In this document: one piece after another, positions 1 through 64,000 of the stretch
Layout: every line of letters starts with the position of its first letter
How positions within the stretch are numbered: position 1 is the stretch's first letter
Assembly: GCA_016125185.1 (NCBI GenBank)
Contig: WGMG01000001.1
Coordinates: 558,001 to 622,000, forward strand
DNA: 64,000 bases
From: Armatimonadota bacterium
Lineage (GTDB): Bacteria > Armatimonadota > Fimbriimonadia > Fimbriimonadales > Fimbriimonadaceae
Reading direction: 5' to 3'
Position numbers and translations under genes: made by a program
The notes under the pieces: generated by a model
Database searches by the model: none
What the model saw: the letters and a program-made list of their open reading frames with translations, nothing else
What the model was told of the DNA's origin: nothing

Positions 1-135
1 GTCAACAACGTCAAGCCCGAATATCAGCTCACTATCGTGGGCCTCATTCTCGTCCTTTCCGTCTTCGCTCAGAACGTTGCCGCCAGTTTTTCGAACACAC
101 GACAACCCAAACCAACTAAAATTCAGACAGGTTAA
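1..135 (+). CDS. C-terminal end of sugar ABC transporter permease (partial)
   Basis: The frame is open from the first base and stops with TAA at 133-135. The visible 44 residues read as a final hydrophobic membrane segment (LTIVGLILVLSVFAQNV) followed by a short polar tail, which is how ABC permeases of the ribose/rhamnose type end. The stop lies six bases before the substrate-binding lipoprotein, so the two are almost certainly in one operon and transport the same sugar. The start lies outside the window. The rhamnose assignment rests on the downstream genes. Confidence 0.7.
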   Translation, partial: VNNVKPEYQLTIVGLILVLSVFAQNVAASFSNTRQPKPTKIQTG

Positions 136-141
136 TCAAAG

Positions 142-1218
142 ATGATCCGTATTGCTCCCAATTTCATCCTAGCCGCCTCGGTTTTGGCCGCCCTCTTCGT
201 CGCCGGCTGTAACGGTGGCTCCTCGACCGAGTCTTCGTCTGCCTCAACCAGCACCAGCGGTGGTGGAGGATCGAAGTTGAAAGTGGTCTTTATTCCCAAG
301 GATGCCGCCAACCCCTACTTCAAGCAGGTTGATGCCGGTCTCCAAGACGCCGCAAAAGAATTCGGCTTTGACTATCAACAGCAGGGCCCCGCGACCGCCG
401 ACGCAACTTCCCAGCTAACCATTATCAAAGACCAGATTCAGCGCCACGTTGACGTCATCGTGCTCTCTGCCAACAGCCCAGATGCTCTCAACGAAGCCCT
501 CGACGATGCCCGCGCGAAAGGCATTGTCGTAGTCACCGTCGACGCCGACCTGACCGGCAATGAGTCCCACCGCGACGTCGGCATTCTCCCCACTTCTCCC
601 GAAAAGATTGGTCAAGGTCAGGTCGAACTCCTCGGCAAGGAGATGAACTACCAAGGCGATTTCGCCATCCTCAGCGCCACCACCGATGCCCCGAACCAGA
701 ACGCCTGGATCGCCATCATGAAGAAGACCCTCGAGGATCCCAAGTACGCCAAGATGAAGCTCGTTGACACCGTTTACGGCAACGACGAAGCCCAAAAGTC
801 ATCCACCGAAATGGAAGGTCTGCTCACCAAGTACCCGAACCTCAAAGGCGTCGTCTCTCCCACCTCGGTCGGCTTCGCCGCCGCCGCCCAAGTCCTCGAA
901 AACTCGGGCATGTATCCGGGCGGGGCCAAGGCTGTTAACGGTGGCATTTACCTAACGGGCCTTAGTACGCCAAATCAGCTAAAGAAATTTGTCCAAAATG
1001 GGACCATCACCGCCTTCCAGCTTTGGCAACCCAAGGACATGGGCTACCTTGCTGGCTACCTCGGTACCGCCGCCAAAGAAAAGAAGATCGAACTCAAGTT
1101 CGGCGCGGAAGTAACCGGACCCAAGGGCGACAAACTCAAGCTCGACGACAAGGGTGTCGTTTTCGCCGGTGACCTTCTCACCTTCGACAAATCCAACATC
1201 GACAAATACGACTACTGA
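142..1218 (+). CDS. rhaS: Rhamnose-type ABC transporter substrate-binding lipoprotein
   Basis: A 358-residue periplasmic sugar-binding protein of the Peripla_BP_4 (RbsB/RhaS) fold. Residues 1-23 are a lipoprotein signal ending in the lipobox VAGC, so Cys23 is the expected lipidation site. A Ser/Gly-rich tether follows. The mature domain begins with VVFIPKDAANPYFKQV, the usual first strand and ligand loop, and contains DVIVLSANSPDAL and VVTVDAD, typical of the hinge region. It lies between a permease end and the rhamnulose-phosphate aldolase, and its last base overlaps the aldolase start (TGATG-type junction at 1216-1220). The fold is secure. Rhamnose as ligand is inferred from the pathway genes that follow. 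Confidence 0.85.
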   Translation: MIRIAPNFILAASVLAALFVAGCNGGSSTESSSASTSTSGGGGSKLKVVFIPKDAANPYFKQVDAGLQDAAKEFGFDYQQQGPATADATSQLTIIKDQIQRHVDVIVLSANSPDALNEALDDARAKGIVVVTVDADLTGNESHRDVGILPTSPEKIGQGQVELLGKEMNYQGDFAILSATTDAPNQNAWIAIMKKTLEDPKYAKMKLVDTVYGNDEAQKSSTEMEGLLTKYPNLKGVVSPTSVGFAAAAQVLENSGMYPGGAKAVNGGIYLTGLSTPNQLKKFVQNGTITAFQLWQPKDMGYLAGYLGTAAKEKKIELKFGAEVTGPKGDKLKLDDKGVVFAGDLLTFDKSNIDKYDY

Positions 1219-3287
1219 TGCCAAATCCGAACTCGATCATCGCCAGCCTTTGGGATGCCTCCGCGGCTCCCACCGACCCGCTCGACCTCCTGGTCTATGC
1301 GTCCAACCTGCTAGGTTCCGACCCCCGAATCACCAACTTTGGGGGCGGCAACACCTCGTCCAAGGTGACCGCAACCGACCCGCTGACGGGTGAACCGGTC
1401 GAGGTTCTATGGGTCAAAGGCTCCGGCGGTGACCTCGGTTCGGCTAAGCGCGGCAACTTCGCCTCGCTCTACCAGTCGTCCGTCCTGCGGCTCGAACAGA
1501 TCGTGAAGGATCGCGGACTCCACGAGGACGATGTCGTCGGCCTCTACCGCCACTGCATTTTCGACCTCAACCCCTCGGCCCCGTCCATCGATACACCGCT
1601 CCATGCGTTCGTGCCCTACGCCGCCGTATCCCACATGCACTCCGATTCGGTCATCGCGATCGCCGCATCCGAGAACTGCGAGGATCTGACGAAGCAAGCC
1701 TTCGGAGGCGAAATGGGCTTCCTGCCGTGGAAGCGCCCGGGCTTCGACCTCGGTCTCATGCTGCGCGACGTCATCGCCTCCAACCCCGGCATCAAAGGCG
1801 CGATGATGCAGTCCCACGGCTTCATCTGCTGGGCCGACACGTGGCAGGAGTGCTACGAACTCACCCTCAAATTCATCAACCAGGCCACCGAGTTCATCGA
1901 GAAAAACACCAAGAACGCGACGCCCTTCGGCCAGCTTGGCTCTCCGACCACTGACGTCCAACTCTCCGACCTGCTTCCGATTCTCCGCGGAAAGGTCGCA
2001 TTCAATGGCAAGAAGCTCATCGCCTCCGTCGATCAGTCACCCGAGGTCCTCGAATACCTTTCCGGCTCCGAAATGGCGCGCCTAGCCCAACTCGGAACCT
2101 CGTGTCCCGACCACTTTCTTCGTACCAAAATCCGCCCTCTCGTGCTCACTCCCACACTGGATGAAGCCGAGATCGAAGCCGCCTTCGCCGCCTTCCGCGC
2201 CGACTACGAGGCCTACTACAATCGGTGCCGTCTCGACGACTCACCCGCGATGCGCAACCCGAATCCCAGCATCGTCCTCCTTCCCGGCCTCGGCATGGTC
2301 AGCTTTGGCAAAAACGCCCAAGAGGCGAGTGTCACCGGCGCGTTTTACAAAAACGCCATCGCCGTCATGCGCGGTGCCGAGCGGGTCAGCAAGTACGTCG
2401 CCCTCCCCGAGCAGGAGGCCTTCAACATCGAATACTGGCAGCTAGAAGAAGCCAAGCTCAAGCGCATGCCGCCCGAAAAGGAAATGTCGGGCCAAATCGC
2501 CGTCGTCACGGGTGGCGCGTCGGGCATCGGCAAAGCCACCGCCCGCAAGATGATCGGCCTGGGCGCTCACGTCGCCATCCTCGACATCAACGAAGACGGC
2601 CTCGCCAAAACCGCCGCCGAGCTACAAGCCTTGGCAACGTCCAAAAACGTCATCATCGGAATCCGATGTGATGTCACTAGCGCTGATTCTATCCGCGATG
2701 CCTGCGCCAAAGTCGTCGCGACCTACGGCGGCCTCGATGTCGTCGTCGCCAACGCAGGTAATGCCCGCCGAGGCTCGGTCGCCGACACATCGCCTGCCGA
2801 CTACGAACTCCTCAGCAGTCTCCTCATGAAGGGTTATTTCGACACCCTCGGCGAGGCGATCAAGATCATGCTCCTGCAAAAAACCGGCGGGTCGTGCGTC
2901 GTCGTTGGCTCCAAAAATGGCGTGGCTGCGGGTAACAACGCCGCGCTTTACTCCGCCGCAAAAGCCTTCGAACTACACCTCATGCGCGTCACCGCGTCCG
3001 ACTTCGCTAAGCACGGAATCCGGTGCAACGCGATCAACCCCGACGGCGTGGTCACCGACTCCGCTATCTGGTCCGCCGAGTGGAAGGAGCAGACCGCCAA
3101 AGCCCTCGGCATTAAGCCTGAAGAACTGGTCGAGCACTACGCCAAGCGGTCCCTCTTGGGCACCGTCGTCACCCCCGACGATTGCGCCGAAGCCATCTGC
3201 TGGCTCGGAAGCGACGCTCGCAGTAGCCGCACCACCGGGTGCGTCATCACCGTCGACGGCGGCAACAAGGAGGGCTTCCTACGGTAG
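1218..3287 (+). CDS. rhaEW: Bifunctional rhamnulose-1-phosphate aldolase / L-lactaldehyde dehydrogenase
   Basis: A 689-residue fusion. Residues 1 to about 400 are a class II aldolase/adducin domain with the zinc-ligand motif SHMHSDS (His139, His141) and a further His in QSHGF near 199. This half splits rhamnulose-1-phosphate into DHAP and L-lactaldehyde. Residues about 425-689 are a short-chain dehydrogenase with the nucleotide-binding glycine motif VVTGGASGIGKAT and the catalytic YSAAK near 577, predicted to oxidise lactaldehyde to L-lactate. Length and domain order match the known fused family (YuxG-like). It is followed directly by LutABC, which would oxidise the lactate. The start overlaps the preceding stop, indicating translational coupling. 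Confidence 0.93.
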   Translation: MPNPNSIIASLWDASAAPTDPLDLLVYASNLLGSDPRITNFGGGNTSSKVTATDPLTGEPVEVLWVKGSGGDLGSAKRGNFASLYQSSVLRLEQIVKDRGLHEDDVVGLYRHCIFDLNPSAPSIDTPLHAFVPYAAVSHMHSDSVIAIAASENCEDLTKQAFGGEMGFLPWKRPGFDLGLMLRDVIASNPGIKGAMMQSHGFICWADTWQECYELTLKFINQATEFIEKNTKNATPFGQLGSPTTDVQLSDLLPILRGKVAFNGKKLIASVDQSPEVLEYLSGSEMARLAQLGTSCPDHFLRTKIRPLVLTPTLDEAEIEAAFAAFRADYEAYYNRCRLDDSPAMRNPNPSIVLLPGLGMVSFGKNAQEASVTGAFYKNAIAVMRGAERVSKYVALPEQEAFNIEYWQLEEAKLKRMPPEKEMSGQIAVVTGGASGIGKATARKMIGLGAHVAILDINEDGLAKTAAELQALATSKNVIIGIRCDVTSADSIRDACAKVVATYGGLDVVVANAGNARRGSVADTSPADYELLSSLLMKGYFDTLGEAIKIMLLQKTGGSCVVVGSKNGVAAGNNAALYSAAKAFELHLMRVTASDFAKHGIRCNAINPDGVVTDSAIWSAEWKEQTAKALGIKPEELVEHYAKRSLLGTVVTPDDCAEAICWLGSDARSSRTTGCVITVDGGNKEGFLR

Positions 3288-3304
3288 GCGACGACGTCCA
3301 CTTG

Positions 3305-3997
3305 ATGCTGACCTGCCTCTGCGACGCCTTCTACGGCGGCGTGGGCATCGCCACCGTCAAGGTCCTGGAGCACGTCGGCTGTAAGGTTCATTTCGACGAG
3401 CGGCAGTCCTGCTGTGGACAGCCACCCTTCAACGCGGGTGACTGGAAGCATGCCCGCGAAATCGCCCGGCATTGCCAAAGCATCCTCTTCCGCGACGGCC
3501 AAGTCGTCGTTACTCCCAGCGCCTCATGCGCCGCCATGGTCCGCGAAGGGTATCACCTCCTCTTTTCCGACGAGGGTCCGCCGATGGCCTTTGAATTGTC
3601 CGAGTTTCTTACCAAGGAGAAAGGAATAATGGAATGGAAAACCACCATTCCGTACAAGAAACGGATCGCCTTCCATCGAGCGTGTCACGGCCGCGCCATC
3701 GGACTCACGAGCCAAGCCGAAAAGCTCATTGCCTCCATCCCCGGCGTCGAACTCGTCCCCATCGATAACGCGGAGCAGTGCTGTGGCTTCGGCGGAGCCT
3801 TTTGCGTCGGTGAACCTCACCTCTCAACCCAGATCGGACAGGCGAAGATCGACACGCTTCTTGCCGCTAAACCCGACGAAATCGTAAGCGGCGATATGGG
3901 ATGCCTGATGCACCTCGGCGGAATGCTCAAACGCGCCGACAACCCCATCTCCATCCGCCACTATTCAGAGATTTTAGCGGAGACAATTCCATGCTAA
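3305..3997 (+). CDS. lutA: LutA-like (Fe-S)-binding lactate oxidation subunit
   Basis: About 230 residues with two cysteine-rich domains, each carrying the CCG signature: SCCGQPPFN near residue 37 and QCCGFGGAF near 160. This is the LutA/LldE pattern. With LutB and LutC it forms the cytoplasmic iron-sulfur L-lactate dehydrogenase that makes pyruvate. The start is uncertain. ATG at 3305 gives MLTCLCDAF, slightly short of homologues, which usually have a few residues before the first strand. TTG at 3302 adds one residue, and an ATG at 3239 would overlap the aldolase by 49 bases. The gap to the aldolase is only 17 bases. A repeat-filled gap follows before LutB. Confidence 0.88.
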   Translation: MLTCLCDAFYGGVGIATVKVLEHVGCKVHFDERQSCCGQPPFNAGDWKHAREIARHCQSILFRDGQVVVTPSASCAAMVREGYHLLFSDEGPPMAFELSEFLTKEKGIMEWKTTIPYKKRIAFHRACHGRAIGLTSQAEKLIASIPGVELVPIDNAEQCCGFGGAFCVGEPHLSTQIGQAKIDTLLAAKPDEIVSGDMGCLMHLGGMLKRADNPISIRHYSEILAETIPC

Positions 3998-4101
3998 ACC
4001 CTCACTACAATGGGGAGCCTCTTTGCTGTACTTCCAAATTTGTGGCTCTTTCGAATGCCAATGACCGGTTGAGCTCTAAAGATCAAACTTCTGGATTCTG
4101 C

Positions 4102-4213
4102 CAACCCGATCCCGGAGGGATCGCAGATGGTAGCCAGGGTGTCGAAGACCCCTGGATAGCCCCCGATACCGAAAAGGTCCAAGCCCGAAGGGCCCGGTCG
4201 TTACGACCGCAAG
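4102..4213 (+). repeat. Repeat R1, copy 1
   Basis: About 110 bp, shared with 4501-4610 and 6641-6751 at roughly 90 percent identity. It contains three small hairpins in a fixed order: CCAGGG..GTC-GAA-GAC..CCTGG, then GCCCGAAGGGC, then GGTCGTTACGACC. One reading frame stays open in each copy and would encode IADGSQGVEDPWIAP, which explains spurious ORFs over the element. Confidence 0.9.
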
Positions 4214-4268
4214 ATCAACGGTACGGATTATCTGATCGACCTAACACCTACGCCCCCCTATCGCCTAC

Positions 4269-4472
4269 ACCTACCACCTTCCAACTTTCGACCAACGCAG
4301 GGCTGAAGGCCCGTTCTAACTTAGCCCAGTCTGGAGAGCCGAGAATCGGCTCGGAGGGCTGGGTAGGCACCATGGCCAGAAGAAGTCCAAGGAGCGAAGT
4401 CGAAGACCCCGCCGAGCTTGCGAGGGAAATGGAGCGAAGCGGAATCGGGGCGACCCGGCGATTATCGCCGCC
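4269..4472 (+). repeat. Repeat R2, copy 1 (longest)
   Basis: About 200 bp, starting at CCTACCACCTTCCA and ending at the GGCGATTATCGCC hairpin. The core GGGCTGAAGGCCCG, then AACTTAGCCCAG, then a variable segment, then GGCTGGG is repeated at 6818-6975 and, inverted, at 13289-13410. This copy carries an extra purine-rich segment of about 50 bp (GAGCGAAG-like units) that the other copies lack. Confidence 0.88.
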
Positions 4473-4500
4473 TCTCCAACCAAATGACGACGCCGCCAAT

Positions 4501-4610
4501 CCCGATCCCAGAGGGATCGCAGATGGTAGCCAGGGTGTCGAAGACCCCTGGATAGCCCCCGATACCGAAAAAGTCCAAGCCCTTAGGGCCCGGTCGTTAC
4601 GACCGCAAGA
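4501..4610 (+). repeat. Repeat R1, copy 2
   Basis: Nearly identical to 4102-4213, with changes in the GCCCGAAGGGC hairpin (here GCCCTTAGGGC) that keep the stem and alter only the loop. It ends 14 bases before the lutB Shine-Dalgarno site. Confidence 0.9.
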
Positions 4611-4634
4611 AAACGCCACCAACGGAGGCCCCAA

Positions 4635-5999
4635 ATGAGCACGCGCGTCGACCAATACGCCGAAAACATCCCCCAAACCACGGCTCGCAACGTCCAAAAC
4701 GCCTCCGCCGCGAAAACCGCCTCGCGAACAACCGCCCTCGCCGGACTCTTCCGCGACCCCGGCCGGGCCCAAGACTACGCCGCCGCCACAAAATCCTACG
4801 TCTTGGACAATTTGGGAGCCCTTCTTCGCGAATTTGAGGAAAAATGTATCCAAAACGGCGTCCAGGTCCACTGGGCCGAAGACGCCGCCGAGGCCCGCCA
4901 AATCGTCCTCGACATCTGCAAATCCGCGGCCCCCGCTGGATGCCCCATCGTCAAAGCCAAATCGATGGCCACCGAGGAAATCCACCTCAATCACGCCCTC
5001 GAAGACGCAGGCTATCACCCCATCGAAACCGATCTCGGCGAATTCGTCGTCCAAATCGACGACGACGTGCCTACCCACATCGTCACCCCGATCATCCACA
5101 AGAACCGCAACGAGATTTCCAAAAGCTTCGTTCGCGAACACCTCGGCCCCGAAACCACCGTTCCCGAGGAGCTAGCTGGCCAAGCCCGTCAATACCTCCG
5201 TTCCAAATTCCGCGAAGCCCCCATCGGCATCAGCGGAGTCAACTTCGGCATCGCCGAAACCGGACGACTCGTTCTTGTCGAAAACGAAGGTAACAGCCGA
5301 CTTTCGACCACCGCTACCGATACCCACATCGCGGTAATGGGGCTCGAAAAACTTCTCCCGATCGAGGCCGATCTCGCCGTATTCCTCCCCCTCCTTGCCG
5401 GATCTGCTACTGGCCAGCGCATCACCACTTACACCCATTTCATCTCGGGTCCCCGCAAAGAAGACGAGGCCGACGGCCCCCAATCCGTCCATGTCGTCAT
5501 CCTCGACAACGGCCGGAGCAAGATCATGGCTGGCCCCTACCGAGACATCCTTCGCTGTATTCGGTGCGGCGCATGCCTCAACGTCTGCCCCGTCTATCGC
5601 CGCGTAGGCGGCCACGGCTACAAGCATGTCTATAGCGGCCCGCTTGGCGCCGTCCTTGCGCCGGGACTCGAAGGCGTCGAAGCCTATGGAGACCTCGCCA
5701 AAGCCTCGTCGCTCTGTGGCGCGTGCGAAGAAGTCTGCCCGGTACGGATTCCCATTCCCCGCATGTTGCTCCAGCTTCGCGATGAATCCGTGAGGAAGAA
5801 GGTTGTCAAAGACGCGGTGCCCTGGTCGCTCTACTCGATCGGCACTCGGAGCTCCTTCTTGTGGCGAGCCGGACTCACCATGCTCCCGATGGCCTCGCAT
5901 GCGCCCCATCCGCTCAAGAGTCAGTGGACTTCCAGCCGAGACCTGCCCGAGCCCAACGAAGAATCTTTCCGGAGGTGGTGGCATGGCCGGGAGTCGTGA
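4635..5999 (+). CDS. lutB: LutB, iron-sulfur LUD-domain lactate oxidation subunit
   Basis: 454 residues. The first 300 form a LUD domain (SKSFVREHLG, GISGVNFGIAETGRLVLVENEGN). Two [4Fe-4S] ferredoxin-like motifs follow: CIRCGACLNVCPVYR near residue 307 and CGACEEVCPVRIPIP near 358. This arrangement defines LutB/YkgF. It acts with LutA and LutC to oxidise L-lactate to pyruvate. GGAGG seven bases before the ATG at 4635 fixes the start. The last 17 bases overlap lutC. The protein has a polar, Ala-rich N-terminus of about 30 residues before the domain. Confidence 0.93.
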   Translation: MSTRVDQYAENIPQTTARNVQNASAAKTASRTTALAGLFRDPGRAQDYAAATKSYVLDNLGALLREFEEKCIQNGVQVHWAEDAAEARQIVLDICKSAAPAGCPIVKAKSMATEEIHLNHALEDAGYHPIETDLGEFVVQIDDDVPTHIVTPIIHKNRNEISKSFVREHLGPETTVPEELAGQARQYLRSKFREAPIGISGVNFGIAETGRLVLVENEGNSRLSTTATDTHIAVMGLEKLLPIEADLAVFLPLLAGSATGQRITTYTHFISGPRKEDEADGPQSVHVVILDNGRSKIMAGPYRDILRCIRCGACLNVCPVYRRVGGHGYKHVYSGPLGAVLAPGLEGVEAYGDLAKASSLCGACEEVCPVRIPIPRMLLQLRDESVRKKVVKDAVPWSLYSIGTRSSFLWRAGLTMLPMASHAPHPLKSQWTSSRDLPEPNEESFRRWWHGRES

Positions 6000-6528
6000 T
6001 CGTATCCTCGACCGTCTTCCCGCCGCCGGGACTCCCAAGCCACAAATCGAGGTGGAGTCGGCCTTCGTAGGTGAGGACTTTTGGGCCGCCTTCGAAGCCC
6101 AACTGAACGCCCTCGGCGGACGCATCATCGACCGGGACGAACTCGCGCAATTCGGTCAACAACGAACATTGGTCGAAGAAGCCGCAACTCTGATCCTCGA
6201 TTCACTCGGCATCAAAATCGACAATAATCCCGCCACCTGGGACGTTGCCGTGGGAATTTCCGTCGCTGACTTCGCCATCGCCGAAACCGGAAGCCTAGCC
6301 GTCTCCGCCGGACCCCGAAAGCTCCGCTTGTCGAGCCTCGTCCCTCCCGTCAATGTCATGCTTGTCAACAAGAAGTCTATCGTGGCCAAACTGTCCGATG
6401 CGATTCCGCTCATCTCGTCTCGCTCATCCGCCCTCATCACTGGCCCCAGCCGCACCGCCGACATCGAAGGCATCTTGGTCCGAGGCGTCCACGGCCCCGG
6501 AGAACTTTTGGTCTACGTCTTTGAGTAG
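5983..6528 (+). CDS. lutC: LutC, LUD-domain lactate oxidation subunit
   Basis: 181 residues of the LUD (DUF162) family with the conserved VGISVADFAIAETGSLAV and the C-terminal SALITGPSRTADIEG, which match LutC/YkgG. The ATG at 5983 is chosen because a strong Shine-Dalgarno site, GGAGGTGG at 5971-5978, lies just upstream, and because the longer frame from 5803 would overlap the LutB cysteine motif region without homology to LutC. It overlaps lutB by 17 bases, so the two are coupled. It completes the lactate oxidase needed after the lactaldehyde dehydrogenase step. Confidence 0.92.
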   Translation: MAGSRDRILDRLPAAGTPKPQIEVESAFVGEDFWAAFEAQLNALGGRIIDRDELAQFGQQRTLVEEAATLILDSLGIKIDNNPATWDVAVGISVADFAIAETGSLAVSAGPRKLRLSSLVPPVNVMLVNKKSIVAKLSDAIPLISSRSSALITGPSRTADIEGILVRGVHGPGELLVYVFE

Positions 6529-6640
6529 TCCAATTCATGCCATGAAGGTCAAAGACAATCTTGCCGAAATTTTAGCGAACAGACTTGCGGGAACCCAAAT
6601 CCAACCATCCTATTCCCATTACCAAATCGCCGGATTCCAC

Positions 6641-6751
6641 CAACCCAATCCCGGAGGGATCACAGATGGTAGCCAGGGTGTCGAAGACCCCTGGATAGCC
6701 CCCGAAACCGAAGAAGTCCGAGCCCGCAGGTCCCGGTCGTTACGACCGCAG
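6641..6751 (+). repeat. Repeat R1, copy 3
   Basis: Third copy of R1. It differs from copy 1 by about ten substitutions, mostly outside the hairpins. The flanking words GGATTC..CCAACCC also match copy 1, so the true element may begin slightly upstream at about 6632. Confidence 0.88.
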
Positions 6752-6817
6752 GACCAAAGTTACGAATCGTCCATCGCATCAGAGGGACTCAAAACCTTCA
6801 CGCCCCTTGCACCCGCG

Positions 6818-6975
6818 CCTACCACCTTCCAGCCATTGACCAACGCAGGGCTGAAGGCCCGTATTAACTTAGCCCAGGTCGTAGTTCCGCAGGAACGGAG
6901 GCCTGGGTTGGGGTTCGTAACCGACAAAGTCCAAGGAGTCCCGAAAATGGGGACGACCCGGCGACTATCGCCGCC
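6818..6975 (+). repeat. Repeat R2, copy 2
   Basis: Second copy of R2, about 158 bp. The core from CCTACCACC through AACTTAGCCCAGG and the closing GGCGACTATCGCC hairpin match copy 1. The middle segment differs (GTTCCGCAGGAAC hairpin here). It ends 24 bases before the rhaB start. Confidence 0.88.
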
Positions 6976-6999
6976 AAAACGTGACCAAATGGTGACGAC

Positions 7000-8424
7000 A
7001 TGACAACTTCACTCGCCGTCGACATTGGAGCCGAAAGCGGGCGGGTCGTCGCCGGCGCCCTCGCCAACGACAAACTCACCATCCACGAAATCGCGCGCTT
7101 CCCCAACACGCCGATCAACTTGGACGGCTCGCTTCGCTGGAATATCCAGGAGCTCATCGCCAGCGTCCGCCAAGGCATCGACGCCTATTCCGGATCATTC
7201 CGATCGGTCGGCGTTGACACCTGGGGCGTCGATTACGTCCTGCTGGACAAAAACCAAAACCTGGTCGAACAACCCTACCACTACCGCGACCAACGAACCG
7301 ACGGCAAAATGGACGAGGTTGACAAAATCATCCCTCTCTCCGAAATTTACGCTGAAACCGGAATCCAATTCCTACCTTTTAACACCATATTTCAGCTATT
7401 TTCAGTACCAAAAAATACATTCAGCCAAACTCAAAGCCTTCTCACTATTCCTGACTACATCCTCCACCAACTCTCCCGCGAAAGGCAGATTGTCGGCGAA
7501 TACACCAACGCCACCACTACCCAACTCCTCAATGCCCGCACGAAAAATTGGTCAAAAAAACTTCTCGATGCCCTCGAAATTCCGTGCCAAATTGTGCCAA
7601 AAATCGTCGAGCCCGGCACCAACTTGGGCCCTCTCCAATCCAGCTCCGCCCAACTGATTGCCCCCGCGTGTCACGACACCGGGTCCGCCGTCGTCGCCAT
7701 CCCCAGCGCCTCGCCAAACGTCGCCTGGATCAGCTCTGGAACCTGGTCGATCCTGGGCATCGAGTCCCAAGAACCAATCATCAGCGACGAAACCTACCGC
7801 CTCAACTACACCAACGAGGGCGGTGTCTGCGGCACCGTCCGGTTCTGCAAAAACGTGATGGGTCTCTGGATCCTCCAGGAATGCCGCCGCCAATGGGACA
7901 ACGCCGGCTACGCCCAGCTCATGGCCGAAGCCCAATCGGCCAACTCGGTCGGCTCGTGGATCGATCCTGACGACAAACGCTTCCTCCCTCCCGGCGACAT
8001 GCCAACCCGAGTCCTCGACTTCCTCCGCGAAACCAATCAACAAACCCCAGCCACCCGAGGCGAGATGACCCGCCTAATCCTCGAAAGCCTTGCGCTCAAG
8101 TATCAAGTGCTGATCGACCAACTTGAAAACCTGCTTCAACGAAAGCTCGAAGCAATCCATATCTTCGGTGGCGGCTCGCAGAACACCCTGCTCAACCAAC
8201 TCACCGCCAACGCCACCAATCGTCCCGTCATCGCCGGTCCCGTTGAGGCCACCGCGATCGGCAACCTGCTGATGCAAAAAATTGCTATCGGCGAAATCCC
8301 CTGCCTTGCCGATGCCCGCGCCATCGTCCGTAACTCGTTCGATTGCTCCACGTTCGAACCTGGCGACGAAGTTCTTTGGTCTGAGAATCACCTTCGCTTC
8401 CAACGTTTGACCCGGACTAGCTAA
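7000..8424 (+). CDS. rhaB: Rhamnulokinase (FGGY family)
   Basis: 474 residues. The N-terminus has the ATPase phosphate loop VDIGAESGRV. VGVDTWGVDYVLLD is the sugar-site segment typical of rhamnulokinase, SSGTWSILGIE is the second phosphate loop, and IHIFGGGSQNTLLNQ is the adenosine motif. It phosphorylates L-rhamnulose at O1 in the cytoplasm and feeds the fused aldolase upstream. The segment 7370-7570 is more A-rich than its surroundings but stays in frame. The stop overlaps the stop of the convergent serine hydrolase gene by four bases. Confidence 0.94.
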   Translation: MTTSLAVDIGAESGRVVAGALANDKLTIHEIARFPNTPINLDGSLRWNIQELIASVRQGIDAYSGSFRSVGVDTWGVDYVLLDKNQNLVEQPYHYRDQRTDGKMDEVDKIIPLSEIYAETGIQFLPFNTIFQLFSVPKNTFSQTQSLLTIPDYILHQLSRERQIVGEYTNATTTQLLNARTKNWSKKLLDALEIPCQIVPKIVEPGTNLGPLQSSSAQLIAPACHDTGSAVVAIPSASPNVAWISSGTWSILGIESQEPIISDETYRLNYTNEGGVCGTVRFCKNVMGLWILQECRRQWDNAGYAQLMAEAQSANSVGSWIDPDDKRFLPPGDMPTRVLDFLRETNQQTPATRGEMTRLILESLALKYQVLIDQLENLLQRKLEAIHIFGGGSQNTLLNQLTANATNRPVIAGPVEATAIGNLLMQKIAIGEIPCLADARAIVRNSFDCSTFEPGDEVLWSENHLRFQRLTRTS

Positions 8425-9242
8425 CCAACAACTGATTCCCAGATTGCCGCAGATATTCGGGCGATCAGCCCAAACCCATTCTCCTCACGCTCAATTCCCC
8501 GCGTCATCACGGACAGAATAAGCGGACGACGACCATCCGACAAAAGAATGCCGAAATCATGAAAGTGGCGGTCGATCCAACCCGTTTTGTGGGCAACGCG
8601 AACGTTTTTCGGTAGAAGCGCGGGAAGACCGGTATTGAATTCCTGCCCTAACAGCACATCAATCATCCCGCGAGAGGCTTCGGGCGAAATGAATTGACCT
8701 TCCGCCAAGCAACGAAGAATCTGGGTCATGCCTCGGGCCGTTGCCACGTTGTTGAGGCCAGCCGCATGGGCCCGATTATCCTCCGGTCCCCGAAGAACCA
8801 GAAGGTCACCGGCCCCCAACTTTTTCATCGTCTCTGTAACCGAAGATGCTGAGACCAGTTCGATGAGGAGATTTGTGGCCAGATTGCTACTCCGAACGAT
8901 CATCAGGCGGTTCAATTCTCGCAAGGAGACGCGCTGGCCCATCCGATCGTAAAGGCTTTGTTCGGCATCGTCCTCTCGACTCACCGAAAAGAAGGAGCCG
9001 TCGGCGATGCTAACGAAGGAGTTCCGAACAACGATCTCTCGGCCCAGCGAAAATCGACCTTCATGCGCCTGACGGAAGAGTTCCATCATCAAGCAAACCT
9101 TCATGGTGCTGGCGGGGTGGAAGGGCACATCTGCGTTCAGGAAGAGTTCTTGTCCGGTTTCCAAATCCACCGTTGCCACGCCGACACATTCGGCTCCCGT
9201 TTGGTCGATCAGTTGCTCGATTTTTGTCGCAAGGCTATTCAT
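8421..9242 (-). CDS. Class A beta-lactamase-like serine hydrolase
   Basis: 273 residues with the penicillin-recognising fold. The nucleophile motif is S45-T-M-K48, the second motif is S118-S-N120, and the third is K219-T-G221. The omega-loop position of the deacylating glutamate (class A ExxLN) reads AAGLN, with Ala at residue 160, so true beta-lactamase activity is doubtful. I see no signal peptide, so it may act in the cytoplasm, or export may use an unrecognised route. It overlaps the end of the glycosidase-like gene by eight bases and is the last gene of a three-gene operon with the GH5 cellulase. A D-ala-peptidase or esterase role is possible. Confidence 0.8.
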   Translation of the reverse strand: MNSLATKIEQLIDQTGAECVGVATVDLETGQELFLNADVPFHPASTMKVCLMMELFRQAHEGRFSLGREIVVRNSFVSIADGSFFSVSREDDAEQSLYDRMGQRVSLRELNRLMIVRSSNLATNLLIELVSASSVTETMKKLGAGDLLVLRGPEDNRAHAAGLNNVATARGMTQILRCLAEGQFISPEASRGMIDVLLGQEFNTGLPALLPKNVRVAHKTGWIDRHFHDFGILLSDGRRPLILSVMTRGIEREENGFGLIARISAAIWESVVG

Positions 9243-10527
9243 AGGTAAAACCTTGCAAGACCGAATAAGGTAGGGCCACCGAGGCCAGATAGCCGCCGTT
9301 TTGGTAGTGGTTCAAGGTGGGATTGAAGCATTCCCAAGGGCGATCGCCGCCTTTTCGCAAGTGAGCGATATAGTCCTTGAATGCTCGTTTCGCTAGCTTC
9401 AGGTCAACCCGAGCCAGCGCCGCAATCAGCCAGCCGGCAGGAGTGTGCCAGTAGGCTCCGTTCTGGTAGATGCCTTTCGGAGTCAGAGCCTTTTCCCATG
9501 CCGACTTTTCGGAAAAGTCGTGATCGGTCGGAACGTGTCGCACGGCCGAATCGATGGTGATGGTGCCTCGGACATAACTGTCGGCTACTCGCTCGAAGAC
9601 AGCCTGATCACTGACCGCGCCCAGGTTTAGGGCCAACAAGGTGCCCCAAACATCCGGCTGGCCCGAGCCGACGCCAGTTGACGCGTACAACCACCCATCA
9701 GACTTTAGGAACACATCTCGAATGGAAGCTAGAAGCTTTGTAACGACGGTCGCGTACTTGGCGTCACCAGTGAGCTCCGACAGTTCGGTCGCCGCCCGAA
9801 ATCGCAGGAGCGATGGATAGAGCAACATTCCCGAGAGCGTGACTGAATCGCAGAAGCCGAACCCAACGGCCCGAAGCGCCTCGCGAGTGACGACCAACTC
9901 CGATTTTGGATCGTAGGCAGGGCTGAAGAAGGCGAGTTCCAAACGCGAGCGAAGCGAGTAGTTGCCGATGAATCGTTGGAGGAAGTTCCGATCCTTCTTC
10001 TGTTTCGCCAAAAGCCAGGCAATGTGAACAAACTCGTAATGGTCATCCACCGGCGGATACGTTCCGAAGGGCTCACCTCCCTGGTCCTCGCCGGACGAGT
10101 AAGTTCCGGGGTAGTAGACCGGCTTGCCGTCGAAGTTGATGTGGTCAGGAATGCAGTAGGGAGGCAAAACCGCACCGCTCTTCAGGTAGCGGCGATTCGC
10201 CCCGTTTTGGCAACGAGCAATAAGCAAGAGATGATCTTCGATCTCCTGCGTTGGCATCAGCCCGGAGTCTGCCGCCATCGAGAAGTCGCGAATCCAAAAT
10301 GCCGGATAGCCGAGGCGTCCAGGCGTAACCAACGCAAAGCCGCACGTGTTCTCGATCGGCCACCCTTTTGGACCGTGCGATCCTGGAGGGACTCGGGAAC
10401 CTTCGAGAGTTGTTAAGACCAGATTACGAAGAAACTCCTCGTCGGTCTCGATGCTCGGTCCGAGCTTCGTCGCGAGCAGGGCTCCGCCCGACATCGACAG
10501 AAAGTCACGCCGCGAATAGCCGCTCAT
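9235..10527 (-). CDS. Tat-exported six-hairpin glycosidase-like protein
   Basis: 430 residues. The N-terminus SRRDFLSMSGGALLA is a twin-arginine signal. The body has the spaced aromatic and acidic motifs of alpha/alpha six-barrel glycosidases: YPAFWIRDFSMAADSGL, which resembles the catalytic region of amylo-glucosidase and rhamnosidase families, then GTYPPVDDHYEFVHIAW, and YQNGAYWHTPAGWLIAAL. I cannot assign a numbered GH family from sequence alone. It is nine bases downstream of the GH5 gene and overlaps the serine hydrolase, so a role in oligosaccharide breakdown in the cell envelope is the best inference. Confidence 0.65.
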   Translation of the reverse strand: MSGYSRRDFLSMSGGALLATKLGPSIETDEEFLRNLVLTTLEGSRVPPGSHGPKGWPIENTCGFALVTPGRLGYPAFWIRDFSMAADSGLMPTQEIEDHLLLIARCQNGANRRYLKSGAVLPPYCIPDHINFDGKPVYYPGTYSSGEDQGGEPFGTYPPVDDHYEFVHIAWLLAKQKKDRNFLQRFIGNYSLRSRLELAFFSPAYDPKSELVVTREALRAVGFGFCDSVTLSGMLLYPSLLRFRAATELSELTGDAKYATVVTKLLASIRDVFLKSDGWLYASTGVGSGQPDVWGTLLALNLGAVSDQAVFERVADSYVRGTITIDSAVRHVPTDHDFSEKSAWEKALTPKGIYQNGAYWHTPAGWLIAALARVDLKLAKRAFKDYIAHLRKGGDRPWECFNPTLNHYQNGGYLASVALPYSVLQGFTYE

Positions 10528-10536
10528 CCTAGGGGA

Positions 10537-11613
10537 TTATAGACCCGGGCGGCTCGCCAGATTTGCCTTGACCAACGCTCCGAACGACGGCGAAGGCTTG
10601 TACTCCCACCCACGCTGAAGTAGGCACGGGCCGGCGGCGGGATGAAGATCCCAGGCCGTCCAGTTGCACTTGCGGGTATCCCACTCCTTGAGCATCCTTT
10701 CAACCCACGGGTTCGGGTCGTTGACCTTGTCGCCGCGATTCTCCGATCCAAACTCGCTCATGATGATAGGAATGGTGGGGAGGGCGGCGTCTAGTTTCTC
10801 CAAGTACTTCTCGATGGAATCGCCTTTGATGGGATAGTCGTGGCAGGCGTAAACCACGCCCTGACCGCCTTTGCTGTCCTTTAGTTGGAATCCCTTGAGG
10901 AAACCTGAAAGATCATAGGCCCAGTCGAGGCCGCCCGCGATAACGAGATTGCGAGCGCCCACCGACCGGACTGCGTCCAATAACCCCTGCATGCCCGGTG
11001 TCTGATACGTCACAGGCTTAAATTGTCCCTGCCGCGCGCCTGGTCCCTTTGTTTCTTCGACCGTGCCTCCGTTGCGCCAAATCTCCCAACTGACATCGTG
11101 CGGTTCGTTGTAGAGATCGAAGAAGACGGCCGGGTTATTTCGGTACGTTTTGGCACAGTCTTTCCAAAAATCCAGCGTGTACATATCGGGCATTTGATGC
11201 TGGCCGATGTTCTTTCCCCACTCACCTGCGTTGTTCCAGTGCATGTCGAGCATGACGTAGCAACTGTTCGATGAACACCAATCGACCACCTGTTTGACGA
11301 GGGCGCGATAAGCGACGCCGTCGTCCTTTTGCTCGGGCGCTTTCCCGAACCAGCGGTCCTGGGAGAGCGGCAGCCGGATGTGATTGACCTTCCAATCATT
11401 GACCGCAACTTTGACGGTGTCGAGGATGTGGCCCTCGCCGTCCGAAGACCATTCAAGACTGGCGCAGTTGACCCCTCGTAAAATGACGGGTTTTCCTTTG
11501 TCATTGAGAATTTGATTCCCCTTGACGTGAAGCGGTGGGAGTTTGGGTACCTTGGCCTGGGTTGGCGAGGCGAACAGCAACGGTGCTAGCGAACAGAGAA
11601 GGAGACTCATCAT
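10537..11613 (-). CDS. Secreted GH5 family cellulase/endoglucanase
   Basis: 358 residues. Residues 1-20 are a Sec signal (LLLCSLAPLLFASPTQA). The catalytic barrel shows the GH5 landmarks: LRGVNCASLEW, HIRLPLSQDRW, the acid/base in DLYNEPHDVSW (Glu170) and the nucleophile in IIMSEFGSE (Glu287). It should cut beta-1,4-glucans or mannans outside the cytoplasm. The start has ATG ATG, and the first is taken. An upstream TACAAT (minus strand, 11647-11642) may be the -10 box of this operon. It lies first in the operon with the glycosidase-like and serine hydrolase genes. Confidence 0.9.
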   Translation of the reverse strand: MMSLLLCSLAPLLFASPTQAKVPKLPPLHVKGNQILNDKGKPVILRGVNCASLEWSSDGEGHILDTVKVAVNDWKVNHIRLPLSQDRWFGKAPEQKDDGVAYRALVKQVVDWCSSNSCYVMLDMHWNNAGEWGKNIGQHQMPDMYTLDFWKDCAKTYRNNPAVFFDLYNEPHDVSWEIWRNGGTVEETKGPGARQGQFKPVTYQTPGMQGLLDAVRSVGARNLVIAGGLDWAYDLSGFLKGFQLKDSKGGQGVVYACHDYPIKGDSIEKYLEKLDAALPTIPIIMSEFGSENRGDKVNDPNPWVERMLKEWDTRKCNWTAWDLHPAAGPCLLQRGWEYKPSPSFGALVKANLASRPGL

Positions 11614-11752
11614 CGAACCTCAAACGGGCAATTTTACGGGCATTGTAACACAAACCTTAACGTTTGATCTACCGATATATCATCAATTTTCTTGAATTCC
11701 AGTCAAGCAAGAAAAGCCATGAACGCGATACACTATGTATAAGTAGGTCTTT

Positions 11753-12298
11753 GTGAAGATAGGGTTCGTTCTTCTGGGTACAGCGCTCGTGGTTCCATTC
11801 ATATGTTTGGGGCTGAAGCACGAGTCGTCGGCGGCCCGAGTGGACCTGCGAAGCCAAAACGTCGCCGTTCGCGTTTCTATCGTGAAGGTGAGTGCCTGGG
11901 ACCGATGGACCGGCGCGACCTCAAGCGACACCAGCGATGGAGCCGACAACCGATCAGCGATCGGGGTGGATGGCGAAGCGCCCGACACTCGCATTGGCAC
12001 CATCACGGTTTCGACCTTGGGCAAGGTCTACACGTTGCCTGCCAACATGGTTCGCGACTGCTTTACGCCGCGGCAGACCAACAACGGTTGGACGATCCGC
12101 CGAGGAAACGATGGGGTCTACGTCGGCACCATGACGGGTATTGGCCTGGGCCGAACGCTCGTGTGGTGGGAGATCAGCGCCGACCGCAAGGTTCGACGAT
12201 GGGTCTACCCAATGCAGGAGCACCGCGACTTGGCCTCGTTGCCCAAGCCGACCGACCAGCCGGTCGAAACTCAAAAGCTCCTTTCGTTCGACGAATAG
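11753..12298 (+). CDS. Small exported or membrane-anchored protein, unknown
   Basis: 181 residues from a GTG start. Residues 1-20 are one hydrophobic segment (IGFVLLGTALVVPFICLG), then a polar domain rich in Trp and Thr (LGRTLVWWEISADRKVRRWVYPM). I recognise no family. Frame quality is good: the codon bias fits the neighbours, and no competing frame has a hydrophobic leader. A TATAAG sits nine bases before the GTG. It is followed 27 bases later by the Fpg gene, which has its own -10 box. Confidence 0.6.
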   Translation: MKIGFVLLGTALVVPFICLGLKHESSAARVDLRSQNVAVRVSIVKVSAWDRWTGATSSDTSDGADNRSAIGVDGEAPDTRIGTITVSTLGKVYTLPANMVRDCFTPRQTNNGWTIRRGNDGVYVGTMTGIGLGRTLVWWEISADRKVRRWVYPMQEHRDLASLPKPTDQPVETQKLLSFDE

Positions 12299-12313
12299 TT
12301 CCATTCGCTCGGA

Positions 12314-12319
12314 TAAGAT
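12314..12319 (+). promoter_or_regulatory. -10 box TAAGAT six bases before the fpg ATG
   Basis: TAAGAT followed by exactly six bases and then ATG at 12326. Transcription would start on the A of the start codon, giving a leaderless mRNA. No good -35 box is seen at 16-18 bases, and there is no Shine-Dalgarno site. Confidence 0.55.
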
Positions 12320-12325
12320 GTTCCT

Positions 12326-13243
12326 ATGCCGGAGTACCCGGACATCGAGCTCTATTTGACGCGCCTGCGCGAGCGGATCATCGACGAACCGCTGGAGAAG
12401 ATTCAGTTCTTTAACGTGTTTGTGCTCCGCTCGGTCGGAATCCCGCCGAGTGAACTTGAGTGCCGTCTCGTGACCGACGTCTTTCGAATCGGCAAGCGAA
12501 TCGTGATCGAGCTTCAGCAGGAACGATTCATTGTCATCCACCTGATGATTGCGGGTCGCCTGCAATGGCAGAGTCCGCCACCGCCCGAGAAACGAGCGAA
12601 CGGCAAGATCATGCTGGCAGCCTTTCGCTTTCCCACCGGCCAGTTGAGCCTTATCGAACCGAGTTCGAAGAAGCGAGCGTCGATCTACTTGGTTCGCGGG
12701 AGAGAGGCGTTGGACGAGCACCGACGGGAGGGTTTGAACGTGTTCGAGGCGACATTGGACCAATTCAAGGAGAAGCTGTTGTCCGAAAACCGGACCCTGA
12801 AGCGGGCGCTGACCAACCCGTCGTGGTTCGATGGCATCGGCAATGCGTATTCGGATGAGATTCTGTTTGCCGCTAAATTGTCGCCACTCCGGCTTACGCG
12901 GAACCTGAAACCAGATGAGATCGAGCGTTTGTTCCACGCTTGTCGGGACACGCTGGCGTATTGGCGCGACCGACTGCAGGAACTGTATCCAGGGTTTCCA
13001 CGATCGGGCGACGTGACCGCTTTTAGACCCGATTTTGCCACGCATGGACGTTATCGGAAGCCGTGCCCGGTCTGCGGTTCACCGATCCAGCATATCGTGT
13101 ACGCCGAGAATGAGACGAACTATTGCGCGACGTGTCAGAACGAGGGGCGGTTGCTCGCGGATCGGTCGCTGTCGAGGTTGTTGAAGAGCGATTGGCCGAA
13201 GACGTTGGAGGACATGTTGGAGGGCAAAGCGGGTGAAGATTGA
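12326..13243 (+). CDS. mutM: Fpg/Nei-family DNA glycosylase
   Basis: 305 residues. The N-terminus MPEYPDIELY provides the catalytic Pro2 and Glu3 of formamidopyrimidine/endonuclease VIII glycosylases. NPSWFDGIGNAYSDEILF is the helix-two-turn-helix with the invariant G-N-Y/A-D-E. The C-terminal zinc finger is CPVCGSPIQ..YCATCQ, near residues 248-272. It removes oxidised bases and nicks the strand. The PDIE variant and the length of 305 (usual 270-290) place it in an atypical subgroup, and Fpg versus Nei cannot be settled here. The start is fixed by Pro2. Confidence 0.88.
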   Translation: MPEYPDIELYLTRLRERIIDEPLEKIQFFNVFVLRSVGIPPSELECRLVTDVFRIGKRIVIELQQERFIVIHLMIAGRLQWQSPPPPEKRANGKIMLAAFRFPTGQLSLIEPSSKKRASIYLVRGREALDEHRREGLNVFEATLDQFKEKLLSENRTLKRALTNPSWFDGIGNAYSDEILFAAKLSPLRLTRNLKPDEIERLFHACRDTLAYWRDRLQELYPGFPRSGDVTAFRPDFATHGRYRKPCPVCGSPIQHIVYAENETNYCATCQNEGRLLADRSLSRLLKSDWPKTLEDMLEGKAGED

Positions 13244-13288
13244 TGGTTCGAATATTCTCACTTTTGGCACTTGAGACGTGGACGTTCT

Positions 13289-13410
13289 GGCGGCAATAAT
13301 CGCCGGGTCGTCCCGATCCTCGGGACTCCTCGGACTTCCCTGTTTTCGTGTGCACACCCAGCCCTTGCGGACTGGGCTAAGTTAAAACGGGCTTACAGCC
13401 CTACCGGTCG
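13289..13410 (-). repeat. Repeat R2, copy 3 (inverted)
   Basis: Read on the minus strand this matches the R2 core: GGGCTGTAAGCCCG, then AACTTAGCCCAG, GGCTGGG, GGAGTCCCGA and finally CCCGGCGATTATTGCC. It lacks the first 50 bases of copies 1 and 2. It lies between the fpg stop and the next gene. Confidence 0.85.
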
Positions 13411-13511
13411 TCGTGATTTGAGGGATTTACCTCGCTTCATTCATTTGAGGAAATGGTTCCTCGGAAGATCAGCCAGACCACGTAAATGTCAGGCCGGACG
13501 AAAAATCAACT

Positions 13512-13517
13512 TACAAT
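13512..13517 (+). promoter_or_regulatory. -10 box TACAAT seven bases before ATG 13525
   Basis: TACAAT followed by seven bases and ATG. This supports the start at 13525 rather than the upstream ATG at 13486, which lies in repeat-flanking sequence. Confidence 0.5.
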
Positions 13518-13524
13518 ACTCCTG

Positions 13525-14049
13525 ATGGCGGATGAGCTTCGGGAGTTTTTGAAGATCGTCTTCGGCGTTACGCTGATCGCTATCCTATTTGGGACGCTTC
13601 TCGCTTTCGTGTCCATCGGAGTGTGTCCAGAGTACTTTTCGGAGCGAGGACGAGTCGTTATCTACTATAGCTCTCCAACTTCGCTTGCTATCCTATCGGG
13701 AATCCTGGATTGGTGGCGATACGGATTCTGCTGTGGAGTCGCACTCGCCATCGTTGCTCGCCTTGGGCGGCCCGAACCTGTGCGGGCTCGATCCGTCTTG
13801 AGCAAAACCGCACTCCTGGGTTGCGTCGGATTGATAGCGTCGGTCGGCCTCCTTTGGTATCTAAGTCGAAACCCAAACAACTACGATCCGCAGTGGGACG
13901 CAGACCCCCGTTATATGGCCGTCCTTATTTCCTATCTGGTCGGCCATGGGTTTTTTGTCTTGCTTGACATTGGGCTTGGCACGGTTATCATCGTCAAACG
14001 ATTTAGAATCGGACCGAAGTCGCGCGCTGGCCTCTTAGACTCAGCATAG
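13525..14049 (+). CDS. Multi-pass membrane protein, unknown
   Basis: 174 residues starting MADELREF. Four hydrophobic segments are visible: VTLIAILFGTLLAFVSIGV, YGFCCGVALAIVA, ALLGCVGLIASVGLLWYL and GHGFFVLLDIGLGTVIIV. No domain is recognised. The start at 13525 is preferred because of the -10 box seven bases upstream. A longer form from 13486 would add 13 polar residues. The stop is 17 bases from the convergent rhaI stop. Confidence 0.6.
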   Translation: MADELREFLKIVFGVTLIAILFGTLLAFVSIGVCPEYFSERGRVVIYYSSPTSLAILSGILDWWRYGFCCGVALAIVARLGRPEPVRARSVLSKTALLGCVGLIASVGLLWYLSRNPNNYDPQWDADPRYMAVLISYLVGHGFFVLLDIGLGTVIIVKRFRIGPKSRAGLLDSA

Positions 14050-14066
14050 GCTGAGCTAGAACTTTT

Positions 14067-15248
14067 TTAGCCCTTTCGTTGCTCAGCCAACTTCGCTTCG
14101 ATTCCGCTTTCGCGGAGGTCGCGGATGGGGTCGACGGGGACGCCCATTCGGGTTCGGACTTCGGCGAGGAGCGGACGGACGTCGGTTTCGAATGCATCGA
14201 CCATGATTCGGTGGGCACCAAGCACGTCGCCGGCCGCTTGGGCGGCGGCGAGCGCCTTATAGTCCACGATCAGGGCTTTGGCGAGGGCGGTTTGACAGTT
14301 GAGGACGCTGAGGAGCATGGCTTCTAGCTTGGGCTCGATGTTGTGGCTCTGGTCGATCATGTAGGCCACGTCCTTGGCGAGCGATCCGGCCGAGACGAGT
14401 TCGGTGAAGATGACGAACAGTTCGAACGGATTGGTGCTCCCCACGATCAGATCGTCGTCAGCATAGTTGCGCGCATTGAAGTGAAAGCCGCCGAGGCAAC
14501 CCTCGTCGAGGAGTTGGGCGACGATGTATGCGATGTTGGTGCCGGGGGCGTGATGGCCAGTGTCGACGAGGACCTGGGCTTGCGGCCCAAGGCGGCGGCA
14601 AAGCGCAAACGACGTTCCCCAATCGGCGATGTCGGTGTGGTAAAACGCGGGCTCGAAGAACTTGTATTCCAACAACATGCGGGAGTCTTGCGGAAGGTTC
14701 TTGTAAACTTTGGCGAGAGTCTCCAGCAAGTAGCCTTTGCGCCGACGGATCGAGTCTTGGCCAGCGTAGTTGGTGCCGTCGGCCAGCCACACGGAAAGGA
14801 GGTCGCTACCGGTGGCCCGCATGATGTCGCAACACTCGTGCATGTGCTCCACGGCTCGGTCGCGGACTTCGGCGGAAGGATGGCACAGGCTTCCCAGCAT
14901 GTACATCTCTTCCTGGAAGACGTTGGGGTTGATGGCCCCAATTTGGACACCTTTGGACTGGGCGTACTGGCCTAGGGCGGACCAGTCGTCGACAAAGTCC
15001 CACGGGATGTGTAGAGCCACACTGGGGGCGATTCCGGAGAGTTTGTGGATGAGGGCGGCATCGTCGATCTTTTCGTGCACGTCGCGCGCGGCGGCGGGAT
15101 TGGGAAAGACGCGGAAGCGGGTTCCGCTGTTTCCATAGCCCCAACTCGGGGTCTCGATATGCTGTTGCCGAAGCTGGGAAATCACCGCTTCGGTGTCTAT
15201 ACCCTTGGCGGAAAGGTTGGCGGCAAGCCCGTGGAACGCGTCACTCAT
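14067..15248 (-). CDS. rhaI: L-rhamnose isomerase (RhaI type)
   Basis: 393 residues of the xylose-isomerase-like TIM barrel family (L-rhamnose catabolism isomerase, Pseudomonas stutzeri type). Metal and substrate landmarks are [55 protein letters not shown] and [15 protein letters not shown]. It converts L-rhamnose to L-rhamnulose and so supplies the step missing from the operon at 1-8424. The ATG at 15248 is chosen over the 31-residue extension from 15341 because the extension is low in conserved features and overlaps the end of the upstream TPR gene. It is downstream of the TPR lipoprotein genes on the same strand, 62 bases away. Confidence 0.9.
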
Positions 15249-15310
15249 CTTCGAATCAAACCTCTTGGAAGTATAGCTAGTCGGAGGGGTGATGGGCGGC
15301 CCGGCCAAAG

Positions 15311-17695
15311 CTAATACTCGGGCGTATCGCCAGCCTTCCACACGGCGGCGTACTTTCGAGCGGCCTTGGCTAACGCATCATCCGGGTATTCGCGGTTCAG
15401 ACGAGTCATCAAACGAATTCCCTTCTTCAGCAGGCGGTCCTTGTCATCCTCCCAGAAAGAATTGAAACGGCTCAAGGTTTCGTAGGCGACGCCCGCGCTG
15501 TAGAGCGCCTTTGGTACCAATTTACTGTTGGGGTACCGACGCACGAGTTCCTCGCAATACTCGATCACATGGGCGTCGCACTCGTGTTCGAACGCACTTC
15601 GCATGGCTCTCTCTTGCGAAAGACCCTTGTTTATGAGAGTGTTCCAAAAAACGGAGTACGCATCGGTGCGCCCGCCTTGCCACAATCCAGCGCTGTAGTA
15701 CATGAGAAGTCTTCGCTTCTTGGCATATTGGGCCATTGCGTACAAGGCTTCCGCGCGGGCTTTGGCCGTTGCGCCATGCAGGGACCGATTATGCAACGCC
15801 GCCATCGTTTTGACATCATCGAGAGGATCGATGTCATCCAACAAGTCCCGCTTAAAGTATTCGGCATTAGACTTGGACTGCGACATGTCGATTCCTTTTG
15901 CCATTCGCCACTCCTTGGGAAGACCCTCAAGGACCTCTTTGGCTTTGTCGAAGCGGTTGACGCGGAAGTAACGCATCGCCAGCGTGTAGCGGAGAGCGCC
16001 CCGCTCCGCACGGTTGGCGACGCGACTAATCTCCACTTTCAACTCCTCGGGCGACATCACCGAGTCGGCCACGAAGTATCGATCCTCGTCGTAGGCGATG
16101 TCGCGATAGAGTTCGTAAGCTCGCAACGCGCTTCCGTATTTCTCGTTAAGAAACGCGAGGTACTCACCCACGCTGTTGCGGATGTAATACTCTCGGCTGG
16201 TTCGATAGAGTTGGTCGAATAACCCCATCGCCTCGTGCGGTTGGCCGAGGCGCACTAGACAGGAAGCCTCTAGGTACCTTGCTCGCTCCGCAATATCACC
16301 CGGCGCGGTTTTGGCGACGCGAGCCATGGCCAGCGCGTGGCTATAGCGGCCTTGGTTGTACATCATTTGGCCAATGCGTCCGATGATGCCACGATTCGAT
16401 CGTGCGTGTTCGTCGATGCTCGCTTCGGCAAAATCCAGGAGGTTCCGTTCTTGCATGGGCGTCAGAGTCGTGTCTTCAATGCGGAAATCAAGATAGGACT
16501 CGAGCAGTTGGGGCTCGCGGCGCAGGCGACGCTGAAGCTCTTTGGCGCTCTCCACATCCATGCCGACAAAAAGGATTTTTCGAATCTCGTGGGAGGCATT
16601 GTAGCGCGTGTGAGCGTCAGGAGCGATGCTTCGAATTCTGAGCCAATGAAGGATCGAATTGGCCTTCCCGTTATATTCCAGTGCGACTTCGGCCAAGTTC
16701 TGCTCGCCACGGATGGCTTGCCAGATCATCGAAGAGTGAGACTGTGTGACGTAGTGATCGATGGCCGCCACAATGTTCCGCTTGACGACTAGGCAATAGG
16801 CACCGCGTAGTCCTTCAATCGAGTCTCGAAAGCGAGTTTTTGGATATCTCTGGAGCAGTCGATCAAAGATGGCAAAGGAGATCTGACTTCCCTCGGGATC
16901 AAACTCGACATCAAAGTAGCTTCGACCGGCCATCACGAGGGCGGCTTCGGCGCGAGGGCTATTAGGATACTTGTCGGCTAGCGCGAGGAGGGCTCTCGCG
17001 GCGTTCTGGTGATCCGATTTTAGGTTTTCGCAGGCCAGGACGTATTCGATATGCGGTTTCAAGCGCGGATCAGCCTCGAGCGTTTTCAACTCAGTCAGGC
17101 AATCCGCCTTTTGGAGATCGGAACCGTATTCGATCAGGTAACGATCCCGTAGGTATATGGCATAACCCTTGGAGTTGGCCGTCAGTCCTTCCCGAATCAG
17201 CTCTCTCCGATCGGCGACGAACGACTGGATGCGAACGGCGTTCGTCGTCTTGGCGAACACATCGGCCGCCTCGCGAAACCTGCCTTGGACTTCGAGATGG
17301 CGGGCGTGATGGACCCTTTGCCGATAATCGTCATAGGTCGTCGACTGAGTTTGACTGTTCTCGAACGCCATGATTTTGAATCGTTCGGTGTCATCGAGCG
17401 AGTAGTCTTCCGCCTTGGGATAGTCGGCCGTTATGGAACCATCCCAGTCGTCTGTTGGCGTTACGGGCGGCACCTGGTCGAAGTACGAATTGACCCCACG
17501 ACGAGCAGAAAAGCTCCAGTTATTGACCATCACCTCTTGGGGCACGCGGCCAAAGTCGATGACTTTGTCCTGATAAGTCCAGGCCGAGTTGAAGTGGACG
17601 GAATTATAGTTGGGGTAAATGCAGGCGACCAGTCCGGCGCCACTGAGGGCCAGGGCGACCCCTGCGGATAGCCAGATTTTGCGGAAACGCTTCAT
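15311..17695 (-). CDS. TPR-rich outer-envelope lipoprotein, paralogue B
   Basis: 794 residues beginning [19 protein letters not shown] and a Cys near residue 25 ([10 protein letters not shown]), read as a lipoprotein signal with an imperfect lipobox LVAC. The rest is mostly helical with repeated TPR-like pairs, for example [22 protein letters not shown] and [21 protein letters not shown]. It aligns along its whole length with the neighbouring 17700-20084 product, sharing DFGRVPQE near residue 45, a LMYYSxGLWxGGR block near 670 and a closing EYPxDxLAK..KYA. Both are 794 residues. Its ATG is four bases after the upstream stop. The function is unknown; a scaffold or assembly lipoprotein is a guess. 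Confidence 0.75.
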
Positions 17696-17699
17696 CTCC

Positions 17700-20084
17700 T
17701 TAGTAGTTGGGCGTCTCCTCGTCGGCAAAGACGTCGGCATACTTTGCCGCTGGCTTGGCTAATGGGTCGTGGGGATATTCGCGGACTACCTGGCGCATGT
17801 AGCGCGCGCCCACCTTGGAAAGCCGTGATTCGTTATCCCGCCAAAAGCCGTTGAACCGAGACAGCGATTCGGCGCAGATGCCAGCGGTGTAGAGCGCCTT
17901 CGGCATGTAAGAGCTATGGGGGCACCGGCGAATCAGCTCCTTGCAGAACTTTAACGTCTGAGCATCACATTCCTGGTCGAACGCGCTGTTGATCGCGATC
18001 TGCTGGAAGCGCCCCTTATTGATGGCGGGACTCCAGAACACGGGGTAGGCGCTGCTGCGGCCGCCCTTCCAAAGCCCCGGACTGTAGTACATGAGATTCC
18101 GCCGCTTATGGGAATACTGCACCAATCCGTACAAAGCTTTTGCTCTCGACTCTCGGGTTCTCGCCCGTTCGGCCTGTTTTCGGAATTTCTCCATCGTGGT
18201 CACATCGACCATCGGATCGATGACCTCCAAAGGAGTCTTTTGGTCATCATCCCACCTCTGACCGTAAACGTCGCGGTAGGTTGCTCCGGGAAGGCCTCGG
18301 TACAGTCGAAGCTCTTTCGGGAGGGAGAGGAGGGCGCGCTTGGCGTCTTCGTACCGTTCCTGCCGGAAGTATCGCATGGCCAACGAGTACTTCAGAATCG
18401 AGCGTTCCTTGTGGCTCGTCGCTCGCGGGATCAGGCGGGCCACCTGGGAGCAACTGAGTTCGGAATCGACCAAGAAGGCAATGTCATTTGCGTATCCCAA
18501 TTCGCGATAGAGAGCATAGGCTCTCAGTGGATCGCCATACTTTTCGTGCAGAAAGGCGAGTTCTTCTTCAGCCGTCGATCCTAAGTAGGCCGGAACATTT
18601 GGCATCTTCACCAAGGTTTCGAAGGCTCGAATTGCCTCCTGGTGACGTCCCAGGCGGTCCAGCGAGCCACCTTCTATGAATCGGGCCTTGGCGTCGGATT
18701 CTCCGCCCTTGGCCCGGCGGGCGAAGCGGATCGACGTTTGGTAGCGTCCGACGCGGTAGGTTAGCTCGGCGAGTTGGGCGTAGAAGGTTTTGTCGAATCG
18801 GTTGAGGCGATCGACGCTGTCGGTGATGAACGTCAATAGACGCCGCTCATCCTTGGGGTCCATCTTGGTGTCCGAAAGTCGGTACTCCAAGTAAGCCTGG
18901 AGGAGGAGAGGATCACAGGCCACCTGACGGTTGAGCCTTTTCGCTTCATCCGCTTTCAGGCCATTGATCAAGTTATCGGCTCGGCGACTGACAGTCACTC
19001 GCGTGTACATGTCTCGCTGATAATGCCGCGATAGCAATAAGTGAGCGATGGCATTAGTGGTACGACCGCCGACCAGGGCGATCTGAGAGAGTTCGTATTC
19101 ACCTTTGGCGGCTTCGTACGCTTGGGGTGAGTGGGCCTGGAAGATGTAATGGGTGACGGCAGTAAGGACATCGTTTTTCGTGAGGGCGTAGCCTCCGAGC
19201 CACCCTTCGGCCGCGGCGCGAAACCGACTCTTTGGATACTTGGTAGTCAACCATCGAAGGAGTTTGGTGCCGGGGTCCCACTTTGGCTTCTCCGTACTAT
19301 CTTCCAGATTATGGCGAGCGGCCATGATCAGTGCGGCTTCGGCTCGGTGACTATGCGGGTGGTCGTTAGCAACCTTTAGATAAGCAGTTTCCGTGGGGCC
19401 AGCGTCAGCAAGTGCGTAGTCGATGTGCGCCTGAACTCGCGAATCAGCCTTCATTTTCTTGAGGTCATCGATGGCCGCTTTCTGTTGTTCATCGATGCCG
19501 AACTCGATGAGGTAACGGTCGCGCAGATACTGCGAATATCCCTTCGTCTTTGCGTTGACACCTTCTTCGAGAAGCTCTTGTCTGTCATTGGCAAAGGATT
19601 GCAGGGATAGGGCGGGGTTGAGCATCCGGTATGCCTTAACCGCTTCTTGGTATTTCCCGCGAACCTCAAGGTTTCGAGCGGCATGGACCTTGAGACGGTG
19701 TTGTCCCAAAGGGTCGTTAACATCATCACCATAAACCTCGTACCAATCGAGGCCTTCGGGCACTCCGATTTCGCTGAAGGTCTCGACGGTGGGCTTATGT
19801 ATCTGGGCCACATCGGCGAGCCCATAACCGTAAGTCAGGCGATCTTCGGGGCTGCCCAACTCAGTGGCTGTGCCGACCCGAACAGCTTCGTTGTTCCAAT
19901 CAGGCACGTTGTATTCCTGTGGAACTCGCCCAAAGTCCATCGCGCGTCCGTCGTCGCCCCAGTCTCCGTGGCGAAAGTGCACTGAGAAAGGGTTGGTGAG
20001 AACACAAGCTGATAAGTATCCGGCCATCATGAGGCCGCCTAAAATTCCGATCCGTCGGAAAAGAACGCTCCGTCTAGTTGTCAA
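17700..20084 (-). CDS. TPR-rich outer-envelope lipoprotein, paralogue A
   Basis: 794 residues from a TTG start that overlaps the preceding gene by 11 bases. The signal IGILGGLMMAGYLSAC ends in a good lipobox, LSAC. Helical repeats follow, with TPR-like motifs such as HPHSHRAEAALIMAARHNL, YPKSRFRAAAEGWLGGYAL and CPHSSYMPKALYTAGICAESL. It is a full-length paralogue of the next gene, and the identical length suggests a tandem duplication under strong structural constraint. A GGGGG run precedes the TTG as a possible ribosome site. I know no named family. The operon context with a DUF3142-like protein and a membrane protein gives no direct function. Confidence 0.75.
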   Translation of the reverse strand: MTTRRSVLFRRIGILGGLMMAGYLSACVLTNPFSVHFRHGDWGDDGRAMDFGRVPQEYNVPDWNNEAVRVGTATELGSPEDRLTYGYGLADVAQIHKPTVETFSEIGVPEGLDWYEVYGDDVNDPLGQHRLKVHAARNLEVRGKYQEAVKAYRMLNPALSLQSFANDRQELLEEGVNAKTKGYSQYLRDRYLIEFGIDEQQKAAIDDLKKMKADSRVQAHIDYALADAGPTETAYLKVANDHPHSHRAEAALIMAARHNLEDSTEKPKWDPGTKLLRWLTTKYPKSRFRAAAEGWLGGYALTKNDVLTAVTHYIFQAHSPQAYEAAKGEYELSQIALVGGRTTNAIAHLLLSRHYQRDMYTRVTVSRRADNLINGLKADEAKRLNRQVACDPLLLQAYLEYRLSDTKMDPKDERRLLTFITDSVDRLNRFDKTFYAQLAELTYRVGRYQTSIRFARRAKGGESDAKARFIEGGSLDRLGRHQEAIRAFETLVKMPNVPAYLGSTAEEELAFLHEKYGDPLRAYALYRELGYANDIAFLVDSELSCSQVARLIPRATSHKERSILKYSLAMRYFRQERYEDAKRALLSLPKELRLYRGLPGATYRDVYGQRWDDDQKTPLEVIDPMVDVTTMEKFRKQAERARTRESRAKALYGLVQYSHKRRNLMYYSPGLWKGGRSSAYPVFWSPAINKGRFQQIAINSAFDQECDAQTLKFCKELIRRCPHSSYMPKALYTAGICAESLSRFNGFWRDNESRLSKVGARYMRQVVREYPHDPLAKPAAKYADVFADEETPNY

Positions 20085-21666
20085 AGAGAACCCCCGTTCC
20101 GCTCCTGATCAGGGCTTCCGGAGTTTGGGTTTCCTGGGATGAAAACCCGGATTGGCAGCGAATACGCGATCTGATTGTAACACGGACTTGACCGGAATTC
20201 AGCAAGCGAATTGGTCCGCAGTAAATTTTTTGTCCGGGGAACATAAACCCTTTGCGAATGTGCAGAATATTGGCGCGGTTCAGAGGGGCTTCCACTTCGG
20301 ATTTTTCGTCGCGGCCGAAGGCATACGAGACGCTGTCGAAGTCTCGGAGGCGAATGTCGCCAAAGCCGGATTTGTCGAATTGCAGGCGGATATCGACGGC
20401 GTCGGGAGCGACGAATGACGAGCCGGTTCCGACGTTCTCGGCTTCCAGATAGACGTCCACGGGAATGTCCTTTCGGCTACTTTCGACGGTTTCGAGGGCG
20501 TCCTGACTCGATGAGACTTTGACGCTGAGCTTGGGGACGACCTCCTGTTTGTTAAAAGTCCTGACGATCGAATCGAGAGGAACGGTGAATGACGAGCCAG
20601 GCTCGGGCATGCGGTAGATGACCACGCCTTGGCATCCGTCGCCGCGCTCTTCGTCGACGATTTGAAGGGCCTTGGCGGTGACGTCGGGCGATGGGACGTT
20701 GTAGACGAGGGTGTAGCCGAGCCCTTCGCCATTGAGGGCGGGGCGGACGGCTTTGAACTTGAGGATTTCTTCGCCGACCCAGTTTGAGGGTCCGGTGGCA
20801 GGCTTGCCGGTCGGGTCGCTCGCGTAGGCTTCGACGAGCTTGAAGGAGGGGTGGCGCAGGGCGTCCTGAGCTTCGAGTCCTCGGTAAGAGTTTCGCAAGT
20901 GGCCAGCCTCATCGTACAAGAAGGCGCGGCCATAGGCGGGGATTCCGATCCAATACGGACAATTCAGCCGCTCGGCTTTGGGGAGGCGGCGACGCAGATC
21001 GTCGGGGTCGAAGAGGGGCCGCGCCTTGTCGGGAGTGAGGCCAACTTCGCCTTCGTAGGCCTGGGGAATCATGAAATCGACCTCGCTGGAGAGGCGCTCG
21101 ACGCCATTGGTGCCGAGCCAACTGAGGAGTCCGGTAAGGGAGAAGAAGAAGCCTTTTTGGCGAGCGAAGAGAGGGTTCGACTGGCGGATGCCGCGCACGA
21201 GATCAGCGTATTTGGGCAACAGTCGGGTGGGAATGTCGAAGTCGAGTTGGACGCCGATGACCTTGTCGCCGACCTTGCGAGCGGCTTCGACTTGGGCGGC
21301 GATGCGAGTCGAAATTTGGTTGGTGATGCGGTTGAGATCGTAGTCCTCGAAGTGGTGGATGACGCCGGCATCGGCGTTGAAGACCAGATGGATAGGCAGG
21401 CGATTGGAGCCCTGGGAGTACGACTGAGGGATGATCAGGACCATATTTTGGCCGTCACTGCTGAAGGTTCCGGCCCGAACGAAGATCTGCTTGACGTCGA
21501 GCTTTTTGAGGTCAGCCGCGTCCTGCTCGGAGAGCGAGTAGGGAGTTTGCCAGTACCAATAGGCGGTTTTGAGGGGCGTGGTCGGGTGGCGGTGACGTCG
21601 GAAATGCAACCAGAGCCCACCGACCAAGAGGACGGCGAGAACGGCCCACACCCAGCGCAGTTTCAC
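20074..21666 (-). CDS. Membrane-anchored DUF3142-like protein
   Basis: 530 residues from a GTG start. One N-terminal membrane anchor (WVWAVLAVLLVGGLWLHF) is followed by a TIM-barrel-like domain: TAYWYWQTPYSLSEQD, QIFVRAGTFSSDGQN, VIGVQLDFDIPTRLLPKYADLVRGIR, VDFMIPQAYEGEV and WIGIPAYGRAFLYD. This order is that of DUF3142, a glycosidase-like fold of unknown substrate. A C-terminal beta-rich domain of about 150 residues follows. A TACAAT lies ten bases before the GTG. It overlaps the TPR gene by 11 bases, so it is translated with it. Confidence 0.7.
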   Translation of the reverse strand: MKLRWVWAVLAVLLVGGLWLHFRRHRHPTTPLKTAYWYWQTPYSLSEQDAADLKKLDVKQIFVRAGTFSSDGQNMVLIIPQSYSQGSNRLPIHLVFNADAGVIHHFEDYDLNRITNQISTRIAAQVEAARKVGDKVIGVQLDFDIPTRLLPKYADLVRGIRQSNPLFARQKGFFFSLTGLLSWLGTNGVERLSSEVDFMIPQAYEGEVGLTPDKARPLFDPDDLRRRLPKAERLNCPYWIGIPAYGRAFLYDEAGHLRNSYRGLEAQDALRHPSFKLVEAYASDPTGKPATGPSNWVGEEILKFKAVRPALNGEGLGYTLVYNVPSPDVTAKALQIVDEERGDGCQGVVIYRMPEPGSSFTVPLDSIVRTFNKQEVVPKLSVKVSSSQDALETVESSRKDIPVDVYLEAENVGTGSSFVAPDAVDIRLQFDKSGFGDIRLRDFDSVSYAFGRDEKSEVEAPLNRANILHIRKGFMFPGQKIYCGPIRLLNSGQVRVTIRSRIRCQSGFSSQETQTPEALIRSGTGVLFDN

Positions 21667-21684
21667 AGACCTAGCTATTGTATG

Positions 21685-22449
21685 CTATTGTTCGAGCGAT
21701 TCTTCGACGCTTTCGGATTTCGCCTTTTTCTGGCCCAATCGCTCGCGCATCCGGTTCTTGCTTTCGCCCGGTTTGGTCAGGCGGGCGAGGCGGTTGACGG
21801 ACTCTTCCACCCGGGCCAGGCCCGCTCGGCTCCACCGGGAGACCAAGCGGTTGGTGAGGGCGAGAATGGCCAGGTAATAAGGCAGTACGTATAGCAATCC
21901 GGGTCCGGGCGTGTGGGTCTGTTTGAGGAAGACAGCGATGGCGATAGTGCCGAGGAAGCAGGCGAGGAAGGCGACGATCCAGGACACAGCGATGGTGCCG
22001 TCCTGCTGAACGGCGATGCGAAGGCGGGTCTTACCGTTCTTAGGCGTGGCGGAAAGGAAGATGGACGTGAAGTCGCTTCCGCCTTCCCATTCGCGGCTGG
22101 TGCCCATGTTGGCGATGGTCCCGGCCGAATTGTAGGATCGCCGAAGCTCGCTGACGGCCTCCTCCCAGGCGGCATCGTCGAACTCGCCGTCAATGGTGCG
22201 CTCAATCGTGCGCCGGGGGCGCCCACCCCAAAATGAGAACTTGGGTATTTCAGGCGGATCGACGGGCAGGGATTGAGCGGCGGATTGGACGTAGCGGGGA
22301 TCGATGCCGATCTCGGCGGCCACTCGCTCGATGTCATCGAGTGAATAACCTTTCGATTGGGCATTGGGGTCCTGACCTTCGGCCTGCTCCTCGGCAGCTT
22401 TTTTCAGAATCCTTGTGAGCTCGTCATCGTCGTACCGCCGCTCGGCCAT
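21685..22449 (-). CDS. Membrane protein with N-terminal SHOCT-like segment
   Basis: 254 residues. The first 60 are a helical segment (YDDDELTRILKKAAEEQ, YSLDDIERVAAEIGID) that resembles SHOCT or bacterial scaffold helices. A polar START-like stretch follows (EREIDG-type beta region near 80-150). Two membrane segments come next, VSWIVAFLACFLGTIAIAVFL and GLLYVLPYYLAILALTN, with a basic/acidic tail. Homologues of this layout exist in several phyla as uncharacterised proteins. It is 18 bases upstream of the DUF3142 gene and is probably the first gene of the operon running down to rhaI. TAAACT lies nine bases before its ATG. Confidence 0.6.
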   Translation of the reverse strand: MAERRYDDDELTRILKKAAEEQAEGQDPNAQSKGYSLDDIERVAAEIGIDPRYVQSAAQSLPVDPPEIPKFSFWGGRPRRTIERTIDGEFDDAAWEEAVSELRRSYNSAGTIANMGTSREWEGGSDFTSIFLSATPKNGKTRLRIAVQQDGTIAVSWIVAFLACFLGTIAIAVFLKQTHTPGPGLLYVLPYYLAILALTNRLVSRWSRAGLARVEESVNRLARLTKPGESKNRMRERLGQKKAKSESVEESLEQ

Positions 22450-22537
22450 CTCTATTAGAGTTTAACGGATGGCCGGGCGGACGGGTTGCCTTTGAAGAGC
22501 AGGAGGAGGGTCGGTACGCTACTTAGAACTTAGAAAT

Positions 22538-23443
22538 CTAGTTGGCGGCGCGGAGGGTTTCCATGTCGTACACGGCTCGGCTCGGGACTTCCTTATCGAT
22601 GCGCTTGATGAGGCCACAGAGCACCTCGCCGACGCCGCACTCGATGAACTGGGTGACACCGTCGTTGATCATGTTGCGGACGCTGGCGGTCCAACGCACG
22701 GAGTCGCGAAGCTGTTGTTCGAGGAGGTCGTTCCACGTGCAAGGATTCTCGACAGGTTCGGCGGTGACATTGCTGTATACGGGTTTGCCGAATGCGAAAT
22801 CGACGGTGGCGAGCGAACGGGCCATCTCTTTGGACGGCATGTTCATCAGCGGGCTATGGAACGCGCCACTGACGTTGAGGGGGAGGACCCGCTTGGCGCC
22901 AGCCTCGGTGAGCACCGGTCCGGCGGCGGCGACGGCTTCGACTTCGCCGGAAATGACGACTTGGCCGGGACAGTTGTCATTGGCGATAACGACCACGCCC
23001 GAGACCTGCTTAAGGGCTTCTTGGATCACGTCGGCGTCGAGACCGAGAACGGCGGCCATAGTGCCAGGGCGGGTTTTGCCGGCTTCGGCCATGACGTTGC
23101 CGCGCTTGCGTACCAGTGGAGCGCCGACTTCGAGCGGAATATTGCCAGCGCATACATGGGCGGCGTACTCGCCGATGGAATGTCCGGCGAAGACTTCGGC
23201 GCGATAGCCTTCGGTTTCGAGGGCTCGGTAGGCGGCGACGCCGCAGGTGAAGAGGGCGATTTGGGCGTTTTGGGTAGCGCGAAGGGTTTCTTCGTCACTT
23301 TCGAAACAGAGTTTAGCCACGTCGGTGTGGAGGCAGTCCGATACATGCTCGAAGACGTGTCTGGCGGCTTCGGAGCCTTCGTACAGGGACTGTCCCATGC
23401 CGGGCTTCTGCGAACCCTGGCCGGGAAAAATAGCGGCGATCAT
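22538..23443 (-). CDS. fabD: Malonyl-CoA:ACP transacylase
   Basis: 301 residues. FPGQGSQKPGMG at the N-terminus and the nucleophile elbow AGHSIGEYAAH (Ser near residue 91) are diagnostic, and the second active-site His sits in SGAFHSPLM. It loads malonate onto acyl carrier protein for fatty-acid synthesis. The length is standard. No other fab genes are adjacent, which differs from the usual fabH-fabD-fabG cluster. TACCCT lies nine bases before the ATG. Confidence 0.95.
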   Translation of the reverse strand: MIAAIFPGQGSQKPGMGQSLYEGSEAARHVFEHVSDCLHTDVAKLCFESDEETLRATQNAQIALFTCGVAAYRALETEGYRAEVFAGHSIGEYAAHVCAGNIPLEVGAPLVRKRGNVMAEAGKTRPGTMAAVLGLDADVIQEALKQVSGVVVIANDNCPGQVVISGEVEAVAAAGPVLTEAGAKRVLPLNVSGAFHSPLMNMPSKEMARSLATVDFAFGKPVYSNVTAEPVENPCTWNDLLEQQLRDSVRWTASVRNMINDGVTQFIECGVGEVLCGLIKRIDKEVPSRAVYDMETLRAAN

Positions 23444-23573
23444 TTGTGAATGAGGGTACCACTCGTTGGCCGTCTTCGGGTATCTTTCACTACTGATATG
23501 ACCGGCACCGTTCTACTCTAGCTTTTCGTCACTCCGCGCAATTCCCCGCGCCACGACCCCCAGCTAAAGAACG

Positions 23574-24899
23574 ATGTTAGATATTCTCCGTATAAAGGAC
23601 TTTCGTAACCTGTGGATTGGTCAGGCTATTTCGCGCATTGGCGACGCATTCTATTTCCTCGGCCCTATGTTCGTCATCAAGAAGGTTTTCAACGATGATG
23701 CGATGGTCGGGGCGGTAGGCGCCGTCGAGGCTTTACCCTATCTCCTGTTTGGAACGATTGGCGGCGCGATCGCTGATCGTATTGACCGTAAGAAGATCAT
23801 GATCTGGTCGGACCTGCTGAGCGCAGTGTTTCTTCTGGTCTATCTTGGTTTTCTGATGAGCGTCGGCAGTCAACTGCCGAAATGGATCTTTTTCGTCGTA
23901 GGCTTTTCGCTCGCGTTCGTAAGGGTCTTCTTCTTTCCGGCGAAGAACGCGGCGATTCCGCGCTTGGTACCCGCCGAGAAGCTGTTTTCGGCCAACGCCC
24001 TAAGCGCGGCTACGGATCAGTTCATGTGGCTGATTGGCAACGTGCTCATGGTCGTGCTTGGCATGCTTGCCGACCGGATCGGCGTCATCCAGTTCCTCAA
24101 GGTTTTGGTACTGGTTAACGCAGTAACGTTCCTGTTCTCGGTGTACTTCTTGTACCTGTTGCCCGGCATCGAGATATTGCGAAGCGAGCATCACGAGGAA
24201 AAGCACCTGTTTACCGACGTGAAGGAAGGCATTGCGTACGCTAAGCGGGACCGGGTCATCGGTCTGTCGCTGTTGGCATCGTTCGGCCTCGGGTTGTTCA
24301 TGTCTCCGTTCTTCGTGGTGTATTTGGCCACGAACATGGCGTGGTTCGGCAACCATGCGTCGCCACTGGCGTTTATCGAGACGTGCTTCATCATTGGCAT
24401 GCTGTCGATGAGCTTCATCATCCCTCGATTGAAGGTGAAGAAGGCGGGCATGGCGTACGGATTGGGCCTGACGATCGCAGGCATTTGCGTACTGTTCATG
24501 GGCTTCTCGCCGATCTACGGTATGTATTGTCTGTGGAATCTGGTGTGCGGCTTTGCTATCGGCGGCGTGGACGTGCCGATGCGGACGTACCAGATGCTGA
24601 AGGTTCCGGACGAGTACCGAGGGCGAATCATGTCGCTCGGCCAGCTTATCTGGATGAGTGTTCAGCCGATCGGCATGTCGTTGGGCGGTCCGTTGCTCGG
24701 ATGGCTTGGTATCGTAAAGATGCACGTCTTGATGGGTGCGGGATTTGCGACCACCGGCGCGGCGCCGTTGTTGGACAAGGAATTTCGCGAAGCGACGATC
24801 CCCGATCAACCGTCTCCTTCTGAGGATGTTGAATTCGTCCCAACGAATTTGAGCGAATACCCACTCGGGGCGTTGGAGACGGAAACGGAACCAGTATGA
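23574..24899 (+). CDS. Major facilitator superfamily transporter
   Basis: 441 residues with about 12 hydrophobic segments. The first loop has GQAISRIGDAFYFLG, and the loop between segments 2 and 3 has ADRIDRKKIMIWSDLL, the usual MFS motif A. Architecture resembles the Bcr/CmlA-independent MFS group of macrolide-efflux-like proteins (MFS_3: DFRNLWIGQAISRIGD). The C-terminal tail is polar. The substrate is unknown. It overlaps the RNase H gene by four bases (ATGA), so both are probably cotranscribed. Confidence 0.85.
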   Translation: MLDILRIKDFRNLWIGQAISRIGDAFYFLGPMFVIKKVFNDDAMVGAVGAVEALPYLLFGTIGGAIADRIDRKKIMIWSDLLSAVFLLVYLGFLMSVGSQLPKWIFFVVGFSLAFVRVFFFPAKNAAIPRLVPAEKLFSANALSAATDQFMWLIGNVLMVVLGMLADRIGVIQFLKVLVLVNAVTFLFSVYFLYLLPGIEILRSEHHEEKHLFTDVKEGIAYAKRDRVIGLSLLASFGLGLFMSPFFVVYLATNMAWFGNHASPLAFIETCFIIGMLSMSFIIPRLKVKKAGMAYGLGLTIAGICVLFMGFSPIYGMYCLWNLVCGFAIGGVDVPMRTYQMLKVPDEYRGRIMSLGQLIWMSVQPIGMSLGGPLLGWLGIVKMHVLMGAGFATTGAAPLLDKEFREATIPDQPSPSEDVEFVPTNLSEYPLGALETETEPV

Positions 24900-25525
24900 C
24901 GGAAGGAAGAGTCGGCGTCGATGAAAGTGGCAAAGGGGACTTTTTTGGTCCCCTTGTCATCGCCGCCTGCTACGTGGGGCCCGAGCATCTCGCCGAGTTG
25001 GACGGCGTTAAGGATTCGAAGAAGCTGACCGACGCCCAGGCGATGAGATTGGCCGACGTGATCAAGCGAGCGTGCCCTCATAAAGTGTTGACGGTGATGC
25101 CGCCGAAGTACAACGAGCTTTACGCTAAGATTGGAAACCTCAACAAGTTGCTCGCGTGGGGTCATGCTCAAGCTATCGAAGAAGTCTTGATGCAGCAACC
25201 CGCTAAGACCGTCATCAGCGACCAGTTTCAGGCTGGCGGCAATATCGTGAAGTCAAAGCTCAAAGAGTTGGGACGACAAGCCGAGTTCATATCAAGAGTC
25301 CGAGCTGAATCCGATATTGCCGTTGCTGCCGCCTCGATACTTGCCCGGGCCGAGTTCCTGTGGCGACTGCGGCAGCTTTCGCAAGAGATTGGCATCGACC
25401 TGCCGAAGGGTGCGACGAACGTCATTCCCACCGGAAAGAAGGTGGTGGCTACCCATGGTCGCGATGCACTTGCCCGAGTGGCAAAAATGCATTTCAAAAC
25501 CGCTCAGCAGGTTCTGGTAGACTAA
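24896..25525 (+). CDS. rnhC: RNase HIII-type ribonuclease lacking the N-terminal domain
   Basis: 209 residues. The signature GVDESGKGDFFGPLVIAA is that of RNase HIII (Ser and Lys in place of the Ala-Gly-Arg of RNase HII), with further acidic residues in VKDSKKL and ISDQFQ. Bacterial RNase HIII normally has about 300 residues with an N-terminal TBP-like substrate-binding domain. Here the catalytic domain starts at residue 6. The ATGA overlap with the MFS gene shows that the short form is the real gene product. A canonical RNase HII is encoded at 61823-62407. It cleaves RNA in RNA-DNA hybrids. Confidence 0.85.
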   Translation: MTEGRVGVDESGKGDFFGPLVIAACYVGPEHLAELDGVKDSKKLTDAQAMRLADVIKRACPHKVLTVMPPKYNELYAKIGNLNKLLAWGHAQAIEEVLMQQPAKTVISDQFQAGGNIVKSKLKELGRQAEFISRVRAESDIAVAAASILARAEFLWRLRQLSQEIGIDLPKGATNVIPTGKKVVATHGRDALARVAKMHFKTAQQVLVD

Positions 25526-25553
25526 CTGCATCCTTTACGGAGGTGCATGACTC

Positions 25554-25607
25554 ATGGAAAAAACCATCGTACGATCCCATAACGCACCTCGTCGTGTTGT
25601 CCTCTAG
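25554..25607 (+). CDS. Possible 17-residue leader peptide or small ORF
   Basis: ATG at 25554 opens a 17-codon frame (MEKTIVRSHNAPRRVVL) ending TAG at 25605-25607. A good Shine-Dalgarno GGAGG at 25539-25543 lies 10 bases upstream. That site is wasted if nothing is translated, since the next gene starts 97 bases later. An alternative is an 11-codon frame from ATG 25547. I cannot tell a leader peptide from chance. The frame has four Arg codons in its middle and end region. Confidence 0.25.
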   Translation: MEKTIVRSHNAPRRVVL

Positions 25608-25639
25608 GTTAGGACCATTCCCAAAACACACACGTAAAG

Positions 25640-26554
25640 ATGAATTTTCAACCGATCGTATCGGACCAAGATTGGTCCACTTATAGTCATATTCGAAACC
25701 GTTATCAGTGGTCTCACCCGTTTTCGGCGGACGAATGCAAGCAGTCCTATTTGGGACATGGAGTCCACCGGAAGCAGAGCGCCTGGCTGGGCAAGATTGG
25801 CGACGAAGTCAAAGTCGCCGTGATGACCTCCGAGGCTATGAACGCGTCAGATGGGCGACATTGGATCAGCGTTTTCGTCGATCCGTCTAACCCGGAAGTC
25901 CATGACCATGCCGTTACGGGACTCCGCGAAGCCCACCGAATTGTGGGCGAGTTTGGCGGCTCGCAAGTCATGATCGAGGCGAGGAGCGATTGTCCGGCGA
26001 TGATTTCGGCACTCGACGAGTTGGGCTTCGAGAAGAGCCTAACCCTGCCTTGCTCGGCGATCGACGTCGCAAAGTCGGACTTCGAGAGTCAAGCGGGGGT
26101 TGTTTCTTTTGCGACCTTCTTTGCCGACCATCCGTCGGACGGCGTACGCCGTTTGTGGCGATGCGAAATGGATATAGCGGCGGACCTACCGTTGCCATTC
26201 CCCTTCGTCGAGACGCCGTTCGAGAAGTTTCAGGAGAGCATTCTGCAACCTCACGTCGACCTTGCGAGCAAGTTTTTGATGTTTGAGGATGGCGAGGTCA
26301 AGGGATTGACCCAGTTGTTTACCAACGAGGTCGACCCGAAGGTCGCCGTGACCGGCTTGACCGGTACGCGGCGAGAGTTCCGCCGTCAAGGGGTGGCGAC
26401 TCGCCTGAAGCAACACTCGATCTCTTGGGCGAAGGAGCGCGGCGTCGAGCAGATCTTCACAGACAACGAGGAGAACAATCCGATGTTTCAGCTCAACCTG
26501 CAACTCGGGTTCCGGCGGGTGTTCGACTATGTGGTTTACTCAAAACCGTGCTGA
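25640..26554 (+). CDS. GNAT family N-acetyltransferase
   Basis: 304 residues. The C-terminal half has the acetyl-CoA motif A (TRREFRRQGVATRLKQH) and motif B (NEENNPMFQLNLQLGFRR). The N-terminal half looks like a degenerate second GNAT domain (MNASDGRHWISVFVDP..HDHAVTGLREAHRI), so this is a tandem-GNAT protein. The substrate is unknown. The stop overlaps the tatD start by seven bases. Confidence 0.8.
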   Translation: MNFQPIVSDQDWSTYSHIRNRYQWSHPFSADECKQSYLGHGVHRKQSAWLGKIGDEVKVAVMTSEAMNASDGRHWISVFVDPSNPEVHDHAVTGLREAHRIVGEFGGSQVMIEARSDCPAMISALDELGFEKSLTLPCSAIDVAKSDFESQAGVVSFATFFADHPSDGVRRLWRCEMDIAADLPLPFPFVETPFEKFQESILQPHVDLASKFLMFEDGEVKGLTQLFTNEVDPKVAVTGLTGTRREFRRQGVATRLKQHSISWAKERGVEQIFTDNEENNPMFQLNLQLGFRRVFDYVVYSKPC

Positions 26555-27306
26555 TCGAGACCCACTGCCATATCCATAACCCGGAGAACTTCGAAGACCC
26601 CGATGCGGTGGTTGAGGAGGCTCGACAGGCAGGAGTCGAGAAGATCGTGGTCGTGGGGTGCGAACCGAAAGACTGGCTAGTGGTTGAGGCTTTCATCGAG
26701 AAGCATGACGACGTGTACGGCATCTGTGGTTGGCATCCAAACTACACGGCCGAGTTCGACCCGATCGAACTACCGAAATTGATCCGCATTCTGAAGCACC
26801 CCAAGGTTTTGGCCTTGGGGGAGATCGGACTGGATTACCATTGGGACTATTCGCCGCCGATGATCCAGTTGGAGGCGCTGAAGGCTCAGTTGCGGCTGGC
26901 AGAGGAGATGACTCTGCCGGTGGTGTTCCATGCGCGGGAGGCGTATTCGGACCTCTTGGATGTTTTGGAAAAGGGTCCGCGGCTGAAGTACCTGTTCCAC
27001 TGCTTTGCAGGGACGAAGGATGACGCCCGTCGGGCGTTGCGGCTCGGGTCGCTGTTTGGATGCGATGGCCCCATTACGTACAAGAAATCGGATGAGCTAA
27101 GGGAGGTCTTTGCGTTCATTCCGCCTCACAAGATCGTGCTGGAGACGGACAGTCCGTACATGTCACCTGAGCCGTTCCGAGGGAAGCGAAACACGCCTGC
27201 GAATCTTCCGATTATCAATCGGAAGTTGGCTGAGTTGCATGGGATGAGCGAGGACGAGATGGCGGCGCAGACGACTTTGAATGCGCGGGACTTTTTTGGG
27301 TTTTAA
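26548..27306 (+). CDS. tatD: TatD family metal-dependent hydrolase/DNase
   Basis: 252 residues from GTG at 26548. Metal ligands are visible in order: IETHCHIHN, LGEIGLDYHWD, VVFHAREAY, LFHCFAG and ETDSPYMSPEPFRGKRNTP. These define TatD deoxyribonucleases of the amidohydrolase superfamily. The GTG is chosen because HCH must lie a few residues from the N-terminus. A longer frame from 26425 would duplicate the end of the GNAT gene. It is translationally coupled to that gene. Confidence 0.9.
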   Translation: MLIETHCHIHNPENFEDPDAVVEEARQAGVEKIVVVGCEPKDWLVVEAFIEKHDDVYGICGWHPNYTAEFDPIELPKLIRILKHPKVLALGEIGLDYHWDYSPPMIQLEALKAQLRLAEEMTLPVVFHAREAYSDLLDVLEKGPRLKYLFHCFAGTKDDARRALRLGSLFGCDGPITYKKSDELREVFAFIPPHKIVLETDSPYMSPEPFRGKRNTPANLPIINRKLAELHGMSEDEMAAQTTLNARDFFGF

Positions 27307-27390
27307 GTCCGGCTTTAGGGATCATCCACCCCGTCGCTTCGGCCACCCCTCCAATCTTTGGAGGGGAGCGTGGTTAATCGGATGGTTCGA
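27307..27390. repeat. Intergenic repeat-like hairpin element (R6)
   Basis: The gap between convergent genes holds CCACCCCGTCGCTTCGG followed by a perfect 9-bp hairpin, CCCCTCCAA-TCT-TTGGAGGGG at 27346-27366. The word structure resembles dispersed repeats known from other phyla. No second copy lies in the window. It could also act as a terminator, though there is no T-run. Confidence 0.45.
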
Positions 27391-27419
27391 AGGTTGTAGG
27401 CGTCTCTAGCTCCCAAATT

Positions 27420-27614
27420 CTAAGAGTTGTTCGTGTCTGGCGTGTTGGTGGAGGGCGTGGCGCTATTGGCGGCGGTGTTCGATGCGGCTGGTTTTGATCC
27501 GCCGAATGCCGGGCCGATGATGGAGTAGCCGATCAGCACGAACAAGAGGGGCAGGGCGATCCATTTGCCGATGAAAACGACGGCCTTTCCGAGGGGGGTG
27601 AGTTTGTACGCCAT
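27420..27614 (-). CDS. Small single-pass membrane protein
   Basis: 64 residues: a short basic start (MAYKLTPLGKAVVFIGKW), one membrane segment (ALPLLFVLIGYSIIGPAF) and an Ala/Ser/Thr/Asn-rich tail. A ribosome site GAGAGG lies about ten bases before the ATG, and a TACAAT -10 candidate lies 16 bases before it. No family is recognised. The similar N-terminus of some ABC solute-binding proteins (GKxxxF..) raises the chance that this is a truncated relic. Confidence 0.5.
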   Translation of the reverse strand: MAYKLTPLGKAVVFIGKWIALPLLFVLIGYSIIGPAFGGSKPAASNTAANSATPSTNTPDTNNS

Positions 27615-27641
27615 GCGTGCCTACCTCTCTATTGTATCCGC

Positions 27642-28490
27642 TTACTGGAGATCAACTCGAAAGAGTTCGCTCTGCTCGTTGGCGATGATGAGCGAGGTGG
27701 GAGAGTCCCAGCAGAGAGCTTCGCACTGCTTGGCATTCGTAAATTTGATCTGCTTGATCGGGTGGTGGAAGATGTCGCCGCCCTTGGTCATATCGAAAAG
27801 CCAGACGGATTGCTCCGGTGCTTGGGTGAGGAGGGCAAGCCGCTTGCCATCTGGTGAGATATCGGCGGCGGTGACCCACCCGCCCAGGTCGGTCTTGGTG
27901 TCGAGTTTTTTGAGCGTGTTGACGCCGCTATAGCTGGGCTTTTCCAGCGAGTAAATCGACGCGCCGGTGTCAGGTGATTTCTTCTTCTGGTTCTTGCGCC
28001 ACTTGGTAATGAAGTACAGGCGACCCTTCGAAACCATCAACGATTCGCAGTCATAGCGCCACTCGGAGGTTGGGGTCTTGTCGGGGTAGGCGATGCGAAT
28101 CTTCTTGACGTTAGCGACGGAGGTCACTTTGGTCGGGTCAGGCTCGGGCAGCACGTAGACGCATTGGTCTTTGCGGAAATTGAGGTTGTCACCGCAGTCG
28201 GAGACGTAAAGAGTCTTTCCTTCGATCGCGATGTCTTCCCAATCGAAATTGGTGGCCCCTTCCAGTTTGATACCCTCGTAGCTGGGCTGATTAGGCTGGA
28301 TCAGAGTGCCATCCGGGTGGATGGCGAAGATTCGTGCGCTGTCGCCGCTGTCGTTGTGGACCCAGTACGTATTTTTGTATTGTCGGCTCTTGGCGATTCC
28401 GCTCAGTTCGTCGATCATCGGAGTCGCGACCTTGGCGATGGGTTGCAGGCTTTTCTGAAGGAAACAAAGGCAGAGCGCGGCGAGGACCAT
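27642..28490 (-). CDS. Exported beta-propeller-like protein
   Basis: 282 residues from ATG at 28490. A signal or anchor segment (MVLAALCLCFLQ) is followed by repeated beta-strand blocks: DELSGIAKSRQYKNTYWVHNDSGD, DWEDIAIEGKTLYVSDCGDN, CESLMVSKGRLYFITKW and WVTAADISPDGKRLALLTQ. The pattern resembles secreted propellers related to SdiA-regulated or PHP-type proteins, but I cannot name the family. The 44-residue upstream extension lies inside the divergent peptidase gene and is rejected. The start sits seven bases after a TATCAT box shared with the divergent gene. Confidence 0.65.
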   Translation of the reverse strand: MVLAALCLCFLQKSLQPIAKVATPMIDELSGIAKSRQYKNTYWVHNDSGDSARIFAIHPDGTLIQPNQPSYEGIKLEGATNFDWEDIAIEGKTLYVSDCGDNLNFRKDQCVYVLPEPDPTKVTSVANVKKIRIAYPDKTPTSEWRYDCESLMVSKGRLYFITKWRKNQKKKSPDTGASIYSLEKPSYSGVNTLKKLDTKTDLGGWVTAADISPDGKRLALLTQAPEQSVWLFDMTKGGDIFHHPIKQIKFTNAKQCEALCWDSPTSLIIANEQSELFRVDLQ

Positions 28491-28496
28491 TAGGGC

Positions 28497-28503
28497 TATG
28501 ATA
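28497..28503. promoter_or_regulatory. Symmetric -10 box TATGATA serving both strands
   Basis: The only sequence between the start codons at 28490 (minus) and 28509 (plus) is 18 bp. Its centre, TATGATA, reads TATGAT six bases before the plus ATG and TATCAT seven bases before the minus ATG. One symmetric box can therefore start two leaderless divergent transcripts. Confidence 0.55.
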
Positions 28504-28508
28504 ACCCT

Positions 28509-29915
28509 ATGATCGCTTCGATTGCTTGCTTGGCCCTGCTGGCCCAACAGCAGGACGGATTCCAGTTTCGGGTGTACGAAAACGACAAGATTAAGCCCGC
28601 GGAATTTGCCCAGCGGCGGCATGATTTGTTAGCCAAGCTACCGGCGGGGAATGTAACGGTTTTGGTAACGAATCCGCTTCATCAGCGGAGCAACGATACC
28701 GAATATCGCTTCCGGCCGAACTCGTATTTCTGGTACCTCACGGGATGTGAGGAAGGCGACTCAGCTTTAATTCTTGCTCCAGATGGGATCACGGTCGATG
28801 GCAAGAGTGTAAAGGAAGTGTTGTTTGTTCAGGACAAGAATCCGGGGGCCGAAACATGGACGGGCATCCTGATGGGCGCTCCGGTGGCGAAGGAGCTTTT
28901 GGGTATCGACGCGGTGGTTTCAAACAAGCGATTTGCTGAGGTGCTGAGCACTTTACACCCGGAATCGACGACGTTGGTGGATCGCCCCGAAGGCTTGTCG
29001 GGGACGGTCCAGAAAATGGTTGAGAGTTTCGATCAATGGTCTAAGGGGACAAAGGCAGATGCGACGGCGATCAAGACGCTGAACGTGATGCGGAGCGTTA
29101 AGTCGCCGGCGGAAATCGCGCTCACTTGGAAGTCCATCAACGCGACGGTGGAGGCGCATAAAGAGGCGTTGCGATCATGCGAACCGGGGATGCGGGAGTA
29201 TGAGATTGCGTCGCTGGTGGAGTACATCTTTGCCCGGAATGGATGCGAGTCGGTGGCTTATGGCAGTATCGTCGGCTCGGGCGTAAACTCGTGCGTTCTG
29301 CACTACGTAGATGCGCGGAAGACGATCGAGAAAGGCGACTTTATTTGCATGGATGTGGGCGGCGAGTACCACGGGTACGCAAGCGATGTGACGCGAAGCT
29401 ACCCAGCGAACGGCAAGTACACGCCGGAACAGCGGGCGATCTACGAGATTGTGCAGGAGGCGCAGGAAGCGGGCGTCAAAGCGTGTAAAGTCGGTGCAGC
29501 GTTTGGTGCGGCGGGGCAGGTGGCGAATCGGATTGTGGCGGACGGGCTGATGAAGCTTGGGATCATCAAGGAAGCTTCCGAGGTCCGACGGTACTTCATG
29601 CACGGGACGTCACACTATGTGGGCTTGGACGTGCACGACACGGGCGATTACGGTCCCTTGCGTAACGGTCAGATCATGACGGTCGAGCCGGGAATCTATA
29701 TCAAGGAAGGCTCGCCGTGCGACAAGAAGTGGTGGAACATCGGCGTACGGATCGAGGATACGATTTTGGTGACCGATGCGGGTCCGGTTAACATGAGCGG
29801 AAGCAAGTTGCCGCGTTCGATTCCCGAGATCGAAAAGTTGATGTCCGAGACGGGGCTGGGCAACCGTCCTGAGGGGAAGGTTATTTCGGAAGCGTATAAG
29901 GGGTCGCTGAAATAA
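28509..29915 (+). CDS. pepP: Xaa-Pro aminopeptidase (M24B, aminopeptidase P)
   Basis: 468 residues. The N-terminal creatinase-like domain has YRFRPNSYFWYLTGC. The pita-bread catalytic domain has the metal ligands in FICMDVGGEYHGYASDVTRSYP (two Asp), HGTSHYVGLDVHD (His), EPGIYI (Glu) and VRIEDTIL (Glu). It removes N-terminal residues that precede proline. A short hydrophobic start (MIASIACLALLAQQQ) may act as a signal peptide, so export is possible, unlike the usual cytoplasmic PepP. It starts six bases after a -10 box. Confidence 0.9.
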   Translation: MIASIACLALLAQQQDGFQFRVYENDKIKPAEFAQRRHDLLAKLPAGNVTVLVTNPLHQRSNDTEYRFRPNSYFWYLTGCEEGDSALILAPDGITVDGKSVKEVLFVQDKNPGAETWTGILMGAPVAKELLGIDAVVSNKRFAEVLSTLHPESTTLVDRPEGLSGTVQKMVESFDQWSKGTKADATAIKTLNVMRSVKSPAEIALTWKSINATVEAHKEALRSCEPGMREYEIASLVEYIFARNGCESVAYGSIVGSGVNSCVLHYVDARKTIEKGDFICMDVGGEYHGYASDVTRSYPANGKYTPEQRAIYEIVQEAQEAGVKACKVGAAFGAAGQVANRIVADGLMKLGIIKEASEVRRYFMHGTSHYVGLDVHDTGDYGPLRNGQIMTVEPGIYIKEGSPCDKKWWNIGVRIEDTILVTDAGPVNMSGSKLPRSIPEIEKLMSETGLGNRPEGKVISEAYKGSLK

Positions 29916-29916
29916 C

Positions 29917-30477
29917 CTATAGTCCCATTCGGACGCGGTGCAGGAAGAGGCGAGCCTCTTCGCTGGGGCCGTCGAAGTCGATGCGGACAACCTCTTCGAG
30001 GTCGATGTAATGAATTCCATCTTCGATGCCGGACTTGTTGACCTCGAGCAATTCGATATGGTCGTCGGTGTAGTCCTTGATGAAGCCTAGAAATTGAACG
30101 TCGGCGGTGACGCTGACCATGATGCGGCTATTGCGGGCGTATCGAACGAGGTCGAGGAGCGTTTCGAAGGGGCCGACGGTGGTGGGGCGGACAGGAAATT
30201 CGGTTTGTCGCTGTCGCTCGTGAAGGAGCTTGATGGCGACGAGGTATTGGGTGCCGACGGCGAGGCGCACGATCTCATCGATCTGGCCCACGAACGAGCC
30301 GTTCGGGCGGCCTTTGCTGTCGATTAGGGCCAGCGAGTAATAGTCTTCGCTGACGGACAGGACGAAGCCGACTTCGAATTTGTCGGTGTCGTCGCGATCT
30401 TCGTAAACTTCGACGAGTTCTTCGGTCCCGACGTATTGCTTGAGAACCTCTCGGAAGCGGTCAACAGCGGCACTCAT
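29917..30477 (-). CDS. Conserved hypothetical protein, beta-rich
   Basis: 186 residues from ATG at 30477 (MSAAVDRFREVLKQYVG). Two similar halves can be seen, each with a strand-rich Sm-like pattern: VGFVLSVSEDYYSLALIDSKG and LGFIKDYTDDHIELLEVNKSG, each followed by an acidic-hydrophobic EIVRL / EVVRI segment. This suggests a duplicated small beta-barrel. No named family is recognised. The long N-terminal extension to 30816 crosses a terminator and is rejected. The stop is one base from the convergent pepP stop. Confidence 0.6.
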   Translation of the reverse strand: MSAAVDRFREVLKQYVGTEELVEVYEDRDDTDKFEVGFVLSVSEDYYSLALIDSKGRPNGSFVGQIDEIVRLAVGTQYLVAIKLLHERQRQTEFPVRPTTVGPFETLLDLVRYARNSRIMVSVTADVQFLGFIKDYTDDHIELLEVNKSGIEDGIHYIDLEEVVRIDFDGPSEEARLFLHRVRMGL

Positions 30478-30495
30478 AGACTTATTCTGACTCAC

Positions 30496-30528
30496 AAAAA
30501 AGCCAGGAAGTTTCTTCCTGGCTTTTTG
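30496..30528 (-). terminator. Rho-independent terminator after the first PEP-CTERM gene
   Basis: Perfect stem AAAAAGCCAGGAAG / CTTCCTGGCTTTTT with a three-base loop, flanked by A and T runs. It lies 20 bases past the stop at 30548 on the minus strand. Confidence 0.85.
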
Positions 30529-30547
30529 AGCTTGTAAAGGTTCCGAC

Positions 30548-31432
30548 TTATCGCTTTCGGCGTCGGGCGACGAGACCAAGAAGGCCAAGACCCATGACAG
30601 CGAAGGAAGCCGGTTCGGGGACGACAACGACGTTGTCGATGCCGAAGCCGTGATCGTTACCTGCGTCGTTGATGTCGGTGAAACGGAAGACGATTTCGTC
30701 TCCGTTGTCCCACGACAGACCTTCGCCGAAGAGCTCGACGACGGCGCGGACGCGAACCGAGTTAGCCGGGTCGTTGCCATCCAGCGCACCAGCCGTGGAG
30801 CCCGAAGTGGGGCCAAGGACGGTGTTGGTGAGAACCGGTGCCGACAGGTTGGTGAGGTTCGTATCGGTGGTCGACGTGGTCTGAATCCAGACGTGTCCGC
30901 TACCGTAACCGGTGCCAGTGTTAAAGTCGGACTGCGCGAACGAGTTGCCGGACTTAATGAGTTGGTAGGTCAGCGAAAGACCCTGCTGGTTGACGTTGCC
31001 GCCGTTTCGCCACTGTTCGAGGTCGAACTGAATGACCGCAATACCAGTGGACGTACCCGTGTTGTTGACCAATCGAGCACCGTAGGAGATGTTGCCAACG
31101 GTTCCCGACGAGGCGGTGCCAAGAGCTCGCTCGGTCGATCCGGCTGAGCCATAGCTGTAGTAACGACCCGTGTTTGACGAGCCATTGTCGCCAAAGATGT
31201 TGTAGTTCGATCCGGAACCACCGCTTTCGCCGTAGTACCAGCCGGGCAGGGTTGCTCCCGCGCCGTTGTTGAACTCGCCGCCGCCAGCGGTGAGAGCGGT
31301 GTTCGAGGCGGTGTTCGTCAGGCTATCGAAATTCTGTGTGTAGCCAGCGCCGAAGTCCGTAATGCTGATCGTCTGAGCGAAAGCACCGGATGCCGCTCCA
31401 ATGCCCATCGCCAAAATGAGAAACTTTTTCAT
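30548..31432 (-). CDS. PEP-CTERM secreted protein 1
   Basis: 294 residues from ATG at 31432. Sec signal MKKFLILAMGIGAASGAFAQ, then a Gly/Ser/Thr/Asn-rich beta-sandwich-like body with few charges and no Cys. The C-terminal sorting signal is VPEPASFAVMGLGLLGLVARR: the PEP motif, a membrane segment and a basic end. Such proteins are cut by an exosortase and released to the surface or matrix. The leader has GGAGCTTGGAA before the ATG, shared with the next two PEP-CTERM genes. The exosortase is not in this window. Confidence 0.88.
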   Translation of the reverse strand: MKKFLILAMGIGAASGAFAQTISITDFGAGYTQNFDSLTNTASNTALTAGGGEFNNGAGATLPGWYYGESGGSGSNYNIFGDNGSSNTGRYYSYGSAGSTERALGTASSGTVGNISYGARLVNNTGTSTGIAVIQFDLEQWRNGGNVNQQGLSLTYQLIKSGNSFAQSDFNTGTGYGSGHVWIQTTSTTDTNLTNLSAPVLTNTVLGPTSGSTAGALDGNDPANSVRVRAVVELFGEGLSWDNGDEIVFRFTDINDAGNDHGFGIDNVVVVPEPASFAVMGLGLLGLVARRRKR

Positions 31433-31578
31433 AAATTCCAAGCTCCAAGTCTTAATCCAAACACAACCACAGTGTCAGTCAGATCAAAGCGTTCCCATGC
31501 ACCGCACAGAAACCCCACCAGTTTATGTGATTTCACTGATTCAATGCAAGGCGATTGAGCCGGTAAATATGCGGGCTT

Positions 31579-31610
31579 GTGTTAGGTTTTCACCATCGAA
31601 AACCTAACAC
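31579..31610 (-). terminator. Stem-loop after the second PEP-CTERM gene
   Basis: A 13-bp perfect stem GTGTTAGGTTTTC / GAAAACCTAACAC with a six-base loop, 18 bases past the stop at 31628. No clear T-run follows on the minus strand, so it may work as a terminator with help or as an mRNA 3' stabiliser. Confidence 0.55.
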
Positions 31611-31627
31611 TGAGCTTGAGGTTTGTC

Positions 31628-32476
31628 TTAGCGTCGTCGTCGGGCGACGATGCCAGCGAGGCCGATTCCAATGATCGCGAACGTGGCTGGTTCGGGCACC
31701 GGATTGACTCCACCCGGCGTTTGGTGAAGGACCTTTACGTCTTCGGGGAACGTGGCGTAGCCGCTGTTGGCCCAATCTTCCCAGTCCTCGTCTCGCGACG
31801 TGCCGTCGGGATGAGGTCCTCGGTAGGCGCTGTAGAATGCGACCTTGGTTTGGTCGAAGTCGGTGATGCCAGTCCCAGAGTTGACGTCGCCGACGATGAC
31901 GCCATCGCCAGGGAGTCTCGAGAAGGCGTCGGGTGTAAAGGTACCGACGGTGCCATTCGTGTAGTTCAACAGGCCGTAGGTGATGTCACTGGCGCCGCCA
32001 TCGGTCCAGCCCACGCCATCGATGATGGTTCCGAAGCCGTTGTCGAGAACTCCGTCATCATCGGTATCGTAGTCGGTGCCTTGCACGGGCGCGAAGCCCG
32101 AGGTCAGCAGGAATGAGTTCGAGCCGTTCTCCAGCGCGCCGCTGCTGCTCGTCGACTCGGTGTCGAGCGTCGTTTCGGCTTCGAGCGGGCTGACGCTATC
32201 GCCCCATCGGATCATGGCCAGCCCGTTGGAGCCGAGGCTCCCCAGGGTTGCCCCGAGGTCGACGACGACGTCGGCGGACCCAGCTCCGCCTCCGATGTCT
32301 CCTTCCATTGAAATAAAGTACATGCCGGCAAGGCTTGCCCCCGGGGTTCCCTTGATTTCCATGAATTCCCAGCCGCCGTCGGTACCCGAGGGGTTGACGA
32401 ACAGCTCGTTGATCTGGAACTGTGAGAATGCAGAAGCGGACAAAAGCCCAAGCGCTACTAGTGATAGTTTTTTCAT
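31628..32476 (-). CDS. PEP-CTERM secreted protein 2 (lamin-tail-like)
   Basis: 282 residues from ATG at 32476. The signal peptide is MKKLSLVALGLLSASAFSQ. The body begins FQINELFVNPSGTDGGWEFMEIKG, the typical opening of lamin-tail domains (INEL..NP....EFIEI), and ends with the sorting signal VPEPATFAIIGIGLAGIVARR. A region rich in Asp (DYDTDDDGVLDNG) looks like a calcium-binding type III dockerin-style loop. It is probably a surface or matrix protein released by exosortase. The leader carries GGAGCTTGAAA like its neighbours. Confidence 0.87.
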   Translation of the reverse strand: MKKLSLVALGLLSASAFSQFQINELFVNPSGTDGGWEFMEIKGTPGASLAGMYFISMEGDIGGGAGSADVVVDLGATLGSLGSNGLAMIRWGDSVSPLEAETTLDTESTSSSGALENGSNSFLLTSGFAPVQGTDYDTDDDGVLDNGFGTIIDGVGWTDGGASDITYGLLNYTNGTVGTFTPDAFSRLPGDGVIVGDVNSGTGITDFDQTKVAFYSAYRGPHPDGTSRDEDWEDWANSGYATFPEDVKVLHQTPGGVNPVPEPATFAIIGIGLAGIVARRRR

Positions 32477-32614
32477 CGTTTCAAGCTCCATGAGGCGCAA
32501 AAAGGCCCCAAGTGTCTGTGAAGATTAAAAGCCCTCGCAGGACGCAAGGACTATCCAACCTAGTTTTTTGAGATCCGCGTGGCGGCTCTCAAAAGCGCTT
32601 ATAAAATTCCGGGG

Positions 32615-32643
32615 TGCGGGGCCTTGGTCTTAGACCCCGCACG
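32615..32643 (-). terminator. Probable terminator stem after the third PEP-CTERM gene
   Basis: GTGCGGGG pairs with CCCCGCAC across a 13-base loop, just past the stop at 32655 on the minus strand. It is followed, on that strand, by CCCGGAATTTTA. The T-run is short and displaced, so confidence is moderate. Confidence 0.45.
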
Positions 32644-32654
32644 CTTGTCGGAAC

Positions 32655-33740
32655 TTAGTTTCTGCGTCGTCGGCGAGACGCGAGGCCCACTAGGCCGATG
32701 CCAACAATGGCGAGCGATGCCGGTTCAGGGACGATTTCGATGCTGCGGAAGACCGTACCGGTGTCGGCGGTCGCGAGTTCAGCGAACGAGTTCGAGGTCG
32801 TTTCCAGCGTACCGTTATCGAAGGTGAATCCAACCAGCTTGTTCGCGTTAGCGATACCGAACACGGTCGTCTCCTGAACGCCGTTGTTGTTCCACGATCG
32901 AACAGCAATGCTTCGCAGGGCAGACGTTGTCGAAGGAAGAGCGATCGTTCGGAACAGCGAACCGTTCTTGTAGACCTGAAGTCCGCCGCCGTTTGCCGTC
33001 GATCGATCATCGGCCACAAGCGTATAGTCCGTTGAGTTCTCGTTATAGAACTCGAAGTCGTACGGGCTAGCCGTTCCAGTTCCGGTGCCACCAGTCAACT
33101 GGACGAGGGTTTCGGCGCCGGGTGTCACGCTGTAGATGCCGATACCAGCGTTGCCCGAAGCAGAGCCGGTCGAACCGTAGGTCGTACCGCCGACTTCCTT
33201 AATCACTCGGACGTTCTGCGTGGTACCCAATTCGGTGGAGGTGCCAGCCGTTGTGGTTCTCCAACCGCCATTCGGCGACGTAGCAGTTCCACCGGTCAGA
33301 ACGGTCGTGCCGTCGGTTGTGTAGGCGGAGCGAATGTTGTTAGCGGAATAGACGCCCGCCTGGAGGTCGACGTAGTTGACGCCGCCGAGGCCGCCATTGG
33401 CAAAGTTGTCGTAAACGGCGACGCGTCGAGCGGTCGTCGTCGATGCGACGCTGGCAGTGCCGACAGTGGCGCTGTAACCACCAAGGGCAAGATAGTTCAG
33501 CGAAGCGTTCATTTGACCTTCAGAGGTAGCCGATCCCGAGAGGGTAAAGCCGCTTCCGAGTCCGAAAACCTTAGAATTCGAAGTTCCGTCGAAATTAAAA
33601 CCAACCAAATCGACCGAGTTGGCCGCACTGGTGGTCCCGTTAACTCTGGCAACCACAAGAGAGTCGTAGGGGAAGAATCCCTGTCCAAAAGCCGTTGCGG
33701 TCGCCAAGACCCCAAGCGGCACAAGAATCAATTTGTTCAT
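32655..33740 (-). CDS. PEP-CTERM secreted protein 3
   Basis: 361 residues from ATG at 33740. The signal is MNKLILVPLGVLATATAFGQ. A Thr/Ser/Gly-rich beta body follows, propeller-like in places (YDSLVVARVNGTT, VYDNFANGGLGGVNYVDLQ, FRTIALPSTTSALRSIAVRSW). The C-terminal sorting signal is VPEPASLAIVGIGLVGLASRR. It is the first of three PEP-CTERM genes in a row on one strand, each with its own leader. Upstream are three 11-bp-phased TTAACA-like repeats (33824-33852). The 26-residue extension to 33818 is rejected because the signal peptide begins at 33740. Confidence 0.87.
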   Translation of the reverse strand: MNKLILVPLGVLATATAFGQGFFPYDSLVVARVNGTTSAANSVDLVGFNFDGTSNSKVFGLGSGFTLSGSATSEGQMNASLNYLALGGYSATVGTASVASTTTARRVAVYDNFANGGLGGVNYVDLQAGVYSANNIRSAYTTDGTTVLTGGTATSPNGGWRTTTAGTSTELGTTQNVRVIKEVGGTTYGSTGSASGNAGIGIYSVTPGAETLVQLTGGTGTGTASPYDFEFYNENSTDYTLVADDRSTANGGGLQVYKNGSLFRTIALPSTTSALRSIAVRSWNNNGVQETTVFGIANANKLVGFTFDNGTLETTSNSFAELATADTGTVFRSIEIVPEPASLAIVGIGLVGLASRRRRRN

Positions 33741-33823
33741 TTTTCCAAGCTCCAAGACAAGCCGAACCCCGGAACTCCTAGTTGGAATCCCCGCGCTCGG
33801 TAGAAAAAATTGTCTCATTGACT

Positions 33824-33852
33824 TGTTAAGGGGGATTTAAGCGGATGTTAAG
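33824..33852 (-). promoter_or_regulatory. Three direct repeats at 11-bp spacing, OmpR/PhoP-type operator candidate
   Basis: On the minus strand CTTAACA, CTTAAAT and CTTAACA begin 11 bp apart (plus-strand positions 33846-33852, 33835-33841, 33824-33830). Hexamers like TTAACA repeated once per helical turn are the binding pattern of winged-helix response regulators such as Bacillus PhoP. The array lies 84-112 bases before the PEP-CTERM 3 ATG. Confidence 0.45.
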
Positions 33853-34161
33853 AGTAGGTTCAAAATAGAGCCTTTTTCCGGAAACCCGCACAAATACTGG
33901 GTCGTTCTGGACCGGATAGACTCAGAGGTTTTTCGAAGAAAATGTAACGAAAGTACCATTTCGGCGCCAGGTTTCCGTTACTTATCGACACGGCAAAATC
34001 GCCTGGGAAGGTAGGTTTTCCAACCTAGGGAACAAAATTCTCTTGAACCTTTTCATTTCCTTGGTCCGTACACTATAATGAACACGCGACTGACCACCAT
34101 CAGGAGGGAGTCCGGTCGTTACAAAAAAACTACACTTCAGGAGGTGTAAAGGAAAAAAGAT
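33853..34161. other. Intergenic region with promoter of the small lipoprotein
   Basis: No gene is seen. TATAAT at 34074-34079 is a strong -10 candidate for the lipoprotein gene, about 85 bases from its ATG, which leaves an untranslated leader. A hairpin TAGGTT-TTCC-AACCTA lies near 34013-34028. Two AGGAGG-like words occur in the leader (34101-34107 and 34138-34144), and only the second is near the start. Confidence 0.5.
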
Positions 34162-34275
34162 ATGAAGAAGATTATTGCTCTCGTTATGGTGCTCGGCGTT
34201 CTTGGTGGCGTGATGGCCGGTTGCAGTGGTGGCGGCGACGCCAACAGCACTTCGTCTGCTGCAGCAAACAACTAG
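34162..34275 (+). CDS. 37-residue lipoprotein
   Basis: MKKIIALVMVLGVLGGVMAGC is a complete lipoprotein signal with lipobox MAGC (Cys21). Only 16 residues follow (SGGGDANSTSSAAANN), so the mature product is a lipidated 17-mer. A Shine-Dalgarno element CAGGAGGTG, a second purine word AAAGGA, a TATAAT box and a perfect terminator on the other side make this a real, independent gene. It is too short for most gene finders. Homologues may exist as entericidin-like or spacer lipoproteins. Function unknown. Confidence 0.8.
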   Translation: MKKIIALVMVLGVLGGVMAGCSGGGDANSTSSAAANN

Positions 34276-34296
34276 TTCGTCTCGCATTTAGCGAAC

Positions 34297-34331
34297 AAAA
34301 AGACCCGTTTCATTTGGAAACGGGTCTTTTT
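34297..34331. terminator. Strong bidirectional rho-independent terminator
   Basis: A perfect 15-bp stem, AAAAAGACCCGTTTC / GAAACGGGTCTTTTT, with loop ATTTG. The A and T runs on each side make it work for the lipoprotein gene (plus) and for the convergent nucleotidyltransferase gene (minus). Confidence 0.92.
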
Positions 34332-34334
34332 GTT

Positions 34335-35267
34335 TTAGCCCTTCCAGTCGCCGTGAAGGATCTTATCGGTGAGATCGCCATCGGATTCGACCGGACCGGC
34401 GAGAATGCAGTGCTTGATCTTGCCTTTGACCTTGACGACGGCGCTTGGCAGGATGACCGAGTCCTCGATCGACTCGCACTCGACGTGGGCCGCTTCTCCG
34501 ACCACGACCTTGTCTTTGACCTTGCCTTCGACGGCAGAAGAGGCCGCGATTCGGTCTCGACCGTCGATGAGGAAGGCGCTGGTTTCGAGGAAGGAGTCGA
34601 GGGTGCCGGTATCGAACCACGCACCTTCGTATACGCCAGCAAGGACGAGCTTGCCTTCGTCGATGAGCATTTGGATGGCGTCGGTGATCTCATATTCGCC
34701 GCGGGCGGACGGCTGGAGCTTGGGGAAGATCTCCCAGATTTCAGGTCCGAAGAAGTAGAGCCCGGCCATGGCGAGGTTGGATTCCGGGTTCTTTGGTTTT
34801 TCGACGAGCTTGACGATACGGTCGCCCTCGACGTTGGCCACGCCGAAGCGGGACGGGTCTTCGACCGGCTTGACGAGGTTCAGGTTGGCGCATCCGCTTT
34901 CGACGAACCGCTGTTTGAGGGCGACGAAGCCATCGCTGTACATGGCGTCGCCCAGATAGAGCACAAACGGGTCGCCGTTAATGAAATCCTTCGCGAAACT
35001 GACGGCGTGGGCTAGGCCCTTCGGCTCAGGTTGGCGGATGTAGGTGAGGGACATGCCGAAGTGCGAGCCATCGCCCAGAGCCTGCTTCATCGCTTCTTCG
35101 TTTTCACCAACTACGACACCGATGTCCGTCACGCCGATCTCACGGAGCTTTTCGAAGGCGTAATCGAGGGTGATTCGGTTCGCCAACGGAAGGAGAGGCT
35201 TTGGAATGAGGTAGGTGATCGGGTAGAGCCGACTGCCCTTGCCGGCTGCGAGGATGAGGCCTTTCAT
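34335..35267 (-). CDS. rfbA: Sugar-1-phosphate nucleotidyltransferase (RmlA/StrD-like)
   Basis: 310 residues from ATG at 35267. The N-terminus MKGLILAAGKGSRLYPIT with PKPLLPLANR is the nucleotide-binding signature. FVLYLGDAMY holds the catalytic metal Asp, and GVYEGAWFDTGTLDSFLE matches the long-form glucose-1-phosphate thymidylyltransferases. The last 70 residues are a left-handed beta-helix-like segment (VVVGEAAHVECESIEDSVILPSA). It probably makes dTDP-glucose or a related nucleotide sugar for surface polysaccharide. The TTG start at 35291 is rejected in favour of the conserved N-terminus. A TATTCT lies ten bases before the ATG. Confidence 0.85.
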   Translation of the reverse strand: MKGLILAAGKGSRLYPITYLIPKPLLPLANRITLDYAFEKLREIGVTDIGVVVGENEEAMKQALGDGSHFGMSLTYIRQPEPKGLAHAVSFAKDFINGDPFVLYLGDAMYSDGFVALKQRFVESGCANLNLVKPVEDPSRFGVANVEGDRIVKLVEKPKNPESNLAMAGLYFFGPEIWEIFPKLQPSARGEYEITDAIQMLIDEGKLVLAGVYEGAWFDTGTLDSFLETSAFLIDGRDRIAASSAVEGKVKDKVVVGEAAHVECESIEDSVILPSAVVKVKGKIKHCILAGPVESDGDLTDKILHGDWKG

Positions 35268-35297
35268 TTTGCCTGTAAGAATACCGGTCAAGTGTGC

Positions 35298-35303
35298 TAC
35301 GCT
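35298..35303 (+). promoter_or_regulatory. -10 box TACGCT six bases before ATG 35310
   Basis: TACGCT is followed by GAAGCT and then ATG, again with six bases between box and start codon. There is no Shine-Dalgarno site. Confidence 0.45.
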
Positions 35304-35309
35304 GAAGCT

Positions 35310-36560
35310 ATGCCAAGGATTGGCACAGGGATTTTTGTCGCGTGCTTAACGGTCGCGATGACGGGGTGCAGGAAGCAGACCCCGGTAACGTTCACTCAGT
35401 GGGCGTCCAACGACCGTTCCACCGAGCTTGAGAACGCTGCTTTTACGCACTTGATTGCGGCGGGAAACGCTGTCGATAAGCAGGCTCAAATTGATGCCGG
35501 AACGGACAGCAAAGGTCGCCAATCCACTCCTCTGACCGAGCGAACGACGTTCTATCCACTCCAGAAAACGCAGGCGCTGAAACTCATTGGGAATTGGCGA
35601 AAGGCAGCGCTTCAGGCGGCGACGGAGATGACGACGTTCAACTATAAGCCGACCGGGTTGGACAATCCTCCGCGCTATCTCGCGGGCCTGCGCCTCATCG
35701 GGATGTCGATGCTATGGGATGCCGAGGACGGAGCCCGGAGTCAGGACTACGACAAAGCGATCACGGCCTGCGGGGACGCGACGCGGTTGGGATTCGCGCT
35801 GATGGGTGGCGGGGCGTATGAAGCGTCGCTGGGCGCATCACTGATCAACCAAGCCAGGCTTGACATCGTCAAGCACATGGGCGATCTGAGCGCCAAGCAG
35901 CTTGGCAACCTTGGTGCGGCGATCCAGAAGGCTTCGGCCAATCGTCCGCCGATGCAGGTTTCGGTGGAGAACGAGAAGGACAACATGCTGTTATCGCTCC
36001 AGCAGGCTCAGGACTTGTTTCAGGCGAAGAAGCTCGACGAGTTGCTGGCCAAAATGGGATCGAGCGCTAAGGACCAAATCGACCAACTCGACAATCTTGA
36101 GGACGAGCCTGAGAAGGCCAAGGACTTGTTCGATTGGATCGGCCGGGATATTTCCGTCCGGACCGAGTGGTACATGAAGAAGGTTCGGAACCCGCGGAAA
36201 GTTGGGTTGCCGCCGAAGTTGGAGGACCGACGTCAGTTTCGGATGATGTATCGGTATTTTGGAACGAACATCGAGAACCTCGTGCCGCTGTTACAGACGA
36301 CTTATTGCCGCACCCAGTTGCTGGTGCTGGAGTGCTACCTGATGCAGAAGCAGAAGCTGAGAAAGGAGCTTCCAAAGTCCTTGAAGTCGTTCTCACGATC
36401 GGCGGTGCTCGATCCGTTTACAGGTGAGCCGTTCTACTACAAGGCGGGCGACACCAGCTACTTGCTGTATTCGGCTGGCGAGGATGGGATCGACAACGGT
36501 GGAGCGACGGATTCGAACTTCCGCAGTCCCGACCTGTTGCTCGAAAAAGGACAGCCTTAA
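35310..36560 (+). CDS. Exported lipoprotein, unknown, with secretin-type C-terminal motif
   Basis: 416 residues starting MPRIGTGIFVACLTVAMTGC, with lipobox MTGC and Cys20. The long central part is helical (KKLDELLAKMGSSAKDQIDQLDNLEDEPEKAKDLFDW). The C-terminus DPFTGEPFYYKAGDTSYLLYSAGEDGIDNGG matches the tail seen in many planctomycete/armatimonad exported proteins and in type II pseudopilins. Function unknown. The start is set by the lipoprotein signal and the -10 box. Its stop overlaps the ABC ATPase stop by four bases. Confidence 0.7.
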   Translation: MPRIGTGIFVACLTVAMTGCRKQTPVTFTQWASNDRSTELENAAFTHLIAAGNAVDKQAQIDAGTDSKGRQSTPLTERTTFYPLQKTQALKLIGNWRKAALQAATEMTTFNYKPTGLDNPPRYLAGLRLIGMSMLWDAEDGARSQDYDKAITACGDATRLGFALMGGGAYEASLGASLINQARLDIVKHMGDLSAKQLGNLGAAIQKASANRPPMQVSVENEKDNMLLSLQQAQDLFQAKKLDELLAKMGSSAKDQIDQLDNLEDEPEKAKDLFDWIGRDISVRTEWYMKKVRNPRKVGLPPKLEDRRQFRMMYRYFGTNIENLVPLLQTTYCRTQLLVLECYLMQKQKLRKELPKSLKSFSRSAVLDPFTGEPFYYKAGDTSYLLYSAGEDGIDNGGATDSNFRSPDLLLEKGQP

Positions 36561-37315
36561 ACGGCGGCGGGCTCTTCTTCGACGGCGTTGGGGTCGGGAA
36601 GCCGCTTGAGGGCTTCGTGCGCGTTGGTCGGGTTTTCGATGACCTCGTCCTTCAGGACGCGTCCGTCGCGGAAGCGGATGATACGGTTACAGTGGTGGGC
36701 GACGTCTTCTTCGTGCGTGACGATGATAACAGTTTTGCCCTGTGCGTTGAGGTCTTGGAAGACGGCCATGATCTCCTCCGATGTGCGGGAGTCGAGGTTA
36801 CCGGTCGGCTCATCGCCGAGGATCATGACGGGATTCGTGACGATAGCGCGGGCGATGGCCACGCGTTGTTGCTGACCGCCCGAGAGTTCGCTGGGTTTGT
36901 GGTCAAGACGCTGACCGAGGCCGACGCGTTCGAGGGCCTCTTTTGCCCGGGCTCCGCGGTCTTTGACTCCGGCGTACATCAGCGGTAGTTCGACATTTTT
37001 CTGGGCTGAGGTTCGCGGGAGGAGATTGAAGTTCTGAAAGACGAAGCCGATGTACTGGTTGCGGATTTCGGCAAGCTGATTGTCGTTCATGCGCGCGACG
37101 GGCTTGCCGTCGAGTTCGATTTCGCCACCGGTCGGCCGGTCGAGGCATCCGATGAGGTTCATGAAGGTGGATTTGCCGGAGCCGGACGGGCCCATAATGG
37201 CGACGAACTCGCCTTCGTTGATGGTGAGGTCAACGTTGCGCAGGGCGTGGACGACCTGATCGCCCATGGCGTAGCGCTTGCTGAGGCCATGAACCTGAAC
37301 AACCGGCTTGGGCAT
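36557..37315 (-). CDS. ABC transporter ATP-binding protein (MacB/LolD type)
   Basis: 252 residues. Walker A GPSGSGKSTFMNL, Q-loop FVFQNFNLLPRTSA, signature LSGGQQQRVAIARA, Walker B VMILGDEPTGNLDS and switch His in VIIVTHEED are all intact. NLLPRTSA and CLDRPTGGEIELDG mark the MacB/LolD branch that acts on periplasmic or envelope substrates. Its ATG overlaps the TolC-like stop (TAATG). Neither a permease nor a membrane-fusion protein is next to it. Confidence 0.9.
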   Translation of the reverse strand: MPKPVVQVHGLSKRYAMGDQVVHALRNVDLTINEGEFVAIMGPSGSGKSTFMNLIGCLDRPTGGEIELDGKPVARMNDNQLAEIRNQYIGFVFQNFNLLPRTSAQKNVELPLMYAGVKDRGARAKEALERVGLGQRLDHKPSELSGGQQQRVAIARAIVTNPVMILGDEPTGNLDSRTSEEIMAVFQDLNAQGKTVIIVTHEEDVAHHCNRIIRFRDGRVLKDEVIENPTNAHEALKRLPDPNAVEEEPAAV

Positions 37316-38604
37316 TAGACGTCTTCTCCCGGCATCGGGAGTCCGGTGACTAGGCGAAGCTTGAGTTGGGAGATGAGCAGGTCGTAAGTCGCTTCGATGT
37401 AGTTGGATTCGGCGGTGACGAGGCTGACCTGGGCGGTGATGACGTCGATGAGGCTCGAAGCTCCGGCCTTTTGTGAGCCTTCAGCGGCATCAAAGTTGAG
37501 CCGTGCGGCCTTCAGGGCGAGATCGGCAGATTCTAGGGCCTGCTCGTTTTGGTGATAGGTCAGATAGGTCGCCTCGATTTCGCTTCGGGCGTCCTTCTCG
37601 GCCTGGCCGAGGCGGGCCTTGGCGCTCTCAACGCTAGCGCGGCCTTCTTGGACCATCGCCTTGCTCTTACCGCCATCGAAGAGCGGGTAGCTGAGCAGAA
37701 ACGTCGTGTTGCGGTTTGAGCTTGCGGCGGGGCTGAATTGGCGGTTGTAGCTGAGATCGAGGGTCCAGGTGACACCGGCGTCAATCTCGGTTCCACGCAG
37801 ACTTTGCACTTGAGAAGAGACACTCTTGCGTTGGGAGATCAGGTCGGGTCGGGTTTTGAGGCCAACATCAACGGCGTCGCCCATCGAGCCGGGGAGATCG
37901 GTCTGCTCGGCGAAGGTGACCGGCTCCAGGTCGGGGTTCGCGTAGTCGTTTTGGGCACCAATGATGGACTTGAGGGTCGCGGCGTTGGTGCTGGTGCGGT
38001 TTCGCGAGGTGATCGAGTTCACCTTGGCGTTGAGGGCGTCGGCTTCGGCCTGAAGAATCTCGCGTTGAGCGGCGTCGCCGAGGGTCACGCGAGCCTTGGT
38101 TTGGTCCAGAACCTTGTTGGCGCGGGCGAGTTGAGCGTCGGAAACCTTTTCGAGTTCTTGGGCGCGAAGCGTCTCGAGGAACTGGGAGACGACGTTGAAG
38201 ATGATCTGGCGGAGGGTCTGCTCGGTGCTGGCGGTTTGAGCCGACACGCTTTCGCGGGCGGCTCTTAGCGAGGCGAGTCGCTGTCCGGCGTCGAGTACAC
38301 GCCACGAGAGGGCGGCTTGCGTCGTCGTTTGGTCATACGACGACGTAGTGTTGCCGAACGAAGCGCTCGGGATTTCGCGGAGGCTGTTGGTGTACGTCAC
38401 CGAAGGCGTGAGAGTTGGCAGGAAAGACGAATTCGCCTGCGTCTTGCGCGCTTTAGAGGCGACGAGATCCTCCATCGCAGCTTTCAGCGTTCCGTTGTTT
38501 TGCTTCGCCAGACGGATTGCGTCGTCCATCGTGAGCTTCTGAGCGAAGCACTGTCCGGCGAAGACGGCCACAATGCCGCAAATCGACAATTTCCTGAATA
38601 TCAT
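37315..38604 (-). CDS. TolC family outer-membrane efflux protein
   Basis: 429 residues with a Sec signal (IFRKLSICGIVAVFAGQCFAQ) and two OEP repeats of long helices: TMDDAIRLAKQNNGTLKAAMEDLVASKARKTQAN near the start and DVGLKTRPDLISQRKSVSSQ in the middle, then ATYLTYHQNEQALESADLALKAARLNFDAAEG. It would form the outer-membrane channel for the ABC protein translated from the same message. Two purine-rich runs (AAGGGAAAAGGG) before the ATG serve as the ribosome site. Confidence 0.85.
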   Translation of the reverse strand: MIFRKLSICGIVAVFAGQCFAQKLTMDDAIRLAKQNNGTLKAAMEDLVASKARKTQANSSFLPTLTPSVTYTNSLREIPSASFGNTTSSYDQTTTQAALSWRVLDAGQRLASLRAARESVSAQTASTEQTLRQIIFNVVSQFLETLRAQELEKVSDAQLARANKVLDQTKARVTLGDAAQREILQAEADALNAKVNSITSRNRTSTNAATLKSIIGAQNDYANPDLEPVTFAEQTDLPGSMGDAVDVGLKTRPDLISQRKSVSSQVQSLRGTEIDAGVTWTLDLSYNRQFSPAASSNRNTTFLLSYPLFDGGKSKAMVQEGRASVESAKARLGQAEKDARSEIEATYLTYHQNEQALESADLALKAARLNFDAAEGSQKAGASSLIDVITAQVSLVTAESNYIEATYDLLISQLKLRLVTGLPMPGEDV

Positions 38605-38671
38605 CCCTTTTCCCTTGATGAGCTACGTTACCACTAGTTTGAACGATTCCCGTTGGGGCGAGATGCCCAAA

Positions 38672-39973
<1,302 letters not shown>

Positions 39974-39995
39974 CTAACTGTGCGTCAGCCTAACG

Positions 39996-40039
39996 CAAAG
40001 AAAAGCCGACGCATCCCTTGTCGAGGATCCGCCGGCTTT
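39996..40039 (-). terminator. Rho-independent terminator between 40100 gene and purA
   Basis: On the minus strand AAAGCCGG..GGATCC / GGGATG..CGGCTTT forms a stem of about 15 pairs with two mismatches and an eight-base loop, followed by TTTTCTTTG. It ends the gene at 40100-40465. Confidence 0.75.
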
Positions 40040-40099
40040 CCCGTTGAGCCTTCTCCCAACGTTAAAGGATTATAGCCGATTTCGCTAAAAAGGGGAACC

Positions 40100-40465
40100 T
40101 CAGACCCAGGTGGAGGCTCGCCGGAAGTGCTTGTAGCTGACCGGACGACGGATGTTGGCGAAAACGAAATCCGGCCAACCGGCCATAAAATCGAGTTCGT
40201 AGTCGTCGGGCGGCGAAATCAGCACGAGGGGGATGGCTTTGGCCTTGGCGTGGTCCATCTTGGCGTGGGCGAACTTTTCGTAGCCGGCGATCTTGTGCGG
40301 CTCGTCGAGGGTGGCAAGGAGGTCGACAAAGATCAGATCAGCATCGGCGGCGGCATCGAGGGCCGGTTCCCACTCGGAAAATGCCTCGAACGTGTCACTT
40401 GGATGAAAGCCCTCTTTGGCCTCATTTTGCATGTCCTGGTCCTTTGTAATTAAGACGAATTTCAT
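40100..40465 (-). CDS. Small CheY-like (pseudo-receiver) protein
   Basis: 121 residues from ATG at 40465 (MKFVLITKDQDM). The order of short strands and helices fits a receiver fold: FVLITKD, LIFVDLLATLDEP (possible phospho-Asp position), IPLVLISPPDDYE, then DFVFANIRRPVS. The usual Lys of strand 5 is not obvious, so it may be a degenerate receiver. A ribosome site GGGGAAGG and a TATATT box lie just upstream. The longer frame to 40594 crosses the divergent sigma-factor promoter. Confidence 0.6.
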   Translation of the reverse strand: MKFVLITKDQDMQNEAKEGFHPSDTFEAFSEWEPALDAAADADLIFVDLLATLDEPHKIAGYEKFAHAKMDHAKAKAIPLVLISPPDDYELDFMAGWPDFVFANIRRPVSYKHFRRASTWV

Positions 40466-40584
40466 CCTTCCCCGCGAATATACATGATTAACGGTGTGTG
40501 AACAAGTCTTGTTCATTCTGAAAACTCTTGAAATCTTGGGAATGGTAGGATAGTATGTGTACGTAGTACTTACGGGGAAGACCG

Positions 40585-41199
40585 ATGAGTTCAAGTGCGA
40601 CTGACCCTAGTGAGCGCAGCGCGGCGTCAACTCAGGACATCGAAAGATTCGAAAAAATGATCGAGATGAGCTCCAAGCGAGCTTATCGCATGGCGTATGA
40701 ACTGACGCGAAATGCGTCGGACGCCGAAGACCTGGTCCAAGAGACCTACCTTAAAGCGTGGAAGGGGTTCGACTCCTATGCAGTAGACAAGCCCTTCCTG
40801 AACTGGCTTCTGCGGATTATGCAGAGAGCCTATCTCGATTCGCGCCGACGGGCCAACCCGATCCGCAAAGCCGAGTCGCTACAAGGAATCGCCCAAACCC
40901 TCGATGGAGAGATTCAGGAATTGGCGATTGCCGACCCGTCGCCGATTGCGTCGGACGAAATTTTGTTTGAAGAGTATCGGGCTCAGCTTGGGCAATCGCT
41001 TTCGCGAATTCCCGAGATTTATGCCACGGCGATCCGACAGTGCGATCTGGAAGGGCTTTCCTACCACGAGATTGCGGAGATGCAGAATACGACGATCGGG
41101 ACGGTGCGCTCGCGCATCCACCGCGGTCGGAAGCTGCTTCGGGGTGCAATCTTGAAAGGCGATTACCAGTTTTCGCCGGATCAGATGAAGAACCGGTAA
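40585..41199 (+). CDS. ECF-type RNA polymerase sigma factor
   Basis: 204 residues. Region 2 is visible as RMAYELTRNASDAEDLVQETYLKAWKGF, and PFLNWLLRIMQRAYLDSRRR is its end. Region 4 is LEGLSYHEIAEMQNTTIGTVRSRIHRGRKLL. It recognises a subset of promoters. No anti-sigma gene follows: the next gene is a 60-residue YjfB-like protein. The N-terminal 20 residues are Ser/Thr-rich. It faces away from the pseudo-receiver gene, so a shared 119-bp control region lies between them. Confidence 0.9.
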   Translation: MSSSATDPSERSAASTQDIERFEKMIEMSSKRAYRMAYELTRNASDAEDLVQETYLKAWKGFDSYAVDKPFLNWLLRIMQRAYLDSRRRANPIRKAESLQGIAQTLDGEIQELAIADPSPIASDEILFEEYRAQLGQSLSRIPEIYATAIRQCDLEGLSYHEIAEMQNTTIGTVRSRIHRGRKLLRGAILKGDYQFSPDQMKNR

Positions 41200-41223
41200 A
41201 TCCTCCCGACAATATCCATTGTC

Positions 41224-41406
41224 ATGCAGGGGATTTCCGGTCAGGCATCTGCCGTTAACAGTACGATTGCCGCTCAGGGGGCGAACGCTTCGACGTCGAC
41301 CCAGGCCACGCTTTTGAAGAAAGCCCTGCAAGGTCAGAAGACCGAAGCTGCCCAGTTGCTCCAGATGCTGGAGGGTAAGGGCAAGATTGTGGATATTAGA
41401 GCTTAG
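41224..41406 (+). CDS. YjfB-like putative motility protein
   Basis: 60 residues: ISGQASAVNSTIAAQGANAS, then TQATLLKKALQGQKTEAAQLLQMLEG. Length, a Gln/Ala-rich first half and the (L/V)LKKA...AA.LLxML second half match the small YjfB family. That family is annotated as putative motility protein, but its role is not established. It starts 24 bases after the sigma-factor stop, so cotranscription is likely. The stop touches the inverted-repeat cassette. Confidence 0.65.
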   Translation: MQGISGQASAVNSTIAAQGANASTSTQATLLKKALQGQKTEAAQLLQMLEGKGKIVDIRA

Positions 41407-41834
41407 GCTTCAGGATTCAGGCTTCAGGATTCAGGATTCAGGAGACTGGGACTTGATCAGGGCGGTTAGCATCTTCGCCACCTCTTGAAGTCGCTCCAAG
41501 AGCGCATCACTGTTCTCAAGATAGCCGAAGTGACCGGACATCTCAACCAGAGTTTCAAGTTCTCGGACGGAACCTAACGAGATGTAGAGAAAGCGCACGA
41601 AGTCAGGCTTTGAGCTTCGGCCATGCCCTTCAGCGATGTTTGTTGGCACAGATACTGCCGACCTTCGAATTTGAGCGACCATTCCGTACCGCTCGTCCTC
41701 AGGGAACGTCCTTGTGGCGTCGTGAAGGTCATAGCAGACATCTCTGGCTTTCTGCCAAACCATCAGGTCACGAAAGTCTGATCGCCGCACAGGAATTCAT
41801 TCTACTGAATCCTGAAGCCTGAATCCCGAAGCCT
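41406..41834 (-). mobile_element. 429-bp cassette: four-helix-bundle gene between 29-bp inverted repeats
   Basis: The left end (41406-41434) GGCTTCAGGATTCAGG.. and the reverse complement of the right end (41806-41834) GGCTTCGGGATTCAGG.. agree at 28 of 29 positions. Both ends are built of CAGGATT / CAGGCTT units, so the left end carries one extra unit. The only gene inside is the four-helix-bundle protein. I see no target-site duplication and no transposase. Confidence 0.6.
41431..41790 (-). CDS. Four-helix-bundle protein (23S rRNA intervening-sequence type)
   Basis: 119 residues. FRDLMVWQKARDVCYDLHDAT, FPEDERYGMVAQIRRSAVSVPTNIAEGHGR, and FVRFLYISLGSVRELETLVEMS are the hallmark segments of this family (S23 ribosomal/IVS protein). 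It is known from insertions in 23S rRNA genes and as free-standing copies, some linked to diversity-generating retroelements. Molecular function is unclear. Here it is free-standing and lies between inverted repeats. The last residues, SQSPES, come from the repeat itself. Confidence 0.9.
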   Translation of the reverse strand: MRRSDFRDLMVWQKARDVCYDLHDATRTFPEDERYGMVAQIRRSAVSVPTNIAEGHGRSSKPDFVRFLYISLGSVRELETLVEMSGHFGYLENSDALLERLQEVAKMLTALIKSQSPES

Positions 41835-41882
41835 CCCGTTATCGGGAACCATTCGGACTCGCCACGGGTACACTATTACGCA

Positions 41883-42152
41883 GTGAGCGAGAAGAAGCCG
41901 GTTACTCCGACGAAGAATTCATGGCTTAAGAACACCTACTTTTGGATAGCCGCCGTGCTCTTCATCCTGGGTGTCGTGGGCCTCATCGGCGGGGACCCTG
42001 TCATCCGCGATCCGGGCCAACGCCATGAAGACAAGCTCTGGGCGATCTATTTTGCTGCCAGCGTCGTGATGTTGGTGAACGGTCTCATTTCTCACAAGAT
42101 TTGGCTTTCGTCGTTTCCGGAAATCTCGCTCAACGATAAGGATTCCAACTAA
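41883..42152 (+). CDS. Small two-segment membrane protein
   Basis: 89 residues from a GTG start. A basic, Pro/Lys-rich start (SEKKPVTPTKNSWLKN) precedes membrane segments YFWIAAVLFILGVVGLIGG and LWAIYFAASVVMLVNGLISH, then a polar tail. TACACT lies eight bases before the GTG, a near-leaderless arrangement. The stop overlaps the next start by one base (TAATG). No family known. Confidence 0.65.
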   Translation: MSEKKPVTPTKNSWLKNTYFWIAAVLFILGVVGLIGGDPVIRDPGQRHEDKLWAIYFAASVVMLVNGLISHKIWLSSFPEISLNDKDSN

Positions 42153-42361
42153 TGGTACTGTGCTCGTGCGGAAAGCCGATCGATAAGGTGCCGGACTGGC
42201 TTCAGTCGGCTAAAGTCGAATTCGTTTGTAACAACTGCCCCAATCGCCAACTGAAGAACATCGCATTCGTAGATTTGGATGCGGGTTTGAAGAACCCCGG
42301 TAAGCCGATCGACGGCGACGAAGAAGAGTTTCACGGGGAAGAAGAGGAAGACGCGGAGTAA
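42152..42361 (+). CDS. Small zinc-ribbon-like acidic protein
   Basis: 69 residues. Four cysteines in two pairs (VLCSCGKPIDKV and FVCNNCPNR) suggest a zinc ribbon. The C-terminus is very acidic (DGDEEEFHGEEEEDAE). It is translationally coupled to the membrane protein and followed by a terminator. Function unknown. A regulatory or RNA-binding role is only a guess. Confidence 0.65.
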   Translation: MVLCSCGKPIDKVPDWLQSAKVEFVCNNCPNRQLKNIAFVDLDAGLKNPGKPIDGDEEEFHGEEEEDAE

Positions 42362-42382
42362 ATTACTCCCCCAGATGTGACT

Positions 42383-42415
42383 AAGGCGGGCACTCATCGT
42401 GCACCGCCTTTTTCT
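42383..42415 (+). terminator. Rho-independent terminator after 42361
   Basis: Stem AAGGCGGGCAC / GTGC-A-CCGCCTT with one bulged base and loop TCATC, followed by TTTTT. It lies 22 bases past the stop. Confidence 0.85.
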
Positions 42416-42456
42416 ATTCGCAAAGACCGCCTCACTGGCGATCATAAATCGCTCGG

Positions 42457-42693
42457 CTACGCCGTTCGCGCAAAGACCCGATTGGGTCGGGAAGTCATCA
42501 GGAGGATCCTATCGGGGCTCACTCCCAGCCCTTCTTCACACCGATTTTTGATGGTGTTTTCTGACCATGTGCTGGTCTGCGGCACAGTTACCTGCACCTT
42601 CAGTTCTTCTCTTTCGAGACTCGCAATGGCGTTCAGAACACCTTCTTGGAGTTTGAGAAACTCCTCGATTTTCTTTAGCTCTGTCCCATTCAT
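42457..42693 (-). CDS. Small helical protein, unknown
   Basis: 78 residues from ATG at 42693. A coiled or helical start (NGTELKKIEEFLKLQEGVLNAIASLEREEL) is followed by a loop-rich half. A ribosome site AAGGG lies nine bases before the ATG, and the frame has normal codon bias. The opposite plus-strand frame (42377-42793) has no ribosome site and looks like its shadow. I recognise no family. The end of the protein (MTSRPNRVFARTA) is poorly bounded. Confidence 0.45.
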   Translation of the reverse strand: MNGTELKKIEEFLKLQEGVLNAIASLEREELKVQVTVPQTSTWSENTIKNRCEEGLGVSPDRILLMTSRPNRVFARTA

Positions 42694-42779
42694 AATCAAT
42701 AACCCTTACAGTTATCATTGGTATGACGTTCCAATGCGCCTAGGGTTTAGTGCGATGGGCCTAAATTTCTTATATCTCG

Positions 42780-44426
42780 TTAAACTTCGATGATCGAAGC
42801 GACGATCAGCGGCCTTAACTTGCCTCGTTTCGCCATGAATTTGCGGACGATGGCGGTGGCATCGGTTTTGATGCGGTTGAGGTCCTTGATTTCGTTCGGC
42901 GTGAGAGCGGCGAGGGCATCGATCATGAGGTCATGGGCGTCTTCCAGCAGGCCCTTGGGACCGTGGAAGCCCTTCGAGAGTAGGCTAGGGTCACCGACGA
43001 TCTCGCCGTGGGTGGTGTCGATGGCGATGGAGAGGATGATGAGGCCATCGTTGGCGACGTTGTAGCGGTCGCGCAGGACTTCTTCCGAGACGCCGGGGGT
43101 GCCGCTGTTATCGACGAGGACGCGCCCGGTGGGTACGGCATCGCCAAGTGAGGCGGAACTATCGTCGATTTGAAGCGGAATGCCAGCTTCCAGTGTGAAG
43201 ATTCGGTGATCCGGGTAGCCCATGTCCAGTGCGATTTGGCTGTAGAGGAACTGGTGGCGGGGTTCTCCGTGGACCGGCGCGATGTAGAACGGCCGGGTGA
43301 GGTTGATCATCATCTTCAACTCCTCTTGGTAGGCGTGGCCGCTGACGTGGATGGGATACGGGGCGTCGTAGATGACGCGGCAACCTTGGAGGAAGAGGCG
43401 GTTGATGGTTCGCCAGATGGCACCCTCGTTGCCGGGAATGGGGCGCGCCGAATAGATGAGGGTGTCCCCTTCTTGAATCTGAAGTCGACCGTATTCGCCC
43501 TTGCTCATCTGCACGAGGGCGCTGAGCGGCTCGCCTTGGGAGCCAGTCGTGAGAATGGCGACCTCTTCGGGCGGAAGGCTTTTGGCTTCGTCGAGGGTGA
43601 TCGAGGTTCCATGCGGAATTCGGACGTAGCCGAGGCTTTGGCAGATGTCGAGGTTGCGCTCCATCGACCGGCCGACGACGGCGACCTTTCGTCCCGTCTC
43701 CTTGGCGACTTCGTACACCTGTTGCATGCGGTGGATGTTGGAGGCGAAGGTGGTGAGGAGCACGCGGCCCGGGGCTTCGTTGAAGACCTTTCGGAGGCCG
43801 TCGGAGACGATGCGCTCGCTAGGTCCCCAACCTGGACGTTCGACGTTGGTGGAGTCGGAGAGGAGGAGGACCACGCCTTCCTCGCCGAGTTCGCCGAAGC
43901 GCTTAAGGTCAGCGAGCTTGCCGTCAATGGGGGTGAAATCGAACTTGAAGTCGCCCGTAAAGATGATGTAGCCGTGTTCGGTATTGATGGCGAGCGAGCA
44001 GTTCTCGGGGATCGAGTGGGTGACGCGGATCGGCTCGACGGTCAGCTTGCCTGCCTTGATGATCTCGCCGGGTTTCACGATGCGGAATTCGATCTTCTTG
44101 TGGGGCAGGCGCTCGTCCATTTTGTGGCGGATGAGGGCATGGGTGAATTCGGTGCAGTAGACCGGGCAGGTGATCTCGCCGAGCAGGTACGGCAGGCCGC
44201 CTACGTGGTCTTCGTGGGCGTGGGTTAAGAAGACGCCGCGGACTTTGTCTTTGTTCTCGATGAGGTACGTGAAGTCGGGAACGACGATGTCGATACCCAG
44301 CATTTCCTCATTTGGAAAGGACAGGCCGCAGTCGATGACGACGATGTCGTCGTCCTGCTGGACGAGACTACAGTTCTTTCCGATTTCCCCAACGCCACCT
44401 AACGCGATAACGCGAACAAGACTCAC
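42780..44426 (-). CDS. rnj: Ribonuclease J
   Basis: 548 residues from GTG at 44426. VRVIALGGVGEIGKNCSLV starts the beta-lactamase domain, LTHAHEDHVGGLPYLL is the metal-binding HxHxDH, and IIFTGDFKFDFTP and DSTNVERPGW follow. The beta-CASP region has VAVVGRSMERN and ATTGSQGEP-like TTGSQGEPLSALVQMS, then VHGEPRHQFLYSQIALDMG. It is the 5'-3' exoribonuclease and endonuclease that replaces RNase E in many phyla. The 32-residue extension to 44522 runs into the 72-bp tandem repeat and is not conserved, so GTG 44426 is preferred. Confidence 0.95.
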   Translation of the reverse strand: MSLVRVIALGGVGEIGKNCSLVQQDDDIVVIDCGLSFPNEEMLGIDIVVPDFTYLIENKDKVRGVFLTHAHEDHVGGLPYLLGEITCPVYCTEFTHALIRHKMDERLPHKKIEFRIVKPGEIIKAGKLTVEPIRVTHSIPENCSLAINTEHGYIIFTGDFKFDFTPIDGKLADLKRFGELGEEGVVLLLSDSTNVERPGWGPSERIVSDGLRKVFNEAPGRVLLTTFASNIHRMQQVYEVAKETGRKVAVVGRSMERNLDICQSLGYVRIPHGTSITLDEAKSLPPEEVAILTTGSQGEPLSALVQMSKGEYGRLQIQEGDTLIYSARPIPGNEGAIWRTINRLFLQGCRVIYDAPYPIHVSGHAYQEELKMMINLTRPFYIAPVHGEPRHQFLYSQIALDMGYPDHRIFTLEAGIPLQIDDSSASLGDAVPTGRVLVDNSGTPGVSEEVLRDRYNVANDGLIILSIAIDTTHGEIVGDPSLLSKGFHGPKGLLEDAHDLMIDALAALTPNEIKDLNRIKTDATAIVRKFMAKRGKLRPLIVASIIEV

Positions 44427-44500
44427 CCGGAGAGGGTACCCGGTTGGTTGGCGAATCCAACCTGCGCGATGGGTCCGCTGGTCGTTCTCTCGCTTTCCGA

Positions 44501-44718
44501 ATGAAGGTATCAAGGATTGCATTTAGGAGCCGCCATGATGGTCGGATGCCTACCGGAGGGCTTCGCTTCCTGATGAAGGTATCAAGGATTGCATTTAGGA
44601 GCCGCCATGATGGTCGGATGCCTACCGGAGGGCTTCGCTTCCTGTAGTCGCTCCGACCACCCGGCTATTGTTTGCGACCACTTCGTGGCCGGTTCCTAGA
44701 TCGCATTCATCCGAAGTC
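44501..44718 (+). repeat. Repeat R4 with a 72-bp tandem duplication
   Basis: The block 44501-44572 is repeated perfectly at 44573-44643 (period 72 bp). The second copy runs on into GTAGTCGCTCCGACC, CACCCGGCTATTG and GACCACTTCGTGG hairpin sequence to about 44718. The start of the unit, ATGAAGGTATCAAGG, makes spurious open frames. The gap 44427-44758 has no other gene. Confidence 0.85.
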
Positions 44719-44746
44719 GATTAGCGAAGGAGAACGGACGACATGG

Positions 44747-44752
44747 GATAAT
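44747..44752 (+). promoter_or_regulatory. -10 box GATAAT six bases before GTG 44759
   Basis: GATAAT, then TCAACC, then the GTG start of the NanE-NanK fusion. It supports GTG at 44759 over the upstream in-frame ATG at 44672, which lies in repeat R4. Confidence 0.5.
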
Positions 44753-44758
44753 TCAACC

Positions 44759-46180
44759 GTGCTTCAGAATCTGCTCGCTATGCTTCAAGACTGCCCGTTG
44801 ATCGTGTCGGCGCAGGCGAGCGAGGGGGCGGCAGTGGACGACCCGGAGACGTTGTTCCGGCTGGCCAAGACCTCGGTGGACCAGGGTGTGCAGGTGGTGC
44901 GCCTGCAGGGTGCCGAAAACATTCGGCATATCAAGGACCGGATCGGGGTTCCGGTGATCGGGTTGATCAAGAAGAGCTTTCCAGGTTCGGATGTCTATAT
45001 CACGCCGACGGCGCAGGAAGTTCGGCGGCTGATCGCGCTGGGTTGCCAGATCATCGCGCTAGATGCCACTCCGCGGCCGCGGCCGGATGGATCGAGCTTG
45101 GATCATCTGGTGGGCTTGATCCAGGACGCCGGGTGCCTGGCGATGGCGGATTGTGACTCGCCCGAGGCGGTCGACTACGCGTTTGAGTGCGATGTGGACT
45201 TGGTGGGGACGACGCTGGCAGGCTACACCGGCGCGAGGCCGATGACCGACGGGCCGGACTTTGACCTCGTGCGCTATGCCTGCGGAAAAACGGCGAAGGG
45301 GCGGCGCAAGGCGATCATCGCTGAGGGACGATATTCACAGCGATGGCAGGTCGAAGCGGCGCTGAACATCGGCGCGCATGGCGTGGTGGTGGGCGGCGCG
45401 ATCAACGATCCATTGAAGCAGACTCGGGCTATGATGCCGACTGGTCGAGCCCATGAGCGCGTGTTGGCGGTCGATTTGGGAGGGACCTGGATCCGGTATG
45501 GGCTGTTTGAGGACGGGCGACTGGTCGAAGCTGAAAAGGTGGAGCGTTCAGCGGGGCGTGACGAGCGGGTTGCAGCAATTCGACAGCGGGCGAAGGAATT
45601 GAAAGTTCAGCGGATCGGCGTCGGGACGGGCGGAACCGTCGATCCTAAGACGGGCGAAGTGTGGGAGGCGAAGGAGATCATCCCCGACCATACGGGAACG
45701 GTTTTGTCTTTTGACACTTTGGGGGTGCCGACGGTCGCGCTAAACGACGGATTGGCGACATCGTGGGGGCACGCTTGCCACCCAGACTTGGCGGGCAAAC
45801 GGGTTGCGACTCTCGCTTTGGGGACTGGCGTAGGGGCTGGATTCGTGGCGGAAGGAAAGATTTTCTGCGGCCCTCGGGGTGAGTACCTTCGGGTGAACGA
45901 TTTGTATTTACCGGACGGATCGACGGTGGAAGAGGTTTTGGGCGGAGCGGCATTGACGGATCAACCGAGCGACGAGCAGAAAGTTAAGGCCGTATCGGCG
46001 TTTCGATACGCGGTGAAGTACCTGCGGTCCGCCTATTTTCCTGATGCGATCGTGGTTTGCGGTGGCGTTGGTTTATCCGACTGGCTTCGAGCTGAGGTCG
46101 AAACCTGCGGGTGCTTGCCCTCGCCAAACGGCGAGAATGCGGGTTTGATCGGGGCGTACCACGCGGCTTATTACCGTTAG
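44759..46180 (+). CDS. nanEK: Fused ManNAc-6-P 2-epimerase / ROK-family kinase
   Basis: 473 residues from GTG. Residues 1-225 are NanE, a TIM barrel (CPLIVSAQASEGAAVDDPET, VVRLQGAENIRHIK, IALDATPRPRP, VVVGGAIND). Residues 240-473 are a ROK kinase (VLAVDLGGTWIRYGLF, IGVGTGGTVDPKTGEV, catalytic Asp in VALNDGLATSWG, LALGTGVGAGF). The usual ROK zinc motif (GHxxx..CxCGxxGC) is missing: after the Gly-rich loop the chain reads CGPRGEYLRVNDLY. The two activities handle N-acetylmannosamine: the kinase makes ManNAc-6-P and the epimerase makes GlcNAc-6-P. No sialic acid lyase or transporter is nearby. Confidence 0.85.
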   Translation: MLQNLLAMLQDCPLIVSAQASEGAAVDDPETLFRLAKTSVDQGVQVVRLQGAENIRHIKDRIGVPVIGLIKKSFPGSDVYITPTAQEVRRLIALGCQIIALDATPRPRPDGSSLDHLVGLIQDAGCLAMADCDSPEAVDYAFECDVDLVGTTLAGYTGARPMTDGPDFDLVRYACGKTAKGRRKAIIAEGRYSQRWQVEAALNIGAHGVVVGGAINDPLKQTRAMMPTGRAHERVLAVDLGGTWIRYGLFEDGRLVEAEKVERSAGRDERVAAIRQRAKELKVQRIGVGTGGTVDPKTGEVWEAKEIIPDHTGTVLSFDTLGVPTVALNDGLATSWGHACHPDLAGKRVATLALGTGVGAGFVAEGKIFCGPRGEYLRVNDLYLPDGSTVEEVLGGAALTDQPSDEQKVKAVSAFRYAVKYLRSAYFPDAIVVCGGVGLSDWLRAEVETCGCLPSPNGENAGLIGAYHAAYYR

Positions 46181-46950
46181 TCCTGAGTTTCGGGATCGTA
46201 GAGGCATCGCCCGTGGTTGCGGAGGACTTCTTCTTCACCGAGGATTTGGCCCTCGGGTGAGACCTTTTGGCGGCAGATTCGATTCTGACGAACCCAGACA
46301 TCGCCTTCTTTCGAAAAATGGTGGTCGCGTTCGACGACCTGATAGCGCCAGGATGGGTCCGTGGGAGACTGGATTTGACCTTTCAAGTTTCCGTCCTCGA
46401 TGACGAGCGAAATGCGGACGGGGAAATCGTGCGGATTGCGAATTTTGAGGTCGGCGTAAGGGTAGAAGACGGTCGCGCCGCATCCAAACGGGACACTTCG
46501 GCCGTGATCGGGAAAGAGGTCGAGGCCGTGACGGTGGCGCTCGACAAGGTCCAGTCCACTCTCGATGGCGAGCAGGGCGAGAAGATTCGAGACCGAACAG
46601 CAACCACCGCCGACGCCTTCAGCTTCCCGTCCCGAGCGCAGTTCCAGCCCTTCCACAAAGCCTCTTAGCTTGATCGGGAGTCCGACCAGCTTGTGGTAGG
46701 AAACGGATTGGCCGGGGGCGAGGGTGACGCCGTCGATGCGGCCCGCGGCGAGCGCGACGTTGACCTCTTTGCCGCACTGGAGTCGTTCATTGGAGATGGT
46801 TGCCGAACGACGCAGAGGGGTTCGGCGCTCGCAAAGGACGATGGGGAACGGGTTGGAACGGGCGGTCGAACAGGATCGCCAACCCCACGCACACTTTGGC
46901 CATCGCAAGGCGCGAACCAGGAAGATTTTTGCGGAGGTGGCGACGGACAT
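46177..46950 (-). CDS. VanW family protein
   Basis: 257 residues from ATG at 46950. The VanW domain is seen from about residue 60: RIDGVTLAPGQSVSYHKLVG, EGVGGGCCSVSNLLALLAI and FYPYADLKIRNPHDFPVRISLVIEDG. VanW occurs in vancomycin-resistance clusters and widely elsewhere, and its biochemical role is not known. The first 45 residues are Arg/Cys-rich with no clear signal. TATAAT on the minus strand (46968-46963) lies 12 bases before the ATG, so the leader would be only about six bases. A TTG at 46962 is an alternative start. It overlaps the nanEK stop by four bases. Confidence 0.8.
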   Translation of the reverse strand: MSVATSAKIFLVRALRWPKCAWGWRSCSTARSNPFPIVLCERRTPLRRSATISNERLQCGKEVNVALAAGRIDGVTLAPGQSVSYHKLVGLPIKLRGFVEGLELRSGREAEGVGGGCCSVSNLLALLAIESGLDLVERHRHGLDLFPDHGRSVPFGCGATVFYPYADLKIRNPHDFPVRISLVIEDGNLKGQIQSPTDPSWRYQVVERDHHFSKEGDVWVRQNRICRQKVSPEGQILGEEEVLRNHGRCLYDPETQD

Positions 46951-46988
46951 CTGCCAAACCAAATTATAGAGCCGATTTCGGGGAAATC

Positions 46989-47762
46989 TTAGTTGGGTTT
47001 GCCGGTTTGGCAGAACTTGACGGCCATAGCATAAGCATCATTCGACGGCATGTGTCCGCCGGCGTACTCGTAAAGGTAGACCGGATTGGCGCCCGCGTAG
47101 GTTTTGACTGGACTGCCGGAGCCGCCGGAACATTTATTGTGGGTGGCCAGCGTGTCGCCGAACTTTTCGACGGAAGCGGGAGGAACAAGGCGGTCGTTGG
47201 TGCCGGTCGTGAGGAAGGTTGGCCTTTGCGGCGCGCCGTTGAGAGGGAGCAGGGTCCCACCATTCATGCCGACGAAACGAGCGAAGCATTTGCCCATTTC
47301 TTTGAGGACGACCCAAGCAAAGACGCTTCCATTCGAGTGTCCGATGTAGTAGCGGTGGGTGGAGTCGGCTCCATTTTGGTCGCCCCATTTGACGAGGGCC
47401 TGGACAAAATGGAGGTCGCGGTCGGCGTATTGGCCGGGCATGATTTGCCACGTGTTCTTGCCGTTGAGGCCGATGTTGCGGCCGCCGAGGCGGATGGATC
47501 GCTCCTGCTTCAGGGGAGCGGGAATGCCTTCGGCATAGACGACGATGGCGCTCTGGTCAAGTTCGTGAATGTGGAACTGGCGAACCGCGGCACGGGCATT
47601 GCCTCCGAGCCCGTGGAACACGAAATAGATTGCTGGCTTTTTGGCCCCCGATGATGAGGGTCGAAACACAATGGCGGATCGAGTCTGTCCATCCACGTTG
47701 ACGGAGATCGATTCACCCCACGTTTGCGCACCGAGGGCACAAAAAAGCCATCCGGAGATCAT
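46989..47762 (-). CDS. Secreted alpha/beta-hydrolase esterase (LpqC-like)
   Basis: 257 residues. The signal is ISGWLFCALGAQTWG. The family features are FVFHGLGGNA (oxyanion), YYIGHSNGSVFAW with nucleophile Ser in GHSNGS, and TGTNDRLVPP with the acid Asp. The His is expected in YAGGHMPSNDAY. The family includes polyhydroxybutyrate depolymerase-like and feruloyl esterases, so deacetylation or de-esterification of plant polymers fits the cellulases nearby. ATG at 47762 follows a TTG at 47765 in frame. No Shine-Dalgarno site is seen. Confidence 0.8.
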   Translation of the reverse strand: MISGWLFCALGAQTWGESISVNVDGQTRSAIVFRPSSSGAKKPAIYFVFHGLGGNARAAVRQFHIHELDQSAIVVYAEGIPAPLKQERSIRLGGRNIGLNGKNTWQIMPGQYADRDLHFVQALVKWGDQNGADSTHRYYIGHSNGSVFAWVVLKEMGKCFARFVGMNGGTLLPLNGAPQRPTFLTTGTNDRLVPPASVEKFGDTLATHNKCSGGSGSPVKTYAGANPVYLYEYAGGHMPSNDAYAMAVKFCQTGKPN

Positions 47763-47870
47763 CAATCTGTGACAACGCCGGTTTGCTCCGGGAGTTCATT
47801 TCTGGGGCAAAAGTACTGAAAAATCGTGCGAAGGGCACGAAGGGGCAAAATGGTATCCTCTAGGTTCGCC

Positions 47871-49910
47871 ATGCCTGAGTTTTTGCTCGAAGTCGGATGT
47901 GAAGAGCTTCCCGCCTCCTTTGTCGAAAAGGCCTATACGGACCTTGCCGCTACGCTGTCCAAAGAGCTCGAAGGCTTGGGTTTGAAGAATTCGGAGCCGG
48001 TGGCGATGGGAACGCCGCGGCGACTGATCGTCAGCTTTCCCGACCTGAAGGCACGGCAGGAGGACGCGACCAAGGAACAGCGCGGCCCCTCGCTTCAGGC
48101 GGCTTTCGGGGCGGATGGCGCTCCGACCGGGGCTCTGCTCGGGTTCTGCAAGTCGCAGGGCATCTCGCCCGAAGACCTGCGTAAGGATGAGCAGTATGTG
48201 TGGGTGACGAAGCACATTCCGGGCCGCGAGACGGCCGAAGTGTTGGCCGAGATCCTGCCCAAAATCATCCTTGGATTGAACTTCGAAAAGTCGATGCGAT
48301 GGGGCTCGTCGAAGGTTCGTTTCGCGCGTCCGATCCGGTGGGTTCTGGCGTCGCTGGGTGGCGAGTTGGTTTCGTTCGATGTCGAGGATTTGCCGAGTGG
48401 GCTTACCAGTCGCGGACATCGCTTTTACGCGCCTCAGCCGTTCGAGGCAAAGACATTCAACGAACTCATCACCAAGCTCAGAGCTTCGTTTGTTGAGCCT
48501 GATGTTGAAATGCGCCGGGATTCGATTCTGGTCGAAACAAAATCCGTGGCCGAAGGTGAGCCCGAGATCACCGAGGACCTGCTGGACGAAAATGCCTTCC
48601 TCTGCGAATGGCCGACGGCGATCCGCGGAACCTTCCCGGAATCGTTCCTAGAACTCCCAGAACCGGTCTTGGTGACGGCAATGGCCAAGCATGAGCGCAT
48701 GTTCCCGGTGCGGGACAAGCTCGGCAAACTGACCAACGCCTTCGTGTTCGTCCGAAATTCGGGCGAAGATGAGACGGTTCGACGCGGGTGCGAATGGGTG
48801 CTCGGCGCTCGGTTCAACGATGCCCGATTCTTTTTTGAGCAGGATCAAAAGCTTCGGCCCGTTGACTTCCTGGAGAAGACGAAAGACATCCTTTTTCAAG
48901 CCCAGCTTGGGACCATGCGACAGCGGGCGGATCGCCTTTCGAGCTTGTGCGCAGAAATAGCGTCCACGGCGGGGGCGAGTAGCGACGAGATGGATTTGGC
49001 CGAGTTGGCCGGTCGATTCGCCAAGTTCGATTTGTCGACCGGCTTGGTCAGCGAATTAAGCTCTTTGCAGGGCGTCATCGGGGCGGAGTACTTGCGCATG
49101 AGTCGCGGCAACGAAGTCGTCGCGACCGCCATCGGACGGCAATATTCGGTTCCTTCTAGCCCATTGCAGACGGTCGAGGATCGAATTTCCGGCTACCTCA
49201 TCATCGCCGATCAGTTGGACAAATTAGCTGGTTACCTCGGACTTGGCTTGGAGCCAACCGGATCGTCGGACCCTTACGGTCTGCGAAAAGCGGTCACGAC
49301 CCTGATCCGAGTGGCGGAGAATTGGGTCGGCGAGTTGCCGTCCTACGTGACGCTCCTCAATCACGCATTCGAAGAGTATGCAGGTCAGGGATTTGACCTT
49401 GACCAAGAAAAGGCGAGCGCCTCGCTCAAGAGCATTTTTGAGGGTCGGTACATCGCGTTGTTCGACCAGTATCCGAACGACGTCATCAACGCCGCCATGC
49501 TCTCGAACGACCTCAGAGCCCTCATGTCTCCGCAGTCCGTGGTGTTCCGCCTGAATTTGATTTCGGACCTCAAGCAAAGCGGAAACTTCGTTCAGACCGC
49601 TTCTCGTCCGATCAATATCGTCTCGGCGGCCCAGAAGAAGGGCATCCAGTGGGCGAACCCGAAAGATATCGATGGCGCAAAGCTGGACTCGGTGGAAGGC
49701 GCTATGTTGCTGAAGCGGCTAGAAGCGCCGTTCGAAATGGCCAACTTGAAAGAGCATCTCTTGAGCCTGGCTGATCCAATCAATGCCTTCTTCGATAACA
49801 CGATGGTCCTCGCCGAAGACGAAGGCCTTCGATTCCAAAGGCTCGGCTTGGCCAATGCGGCGGCGAAACAACTGTTGCTCGCAGGCGATTTCACGAAGCT
49901 GGAGGGCTGA
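47871..49910 (+). CDS. glyS: Glycyl-tRNA synthetase beta subunit
   Basis: 679 residues. MPEFLLEVGCEELPASFV, MGTPRRLIVSFPDL, KSMRWGSSKVRFARPIRWVLAS, LPEPVLVTAMAKHERMFPV, VLGARFNDARFFFEQDQK and DKLAGYLGLGLEPTGSSDPYGLRKA are canonical GlyS segments. It binds tRNA-Gly in the alpha2-beta2 enzyme. The alpha subunit GlyQ is normally just upstream, and it is not here. The start at 47871 matches the family start. TATCCT lies 11 bases before it, and GAAGGGGC is further back near 47840. Confidence 0.95.
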   Translation: MPEFLLEVGCEELPASFVEKAYTDLAATLSKELEGLGLKNSEPVAMGTPRRLIVSFPDLKARQEDATKEQRGPSLQAAFGADGAPTGALLGFCKSQGISPEDLRKDEQYVWVTKHIPGRETAEVLAEILPKIILGLNFEKSMRWGSSKVRFARPIRWVLASLGGELVSFDVEDLPSGLTSRGHRFYAPQPFEAKTFNELITKLRASFVEPDVEMRRDSILVETKSVAEGEPEITEDLLDENAFLCEWPTAIRGTFPESFLELPEPVLVTAMAKHERMFPVRDKLGKLTNAFVFVRNSGEDETVRRGCEWVLGARFNDARFFFEQDQKLRPVDFLEKTKDILFQAQLGTMRQRADRLSSLCAEIASTAGASSDEMDLAELAGRFAKFDLSTGLVSELSSLQGVIGAEYLRMSRGNEVVATAIGRQYSVPSSPLQTVEDRISGYLIIADQLDKLAGYLGLGLEPTGSSDPYGLRKAVTTLIRVAENWVGELPSYVTLLNHAFEEYAGQGFDLDQEKASASLKSIFEGRYIALFDQYPNDVINAAMLSNDLRALMSPQSVVFRLNLISDLKQSGNFVQTASRPINIVSAAQKKGIQWANPKDIDGAKLDSVEGAMLLKRLEAPFEMANLKEHLLSLADPINAFFDNTMVLAEDEGLRFQRLGLANAAAKQLLLAGDFTKLEG

Positions 49911-49915
49911 CCCGG

Positions 49916-50965
49916 GTGATCCGCGAAGCCATTCAATTCTTCGAGACCGAGATCAAGCCGAATGCGTTTGCCATCGACCACGATACCAAGGCGATGGCGG
50001 CGGCGTTCGAGGGGCTGAAGAAGAACGGCTTTATGGGCCTCAAGCGGCCCGAGGCGTACGGCGGTCCGGCGATGGCGGAGCCAGATTTTCGACGATTTCA
50101 GGAGGAGATCGCGCGGTATTCGGGGGCGTTGGCGTTCCTACAGACCCAGCACCAGTCGGCGGTGAGCCTGCTGAATAAGCAGGGGAGCGAGAAGATCAAG
50201 ACGGAGTACCTGCCGAAGATGCACGACGAGAAGATGGTCGGGCTGGGATTCTCACAGTTGCGGCGGGCGGGCGACCCGATCTGCCGAGCCAAAGTGGTGG
50301 ACGGCGGGTTCGTCATCGACGGGTTTGTGCCGTGGATCACGGGTAAGGGGTACTTCCACGAATACATCATCGGAGCGACGATGTCGAACGGGCAAGCGCT
50401 CTTCGGTATGGTGCCGCTGAAGAACCTGAAGGGGCAGACGCTGAGCAAGCCGATGAAGCTGGCGGCGATGGAGGCGGCGAACACGGTTTCGGCCCAGATG
50501 GAGGGCTACTTCCTGCCCAACCGCAAGGTGGCGTTCATCAAGGATAAGGATTGGATGCGGGCTAACGATGCGTTCAACATCACGCTCCAGGGGCATTTTG
50601 CCATCGGATGCGCGCTGGCGGGCATCGACGTGGTGCGAGAGAACGGGGCGAAGCGGGGCTTGACCTTCCTGACGAGGGCGGCGAGCGACCTGGAAAAGGA
50701 ACTGCACGACTGCCGACAAGCGTTGGTGGAGTCGCAGAAGGACTTTGGCGAGGACACGGCGCCGGATCGGCTGAAGAAGCGGGCTTGGGCGATCGACCTG
50801 ATGATGCGGTGCGCGCAGGCGGCGGTCACGAGCAGTAGCGGGGCGGCGAACTCGGCGTCGCATCCGGCCAATCGGGTCTTGCGGGAAGCAATCGTGTTTA
50901 GCGTGTCGGCGCAGACGTCGGCGATCATGGAGGCGACGATGGATCGCCTGGTCAACCTAAGGTAG
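49916..50965 (+). CDS. Acyl-CoA dehydrogenase-like protein
   Basis: 349 residues from GTG at 49916, with GGAGG ten bases before. The layout is that of acyl-CoA dehydrogenases: helical N-domain (AAFEGLKKNGFMGLKRPEAYGG), middle beta domain (MVGLGFSQLRRAGDPICRAKVVDGGFVIDGFVPWITG) and C-terminal helices. GFVPWITG is the FAD-side loop. The usual catalytic Glu near the C-terminus is not obvious, and the chain is shorter than the common 380. Possibly an FAD-dependent monooxygenase-type member (HpaB/DszC-like). It is five bases after glyS and may be cotranscribed. Confidence 0.75.
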   Translation: MIREAIQFFETEIKPNAFAIDHDTKAMAAAFEGLKKNGFMGLKRPEAYGGPAMAEPDFRRFQEEIARYSGALAFLQTQHQSAVSLLNKQGSEKIKTEYLPKMHDEKMVGLGFSQLRRAGDPICRAKVVDGGFVIDGFVPWITGKGYFHEYIIGATMSNGQALFGMVPLKNLKGQTLSKPMKLAAMEAANTVSAQMEGYFLPNRKVAFIKDKDWMRANDAFNITLQGHFAIGCALAGIDVVRENGAKRGLTFLTRAASDLEKELHDCRQALVESQKDFGEDTAPDRLKKRAWAIDLMMRCAQAAVTSSSGAANSASHPANRVLREAIVFSVSAQTSAIMEATMDRLVNLR

Positions 50966-52627
50966 TTCGTTTGCCAAGGCAAACACGAGCGGGGCGTTCC
51001 AGTTGATGGCGACCTCGTTCACGCGATAGTTTTCCCAATTGTCTTCCCATTGCTTGGCGGGTGGAGTCTTGCCGTTGTCGGCATTGGGTCCACCAACGAG
51101 CAATCCAGGGAAGGGCTTGCTCAGTCCGAGCGAGCGGCTCGGGCGGTGGTGGGGGTTCATCGCCGACTGCGTGCCGACCTGAGTGACGAAGCTGGTGGCG
51201 AAGGTGTTGCGGCCGAAAAGGTAGTGCAGGCAGTCGAGCGCGGCCTGTTTGTACTCGGGGCGAGGGGCTATGTGGTCGGCGACTTGGAGCATCAGGGCAT
51301 AGTTGGCGACGACCGAGTTACTGCCCCAGTAGTATTCCTTCGCGGTGAGGGGCATCAGATAGGCGTTGTCTTTGACGCGGCGAACGATCTCTTTGGCGGC
51401 CTTTGCGAGGTCGACCCGAACCCTTGTTTGGTAAGTCTTGTCGGCGATTTTGGGGTCGGTCATCGCAAAGGTCATGAGGGCCATCGGCCGGACTTGGGGC
51501 CAGCCTGGAGGGTTGCCGGACGTGATGGTGTCGGGCCACGCTTTGGCGAGTTCGAGAAACGCCTTTTGGTATTCGGCCGCACCCGTGGTGCGGAAAAGTT
51601 CTGCGGCGGCCCAAAGGCGTTCGTCGCGAGCGTCGCCGTCGCCATATCCACCGGTCGAAATACCCTTGGGGTTGCGAGTGAACAGTTCGTCGGGGTGAGC
51701 CTGCGCCCAGGCAAAGCCCTTCTTGGCGGCGGCTAGGCACTTGGTTGCGTAGGCGGAGTCGTACGGTTTGAACACGCGAGCGGCGATGGCGGCAACGGCG
51801 GCAAGGTCGGCGGTCGCGGTGGTGTTTTTGAACTCGCCGTGACCGGTGCCAACGACCAAAACCGGCGCTTTGTCCTGGTCGGGGGCGATGAATCCGCTGA
51901 AATTCGCAGTGGTGGCTTTGTGCCATGCGCCGCCGTCGGTGTCCTGCATCTTGAGCATCCAGTCGAGGTTCCACTTGACCTCGCTCAGGAAGTCGGGCCG
52001 CTTGGATTTGCCGGTCTCGGGGATGTTGAGCTTGACCTTCACGAGCTTCTTGGCGTTCATTTCGTACGCCCAGAGCAGGGTGCCGGTGGTGATGCCGGAG
52101 TTGACCACGTATCGGCCGTAGTCGCCGGCGTCGTACCAGCCGCCGGTGACGTCGCGCGTGCCGGTTTTGCCGCTCGAGGGGTCGTACTGGGCGAGGGCGG
52201 TATGGCCAGCTTTGAAGTGGTACTGAGGAAAATCGGGCGCGAGGTTAACGTCGATGCCCGAGCGTTGGCCGTAATAGCTTCGGATGGCGAGGCGGAAGGC
52301 GTGGGCAAAGACATCGTTGCCGACCTTGAATGGGGCGCTGTCACCGATGCCGGGAATAGAAACGACGTAAGTTCCGGGCTTGGTCAGCTTGGAAAAGTCG
52401 ATTTGCTGGATGTCGTCGCCGGTGTCGGGGTCTTTGATCGAGTTACCGATCGGGGCCTTCATGACGGTCTTATCCTGACCGGCGACATGAATAAACGCAA
52501 AGCCACTGCTAAACGTCGTGAGAATGCCGATTTTGGTTTCGCTCGGTAGGTAGCCGACCTGACAGACCTTGATGGCCGGATTGAAGGTCATGCGGGAAAC
52601 CAGCGCCAGTGCAAGCAGACCGCTCAT
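50957..52627 (-). CDS. Secreted GH9 cellulase
   Basis: 556 residues. An N-terminal Ig-like cellulase domain (KVCQVGYLPSETKIGILTT) is followed by the GH9 alpha/alpha barrel. Catalytic landmarks are GGWYDAGDYGRYVVNSG (Asp pair), NPHHRPSRS (His) and NEVAINWNAPLVFALA (acid Glu). It cuts beta-1,4-glucan in endo or exo mode. The signal peptide is short (MSGLLALALVSRM), so the true start is a little uncertain. Its promoter region has a TTGACA box and a 9-bp palindrome, described separately. The stop overlaps the acyl-CoA dehydrogenase-like gene by nine bases. Confidence 0.9.
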   Translation of the reverse strand: MSGLLALALVSRMTFNPAIKVCQVGYLPSETKIGILTTFSSGFAFIHVAGQDKTVMKAPIGNSIKDPDTGDDIQQIDFSKLTKPGTYVVSIPGIGDSAPFKVGNDVFAHAFRLAIRSYYGQRSGIDVNLAPDFPQYHFKAGHTALAQYDPSSGKTGTRDVTGGWYDAGDYGRYVVNSGITTGTLLWAYEMNAKKLVKVKLNIPETGKSKRPDFLSEVKWNLDWMLKMQDTDGGAWHKATTANFSGFIAPDQDKAPVLVVGTGHGEFKNTTATADLAAVAAIAARVFKPYDSAYATKCLAAAKKGFAWAQAHPDELFTRNPKGISTGGYGDGDARDERLWAAAELFRTTGAAEYQKAFLELAKAWPDTITSGNPPGWPQVRPMALMTFAMTDPKIADKTYQTRVRVDLAKAAKEIVRRVKDNAYLMPLTAKEYYWGSNSVVANYALMLQVADHIAPRPEYKQAALDCLHYLFGRNTFATSFVTQVGTQSAMNPHHRPSRSLGLSKPFPGLLVGGPNADNGKTPPAKQWEDNWENYRVNEVAINWNAPLVFALANELP

Positions 52628-52632
52628 GCCTC

Positions 52633-52662
52633 AGTCTGGCCCTAACGGGCCAGACCTGTCAA
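52633..52662 (-). promoter_or_regulatory. GH9 promoter with a palindrome in the spacer
   Basis: On the minus strand TTGACA (52662-52657) is a consensus -35 box. Eighteen bases later CAGACT (52638-52633) is a weak -10, five bases before the ATG at 52627. Filling the spacer is a perfect 9-bp inverted repeat GTCTGGCCC-GTTA-GGGCCAGAC (52655-52634), placed as a repressor operator would be. Without a T-run it is a poor terminator. Confidence 0.5.
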
Positions 52663-52666
52663 CACG

Positions 52667-53152
52667 TTACTTATTCGTGCCATTGGCAGACGCCGGAGCG
52701 TCGGTGGCGCCACCCCGGGTGGCGCCACCGCCTCCAAGGCCGCCGCCACCGTTGCGACGAAGACCCTGATCGTTGCCGCCTCCTCCGCCTAAGCCGGGTT
52801 GGAACTGAGGTCGAGGCAGGTTGGTTTGACCTTCGACCTTCATGGTTTCGATCTTGATCTTGTAGATCGTGTCGCCAGCGGCGGCGAAAAGGTAGGCGCC
52901 CGATGTGGTCATGCTGGTGACGCCGGGCTGCATGCGCATTCCCTGACCTGGGAAGCCTTGTCCTTGGCCCGGGAACCCTTGTCCGCCGGGAAAGCCCTGC
53001 CCGCCTTGGGGTGGGAACGGAGGCTGACCCTGCTGGGCATTGTTAGGACCAGCGGCTTGAGCTTGGGTATGAACGGTCGACAATGTATATGGCAACGAGG
53101 CGAGGATCGCGCCAAGCGCGAAAGCGGCGAATACGGAAGACTTTGCTTTCAT
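52667..53152 (-). CDS. Gly/Pro-rich exported protein, small-blade family member 1
   Basis: 161 residues. The N-terminal segment ALGAILASLPYTLSTVHTQAQA is a signal or anchor. A low-complexity linker of Gly, Pro, Gln and Phe repeats (GGQGFPGQGQGFPGQG) follows, then one short beta unit (SGAYLFAAAGDTIYKIKIETMKV) and a Gly-rich tail. The ASLPYTLS signal and the YxxAAxGxxIYKxK unit also occur in 56476-56895, so the two are a paralogous pair. TATAAT sits six bases before the ATG. Function unknown. Confidence 0.65.
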   Translation of the reverse strand: MKAKSSVFAAFALGAILASLPYTLSTVHTQAQAAGPNNAQQGQPPFPPQGGQGFPGGQGFPGQGQGFPGQGMRMQPGVTSMTTSGAYLFAAAGDTIYKIKIETMKVEGQTNLPRPQFQPGLGGGGGNDQGLRRNGGGGLGGGGATRGGATDAPASANGTNK

Positions 53153-53158
53153 GTCGCC

Positions 53159-53164
53159 ATTATA
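53159..53164 (-). promoter_or_regulatory. Consensus TATAAT six bases before ATG 53152
   Basis: On the minus strand TATAAT, GGCGAC, ATG. This is the best example of the six-base spacing: a perfect -10 box and no space for a leader. Confidence 0.65.
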
Positions 53165-53246
53165 GCGATCTACCAGTTCTTAGAAAAGTATTAGATTGTT
53201 CGACACGAAACAGGGCATCCTTGTGTATCATGCGCTTTCGGGGTTT

Positions 53247-55037
53247 ATGAATCGTCGCGTTTTGTCCACCTTTATCCTGCTTTTAGGGGTCTTTTCGACG
53301 TCGTTCGCGCAGATTAAAGAGTCGTCGGACGGCTTCGTTGGCAGGCGGGAACATAACCTTCTGCACTTATTGTCGGATAACTTCGGCTTTCCCGACACGG
53401 AGATGATCGCGGGCGAGGCGACGGTGAGCGTGCTGGTCGAGGGTCCGAAGTTGACAATTTTGGCGGTGGGTCCGATCAAGGGCGATGCAAAATCCTATGC
53501 GAATGCCCTCGAAACTTGGAGAGTCCAAAGCCATTTGGGAGGCCAGGTCGAGTACTCGCAAGAGGACGACTGCGCATCGGCCCAGTTGGTGGTATCGAAC
53601 GGCGGGTTTGGGAAGATGGAGGCGACTCTTGCCTTTAATCTCGGCGATTTGACGAAGGCGGTCGAGAAGATCGAGCCGAAAACCTCGGTGGCCCTACTTG
53701 CACCGAGATACACGCAGTTCAATATCAATGCGCCCCCGGACTACACAAGTTCGAACGGCACACGCTACTGGAACGTTTCGAAGAGCGGCATCAGCGGCGA
53801 CCTGATTTCGACGCTGACCGTGCCGGGTTGGGTCGTGCCCGCTTTGATCGCTTGGTTTACGCTTCCGATCTTAGGTCTTGCGGTCAGCTTTGCCATCGGC
53901 TTTACCATTGCCAGGAACCAGAATCTACCGATCGCCCAGAGGCGGAAGGCGTACGGCAGCTGGGTGATGAAGGGCACATTTGGAACGCTCGGCTTGCATG
54001 CGGTGTTGGTGGTTTTGACCCTTCCGACGAAAGCATTGGAGCCAGTCAGCCAGATGTGGTTCGGCCTCCGCTTCACCCAGGTCGGGCTTATGATCGTGCC
54101 GTTTTTCGCAATCGGGCCGATGATCGCTCTGCCGATGCTGAACAAGACCGAGCAGAAACTACTTGGTCCAACGGAGGAGGAGAAGGCGCAAAAGGAGGAT
54201 TTCAGCGAGTACGACGCATCAGCCGAAGACAAAGCGGCGATCAAGACCGGCGCCTGGAAGGTTTTCGCGGTCAAGATGGTGCCGTTGGCGGTGGTCTTTC
54301 CACTTGTCTTCCTCGTCAATTTGCCGCGAACCAGCCCCTACTATTTCGCCCAGCGAATGGCGTTCCCGACTGCTCTTTTTGCTAGTTTGATTCTTGGCCT
54401 AGTGCTTCAGGCGACGACTAAGAAGAAGAGTCAGGCCACCAACCAACGGTTCGACCACCTGGTAGGCCGGGTCGAACAACGGGCCCAATCGATCGGGGAT
54501 CGGATGAGCGTTTCAGTGCCGAAGGTCCGAGTGACTCCGCTCCTTCAAGGGCCATATGGGGCGGCGATCAGCTCGAATCAGTTGATGGTGACTCCGGCGA
54601 TGGCGGATCGTTTCTCCGACGACGAGCTAGACTTCATTCTCGCCCATGAGTTAGCTCACAAGAAAGCGAAGCATGTTCCAAAGAGATTGTTCATGGCTTT
54701 CGCCATCGCCTTCATCCCGATGCTCTTTTTTGTGGCATTGATGTCAGGAAAGTCGTTCGGCGTCAATATAAGCCCCACCTTCTACCTGAGCCCTTTTCTC
54801 ATCATCTTTGTCGCGATGGTTGCGGGTAGGCCACTCATTAGTTCTAGCTACCAGAAGAATGAATTCGCAGTCGATGAGGCGGCAGTGCGACTATTACGAA
54901 ACAAGGACGCGGCGATTTCGGCGCTGACCAAGGTTGCGCGGCAGAACGGATTGCCGGGTTTCAACGATGTGGATTTTATGCAATCTCACCCCGCCATGGC
55001 GAAGCGCATCGAACGGATACGCGCATTGGCGATTTAG
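53247..55037 (+). CDS. Membrane-bound M48 family zinc metalloprotease
   Basis: 596 residues from ATG at 53247. A signal segment (RRVLSTFILLLGVFSTSFAQ) is followed by a non-catalytic exported domain to about residue 190. Four or five membrane segments come next (WVVPALIAWFTLPILGLAVSFAIGF and more). The protease domain has the zinc motif HELAHKKAKH near residue 469 and the downstream FAVDEAAVRLL (third ligand Glu). This is the HtpX/Ste24 group, here with an unusual long extracytoplasmic N-terminal domain, so it probably monitors or degrades membrane proteins. A purine run GGGG lies six bases before the ATG, and a TTG start at 53196 is rejected. Confidence 0.85.
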   Translation: MNRRVLSTFILLLGVFSTSFAQIKESSDGFVGRREHNLLHLLSDNFGFPDTEMIAGEATVSVLVEGPKLTILAVGPIKGDAKSYANALETWRVQSHLGGQVEYSQEDDCASAQLVVSNGGFGKMEATLAFNLGDLTKAVEKIEPKTSVALLAPRYTQFNINAPPDYTSSNGTRYWNVSKSGISGDLISTLTVPGWVVPALIAWFTLPILGLAVSFAIGFTIARNQNLPIAQRRKAYGSWVMKGTFGTLGLHAVLVVLTLPTKALEPVSQMWFGLRFTQVGLMIVPFFAIGPMIALPMLNKTEQKLLGPTEEEKAQKEDFSEYDASAEDKAAIKTGAWKVFAVKMVPLAVVFPLVFLVNLPRTSPYYFAQRMAFPTALFASLILGLVLQATTKKKSQATNQRFDHLVGRVEQRAQSIGDRMSVSVPKVRVTPLLQGPYGAAISSNQLMVTPAMADRFSDDELDFILAHELAHKKAKHVPKRLFMAFAIAFIPMLFFVALMSGKSFGVNISPTFYLSPFLIIFVAMVAGRPLISSSYQKNEFAVDEAAVRLLRNKDAAISALTKVARQNGLPGFNDVDFMQSHPAMAKRIERIRALAI

Positions 55038-55039
55038 TT

Positions 55040-55045
55040 TAAACT
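55040..55045 (+). promoter_or_regulatory. -10 box TAAACT six bases before ATG 55052
   Basis: TAAACT, GGGGCC, ATG. The sulfatase gene starts 14 bases after the protease stop, yet carries its own box in the short gap. Confidence 0.5.
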
Positions 55046-55051
55046 GGGGCC

Positions 55052-56479
55052 ATGCTGTCCCTCTGTCTTGCCCTGCAAATGGCCGTCAAGCCAAACGTCA
55101 TCTACATCATGGTCGATGACCTGGGGTACGGCGAGCTGGGGTGCTATGGGCAGAAGAAGATTCTGACGCCGAATGTCGATCGGCTGGCGGCGGAGGGGAT
55201 GAAGTTCACCCAGTTCTATGCGCCGAGCCCGGTATGCGCCCCGACGCGATGCTCGCTGTTGACGGGCAAGCACCAGGGGCATGCGGCGATCCGTGGCAAC
55301 AAAGAGACGGGCGGGTTCGGCCCAAACGATCCCGAAGGGCAGTTCCCGTTGCCAAAGTCGGAAACGACTATCGCGGAAGTCCTGAAGAAGTCGGGCTACC
55401 GAACGGGCATCGTGGGCAAGTGGGGCCTGGGCGGCCCCGACCCGGGCGACACGCCGATGGACCACGGCTTCGACTTTTTCTATGGCTTCTTGTGCCAGCG
55501 CCGGGCGCACAACAGCTTCCCGCCGTACCTTTGGAAGAACCACCAGCCGGACCTCCTGGGCAACCCGATCTACAACGCCCACCAAAAGGCGACATCGGTT
55601 CCCGAGGACCTGGAGGAGTACAACAAGCTGTACGGCGGCAAGACGTATGCCGGAACGAAGTTCCTGGAGAACTGCATCGACTTCATCAAGTCCTCTAAAG
55701 GCAAGCCGTTCTTCTTGTACTTCGCTCCGACCGCGCCACACGTGGCGCTTCAGGCTCCGGTGGACTGGATCGAAAAGTATCCGAAGTCGTGGGACCCCAA
55801 GCCGTATCTGGGCGAGAAAGGCTATCTGCCAACCCCTCGCCCTCGCGCAACCTACGCGGCGATGATTTCCTACTTGGACTTCACGGTAGGTGAGATTCGC
55901 AAGGAACTTGAGAAAGACGGCTTGGATAAGAACACTTTGATCATCTTCACCTCGGATAACGGAGCGACCTTTGCGGGCGGCGTGGATCGTGACTTCTTCC
56001 AGTCAAACGGCGTTTATCGAGACGGAAAGATGAGCCTGTACGAGGGTGGGTACCGTGAGCCGTTCATTGCGTGGTATCCGTCGATGATCAGGCCGGGGAC
56101 CCAATGTGATGTGCCGTTCGCGGGGTACGACTCGCTGGTTTCGATCGCCGATTTCTGCGGGGCAAAGGCTCCGCGGACCGACGGCGTCAGCTACGTGCCC
56201 GAGTTCACGGGGCAGGCGGCGAAGAAGCGGGAGTATCTGTACTTTGAGTATCCCGAAGCGAACTCGATGCGGGCGGTGGTGTTTGGGCGGATGAAGGCGA
56301 TTCAGCCGAATCTGATCAAGAAGCCCGACCTAATCGAGGTCTACGACCTGGTCGCCGATCCGTCGGAGACGTACGATTTGGCGGCCTCGCGGCCCGACAT
56401 CGTGAAGCGGGCGAAGGAAGTCTTTGCCAAGGAGCACATTCCAAACAAAGACTTCCCTCTGCCGGGCGTGGACCATTAG
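55052..56479 (+). CDS. Secreted arylsulfatase
   Basis: 475 residues. NVIYIMVDDLGYGELGCYG is the metal-binding start. The sulfatase signature CAPTRCSLLTGKH has the CxPxR core whose Cys is converted to formylglycine, a C-type sulfatase that needs an FGE enzyme or anSME. TPMDHGFDFFYGF and IIFTSDNGATFAGG complete the active site. A very short hydrophobic start (MLSLCLALQMAV) is the signal. It removes sulfate from polysaccharides or aromatic esters. Its stop overlaps the next convergent stop by four bases. Confidence 0.93.
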   Translation: MLSLCLALQMAVKPNVIYIMVDDLGYGELGCYGQKKILTPNVDRLAAEGMKFTQFYAPSPVCAPTRCSLLTGKHQGHAAIRGNKETGGFGPNDPEGQFPLPKSETTIAEVLKKSGYRTGIVGKWGLGGPDPGDTPMDHGFDFFYGFLCQRRAHNSFPPYLWKNHQPDLLGNPIYNAHQKATSVPEDLEEYNKLYGGKTYAGTKFLENCIDFIKSSKGKPFFLYFAPTAPHVALQAPVDWIEKYPKSWDPKPYLGEKGYLPTPRPRATYAAMISYLDFTVGEIRKELEKDGLDKNTLIIFTSDNGATFAGGVDRDFFQSNGVYRDGKMSLYEGGYREPFIAWYPSMIRPGTQCDVPFAGYDSLVSIADFCGAKAPRTDGVSYVPEFTGQAAKKREYLYFEYPEANSMRAVVFGRMKAIQPNLIKKPDLIEVYDLVADPSETYDLAASRPDIVKRAKEVFAKEHIPNKDFPLPGVDH

Positions 56480-56895
56480 GGCCGGATGTTCGAACTCTTC
56501 GGTTGAACTTGGCCGATGAAGGTCATAGTCGGCATTTCGGATTTTTTGACTTTGTAGATGACGTTGCCGACGGCGGCGTACACATATTGGTCGTCGTTGC
56601 TGAGGGCCATGATGGGCAGGTCGCCGGAGCCGCTAGAGCCGGACGAACCGGCGCTTTGGCTGGCGCGGGCGAGCTGGCTGGCCATGTCGAAAGCCGAGGA
56701 GTTCTTGGCACTCGAACTGGACGAGTATTGACTGCTACTGGCTTGGGCGGAGCTATGGGCTCCGTTGGAATCCGAATGCGAGTTGGAGTTGGTCGTCGTT
56801 TGGGCGTTCGCCTTCCCTAGGCTCAGGGTGTAGGGCAGACTGGCGATCGCGGCACCGCAAACGAAGATGCCGACGGATTTGACTGGTAGTTTCAT
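56476..56895 (-). CDS. Ser-rich exported protein, small-blade family member 2
   Basis: 139 residues from ATG at 56895. The N-terminal segment FVCGAAIASLPYTLSLGKANAQ matches the paralogue at 52667. A Ser/Asn-rich linker (SSSQYSSSSSAKNSSAF) replaces the Gly-rich one, and the single beta unit is ALSNDDQYVYAAVGNVIYKVKKSEMPTM. Unlike its paralogue it has a clear ribosome site, AGGTGA, four bases before the ATG. One propeller-like blade on a signal and a flexible linker is an odd design. Function unknown. Confidence 0.65.
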   Translation of the reverse strand: MKLPVKSVGIFVCGAAIASLPYTLSLGKANAQTTTNSNSHSDSNGAHSSAQASSSQYSSSSSAKNSSAFDMASQLARASQSAGSSGSSGSGDLPIMALSNDDQYVYAAVGNVIYKVKKSEMPTMTFIGQVQPKSSNIRP

Positions 56896-56979
56896 GGAGT
56901 CACCTGGACGAAATGTAACACTGGTTTGGTCGACAAAGTCTGATCGTTTGTGTGGAAGTCTTGGTCGTTGCATTTTGGT

Positions 56980-57242
56980 TGCCTGCTATCCCCCGGTTCC
57001 TTCTTCACCGGCCCCTTCGCCAAGGGGCATCGCATTTGGTCGTCGGCGCATCCGAATATTTATCCATCTATCTAAAAGGGGCACGGCAACCCTTCGGCCG
57101 CATGAATTCTTGAAATCTTCTACCAGGCCTTCGGCCTTCGCTAAGAAACGACGGCCCTTTGGGCCTGATGCTGTCCACCACCAGAGCTAACAGGTGCGCT
57201 CCAAAGCCCAAGTTGCCCCATGGCGAACCGGGGGATAGTTGG
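56980..57242. repeat. Repeat R3, about 260 bp with terminal inverted repeats
   Basis: The ends GCCTGCTATCCCCCGGTTC and GAACCGGGGGATAGTTGGC are inverted copies matching at 17 of 19 bases. Inside are short hairpins (GGCCTTCGGCC, GGCCCTTTGGGCC) and the phrase GGTGCGCTCCAAAGCCC. It has no coding frame that looks real. It occupies the gap 56896-57248 between two minus-strand genes. The shape is that of a miniature inverted-repeat element. Confidence 0.75.
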
Positions 57243-57248
57243 CCTCCC

Positions 57249-58208
57249 CTAATCTCGGACGGACTTGACCCAGTCGAGGACTTCGTCTTTGAAATCGGGG
57301 TTCCATTTGGCCCCTTCGTAGTTGACGTACCGCTCGAACAGATTGTGGGCTGAGGTGTAGCAACTGAACGGCGAGACGAAGTGGGGGAACTCGAACGTGA
57401 TGATCTTCTCCGCGATTTGGGCCGCGGTCTCCAGTTTGAAGCGGAGGTAGCGCCAGTCGGCAGGGGGAAACTTGATGGGCATATCACGGTCGAAGGTTTC
57501 GAGATTGGACCAAATCGTGACGCCGTACTTCTTGCCGAGTTTGGCGATGCCTTCGATGAACTTGGGCAGCTCTTCGTAGTGGACTTGGCCGTCTTGGAAG
57601 GCGCAGATGTCGAAGCTCTGGTTGGTTTCGGCGAAGATTCGGTCCCAGTGGTCGAAGCTCTCTTCGAGGGCAAGCGCGTTCTCGCCGGACTGCTTGGCCC
57701 CCTGTGGGTACGGAGAGATCAGGACTGGGAGATCGGCCTTGCTTTTGCAGTGCTGGCCGATGTGGTTGTGGATTTCGATGATGTGGGCGTCGTTTTTGCC
57801 CGTCTCGTGGGTGAGGTACCAGCCGGCGAAGCTCTTGTGGTGGCCGTAGCGGGCGTGGGCCTCGTCGATGAAGGCTTTGTTGATATCGACCTCGGTCCAC
57901 CAGGTCCGCCGCCACCAATAGAAGCCCGAATCGTAGGTGCCGAAGTAGAGTTTGAGGTCAAATTCGTCGGCCAGCGAATAGAACATTTCGCCGATGTCGT
58001 CGTACACGGGCAGGAGGTTCTGGATTACCTGGCTGGGGTAGATGCACTTGTTTTTGTATCCGGCGCGGATGATGATGAGGGTGTCGAGGCCGATTCGGGA
58101 GTAGAGTTCGAACTCGCGTCGCCAATGCCGCTCGGTCCAGTTCTGACTGGGGATATCGTGCGTGATCTCGTCAAGAAAAGTCCCGGTGATTCGGGGCAGC
58201 GTTGGCAT
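57249..58208 (-). CDS. DUF4434-like TIM-barrel protein
   Basis: 319 residues starting MPTLPRITGTFLDEITHD. GTFLDEITHDIPSQNWTERHW, EFELYSRIGLDTLIIIRAGY, GWYLTHETGKND (acid residue region) and DICAFQDGQVHY are the blocks seen in DUF4434 proteins, which look like glycoside hydrolases of unknown specificity. There is no signal peptide. The nearest neighbour is R3, so it is an isolated transcription unit. Its start codon follows a TAAAAT box by six bases. Confidence 0.75.
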   Translation of the reverse strand: MPTLPRITGTFLDEITHDIPSQNWTERHWRREFELYSRIGLDTLIIIRAGYKNKCIYPSQVIQNLLPVYDDIGEMFYSLADEFDLKLYFGTYDSGFYWWRRTWWTEVDINKAFIDEAHARYGHHKSFAGWYLTHETGKNDAHIIEIHNHIGQHCKSKADLPVLISPYPQGAKQSGENALALEESFDHWDRIFAETNQSFDICAFQDGQVHYEELPKFIEGIAKLGKKYGVTIWSNLETFDRDMPIKFPPADWRYLRFKLETAAQIAEKIITFEFPHFVSPFSCYTSAHNLFERYVNYEGAKWNPDFKDEVLDWVKSVRD

Positions 58209-58214
58209 GCGGGA

Positions 58215-58220
58215 ATTTTA
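58215..58220 (-). promoter_or_regulatory. -10 box TAAAAT six bases before ATG 58208
   Basis: On the minus strand TAAAAT, TCCCGC, ATG. No ribosome site is present. Confidence 0.55.
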
Positions 58221-58245
58221 CCGATGAAAGAGGGCCATGTGGATT

Positions 58246-58354
58246 GCGCGAATTCATTCGCGCTTTGGCGAGTCGAGATTCATCTCGACCTAGACCGGCA
58301 GAGAGATAAATCTCTCAGTCGAAAGCACCGATTAATCGGCGCACTCCGAAGTGC
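58246..58354 (+). repeat. Repeat R5a: five consecutive hairpins with different stems
   Basis: Five palindromes in 109 bp: GCGCGAATTCATTCGCGC, GTCGAGATTCATCTCGAC, GAGAGATAAATCTCTC, GCACCGATTAATCGGCGC and GCACTCCGAAGTGC. Each stem differs, and each loop is two to four bases. The last half matches the plan of R5b and R5c (stem, then AGnnnAAAGC, then stem, then GCACTCC). Confidence 0.8.
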
Positions 58355-58378
58355 AAGGACCTCATAAGAAGGGCACTC

Positions 58379-59485
58379 TTATTTCAACCGATTGCGACGA
58401 GCGATGTCGCGGAAGACGAGAAGAATGACAGCCGCCGGGATGAAGCAACAGCATCCCAAAGTCTGCATTGACCAAAACAGGATGAAAGTTTGGGCTCGTG
58501 ACCAGATCGTCGAATTCGCCAGTCTTTCCTTGGGGATCGGCGGGACGTCGGTGAATCCGGCCCAAAGATCGCCACCAGTATCCGGATGGATTCCCTTGGC
58601 CACCTGCCGGTCGATCCAGTCCTGCCGCTTCTGCTGAAATTCTTGCCCGTTTCTTAACAGTTCACGAATGACGCTACTGTCGGCGCCGTGAGTTGTACTT
58701 TGGGCTCGGATTGGATATTTATCGACCATTTCTTGGGCTGAATATCCGTTCTGATCGGCGATGAATCGCAGTTTTTGCTTGCAAAGACTCGCAAATTGAC
58801 CTTCCTCCGGCACAAGCTCTGCCATAGCTTGAATGAGAACGGGCATGTTCCATGCGGCCCCAAGTACCATCATGCCGCCGATGCCGTAGCGCAGCTTTTT
58901 ATGATCGAGATGGTCGCGATCGGCAATGGCGATGAGGTCCGTGGTAAAGTCTCGCTCCCAGTCCTCTTGTTTCCCCGCCTGAATCATGGCCCGTATGCAG
59001 GCTAGCTGGGCAAACTCCCGCCCGAAGTGGGCGTTGGGATTGATCTCCAGCGCCTTCTTGATGTGCTTTTCGGCTTCCACGGCGTCGGTGACATCGCCCG
59101 GTTTATGACCTCGAATCCAGCGGACGATAAGGAAGGTCCCCTCGTTCGCCTCGGTGCTGTAGAGTTGGAGTTTCGGCGCGCCGGTGAGGTGCTTTCGTTT
59201 CTCGCGAATCCACTTGAGGGCGAGGTCGCCTTCCCCGATTCGATCGTAGGCGACGGAAAGGTTGTCGTACGCCTCTAGGTCGTTGGGATTCTTGGTGAGA
59301 TTCTTCTTCTGAATCTCGATCCGCTTCACGTAGTAGCTTTCCGTGTAAAGCGTGAATCGGCCGATGATGGCGTTGGTGATGTCGAGGTTGTCGCGAAGCT
59401 CGGTGAGGTAGGTGTCCGAGTCGTTGTAGCAGGCGAAAGTCGACACCGAGAGGAAAAGACAAGCGAGAAACGCGAACCCCCTCAT
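58379..59485 (-). CDS. Exported TPR-like protein with C-terminal membrane segment, copy 2
   Basis: 368 residues from ATG at 59485. A signal (MRGFAFLACLFLSVSTFA) is followed by CYNDSDTYLTELRDNLDITNAIIGRF. Helical repeats follow, including NPNDLEAYDNLSVAYDRIG, a clear TPR unit, and ALEINPNAHFGREFAQ. The C-terminus has a membrane segment with three Cys (MQTLGCCCFIPAAVILLVF) and a basic end. Its first 250 residues are very close to the upstream gene, while the last 100 differ. It starts five bases after that gene's stop. Function unknown. Confidence 0.7.
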   Translation of the reverse strand: MRGFAFLACLFLSVSTFACYNDSDTYLTELRDNLDITNAIIGRFTLYTESYYVKRIEIQKKNLTKNPNDLEAYDNLSVAYDRIGEGDLALKWIREKRKHLTGAPKLQLYSTEANEGTFLIVRWIRGHKPGDVTDAVEAEKHIKKALEINPNAHFGREFAQLACIRAMIQAGKQEDWERDFTTDLIAIADRDHLDHKKLRYGIGGMMVLGAAWNMPVLIQAMAELVPEEGQFASLCKQKLRFIADQNGYSAQEMVDKYPIRAQSTTHGADSSVIRELLRNGQEFQQKRQDWIDRQVAKGIHPDTGGDLWAGFTDVPPIPKERLANSTIWSRAQTFILFWSMQTLGCCCFIPAAVILLVFRDIARRNRLK

Positions 59486-59490
59486 TTTTC

Positions 59491-60582
59491 TCAAAATCCC
59501 TGCTGGATGAAGCGACGACGTCGATAGATGTAGTAGGAAATCGGAAGACCGATGATGATACCGGTGAGGAGACAATGTCCCAATTCGTAGCGGAATTCGT
59601 CCTTCTGCCACCACTCTTTATGCCGAATGACGACAAATTCTGAGGTCGGTACTTCAGCAATGTCGGTAAATCCAACCCAGAAGTCAGGATTGGTGTCGGG
59701 GTGTTTGCCCTTTTTGATCTGGGATAGAATCCATTCTTCTCGATGTTCTTGGAACTCATCGCCGTTTGCAATGAGCTTGAATAGTACTCCCAGCTCCTGC
59801 CCATTGGCCCGCTTTACTTTGACGAGGGGGTATTCGTTCTTGTCCCACCCGGGAATGATGTTTGCAAGACGAAACGTGCACAGATTAACGACCTTGGTGT
59901 CTTCAGGAACGAGATTCGCCATGGCTTGGATCATCGGCGGCATGTTCCAGGCCGCGCCAAGAACCATCATTCCGGCGATCCCAAATCGGAGTTTGCGGCG
60001 GTCGATGTGGTCGCGATCGGCTATCTTGATCAACGTATCGCAAAACGCGGCTTTCCAATTCTCCTGCTTGCCGCATTCGATCATGGCGCGAATGCTGTAA
60101 AGCTGGGCGAACTCGCGCCCGAAGTGGGCGTTCGGATTGATTTTGAGGGCCTTTTCAATGTGCTTTTCGGCTTCGACGGCGTCGGTGATGTCGCCGGGTT
60201 TGTGGCCACGAATCCAGCGGACGATGAGGAAAGTCCCTTCGTTTGCCTCGGTGCTGTACAACTGCTGGTTGGGCGCATTGGCCAGATGCTTGCGCTTCTC
60301 GTGAATCCACTTGAGGGCGCTTTCGCCGTCGCAGATTCGGTCGTAGGCGACGGAGATGTTGTCGTAAGCCTCCAGGTTGGTCGGGTCTTTCTGGAGAATG
60401 GCCTTCTGGATTTCGATACGACGCCGATAGTACGCGGCGGGGTAGAGCGTGAATCGGCCAATGATCGCCTTGGTCACGTCGAGGTTGTCGCGAAGCTCGG
60501 TTAGATTGGTATCGACATCGTTGTAGCAGGCCCAGCTCGAAGCGGCCGTGGCCAGAAAAGCAAATACCCCTAAGCCTTTCAT
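59491..60582 (-). CDS. Exported TPR-like protein with C-terminal membrane segment, copy 1
   Basis: 363 residues. The signal MKGLGVFAFLATAASSWA is followed by CYNDVDTNLTELRDNLDVTKAIIGRF, again with Cys as first mature residue, though without a classic lipobox. DPTNLEAYDNISVAYDRIC and GMMVLGAAWNMPPMIQAMANLVP are shared with the downstream copy. The end is a membrane segment (LLTGIIIGLPISYYIY) and RRRR. AAAGG precedes the ATG by six bases. The tandem pair probably arose by local duplication. Confidence 0.7.
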   Translation of the reverse strand: MKGLGVFAFLATAASSWACYNDVDTNLTELRDNLDVTKAIIGRFTLYPAAYYRRRIEIQKAILQKDPTNLEAYDNISVAYDRICDGESALKWIHEKRKHLANAPNQQLYSTEANEGTFLIVRWIRGHKPGDITDAVEAEKHIEKALKINPNAHFGREFAQLYSIRAMIECGKQENWKAAFCDTLIKIADRDHIDRRKLRFGIAGMMVLGAAWNMPPMIQAMANLVPEDTKVVNLCTFRLANIIPGWDKNEYPLVKVKRANGQELGVLFKLIANGDEFQEHREEWILSQIKKGKHPDTNPDFWVGFTDIAEVPTSEFVVIRHKEWWQKDEFRYELGHCLLTGIIIGLPISYYIYRRRRFIQQGF

Positions 60583-60642
60583 GTTGAACCTTTAACGAGC
60601 TTGACGTATAACGAACACGAGAAATGTCGCTGAGGGTTCATT

Positions 60643-60707
60643 GAGCGGCGAAATCTCAGCGAGACGGGTCTCGCAGTCCAAAGCTCAAACAGGTTTGAGC
60701 ACTCCCA
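60643..60707 (+). repeat. Repeat R5b, two hairpins
   Basis: Plan: CAGCGAGAC-GG-GTCTCGC, then AGTCCAAAGC, then a stem (CTCAAAC-AG-GTTTGAG), then GCACTCC. It lies just beyond the 3' end of the RNase P RNA gene. Confidence 0.8.
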
Positions 60708-60708
60708 A

Positions 60709-60733
60709 AAAAAGGCTACCCTGGCCCTTCGTA
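60709..60733 (-). terminator. Terminator of RNase P RNA
   Basis: On the minus strand AAGGGC and GCCTTT pair (one G-U) across a seven-base loop, followed by TTTT. It lies right after the rnpB 3' end. Confidence 0.55.
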
Positions 60734-60739
60734 CAGGAA

Positions 60740-61052
60740 AATGGAGTCGGCCTGTAAGCCGGATTCTGTATTTGTGTGACGATTTATCTGCGCGGCCAAC
60801 CCGGAGAGTCGTCGGGCCGAGTCATCCTCTCCCTATTTGGCCTTGCTTCTGGTGGGGTTTGCCCGCTCGCTGGTTACCCAAGTCGAGCCGTGAGCTCTTA
60901 CCTCACGATTTCACCCTTGCTCTTTCAAGCGGTTTGTTTCTGTTGCACTTTCCGTCGGGTCACCCCGCCCCCCGTTGCCGAGGGCACCATGCCCTGCGAA
61001 GTCCGGACTTTCCTCTCCCGTATGACCAGGAGCCGTCACCCGGCCAACTCCG
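60740..61052 (-). ncRNA. rnpB: RNase P RNA
   Basis: About 310 nt on the minus strand. The 5' part carries GAGGAAAGTCCGGACTTCG (opposite of 61004-61024), which is the conserved P4 region. The 3' part carries ATACAGAATCCGGCTTACAG (opposite of 60751-60772), the conserved P4-closing region with the tRNA-CCA pairing context. The pairing GGCCGGGTGACGG near 61040 fits P1/P2 and P3. Ends are set by P1 pairing and are good to about ten bases. It is the catalytic RNA that matures tRNA 5' ends. Confidence 0.93.
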
Positions 61053-61077
61053 TTAAGGATTATGACAGTTGCTGAGT

Positions 61078-61132
61078 GCGGCGCAGCGAGACAGGTCTCG
61101 CAGGGGAAAGCAAATGCAGGCATTTGCACTCC
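61078..61132 (+). repeat. Repeat R5c, two hairpins
   Basis: Plan identical to R5b: CAGCGAGAC-AG-GTCTCGC, then AGGGGAAAGC, then a stem (AAATGC-AG-GCATTT), then GCACTCC. The second stem has a different sequence from R5b on both arms, so it has changed in step. It lies just before the 5' end of rnpB. Confidence 0.8.
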
Positions 61133-61192
61133 GAAAGAAGCGGTCATCACCTTACTTGAGTTTTCTTTCTGCCAACTGCTGACTGCCAACTG

Positions 61193-61198
61193 TAAACT
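61193..61198 (+). promoter_or_regulatory. -10 box TAAACT seven bases before TTG 61206
   Basis: TAAACT, seven bases, then TTG, the only start codon near the family N-terminus of LipB. It helps decide the start. Confidence 0.45.
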
Positions 61199-61205
61199 AG
61201 GTGTC

Positions 61206-61826
61206 TTGCAAGTCCTCTCCTTCGGCCGAATCTCGTATCAAGATGCCCTTCAAATCCAGCTCGCGAAGGTTACCGAAGTGCAGGAGGGGGGCGAGGACAC
61301 GCTGTTTCTGCTCGAACACGAGCCGGTGATGACGCTTGGCGCGAGCTTCCACGAGGAGAATCTGCTTCACCCGGTCGATTGGTACCAAGAAAAGGGCATC
61401 CACGTGACGAAAACCGACCGCGGCGGCGACATCACCTACCATGGACCGGGACAGCTTGTGGCGTATCCGATCTTCGATGTGAAGCGGCACGGACAAGACC
61501 TCCACCGATGGATGCGCGACCTCGAAGAATCGGTCATTCTCGCCATGCGGAGCTTCGGACTAGACGGTGTTCGGCTGGATGTCAATAGCGGCGTTTGGGT
61601 GGGTGGCAACAAGATCTGCGCGATCGGAATCAAGATCAAACGGTGGGTTTCGATGCACGGCATCGCGATCAACTGCAACAACGATCTTTCGCCGTTTTCG
61701 AGCATTGTGCCGTGCGGGATTCGCTCGCACGGAGTAACCTCGCTGACGCGAGAACTGGGACGTGAGGTGACGGTGGACGTGTTTGCGCCCAAGCTGGTCG
61801 AGGGATTTCGAGAGGTGTTTGGATGA
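61206..61826 (+). CDS. lipB: Octanoyl-[acyl-carrier-protein]:protein octanoyltransferase
   Basis: 206 residues from TTG at 61206. [16 protein letters not shown] is the family start, [20 protein letters not shown] is the conserved core (RGGxxTxHGPGQ), and the active Lys ([17 protein letters not shown]) and Cys (SSIVPCGI) are in place. It moves octanoate from ACP to lipoyl-dependent enzymes, the first step of lipoate assembly. LipA is not adjacent. A long frame from 61062 would include repeat R5c and is rejected. The stop overlaps rnhB by four bases. Confidence 0.92.
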
Positions 61827-62407
61827 AGCTGGAGAGATTTCCTGGTTGTGCCGGGGTAGACGAGGCAGGACGAGGGCCGCTGGCCGGTCCGGTCGTGGCG
61901 GCGGCGGTGATTCTGCCGGAAGGCGTCGAGATTCGGGGCCTCAACGATTCCAAGAAGCTTTCGCGGGAACAGCGCGAGGCGCTTGAGCCGGAAATTCTGA
62001 CCAAAGCGATTTGGTCGATCTGCTTCGTGGATAACCGAGAGATCGATGAGTTGAACATCCTCTGGGCAAGCATGGCGGCAATGAAGCGCGCCGTCGAAGG
62101 GCTCTCGCAAGCTCCGAGCGGAATTTATGTCGACGGTAATCGGGTTCCGCCTGGTCTGACCGCCGAAGCGGTGGTCAAAGGGGACGGTAAGGTCGCCGAA
62201 ATCGCGGCGGCATCGATCCTTGCCAAGACGGCCCGCGACCGGTACATGGTGGAAATTGACGTTCAATATCCGCAGTACGGGTTTGCCAAGCACTTTGGCT
62301 ATCCGACGCCAGAACACCTAGAGGCGCTCCGACAACATGGTCCGTGCGATCTGCATCGGCAGAGCTACGGCCCGGTTCAACAGTTGGCGCAGGCGAGCCT
62401 TTTCTAG
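61823..62407 (+). CDS. rnhB: Ribonuclease HII
   Basis: 194 residues. [19 protein letters not shown] is the signature, [17 protein letters not shown] holds the second Asp, and [25 protein letters not shown] the third acidic residue. It removes RNA from hybrids and single ribonucleotides from DNA. It is translationally coupled to lipB (ATGA). The short RNase HIII at 24896 means this organism encodes both types. Its stop shares four bases with the convergent gene. Confidence 0.95.
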
Positions 62408-63726
62408 GGATCGAGCGAGACGTGGATCAGATCGTTTCGGCGGAGAATGGCGAACGAAAGTTGGTGATCACCCGACCAAACAAAGGTTCCCGCACCGAGG
62501 TTTTGAAGATCGTAATCTCCCTTCATCGCATCCTCGGCCTTGGCCAATCCGCCGACTGCGTATACGTAGGCGTGGGTTGCCTGCCCCTGGAATCCGGCGA
62601 CCGCTACGTACTTGCCGTCGGGACTAACGGAGAACGTCTCGGGAATGGACATAAACGGCCCGATCTCAGCGACGCCCTTGTCCTCGACGTAGAGCAAGGG
62701 CTTGCTACGGCGTGGCTGGAAAAGAAGGATCAGCTTGCCGTTGATGAATTTGGCTTGCTTGTATAGGTCGGTGACGCCGCCGAGACCGACCACATCTTCG
62801 TACGCCATGAGTCCTCGATCAGAAAGGTAGAGGTACGGCTTCTTGCCGTTGAGGCCGCACATCACCCACCGCAAGCTATCGTCGCTGTACGTGAGGCCAC
62901 TTTGAATTTGCAGGCCCTCGATTGGCTGTTCGTCGATGACGTATTGGTAGCGTTGGGTATTGATCTGGTTGACGACTTCGGTGAACTCGGTCCGAAAGGC
63001 GAAGTGCTTGCCGTCGGGCGAGAACTGCGGGTCACCGTAGACATGCCCGTGGACCTTGGCGGTTTGGCCCTTGAAGACCATGGTGTCGTCGATGGCGAGA
63101 GCGGCGAAGCCTCCGTTGTTAGGTGCGATGTAGACCTGCAAAACTCGCTCGCGCGGGACCCGCTTTCCGCCTTTGTACACGATGTAGTCGCGCGACGAGG
63201 GGCTATTGTCGTCCTTCGGCGCGTCCTTGTCCTTCTTGATCTTCTCGCTGGTGCGCATATAGAAGAGCAGTCCGTCGTCGCTGAAGTCCAGCTTTTCGAT
63301 CTTTTCGAACCAATCGGTGGTCTCGTCGGGTGTGACCAGGCGAGCGTGCTCGTCGTTGCGCTCTATCCAACAGATGGGGCCGTGGATCCCGCCGCGGAAA
63401 ACGCTACTGGGTGGAGCTTCGGTGTCCTTGGGAACGCCATCGAGAATCAGTTTCGGCGCTTCATCCTTTTTGATCTGAGCCAGCATGCCCCACTGCTTGC
63501 TGTCGCCCGAGAAGGTGGGTACGCCAGTTCCCACGTAGGGACCGTAGGATTTCCCGTCGACAATGACCTTGCCGTCTTTGGTAGTGTAGGAGTAGCGCTC
63601 CAGGTTGGGCGAGAGGACGATGGAGCTTGCGACATACTGTCCCTTTTTCAAGCTGAACAGTTTCTTTTCGACTATTTTTCCGTCGCCCCAAAGGATCGAA
63701 TTTGCTAAGATCGCCGCCAGAACCAT
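62404..63726 (-). CDS. Exported propeller-like protein, unknown
   Basis: 440 residues from ATG at 63726. The signal [17 protein letters not shown] is followed by repeated strand blocks with WD40/TolB-like words: [51 protein letters not shown] and [13 protein letters not shown]. The last two are typical TolB-type PD40 repeats. A Lys/Asp-rich loop ([17 protein letters not shown]) lies near residue 170. It begins 17 bases from the divergent yraN. I know no functional name. The 22-residue extension to 63792 lies inside yraN. Confidence 0.65.
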
Positions 63727-63743
63727 AATGTGATGGGAGCCCG

Positions 63744-64000
63744 ATGAACTCGAAAGTTGAAACCGGACGAACGGCCGAAGACCGCGCGGCAAGCTACCTT
63801 TTGAGTTTGGGCTACACCATTATCACTCGGAATTACCGGATTCGTGGAGGAGAAATCGACTTGATCGCGCTCGATGGCGAGGTTCTGGTGTTCGTCGAAG
63901 TTCGGTGGCGCACCGACGACATGGGCGATGAAACGATCGGGCCGAAAAAGGCGGAAGCGCTTCGGCGAACGATGCGATCGTACATGGATGAAATGGGAGA
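63744..64000 (+). CDS. yraN: YraN family endonuclease-like protein (partial)
   Basis: The first 85 residues are visible; the gene runs off the window. TGRTAEDRAASYLLSLGYTIITRNYRIRGGEIDLIALDGEVLVFVEVRWR has the family pattern, with the nuclease-fold residues Glu-x-Asp in GEIDLIA and the E-V-R in VFVEVRWR. UPF0102/YraN proteins resemble Holliday-junction resolvases, but function is unproven. A GGGAG site four bases before the ATG fits. It often lies next to rnhB, as here (1.3 kb away). Confidence 0.88.
   Translation, partial: MNSKVETGRTAEDRAASYLLSLGYTIITRNYRIRGGEIDLIALDGEVLVFVEVRWRTDDMGDETIGPKKAEALRRTMRSYMDEMG

Follow-up and report, generated by a model that had tools for sequence, protein, structure and literature searches.

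Palindromic repeats flanking the RNase P RNA gene of an Armatimonadota bacterium are probable members of a RAYT-associated REP family

In a Fimbriimonas-like member of the Armatimonadota, the RNase P RNA gene (rnpB) is bracketed by two short palindromic elements, here named R5b and R5c, which are very likely two single copies of a REP family moved by a RAYT, their position beside rnpB being the outcome of insertion into a permissive gap between genes. Movement of the family (R5) very probably depends on a small tyrosine transposase, the gene for which lies at another place in this genome. The assignment of R5 as the REP family of a RAYT follows from the gene for such an enzyme, which is flanked by inverted R5 copies, and from the match of its product, in both profile and fold, to the TnpA-REP of E. 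coli (4ER8). The elements were found in a 64,000-nucleotide stretch of DNA, referred to below as the window.

Location and structure of the elements

Both elements are intergenic, share the same orientation (plus strand) and are each separated by about 30 nt from the nearer end of rnpB (60739..61051, minus strand; bacterial RNase P RNA class A, RF00010, 237 bits), a host gene outside the elements. Since rnpB is on the minus strand, R5b (60657..60706; 60.8 bits with the covariance model R1) stands behind its 3' end and R5c (61084..61133; 63.4 bits) before its 5' end, in the gap between rnpB and lipB. The placement and orientation given in the first-pass annotation are borne out by the sequence and the RF00010 match, and the common motifs that it listed (CAGCGAGAC-RG-GTCTCGCAG, AAAGC and GCACTCC) can be read directly in R5b (CAGCGAGACGGGTCTCGCAGTCCAAAGCTCAAACAGGTTTGAGCACTCC) and R5c (CAGCGAGACAGGTCTCGCAGGGGAAAGCAAATGCAGGCATTTGCACTCC).

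Each element consists of a 7-bp hairpin, GCGAGAC-NN-GTCTCGC, followed by an 8-bp hairpin, AAAGC-N6-AG-N6-GCACTCC, with a loop of 2 nt in each. Hairpin 1 occupies 60659..60674 in R5b (GCGAGAC-GG-GTCTCGC, the stem of which occurs at 23 exact sites in the genome) and 61086..61101 in R5c (GCGAGAC-AG-GTCTCGC). Hairpin 2 carries the variable stem, GCTCAAAC-AG-GTTTGAGC at 60683..60700 in R5b and GCAAATGC-AG-GCATTTGC at 61110..61127 in R5c; the minus-strand tag of R5b is GGGAGTGC. The second stems had been described as unequal in length (6–7 bp) and as altered in both arms over 6–7 positions. Changes in both arms are real, but both stems measure 8 bp and, in register, four of the eight pairs differ. 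The pattern AAAGC N5-9 RG N5-9 GCACTCC has two matches, as against 0.04 expected in shuffles, and its chance occurrence is excluded. Folded as DNA, the minus strands of R5b and R5c both reach a z-score of -3.7, and neither element has an Rfam match, even at E 10.

The R5 family across the genome

Confinement of the AAAGC...GCACTCC flanks to this locus, which the first-pass annotation had named as an argument against a functional paired form, was not found: model R1 detects about 45 relatives of R5 in the genome (E<2e-5), on both strands, and the exact core of hairpin 1, GCGAGACNNGTCTCGC, occurs 23 times. One seed row of R1 (C4:208737) is a spacer A short, and the covariation tests described below are independent of the model; its matches in related genomes are only partly independent evidence, because the species share descent. 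Two forms of the family can be distinguished by the loop of hairpin 2, which is AG in R5b and R5c and AA in the other (GCGAGAC-AA-GTCTCGC ... GCGCGGAC-AA-GTCCGCGC). Read on the minus strand, the conserved ends of R5 are GGAGTGC-stem-GCTTT. Six near-identical copies with the stem GCTCAAGC lie in a single orientation within about 11 kb (locus L102, G000:C5:86767-97651), a local amplification, and a GGCGGGCGTGACGCCCACCCTCCAA unit, which resembles the two-hairpin repeat of the rnpB-lipB gap in the related genome G009 (described below), precedes many of the AA-loop copies.

Maintenance of the paired form

Covariation was assessed by holding AAAGC and GCACTCC fixed and leaving the 14 bases between them free, with no structure assumed; the chance of perfect 6-bp pairing is 1 in 4096 per match, and a reversed control pattern gave 0–2 matches per strand. 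A perfect 6-bp free stem was present in 24 of 32 matches in the genome under study (G000), in 46 of the 56 matches listed for the related genome G002, and in 25 of 36 (G009), 24 of 25 (G007), 10 of 19 (G011) and 24 of 33 (G036) elsewhere. Most matches with free arms thus pair perfectly and do so with 34 different stems over the six genomes, which shows that the paired form of R5 is maintained. When 3' arms were shuffled among the distinct arm pairs, a mean of 0.8–1.0 perfect stems was obtained, compared with actual counts of 10 (G000), 18 (G002) and 10 (G009), and in these genomes the shuffle is clearly beaten. It is beaten only marginally in G011 and G036 and not in G007; in these three, distinct arm types are few and the highest shuffled value equals the actual one or comes close to it. 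Among 21 own-genome copies, which are related by descent and not independent, Watson-Crick cells make up 96% of stem 2 (shuffled mean 64%, maximum 80%) and 99% of stem 1 (shuffled 84%, maximum 93%). Matched changes also occur in hairpin 1, in the form of GAAGC, GAAAC and AAAGC arms.

The earlier proposal that the paired form is functional therefore holds for the family, in the sense of maintained pairing. Copies with unpaired second arms, which had been set down as evidence against it, do exist (eight of the 32 own-genome matches have imperfect second stems), but the majority pair perfectly, and a minority of this kind is as expected of decaying copies. The two window copies do not, however, demonstrate the point by one having turned into the other, as both stems occur elsewhere. 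G009 has two copies with the R5b stem, GCTCAAAC, which a single matched change separates from GCTCAAGC, the commonest stem of the own genome; the R5c stem, GCAAATGC, stands beside the RAYT gene at L115 of G009. R5b and R5c are thus, by the distribution of their stems, members of two older, established sublineages and not one element changed in place.

The RAYT gene and its flanks

A search of the genome for Y1_Tnp (PF01797) returned 13 matches. One of them, at G000:C1:335991-336512, about 222 kb before the window, encodes a 174-aa HUH/Y1 protein and is enclosed by inverted R5 copies at 335906-335958 (minus) and 336522-336574 (plus). The protein matches NCBIfam REP_Tyr_transpos (NF047646) with an E-value of 2.6e-18 and 66.3 bits, below the curated cut-off of 80, and is, as far as its sequence goes, a divergent relative. 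Its profile match in the PDB is 4ER8, TnpA-REP (E 2e-10), and the best Foldseek match of its AlphaFold model (pLDDT 87) is again 4ER8 (E 2e-9), followed by the TnpA of ISDra2/IS608. The features sought as a RAYT signature, namely the HUH motif, one catalytic tyrosine and Y---NP, are all present: H64, H66, Y124 and N128 are invariant, within H64-Y-H66, Y124 and N128-P129. The Y1 genes at L059-L065 were considered as mobilisers of R5 and rejected, as other repeats stand at their flanks.

Relatives of this RAYT were detected in 19 of 61 genomes, and in a scan of named genomes its close relatives came from MAGs of Armatimonadetes and from a Fimbriimonas that is uncultured. At 14 RAYT loci in seven genomes, R5-model matches lie close by on both sides, the left one on the minus strand and the right one on the plus strand, and GGAGTGC-hairpin-GCTTT flanks are visible at further loci. 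The flank pattern has 426 matches in the 19 genomes with a RAYT, as against 52 in the 42 without (Fisher p about 1e-5). Two observations run the other way: G017 has 22 matches although no RAYT reached the threshold there, and the count is 0–3 in several genomes whose RAYTs are more distant and whose hairpins differ in loop or flank. Flanking stems vary between genomes, and the two sides of a single RAYT gene may carry unlike stems, as do GCGCGAAC and GCTAACGC in the own genome and GCAAATGC and GCGAACAC at L115 of G009. A flank of another RAYT, at L133 of G009, is matched by the own-genome copies with AA loops, which may therefore have no cognate gene in their own genome.

The rnpB neighbourhood and alternative explanations

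The gene order around rnpB (TPR-like gene, rnpB, lipB, RNase HII) is the same in G002 and G009, both of which have no R5b at rnpB. The site of R5c is taken in G002 by two R5-type elements in inverted orientation, the stems of which are different, and in G009 by a different two-hairpin repeat (L173, ~1820-1876; GTGAGCG-TCC-CGCTCAC ... GTGGGCG-AGA-CGCCCAC-CGCTCCC). When the model was applied to 30 rnpB loci from relatives, strong matches appeared at one, the locus of G002, and a conserved place for R5 beside rnpB was accordingly rejected. The intergenic space next to rnpB has thus received repeats on more than one occasion, the bracket itself is peculiar to the own genome, and no specific link with RNase P RNA is supported. 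Its further suggestion, that R5 might also be found beside other RNA genes, yielded a tRNA near one of 34 own-genome loci, and no other Rfam family reached the gathering score near R5 at 20 loci. This gene, for tRNA-Arg(CCT), about 43 nt from the copy at C1:440629 (L075, 1501-1552 and 1595-1670), is the sole RNA-gene neighbour found besides rnpB.

These observations bear on the idea that R5b and R5c are RNA structures acting on rnpB, as terminator, processing signal or 5' regulator, with paired changes that keep an RNA fold. The elements do lie some 30 nt from the rnpB ends, and their stems covary as RNA stems would. This explanation is nevertheless highly improbable, given that relatives with equal gene order have no conserved bracket, that copies occur on both strands and, one tRNA excepted, away from RNA genes, that a transposase gene is flanked by R5 in seven genomes, and that a scan for promoters and terminators around rnpB found nothing inside the elements.

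It is likewise very unlikely that R5 derives from an IS200/IS605-type insertion sequence, either as its ends or as non-autonomous relics of it, and moves in the manner of an IS and not of a REP. The enzymes belong to the same superfamily, and the six gene loci in G002 suggest that the RAYT gene itself may move; against this, the protein scores 66 bits as a REP transposase and 25 bits as IS200, its tyrosine motif is Y---NP (class 2) and not Y---Q, and the dispersed copies are mostly solo or outward pairs 86–102 nt apart, unlike IS ends. Some enterobacterial REPs have host roles, such as binding of gyrase, IHF or Pol I and stabilization of mRNA 3' ends. That R5 is now kept for a role of this kind would agree with its stems staying paired and with the acquisition of such roles by REPs elsewhere, but there is little chance of it, since the positions at rnpB are unconserved between relatives and the number of flank-pattern matches varies between 0 and 70 across the family.

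Transposition model and relation to known systems

R5 shares with the REP/REPIN and RAYT systems of E. coli, Stenotrophomonas and Pseudomonas a multi-copy tagged palindrome and the inverted flanking of a Y1 HUH gene (PMC2817692, PMC3116915, PMC8266576). The family is a dispersed short palindrome of about 45 copies, stands inverted around its RAYT gene and forms inverted doublets (REPINs), represented in the window by a pair with outward tags at 58236..58352 (38.0 and 39.7 bits) and by pairs with 86–102 nt spacing in G018 and G009. Outward pairs and palindromy kept by matched changes are likewise common to R5 and known REPs or REPINs; such changes have been described for REP palindromes (PMC2817692) and within REPINs (PMC3116915).

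In its functional form R5 is most probably single-stranded DNA that a transposase recognises, and not RNA. The strand bearing GGAGTGC would fold into a hairpin while single-stranded, for example at a replication fork, and the HUH/Y1 enzyme would recognise the tag and hairpin, cut with its tyrosine and move the element, steps modelled on what has been published about the TnpA-REP enzymes of E. coli, Stenotrophomonas and Marinomonas (PMC8266576). A copy with an unpaired stem would not be moved again, and the covariation would arise because new copies could be founded only by stems in which both arms had changed to match. The R5 elements beside rnpB would be insertions into a permissive gap between genes; no clean empty site for R5 was found.

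R5 also differs from known REPs. The strict tag GT[A/G]G is absent from the hairpin foot, which has the conserved tag GGAGT followed by the stem GC, and each element has two hairpins. REP families with other tags exist, such as CGTC (PMC3733652) and those of subclass 2.6 and class 3 (PMC6006769). The RAYT resembles TnpA-Y1 subclass 2.8, a group from Cyanobacteria with REPs tagged GT[AG]G and with the tabulated motifs NHYH, W[YH] and YIHYNP (PMC6006769). It is REP-flanked, has a proline-containing N-terminus (SWPHAP) and fits the pattern NHYH, W[YH], Y-[IV]-H-x-N-P; its own motifs (NHYH, WY/WF/WH, YVHNNP) are close to the table and not letter-identical (PMC6006769). By motif only, then, it may be placed in subclass 2.8, and R5 would be the REP family of a subclass-2.8-like RAYT with GGAGT in place of GT[AG]G. 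The host is a member of the Armatimonadota, and in the literature searched no report of REPs from that phylum was found. The copy number of about 45 is low beside the hundreds typical of REPs in E. coli or Pseudomonas.

In one genome, ten different perfect stems occur together with a single RAYT gene of the family, a diversity that is unusual and counts against the REP/RAYT assignment. It is possible, if somewhat doubtful, that the RAYT has relaxed stem specificity, in that it reads no more than the GGAGT tag, the size of the loop and the presence of pairing, and so serves many sublineages with unrelated stems. The diversity would be due either to a relaxed reading of this kind, as genes with two different flanking stems suggest, or to the passage of several RAYTs through these genomes, each leaving a sublineage, as the AA-loop orphans suggest.

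Other repeats in the window

The Acido-Lenti-1 'sRNA' (RF01687), with 33 matches in the genome, including 13357-13402 (+), 6847-6907 (-) and 4299-4335 (-) of the window, is like R5 a two-hairpin multi-copy repeat of the same genome that flanks Y1 transposase genes, but it has another sequence and is associated with other, IS200-like Y1 proteins. At eight loci, spread over five genomes, it lies 42–213 nt from an IS200-like Y1 transposase gene, for the most part in minus orientation to the left of the gene and in plus orientation to the right, and in the own genome it flanks two Y1 genes, as against 0.05 expected. Like R5, RF01687 is probably a DNA repeat associated with a transposase, and not an sRNA. 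G005, of the same genus, has 52 matches, but a search for a related Y1 transposase gene detected none at E<=1e-10. At 34294-34334 of the window, a perfect 18-bp inverted repeat with a 5-nt loop, A/T runs at both ends and a weak Thr_leader match is probably a bidirectional intrinsic terminator.

Conclusions

Covarying DNA hairpin repeats can be mistaken for non-coding RNAs, and caution is needed. With their constant ends, the 34 perfect stems in six genomes constitute a natural stem library, so that what the RAYT reads (tag, loop, stem sequence or pairing only) is directly testable. If its specificity is indeed relaxed, new stems can arise and spread.
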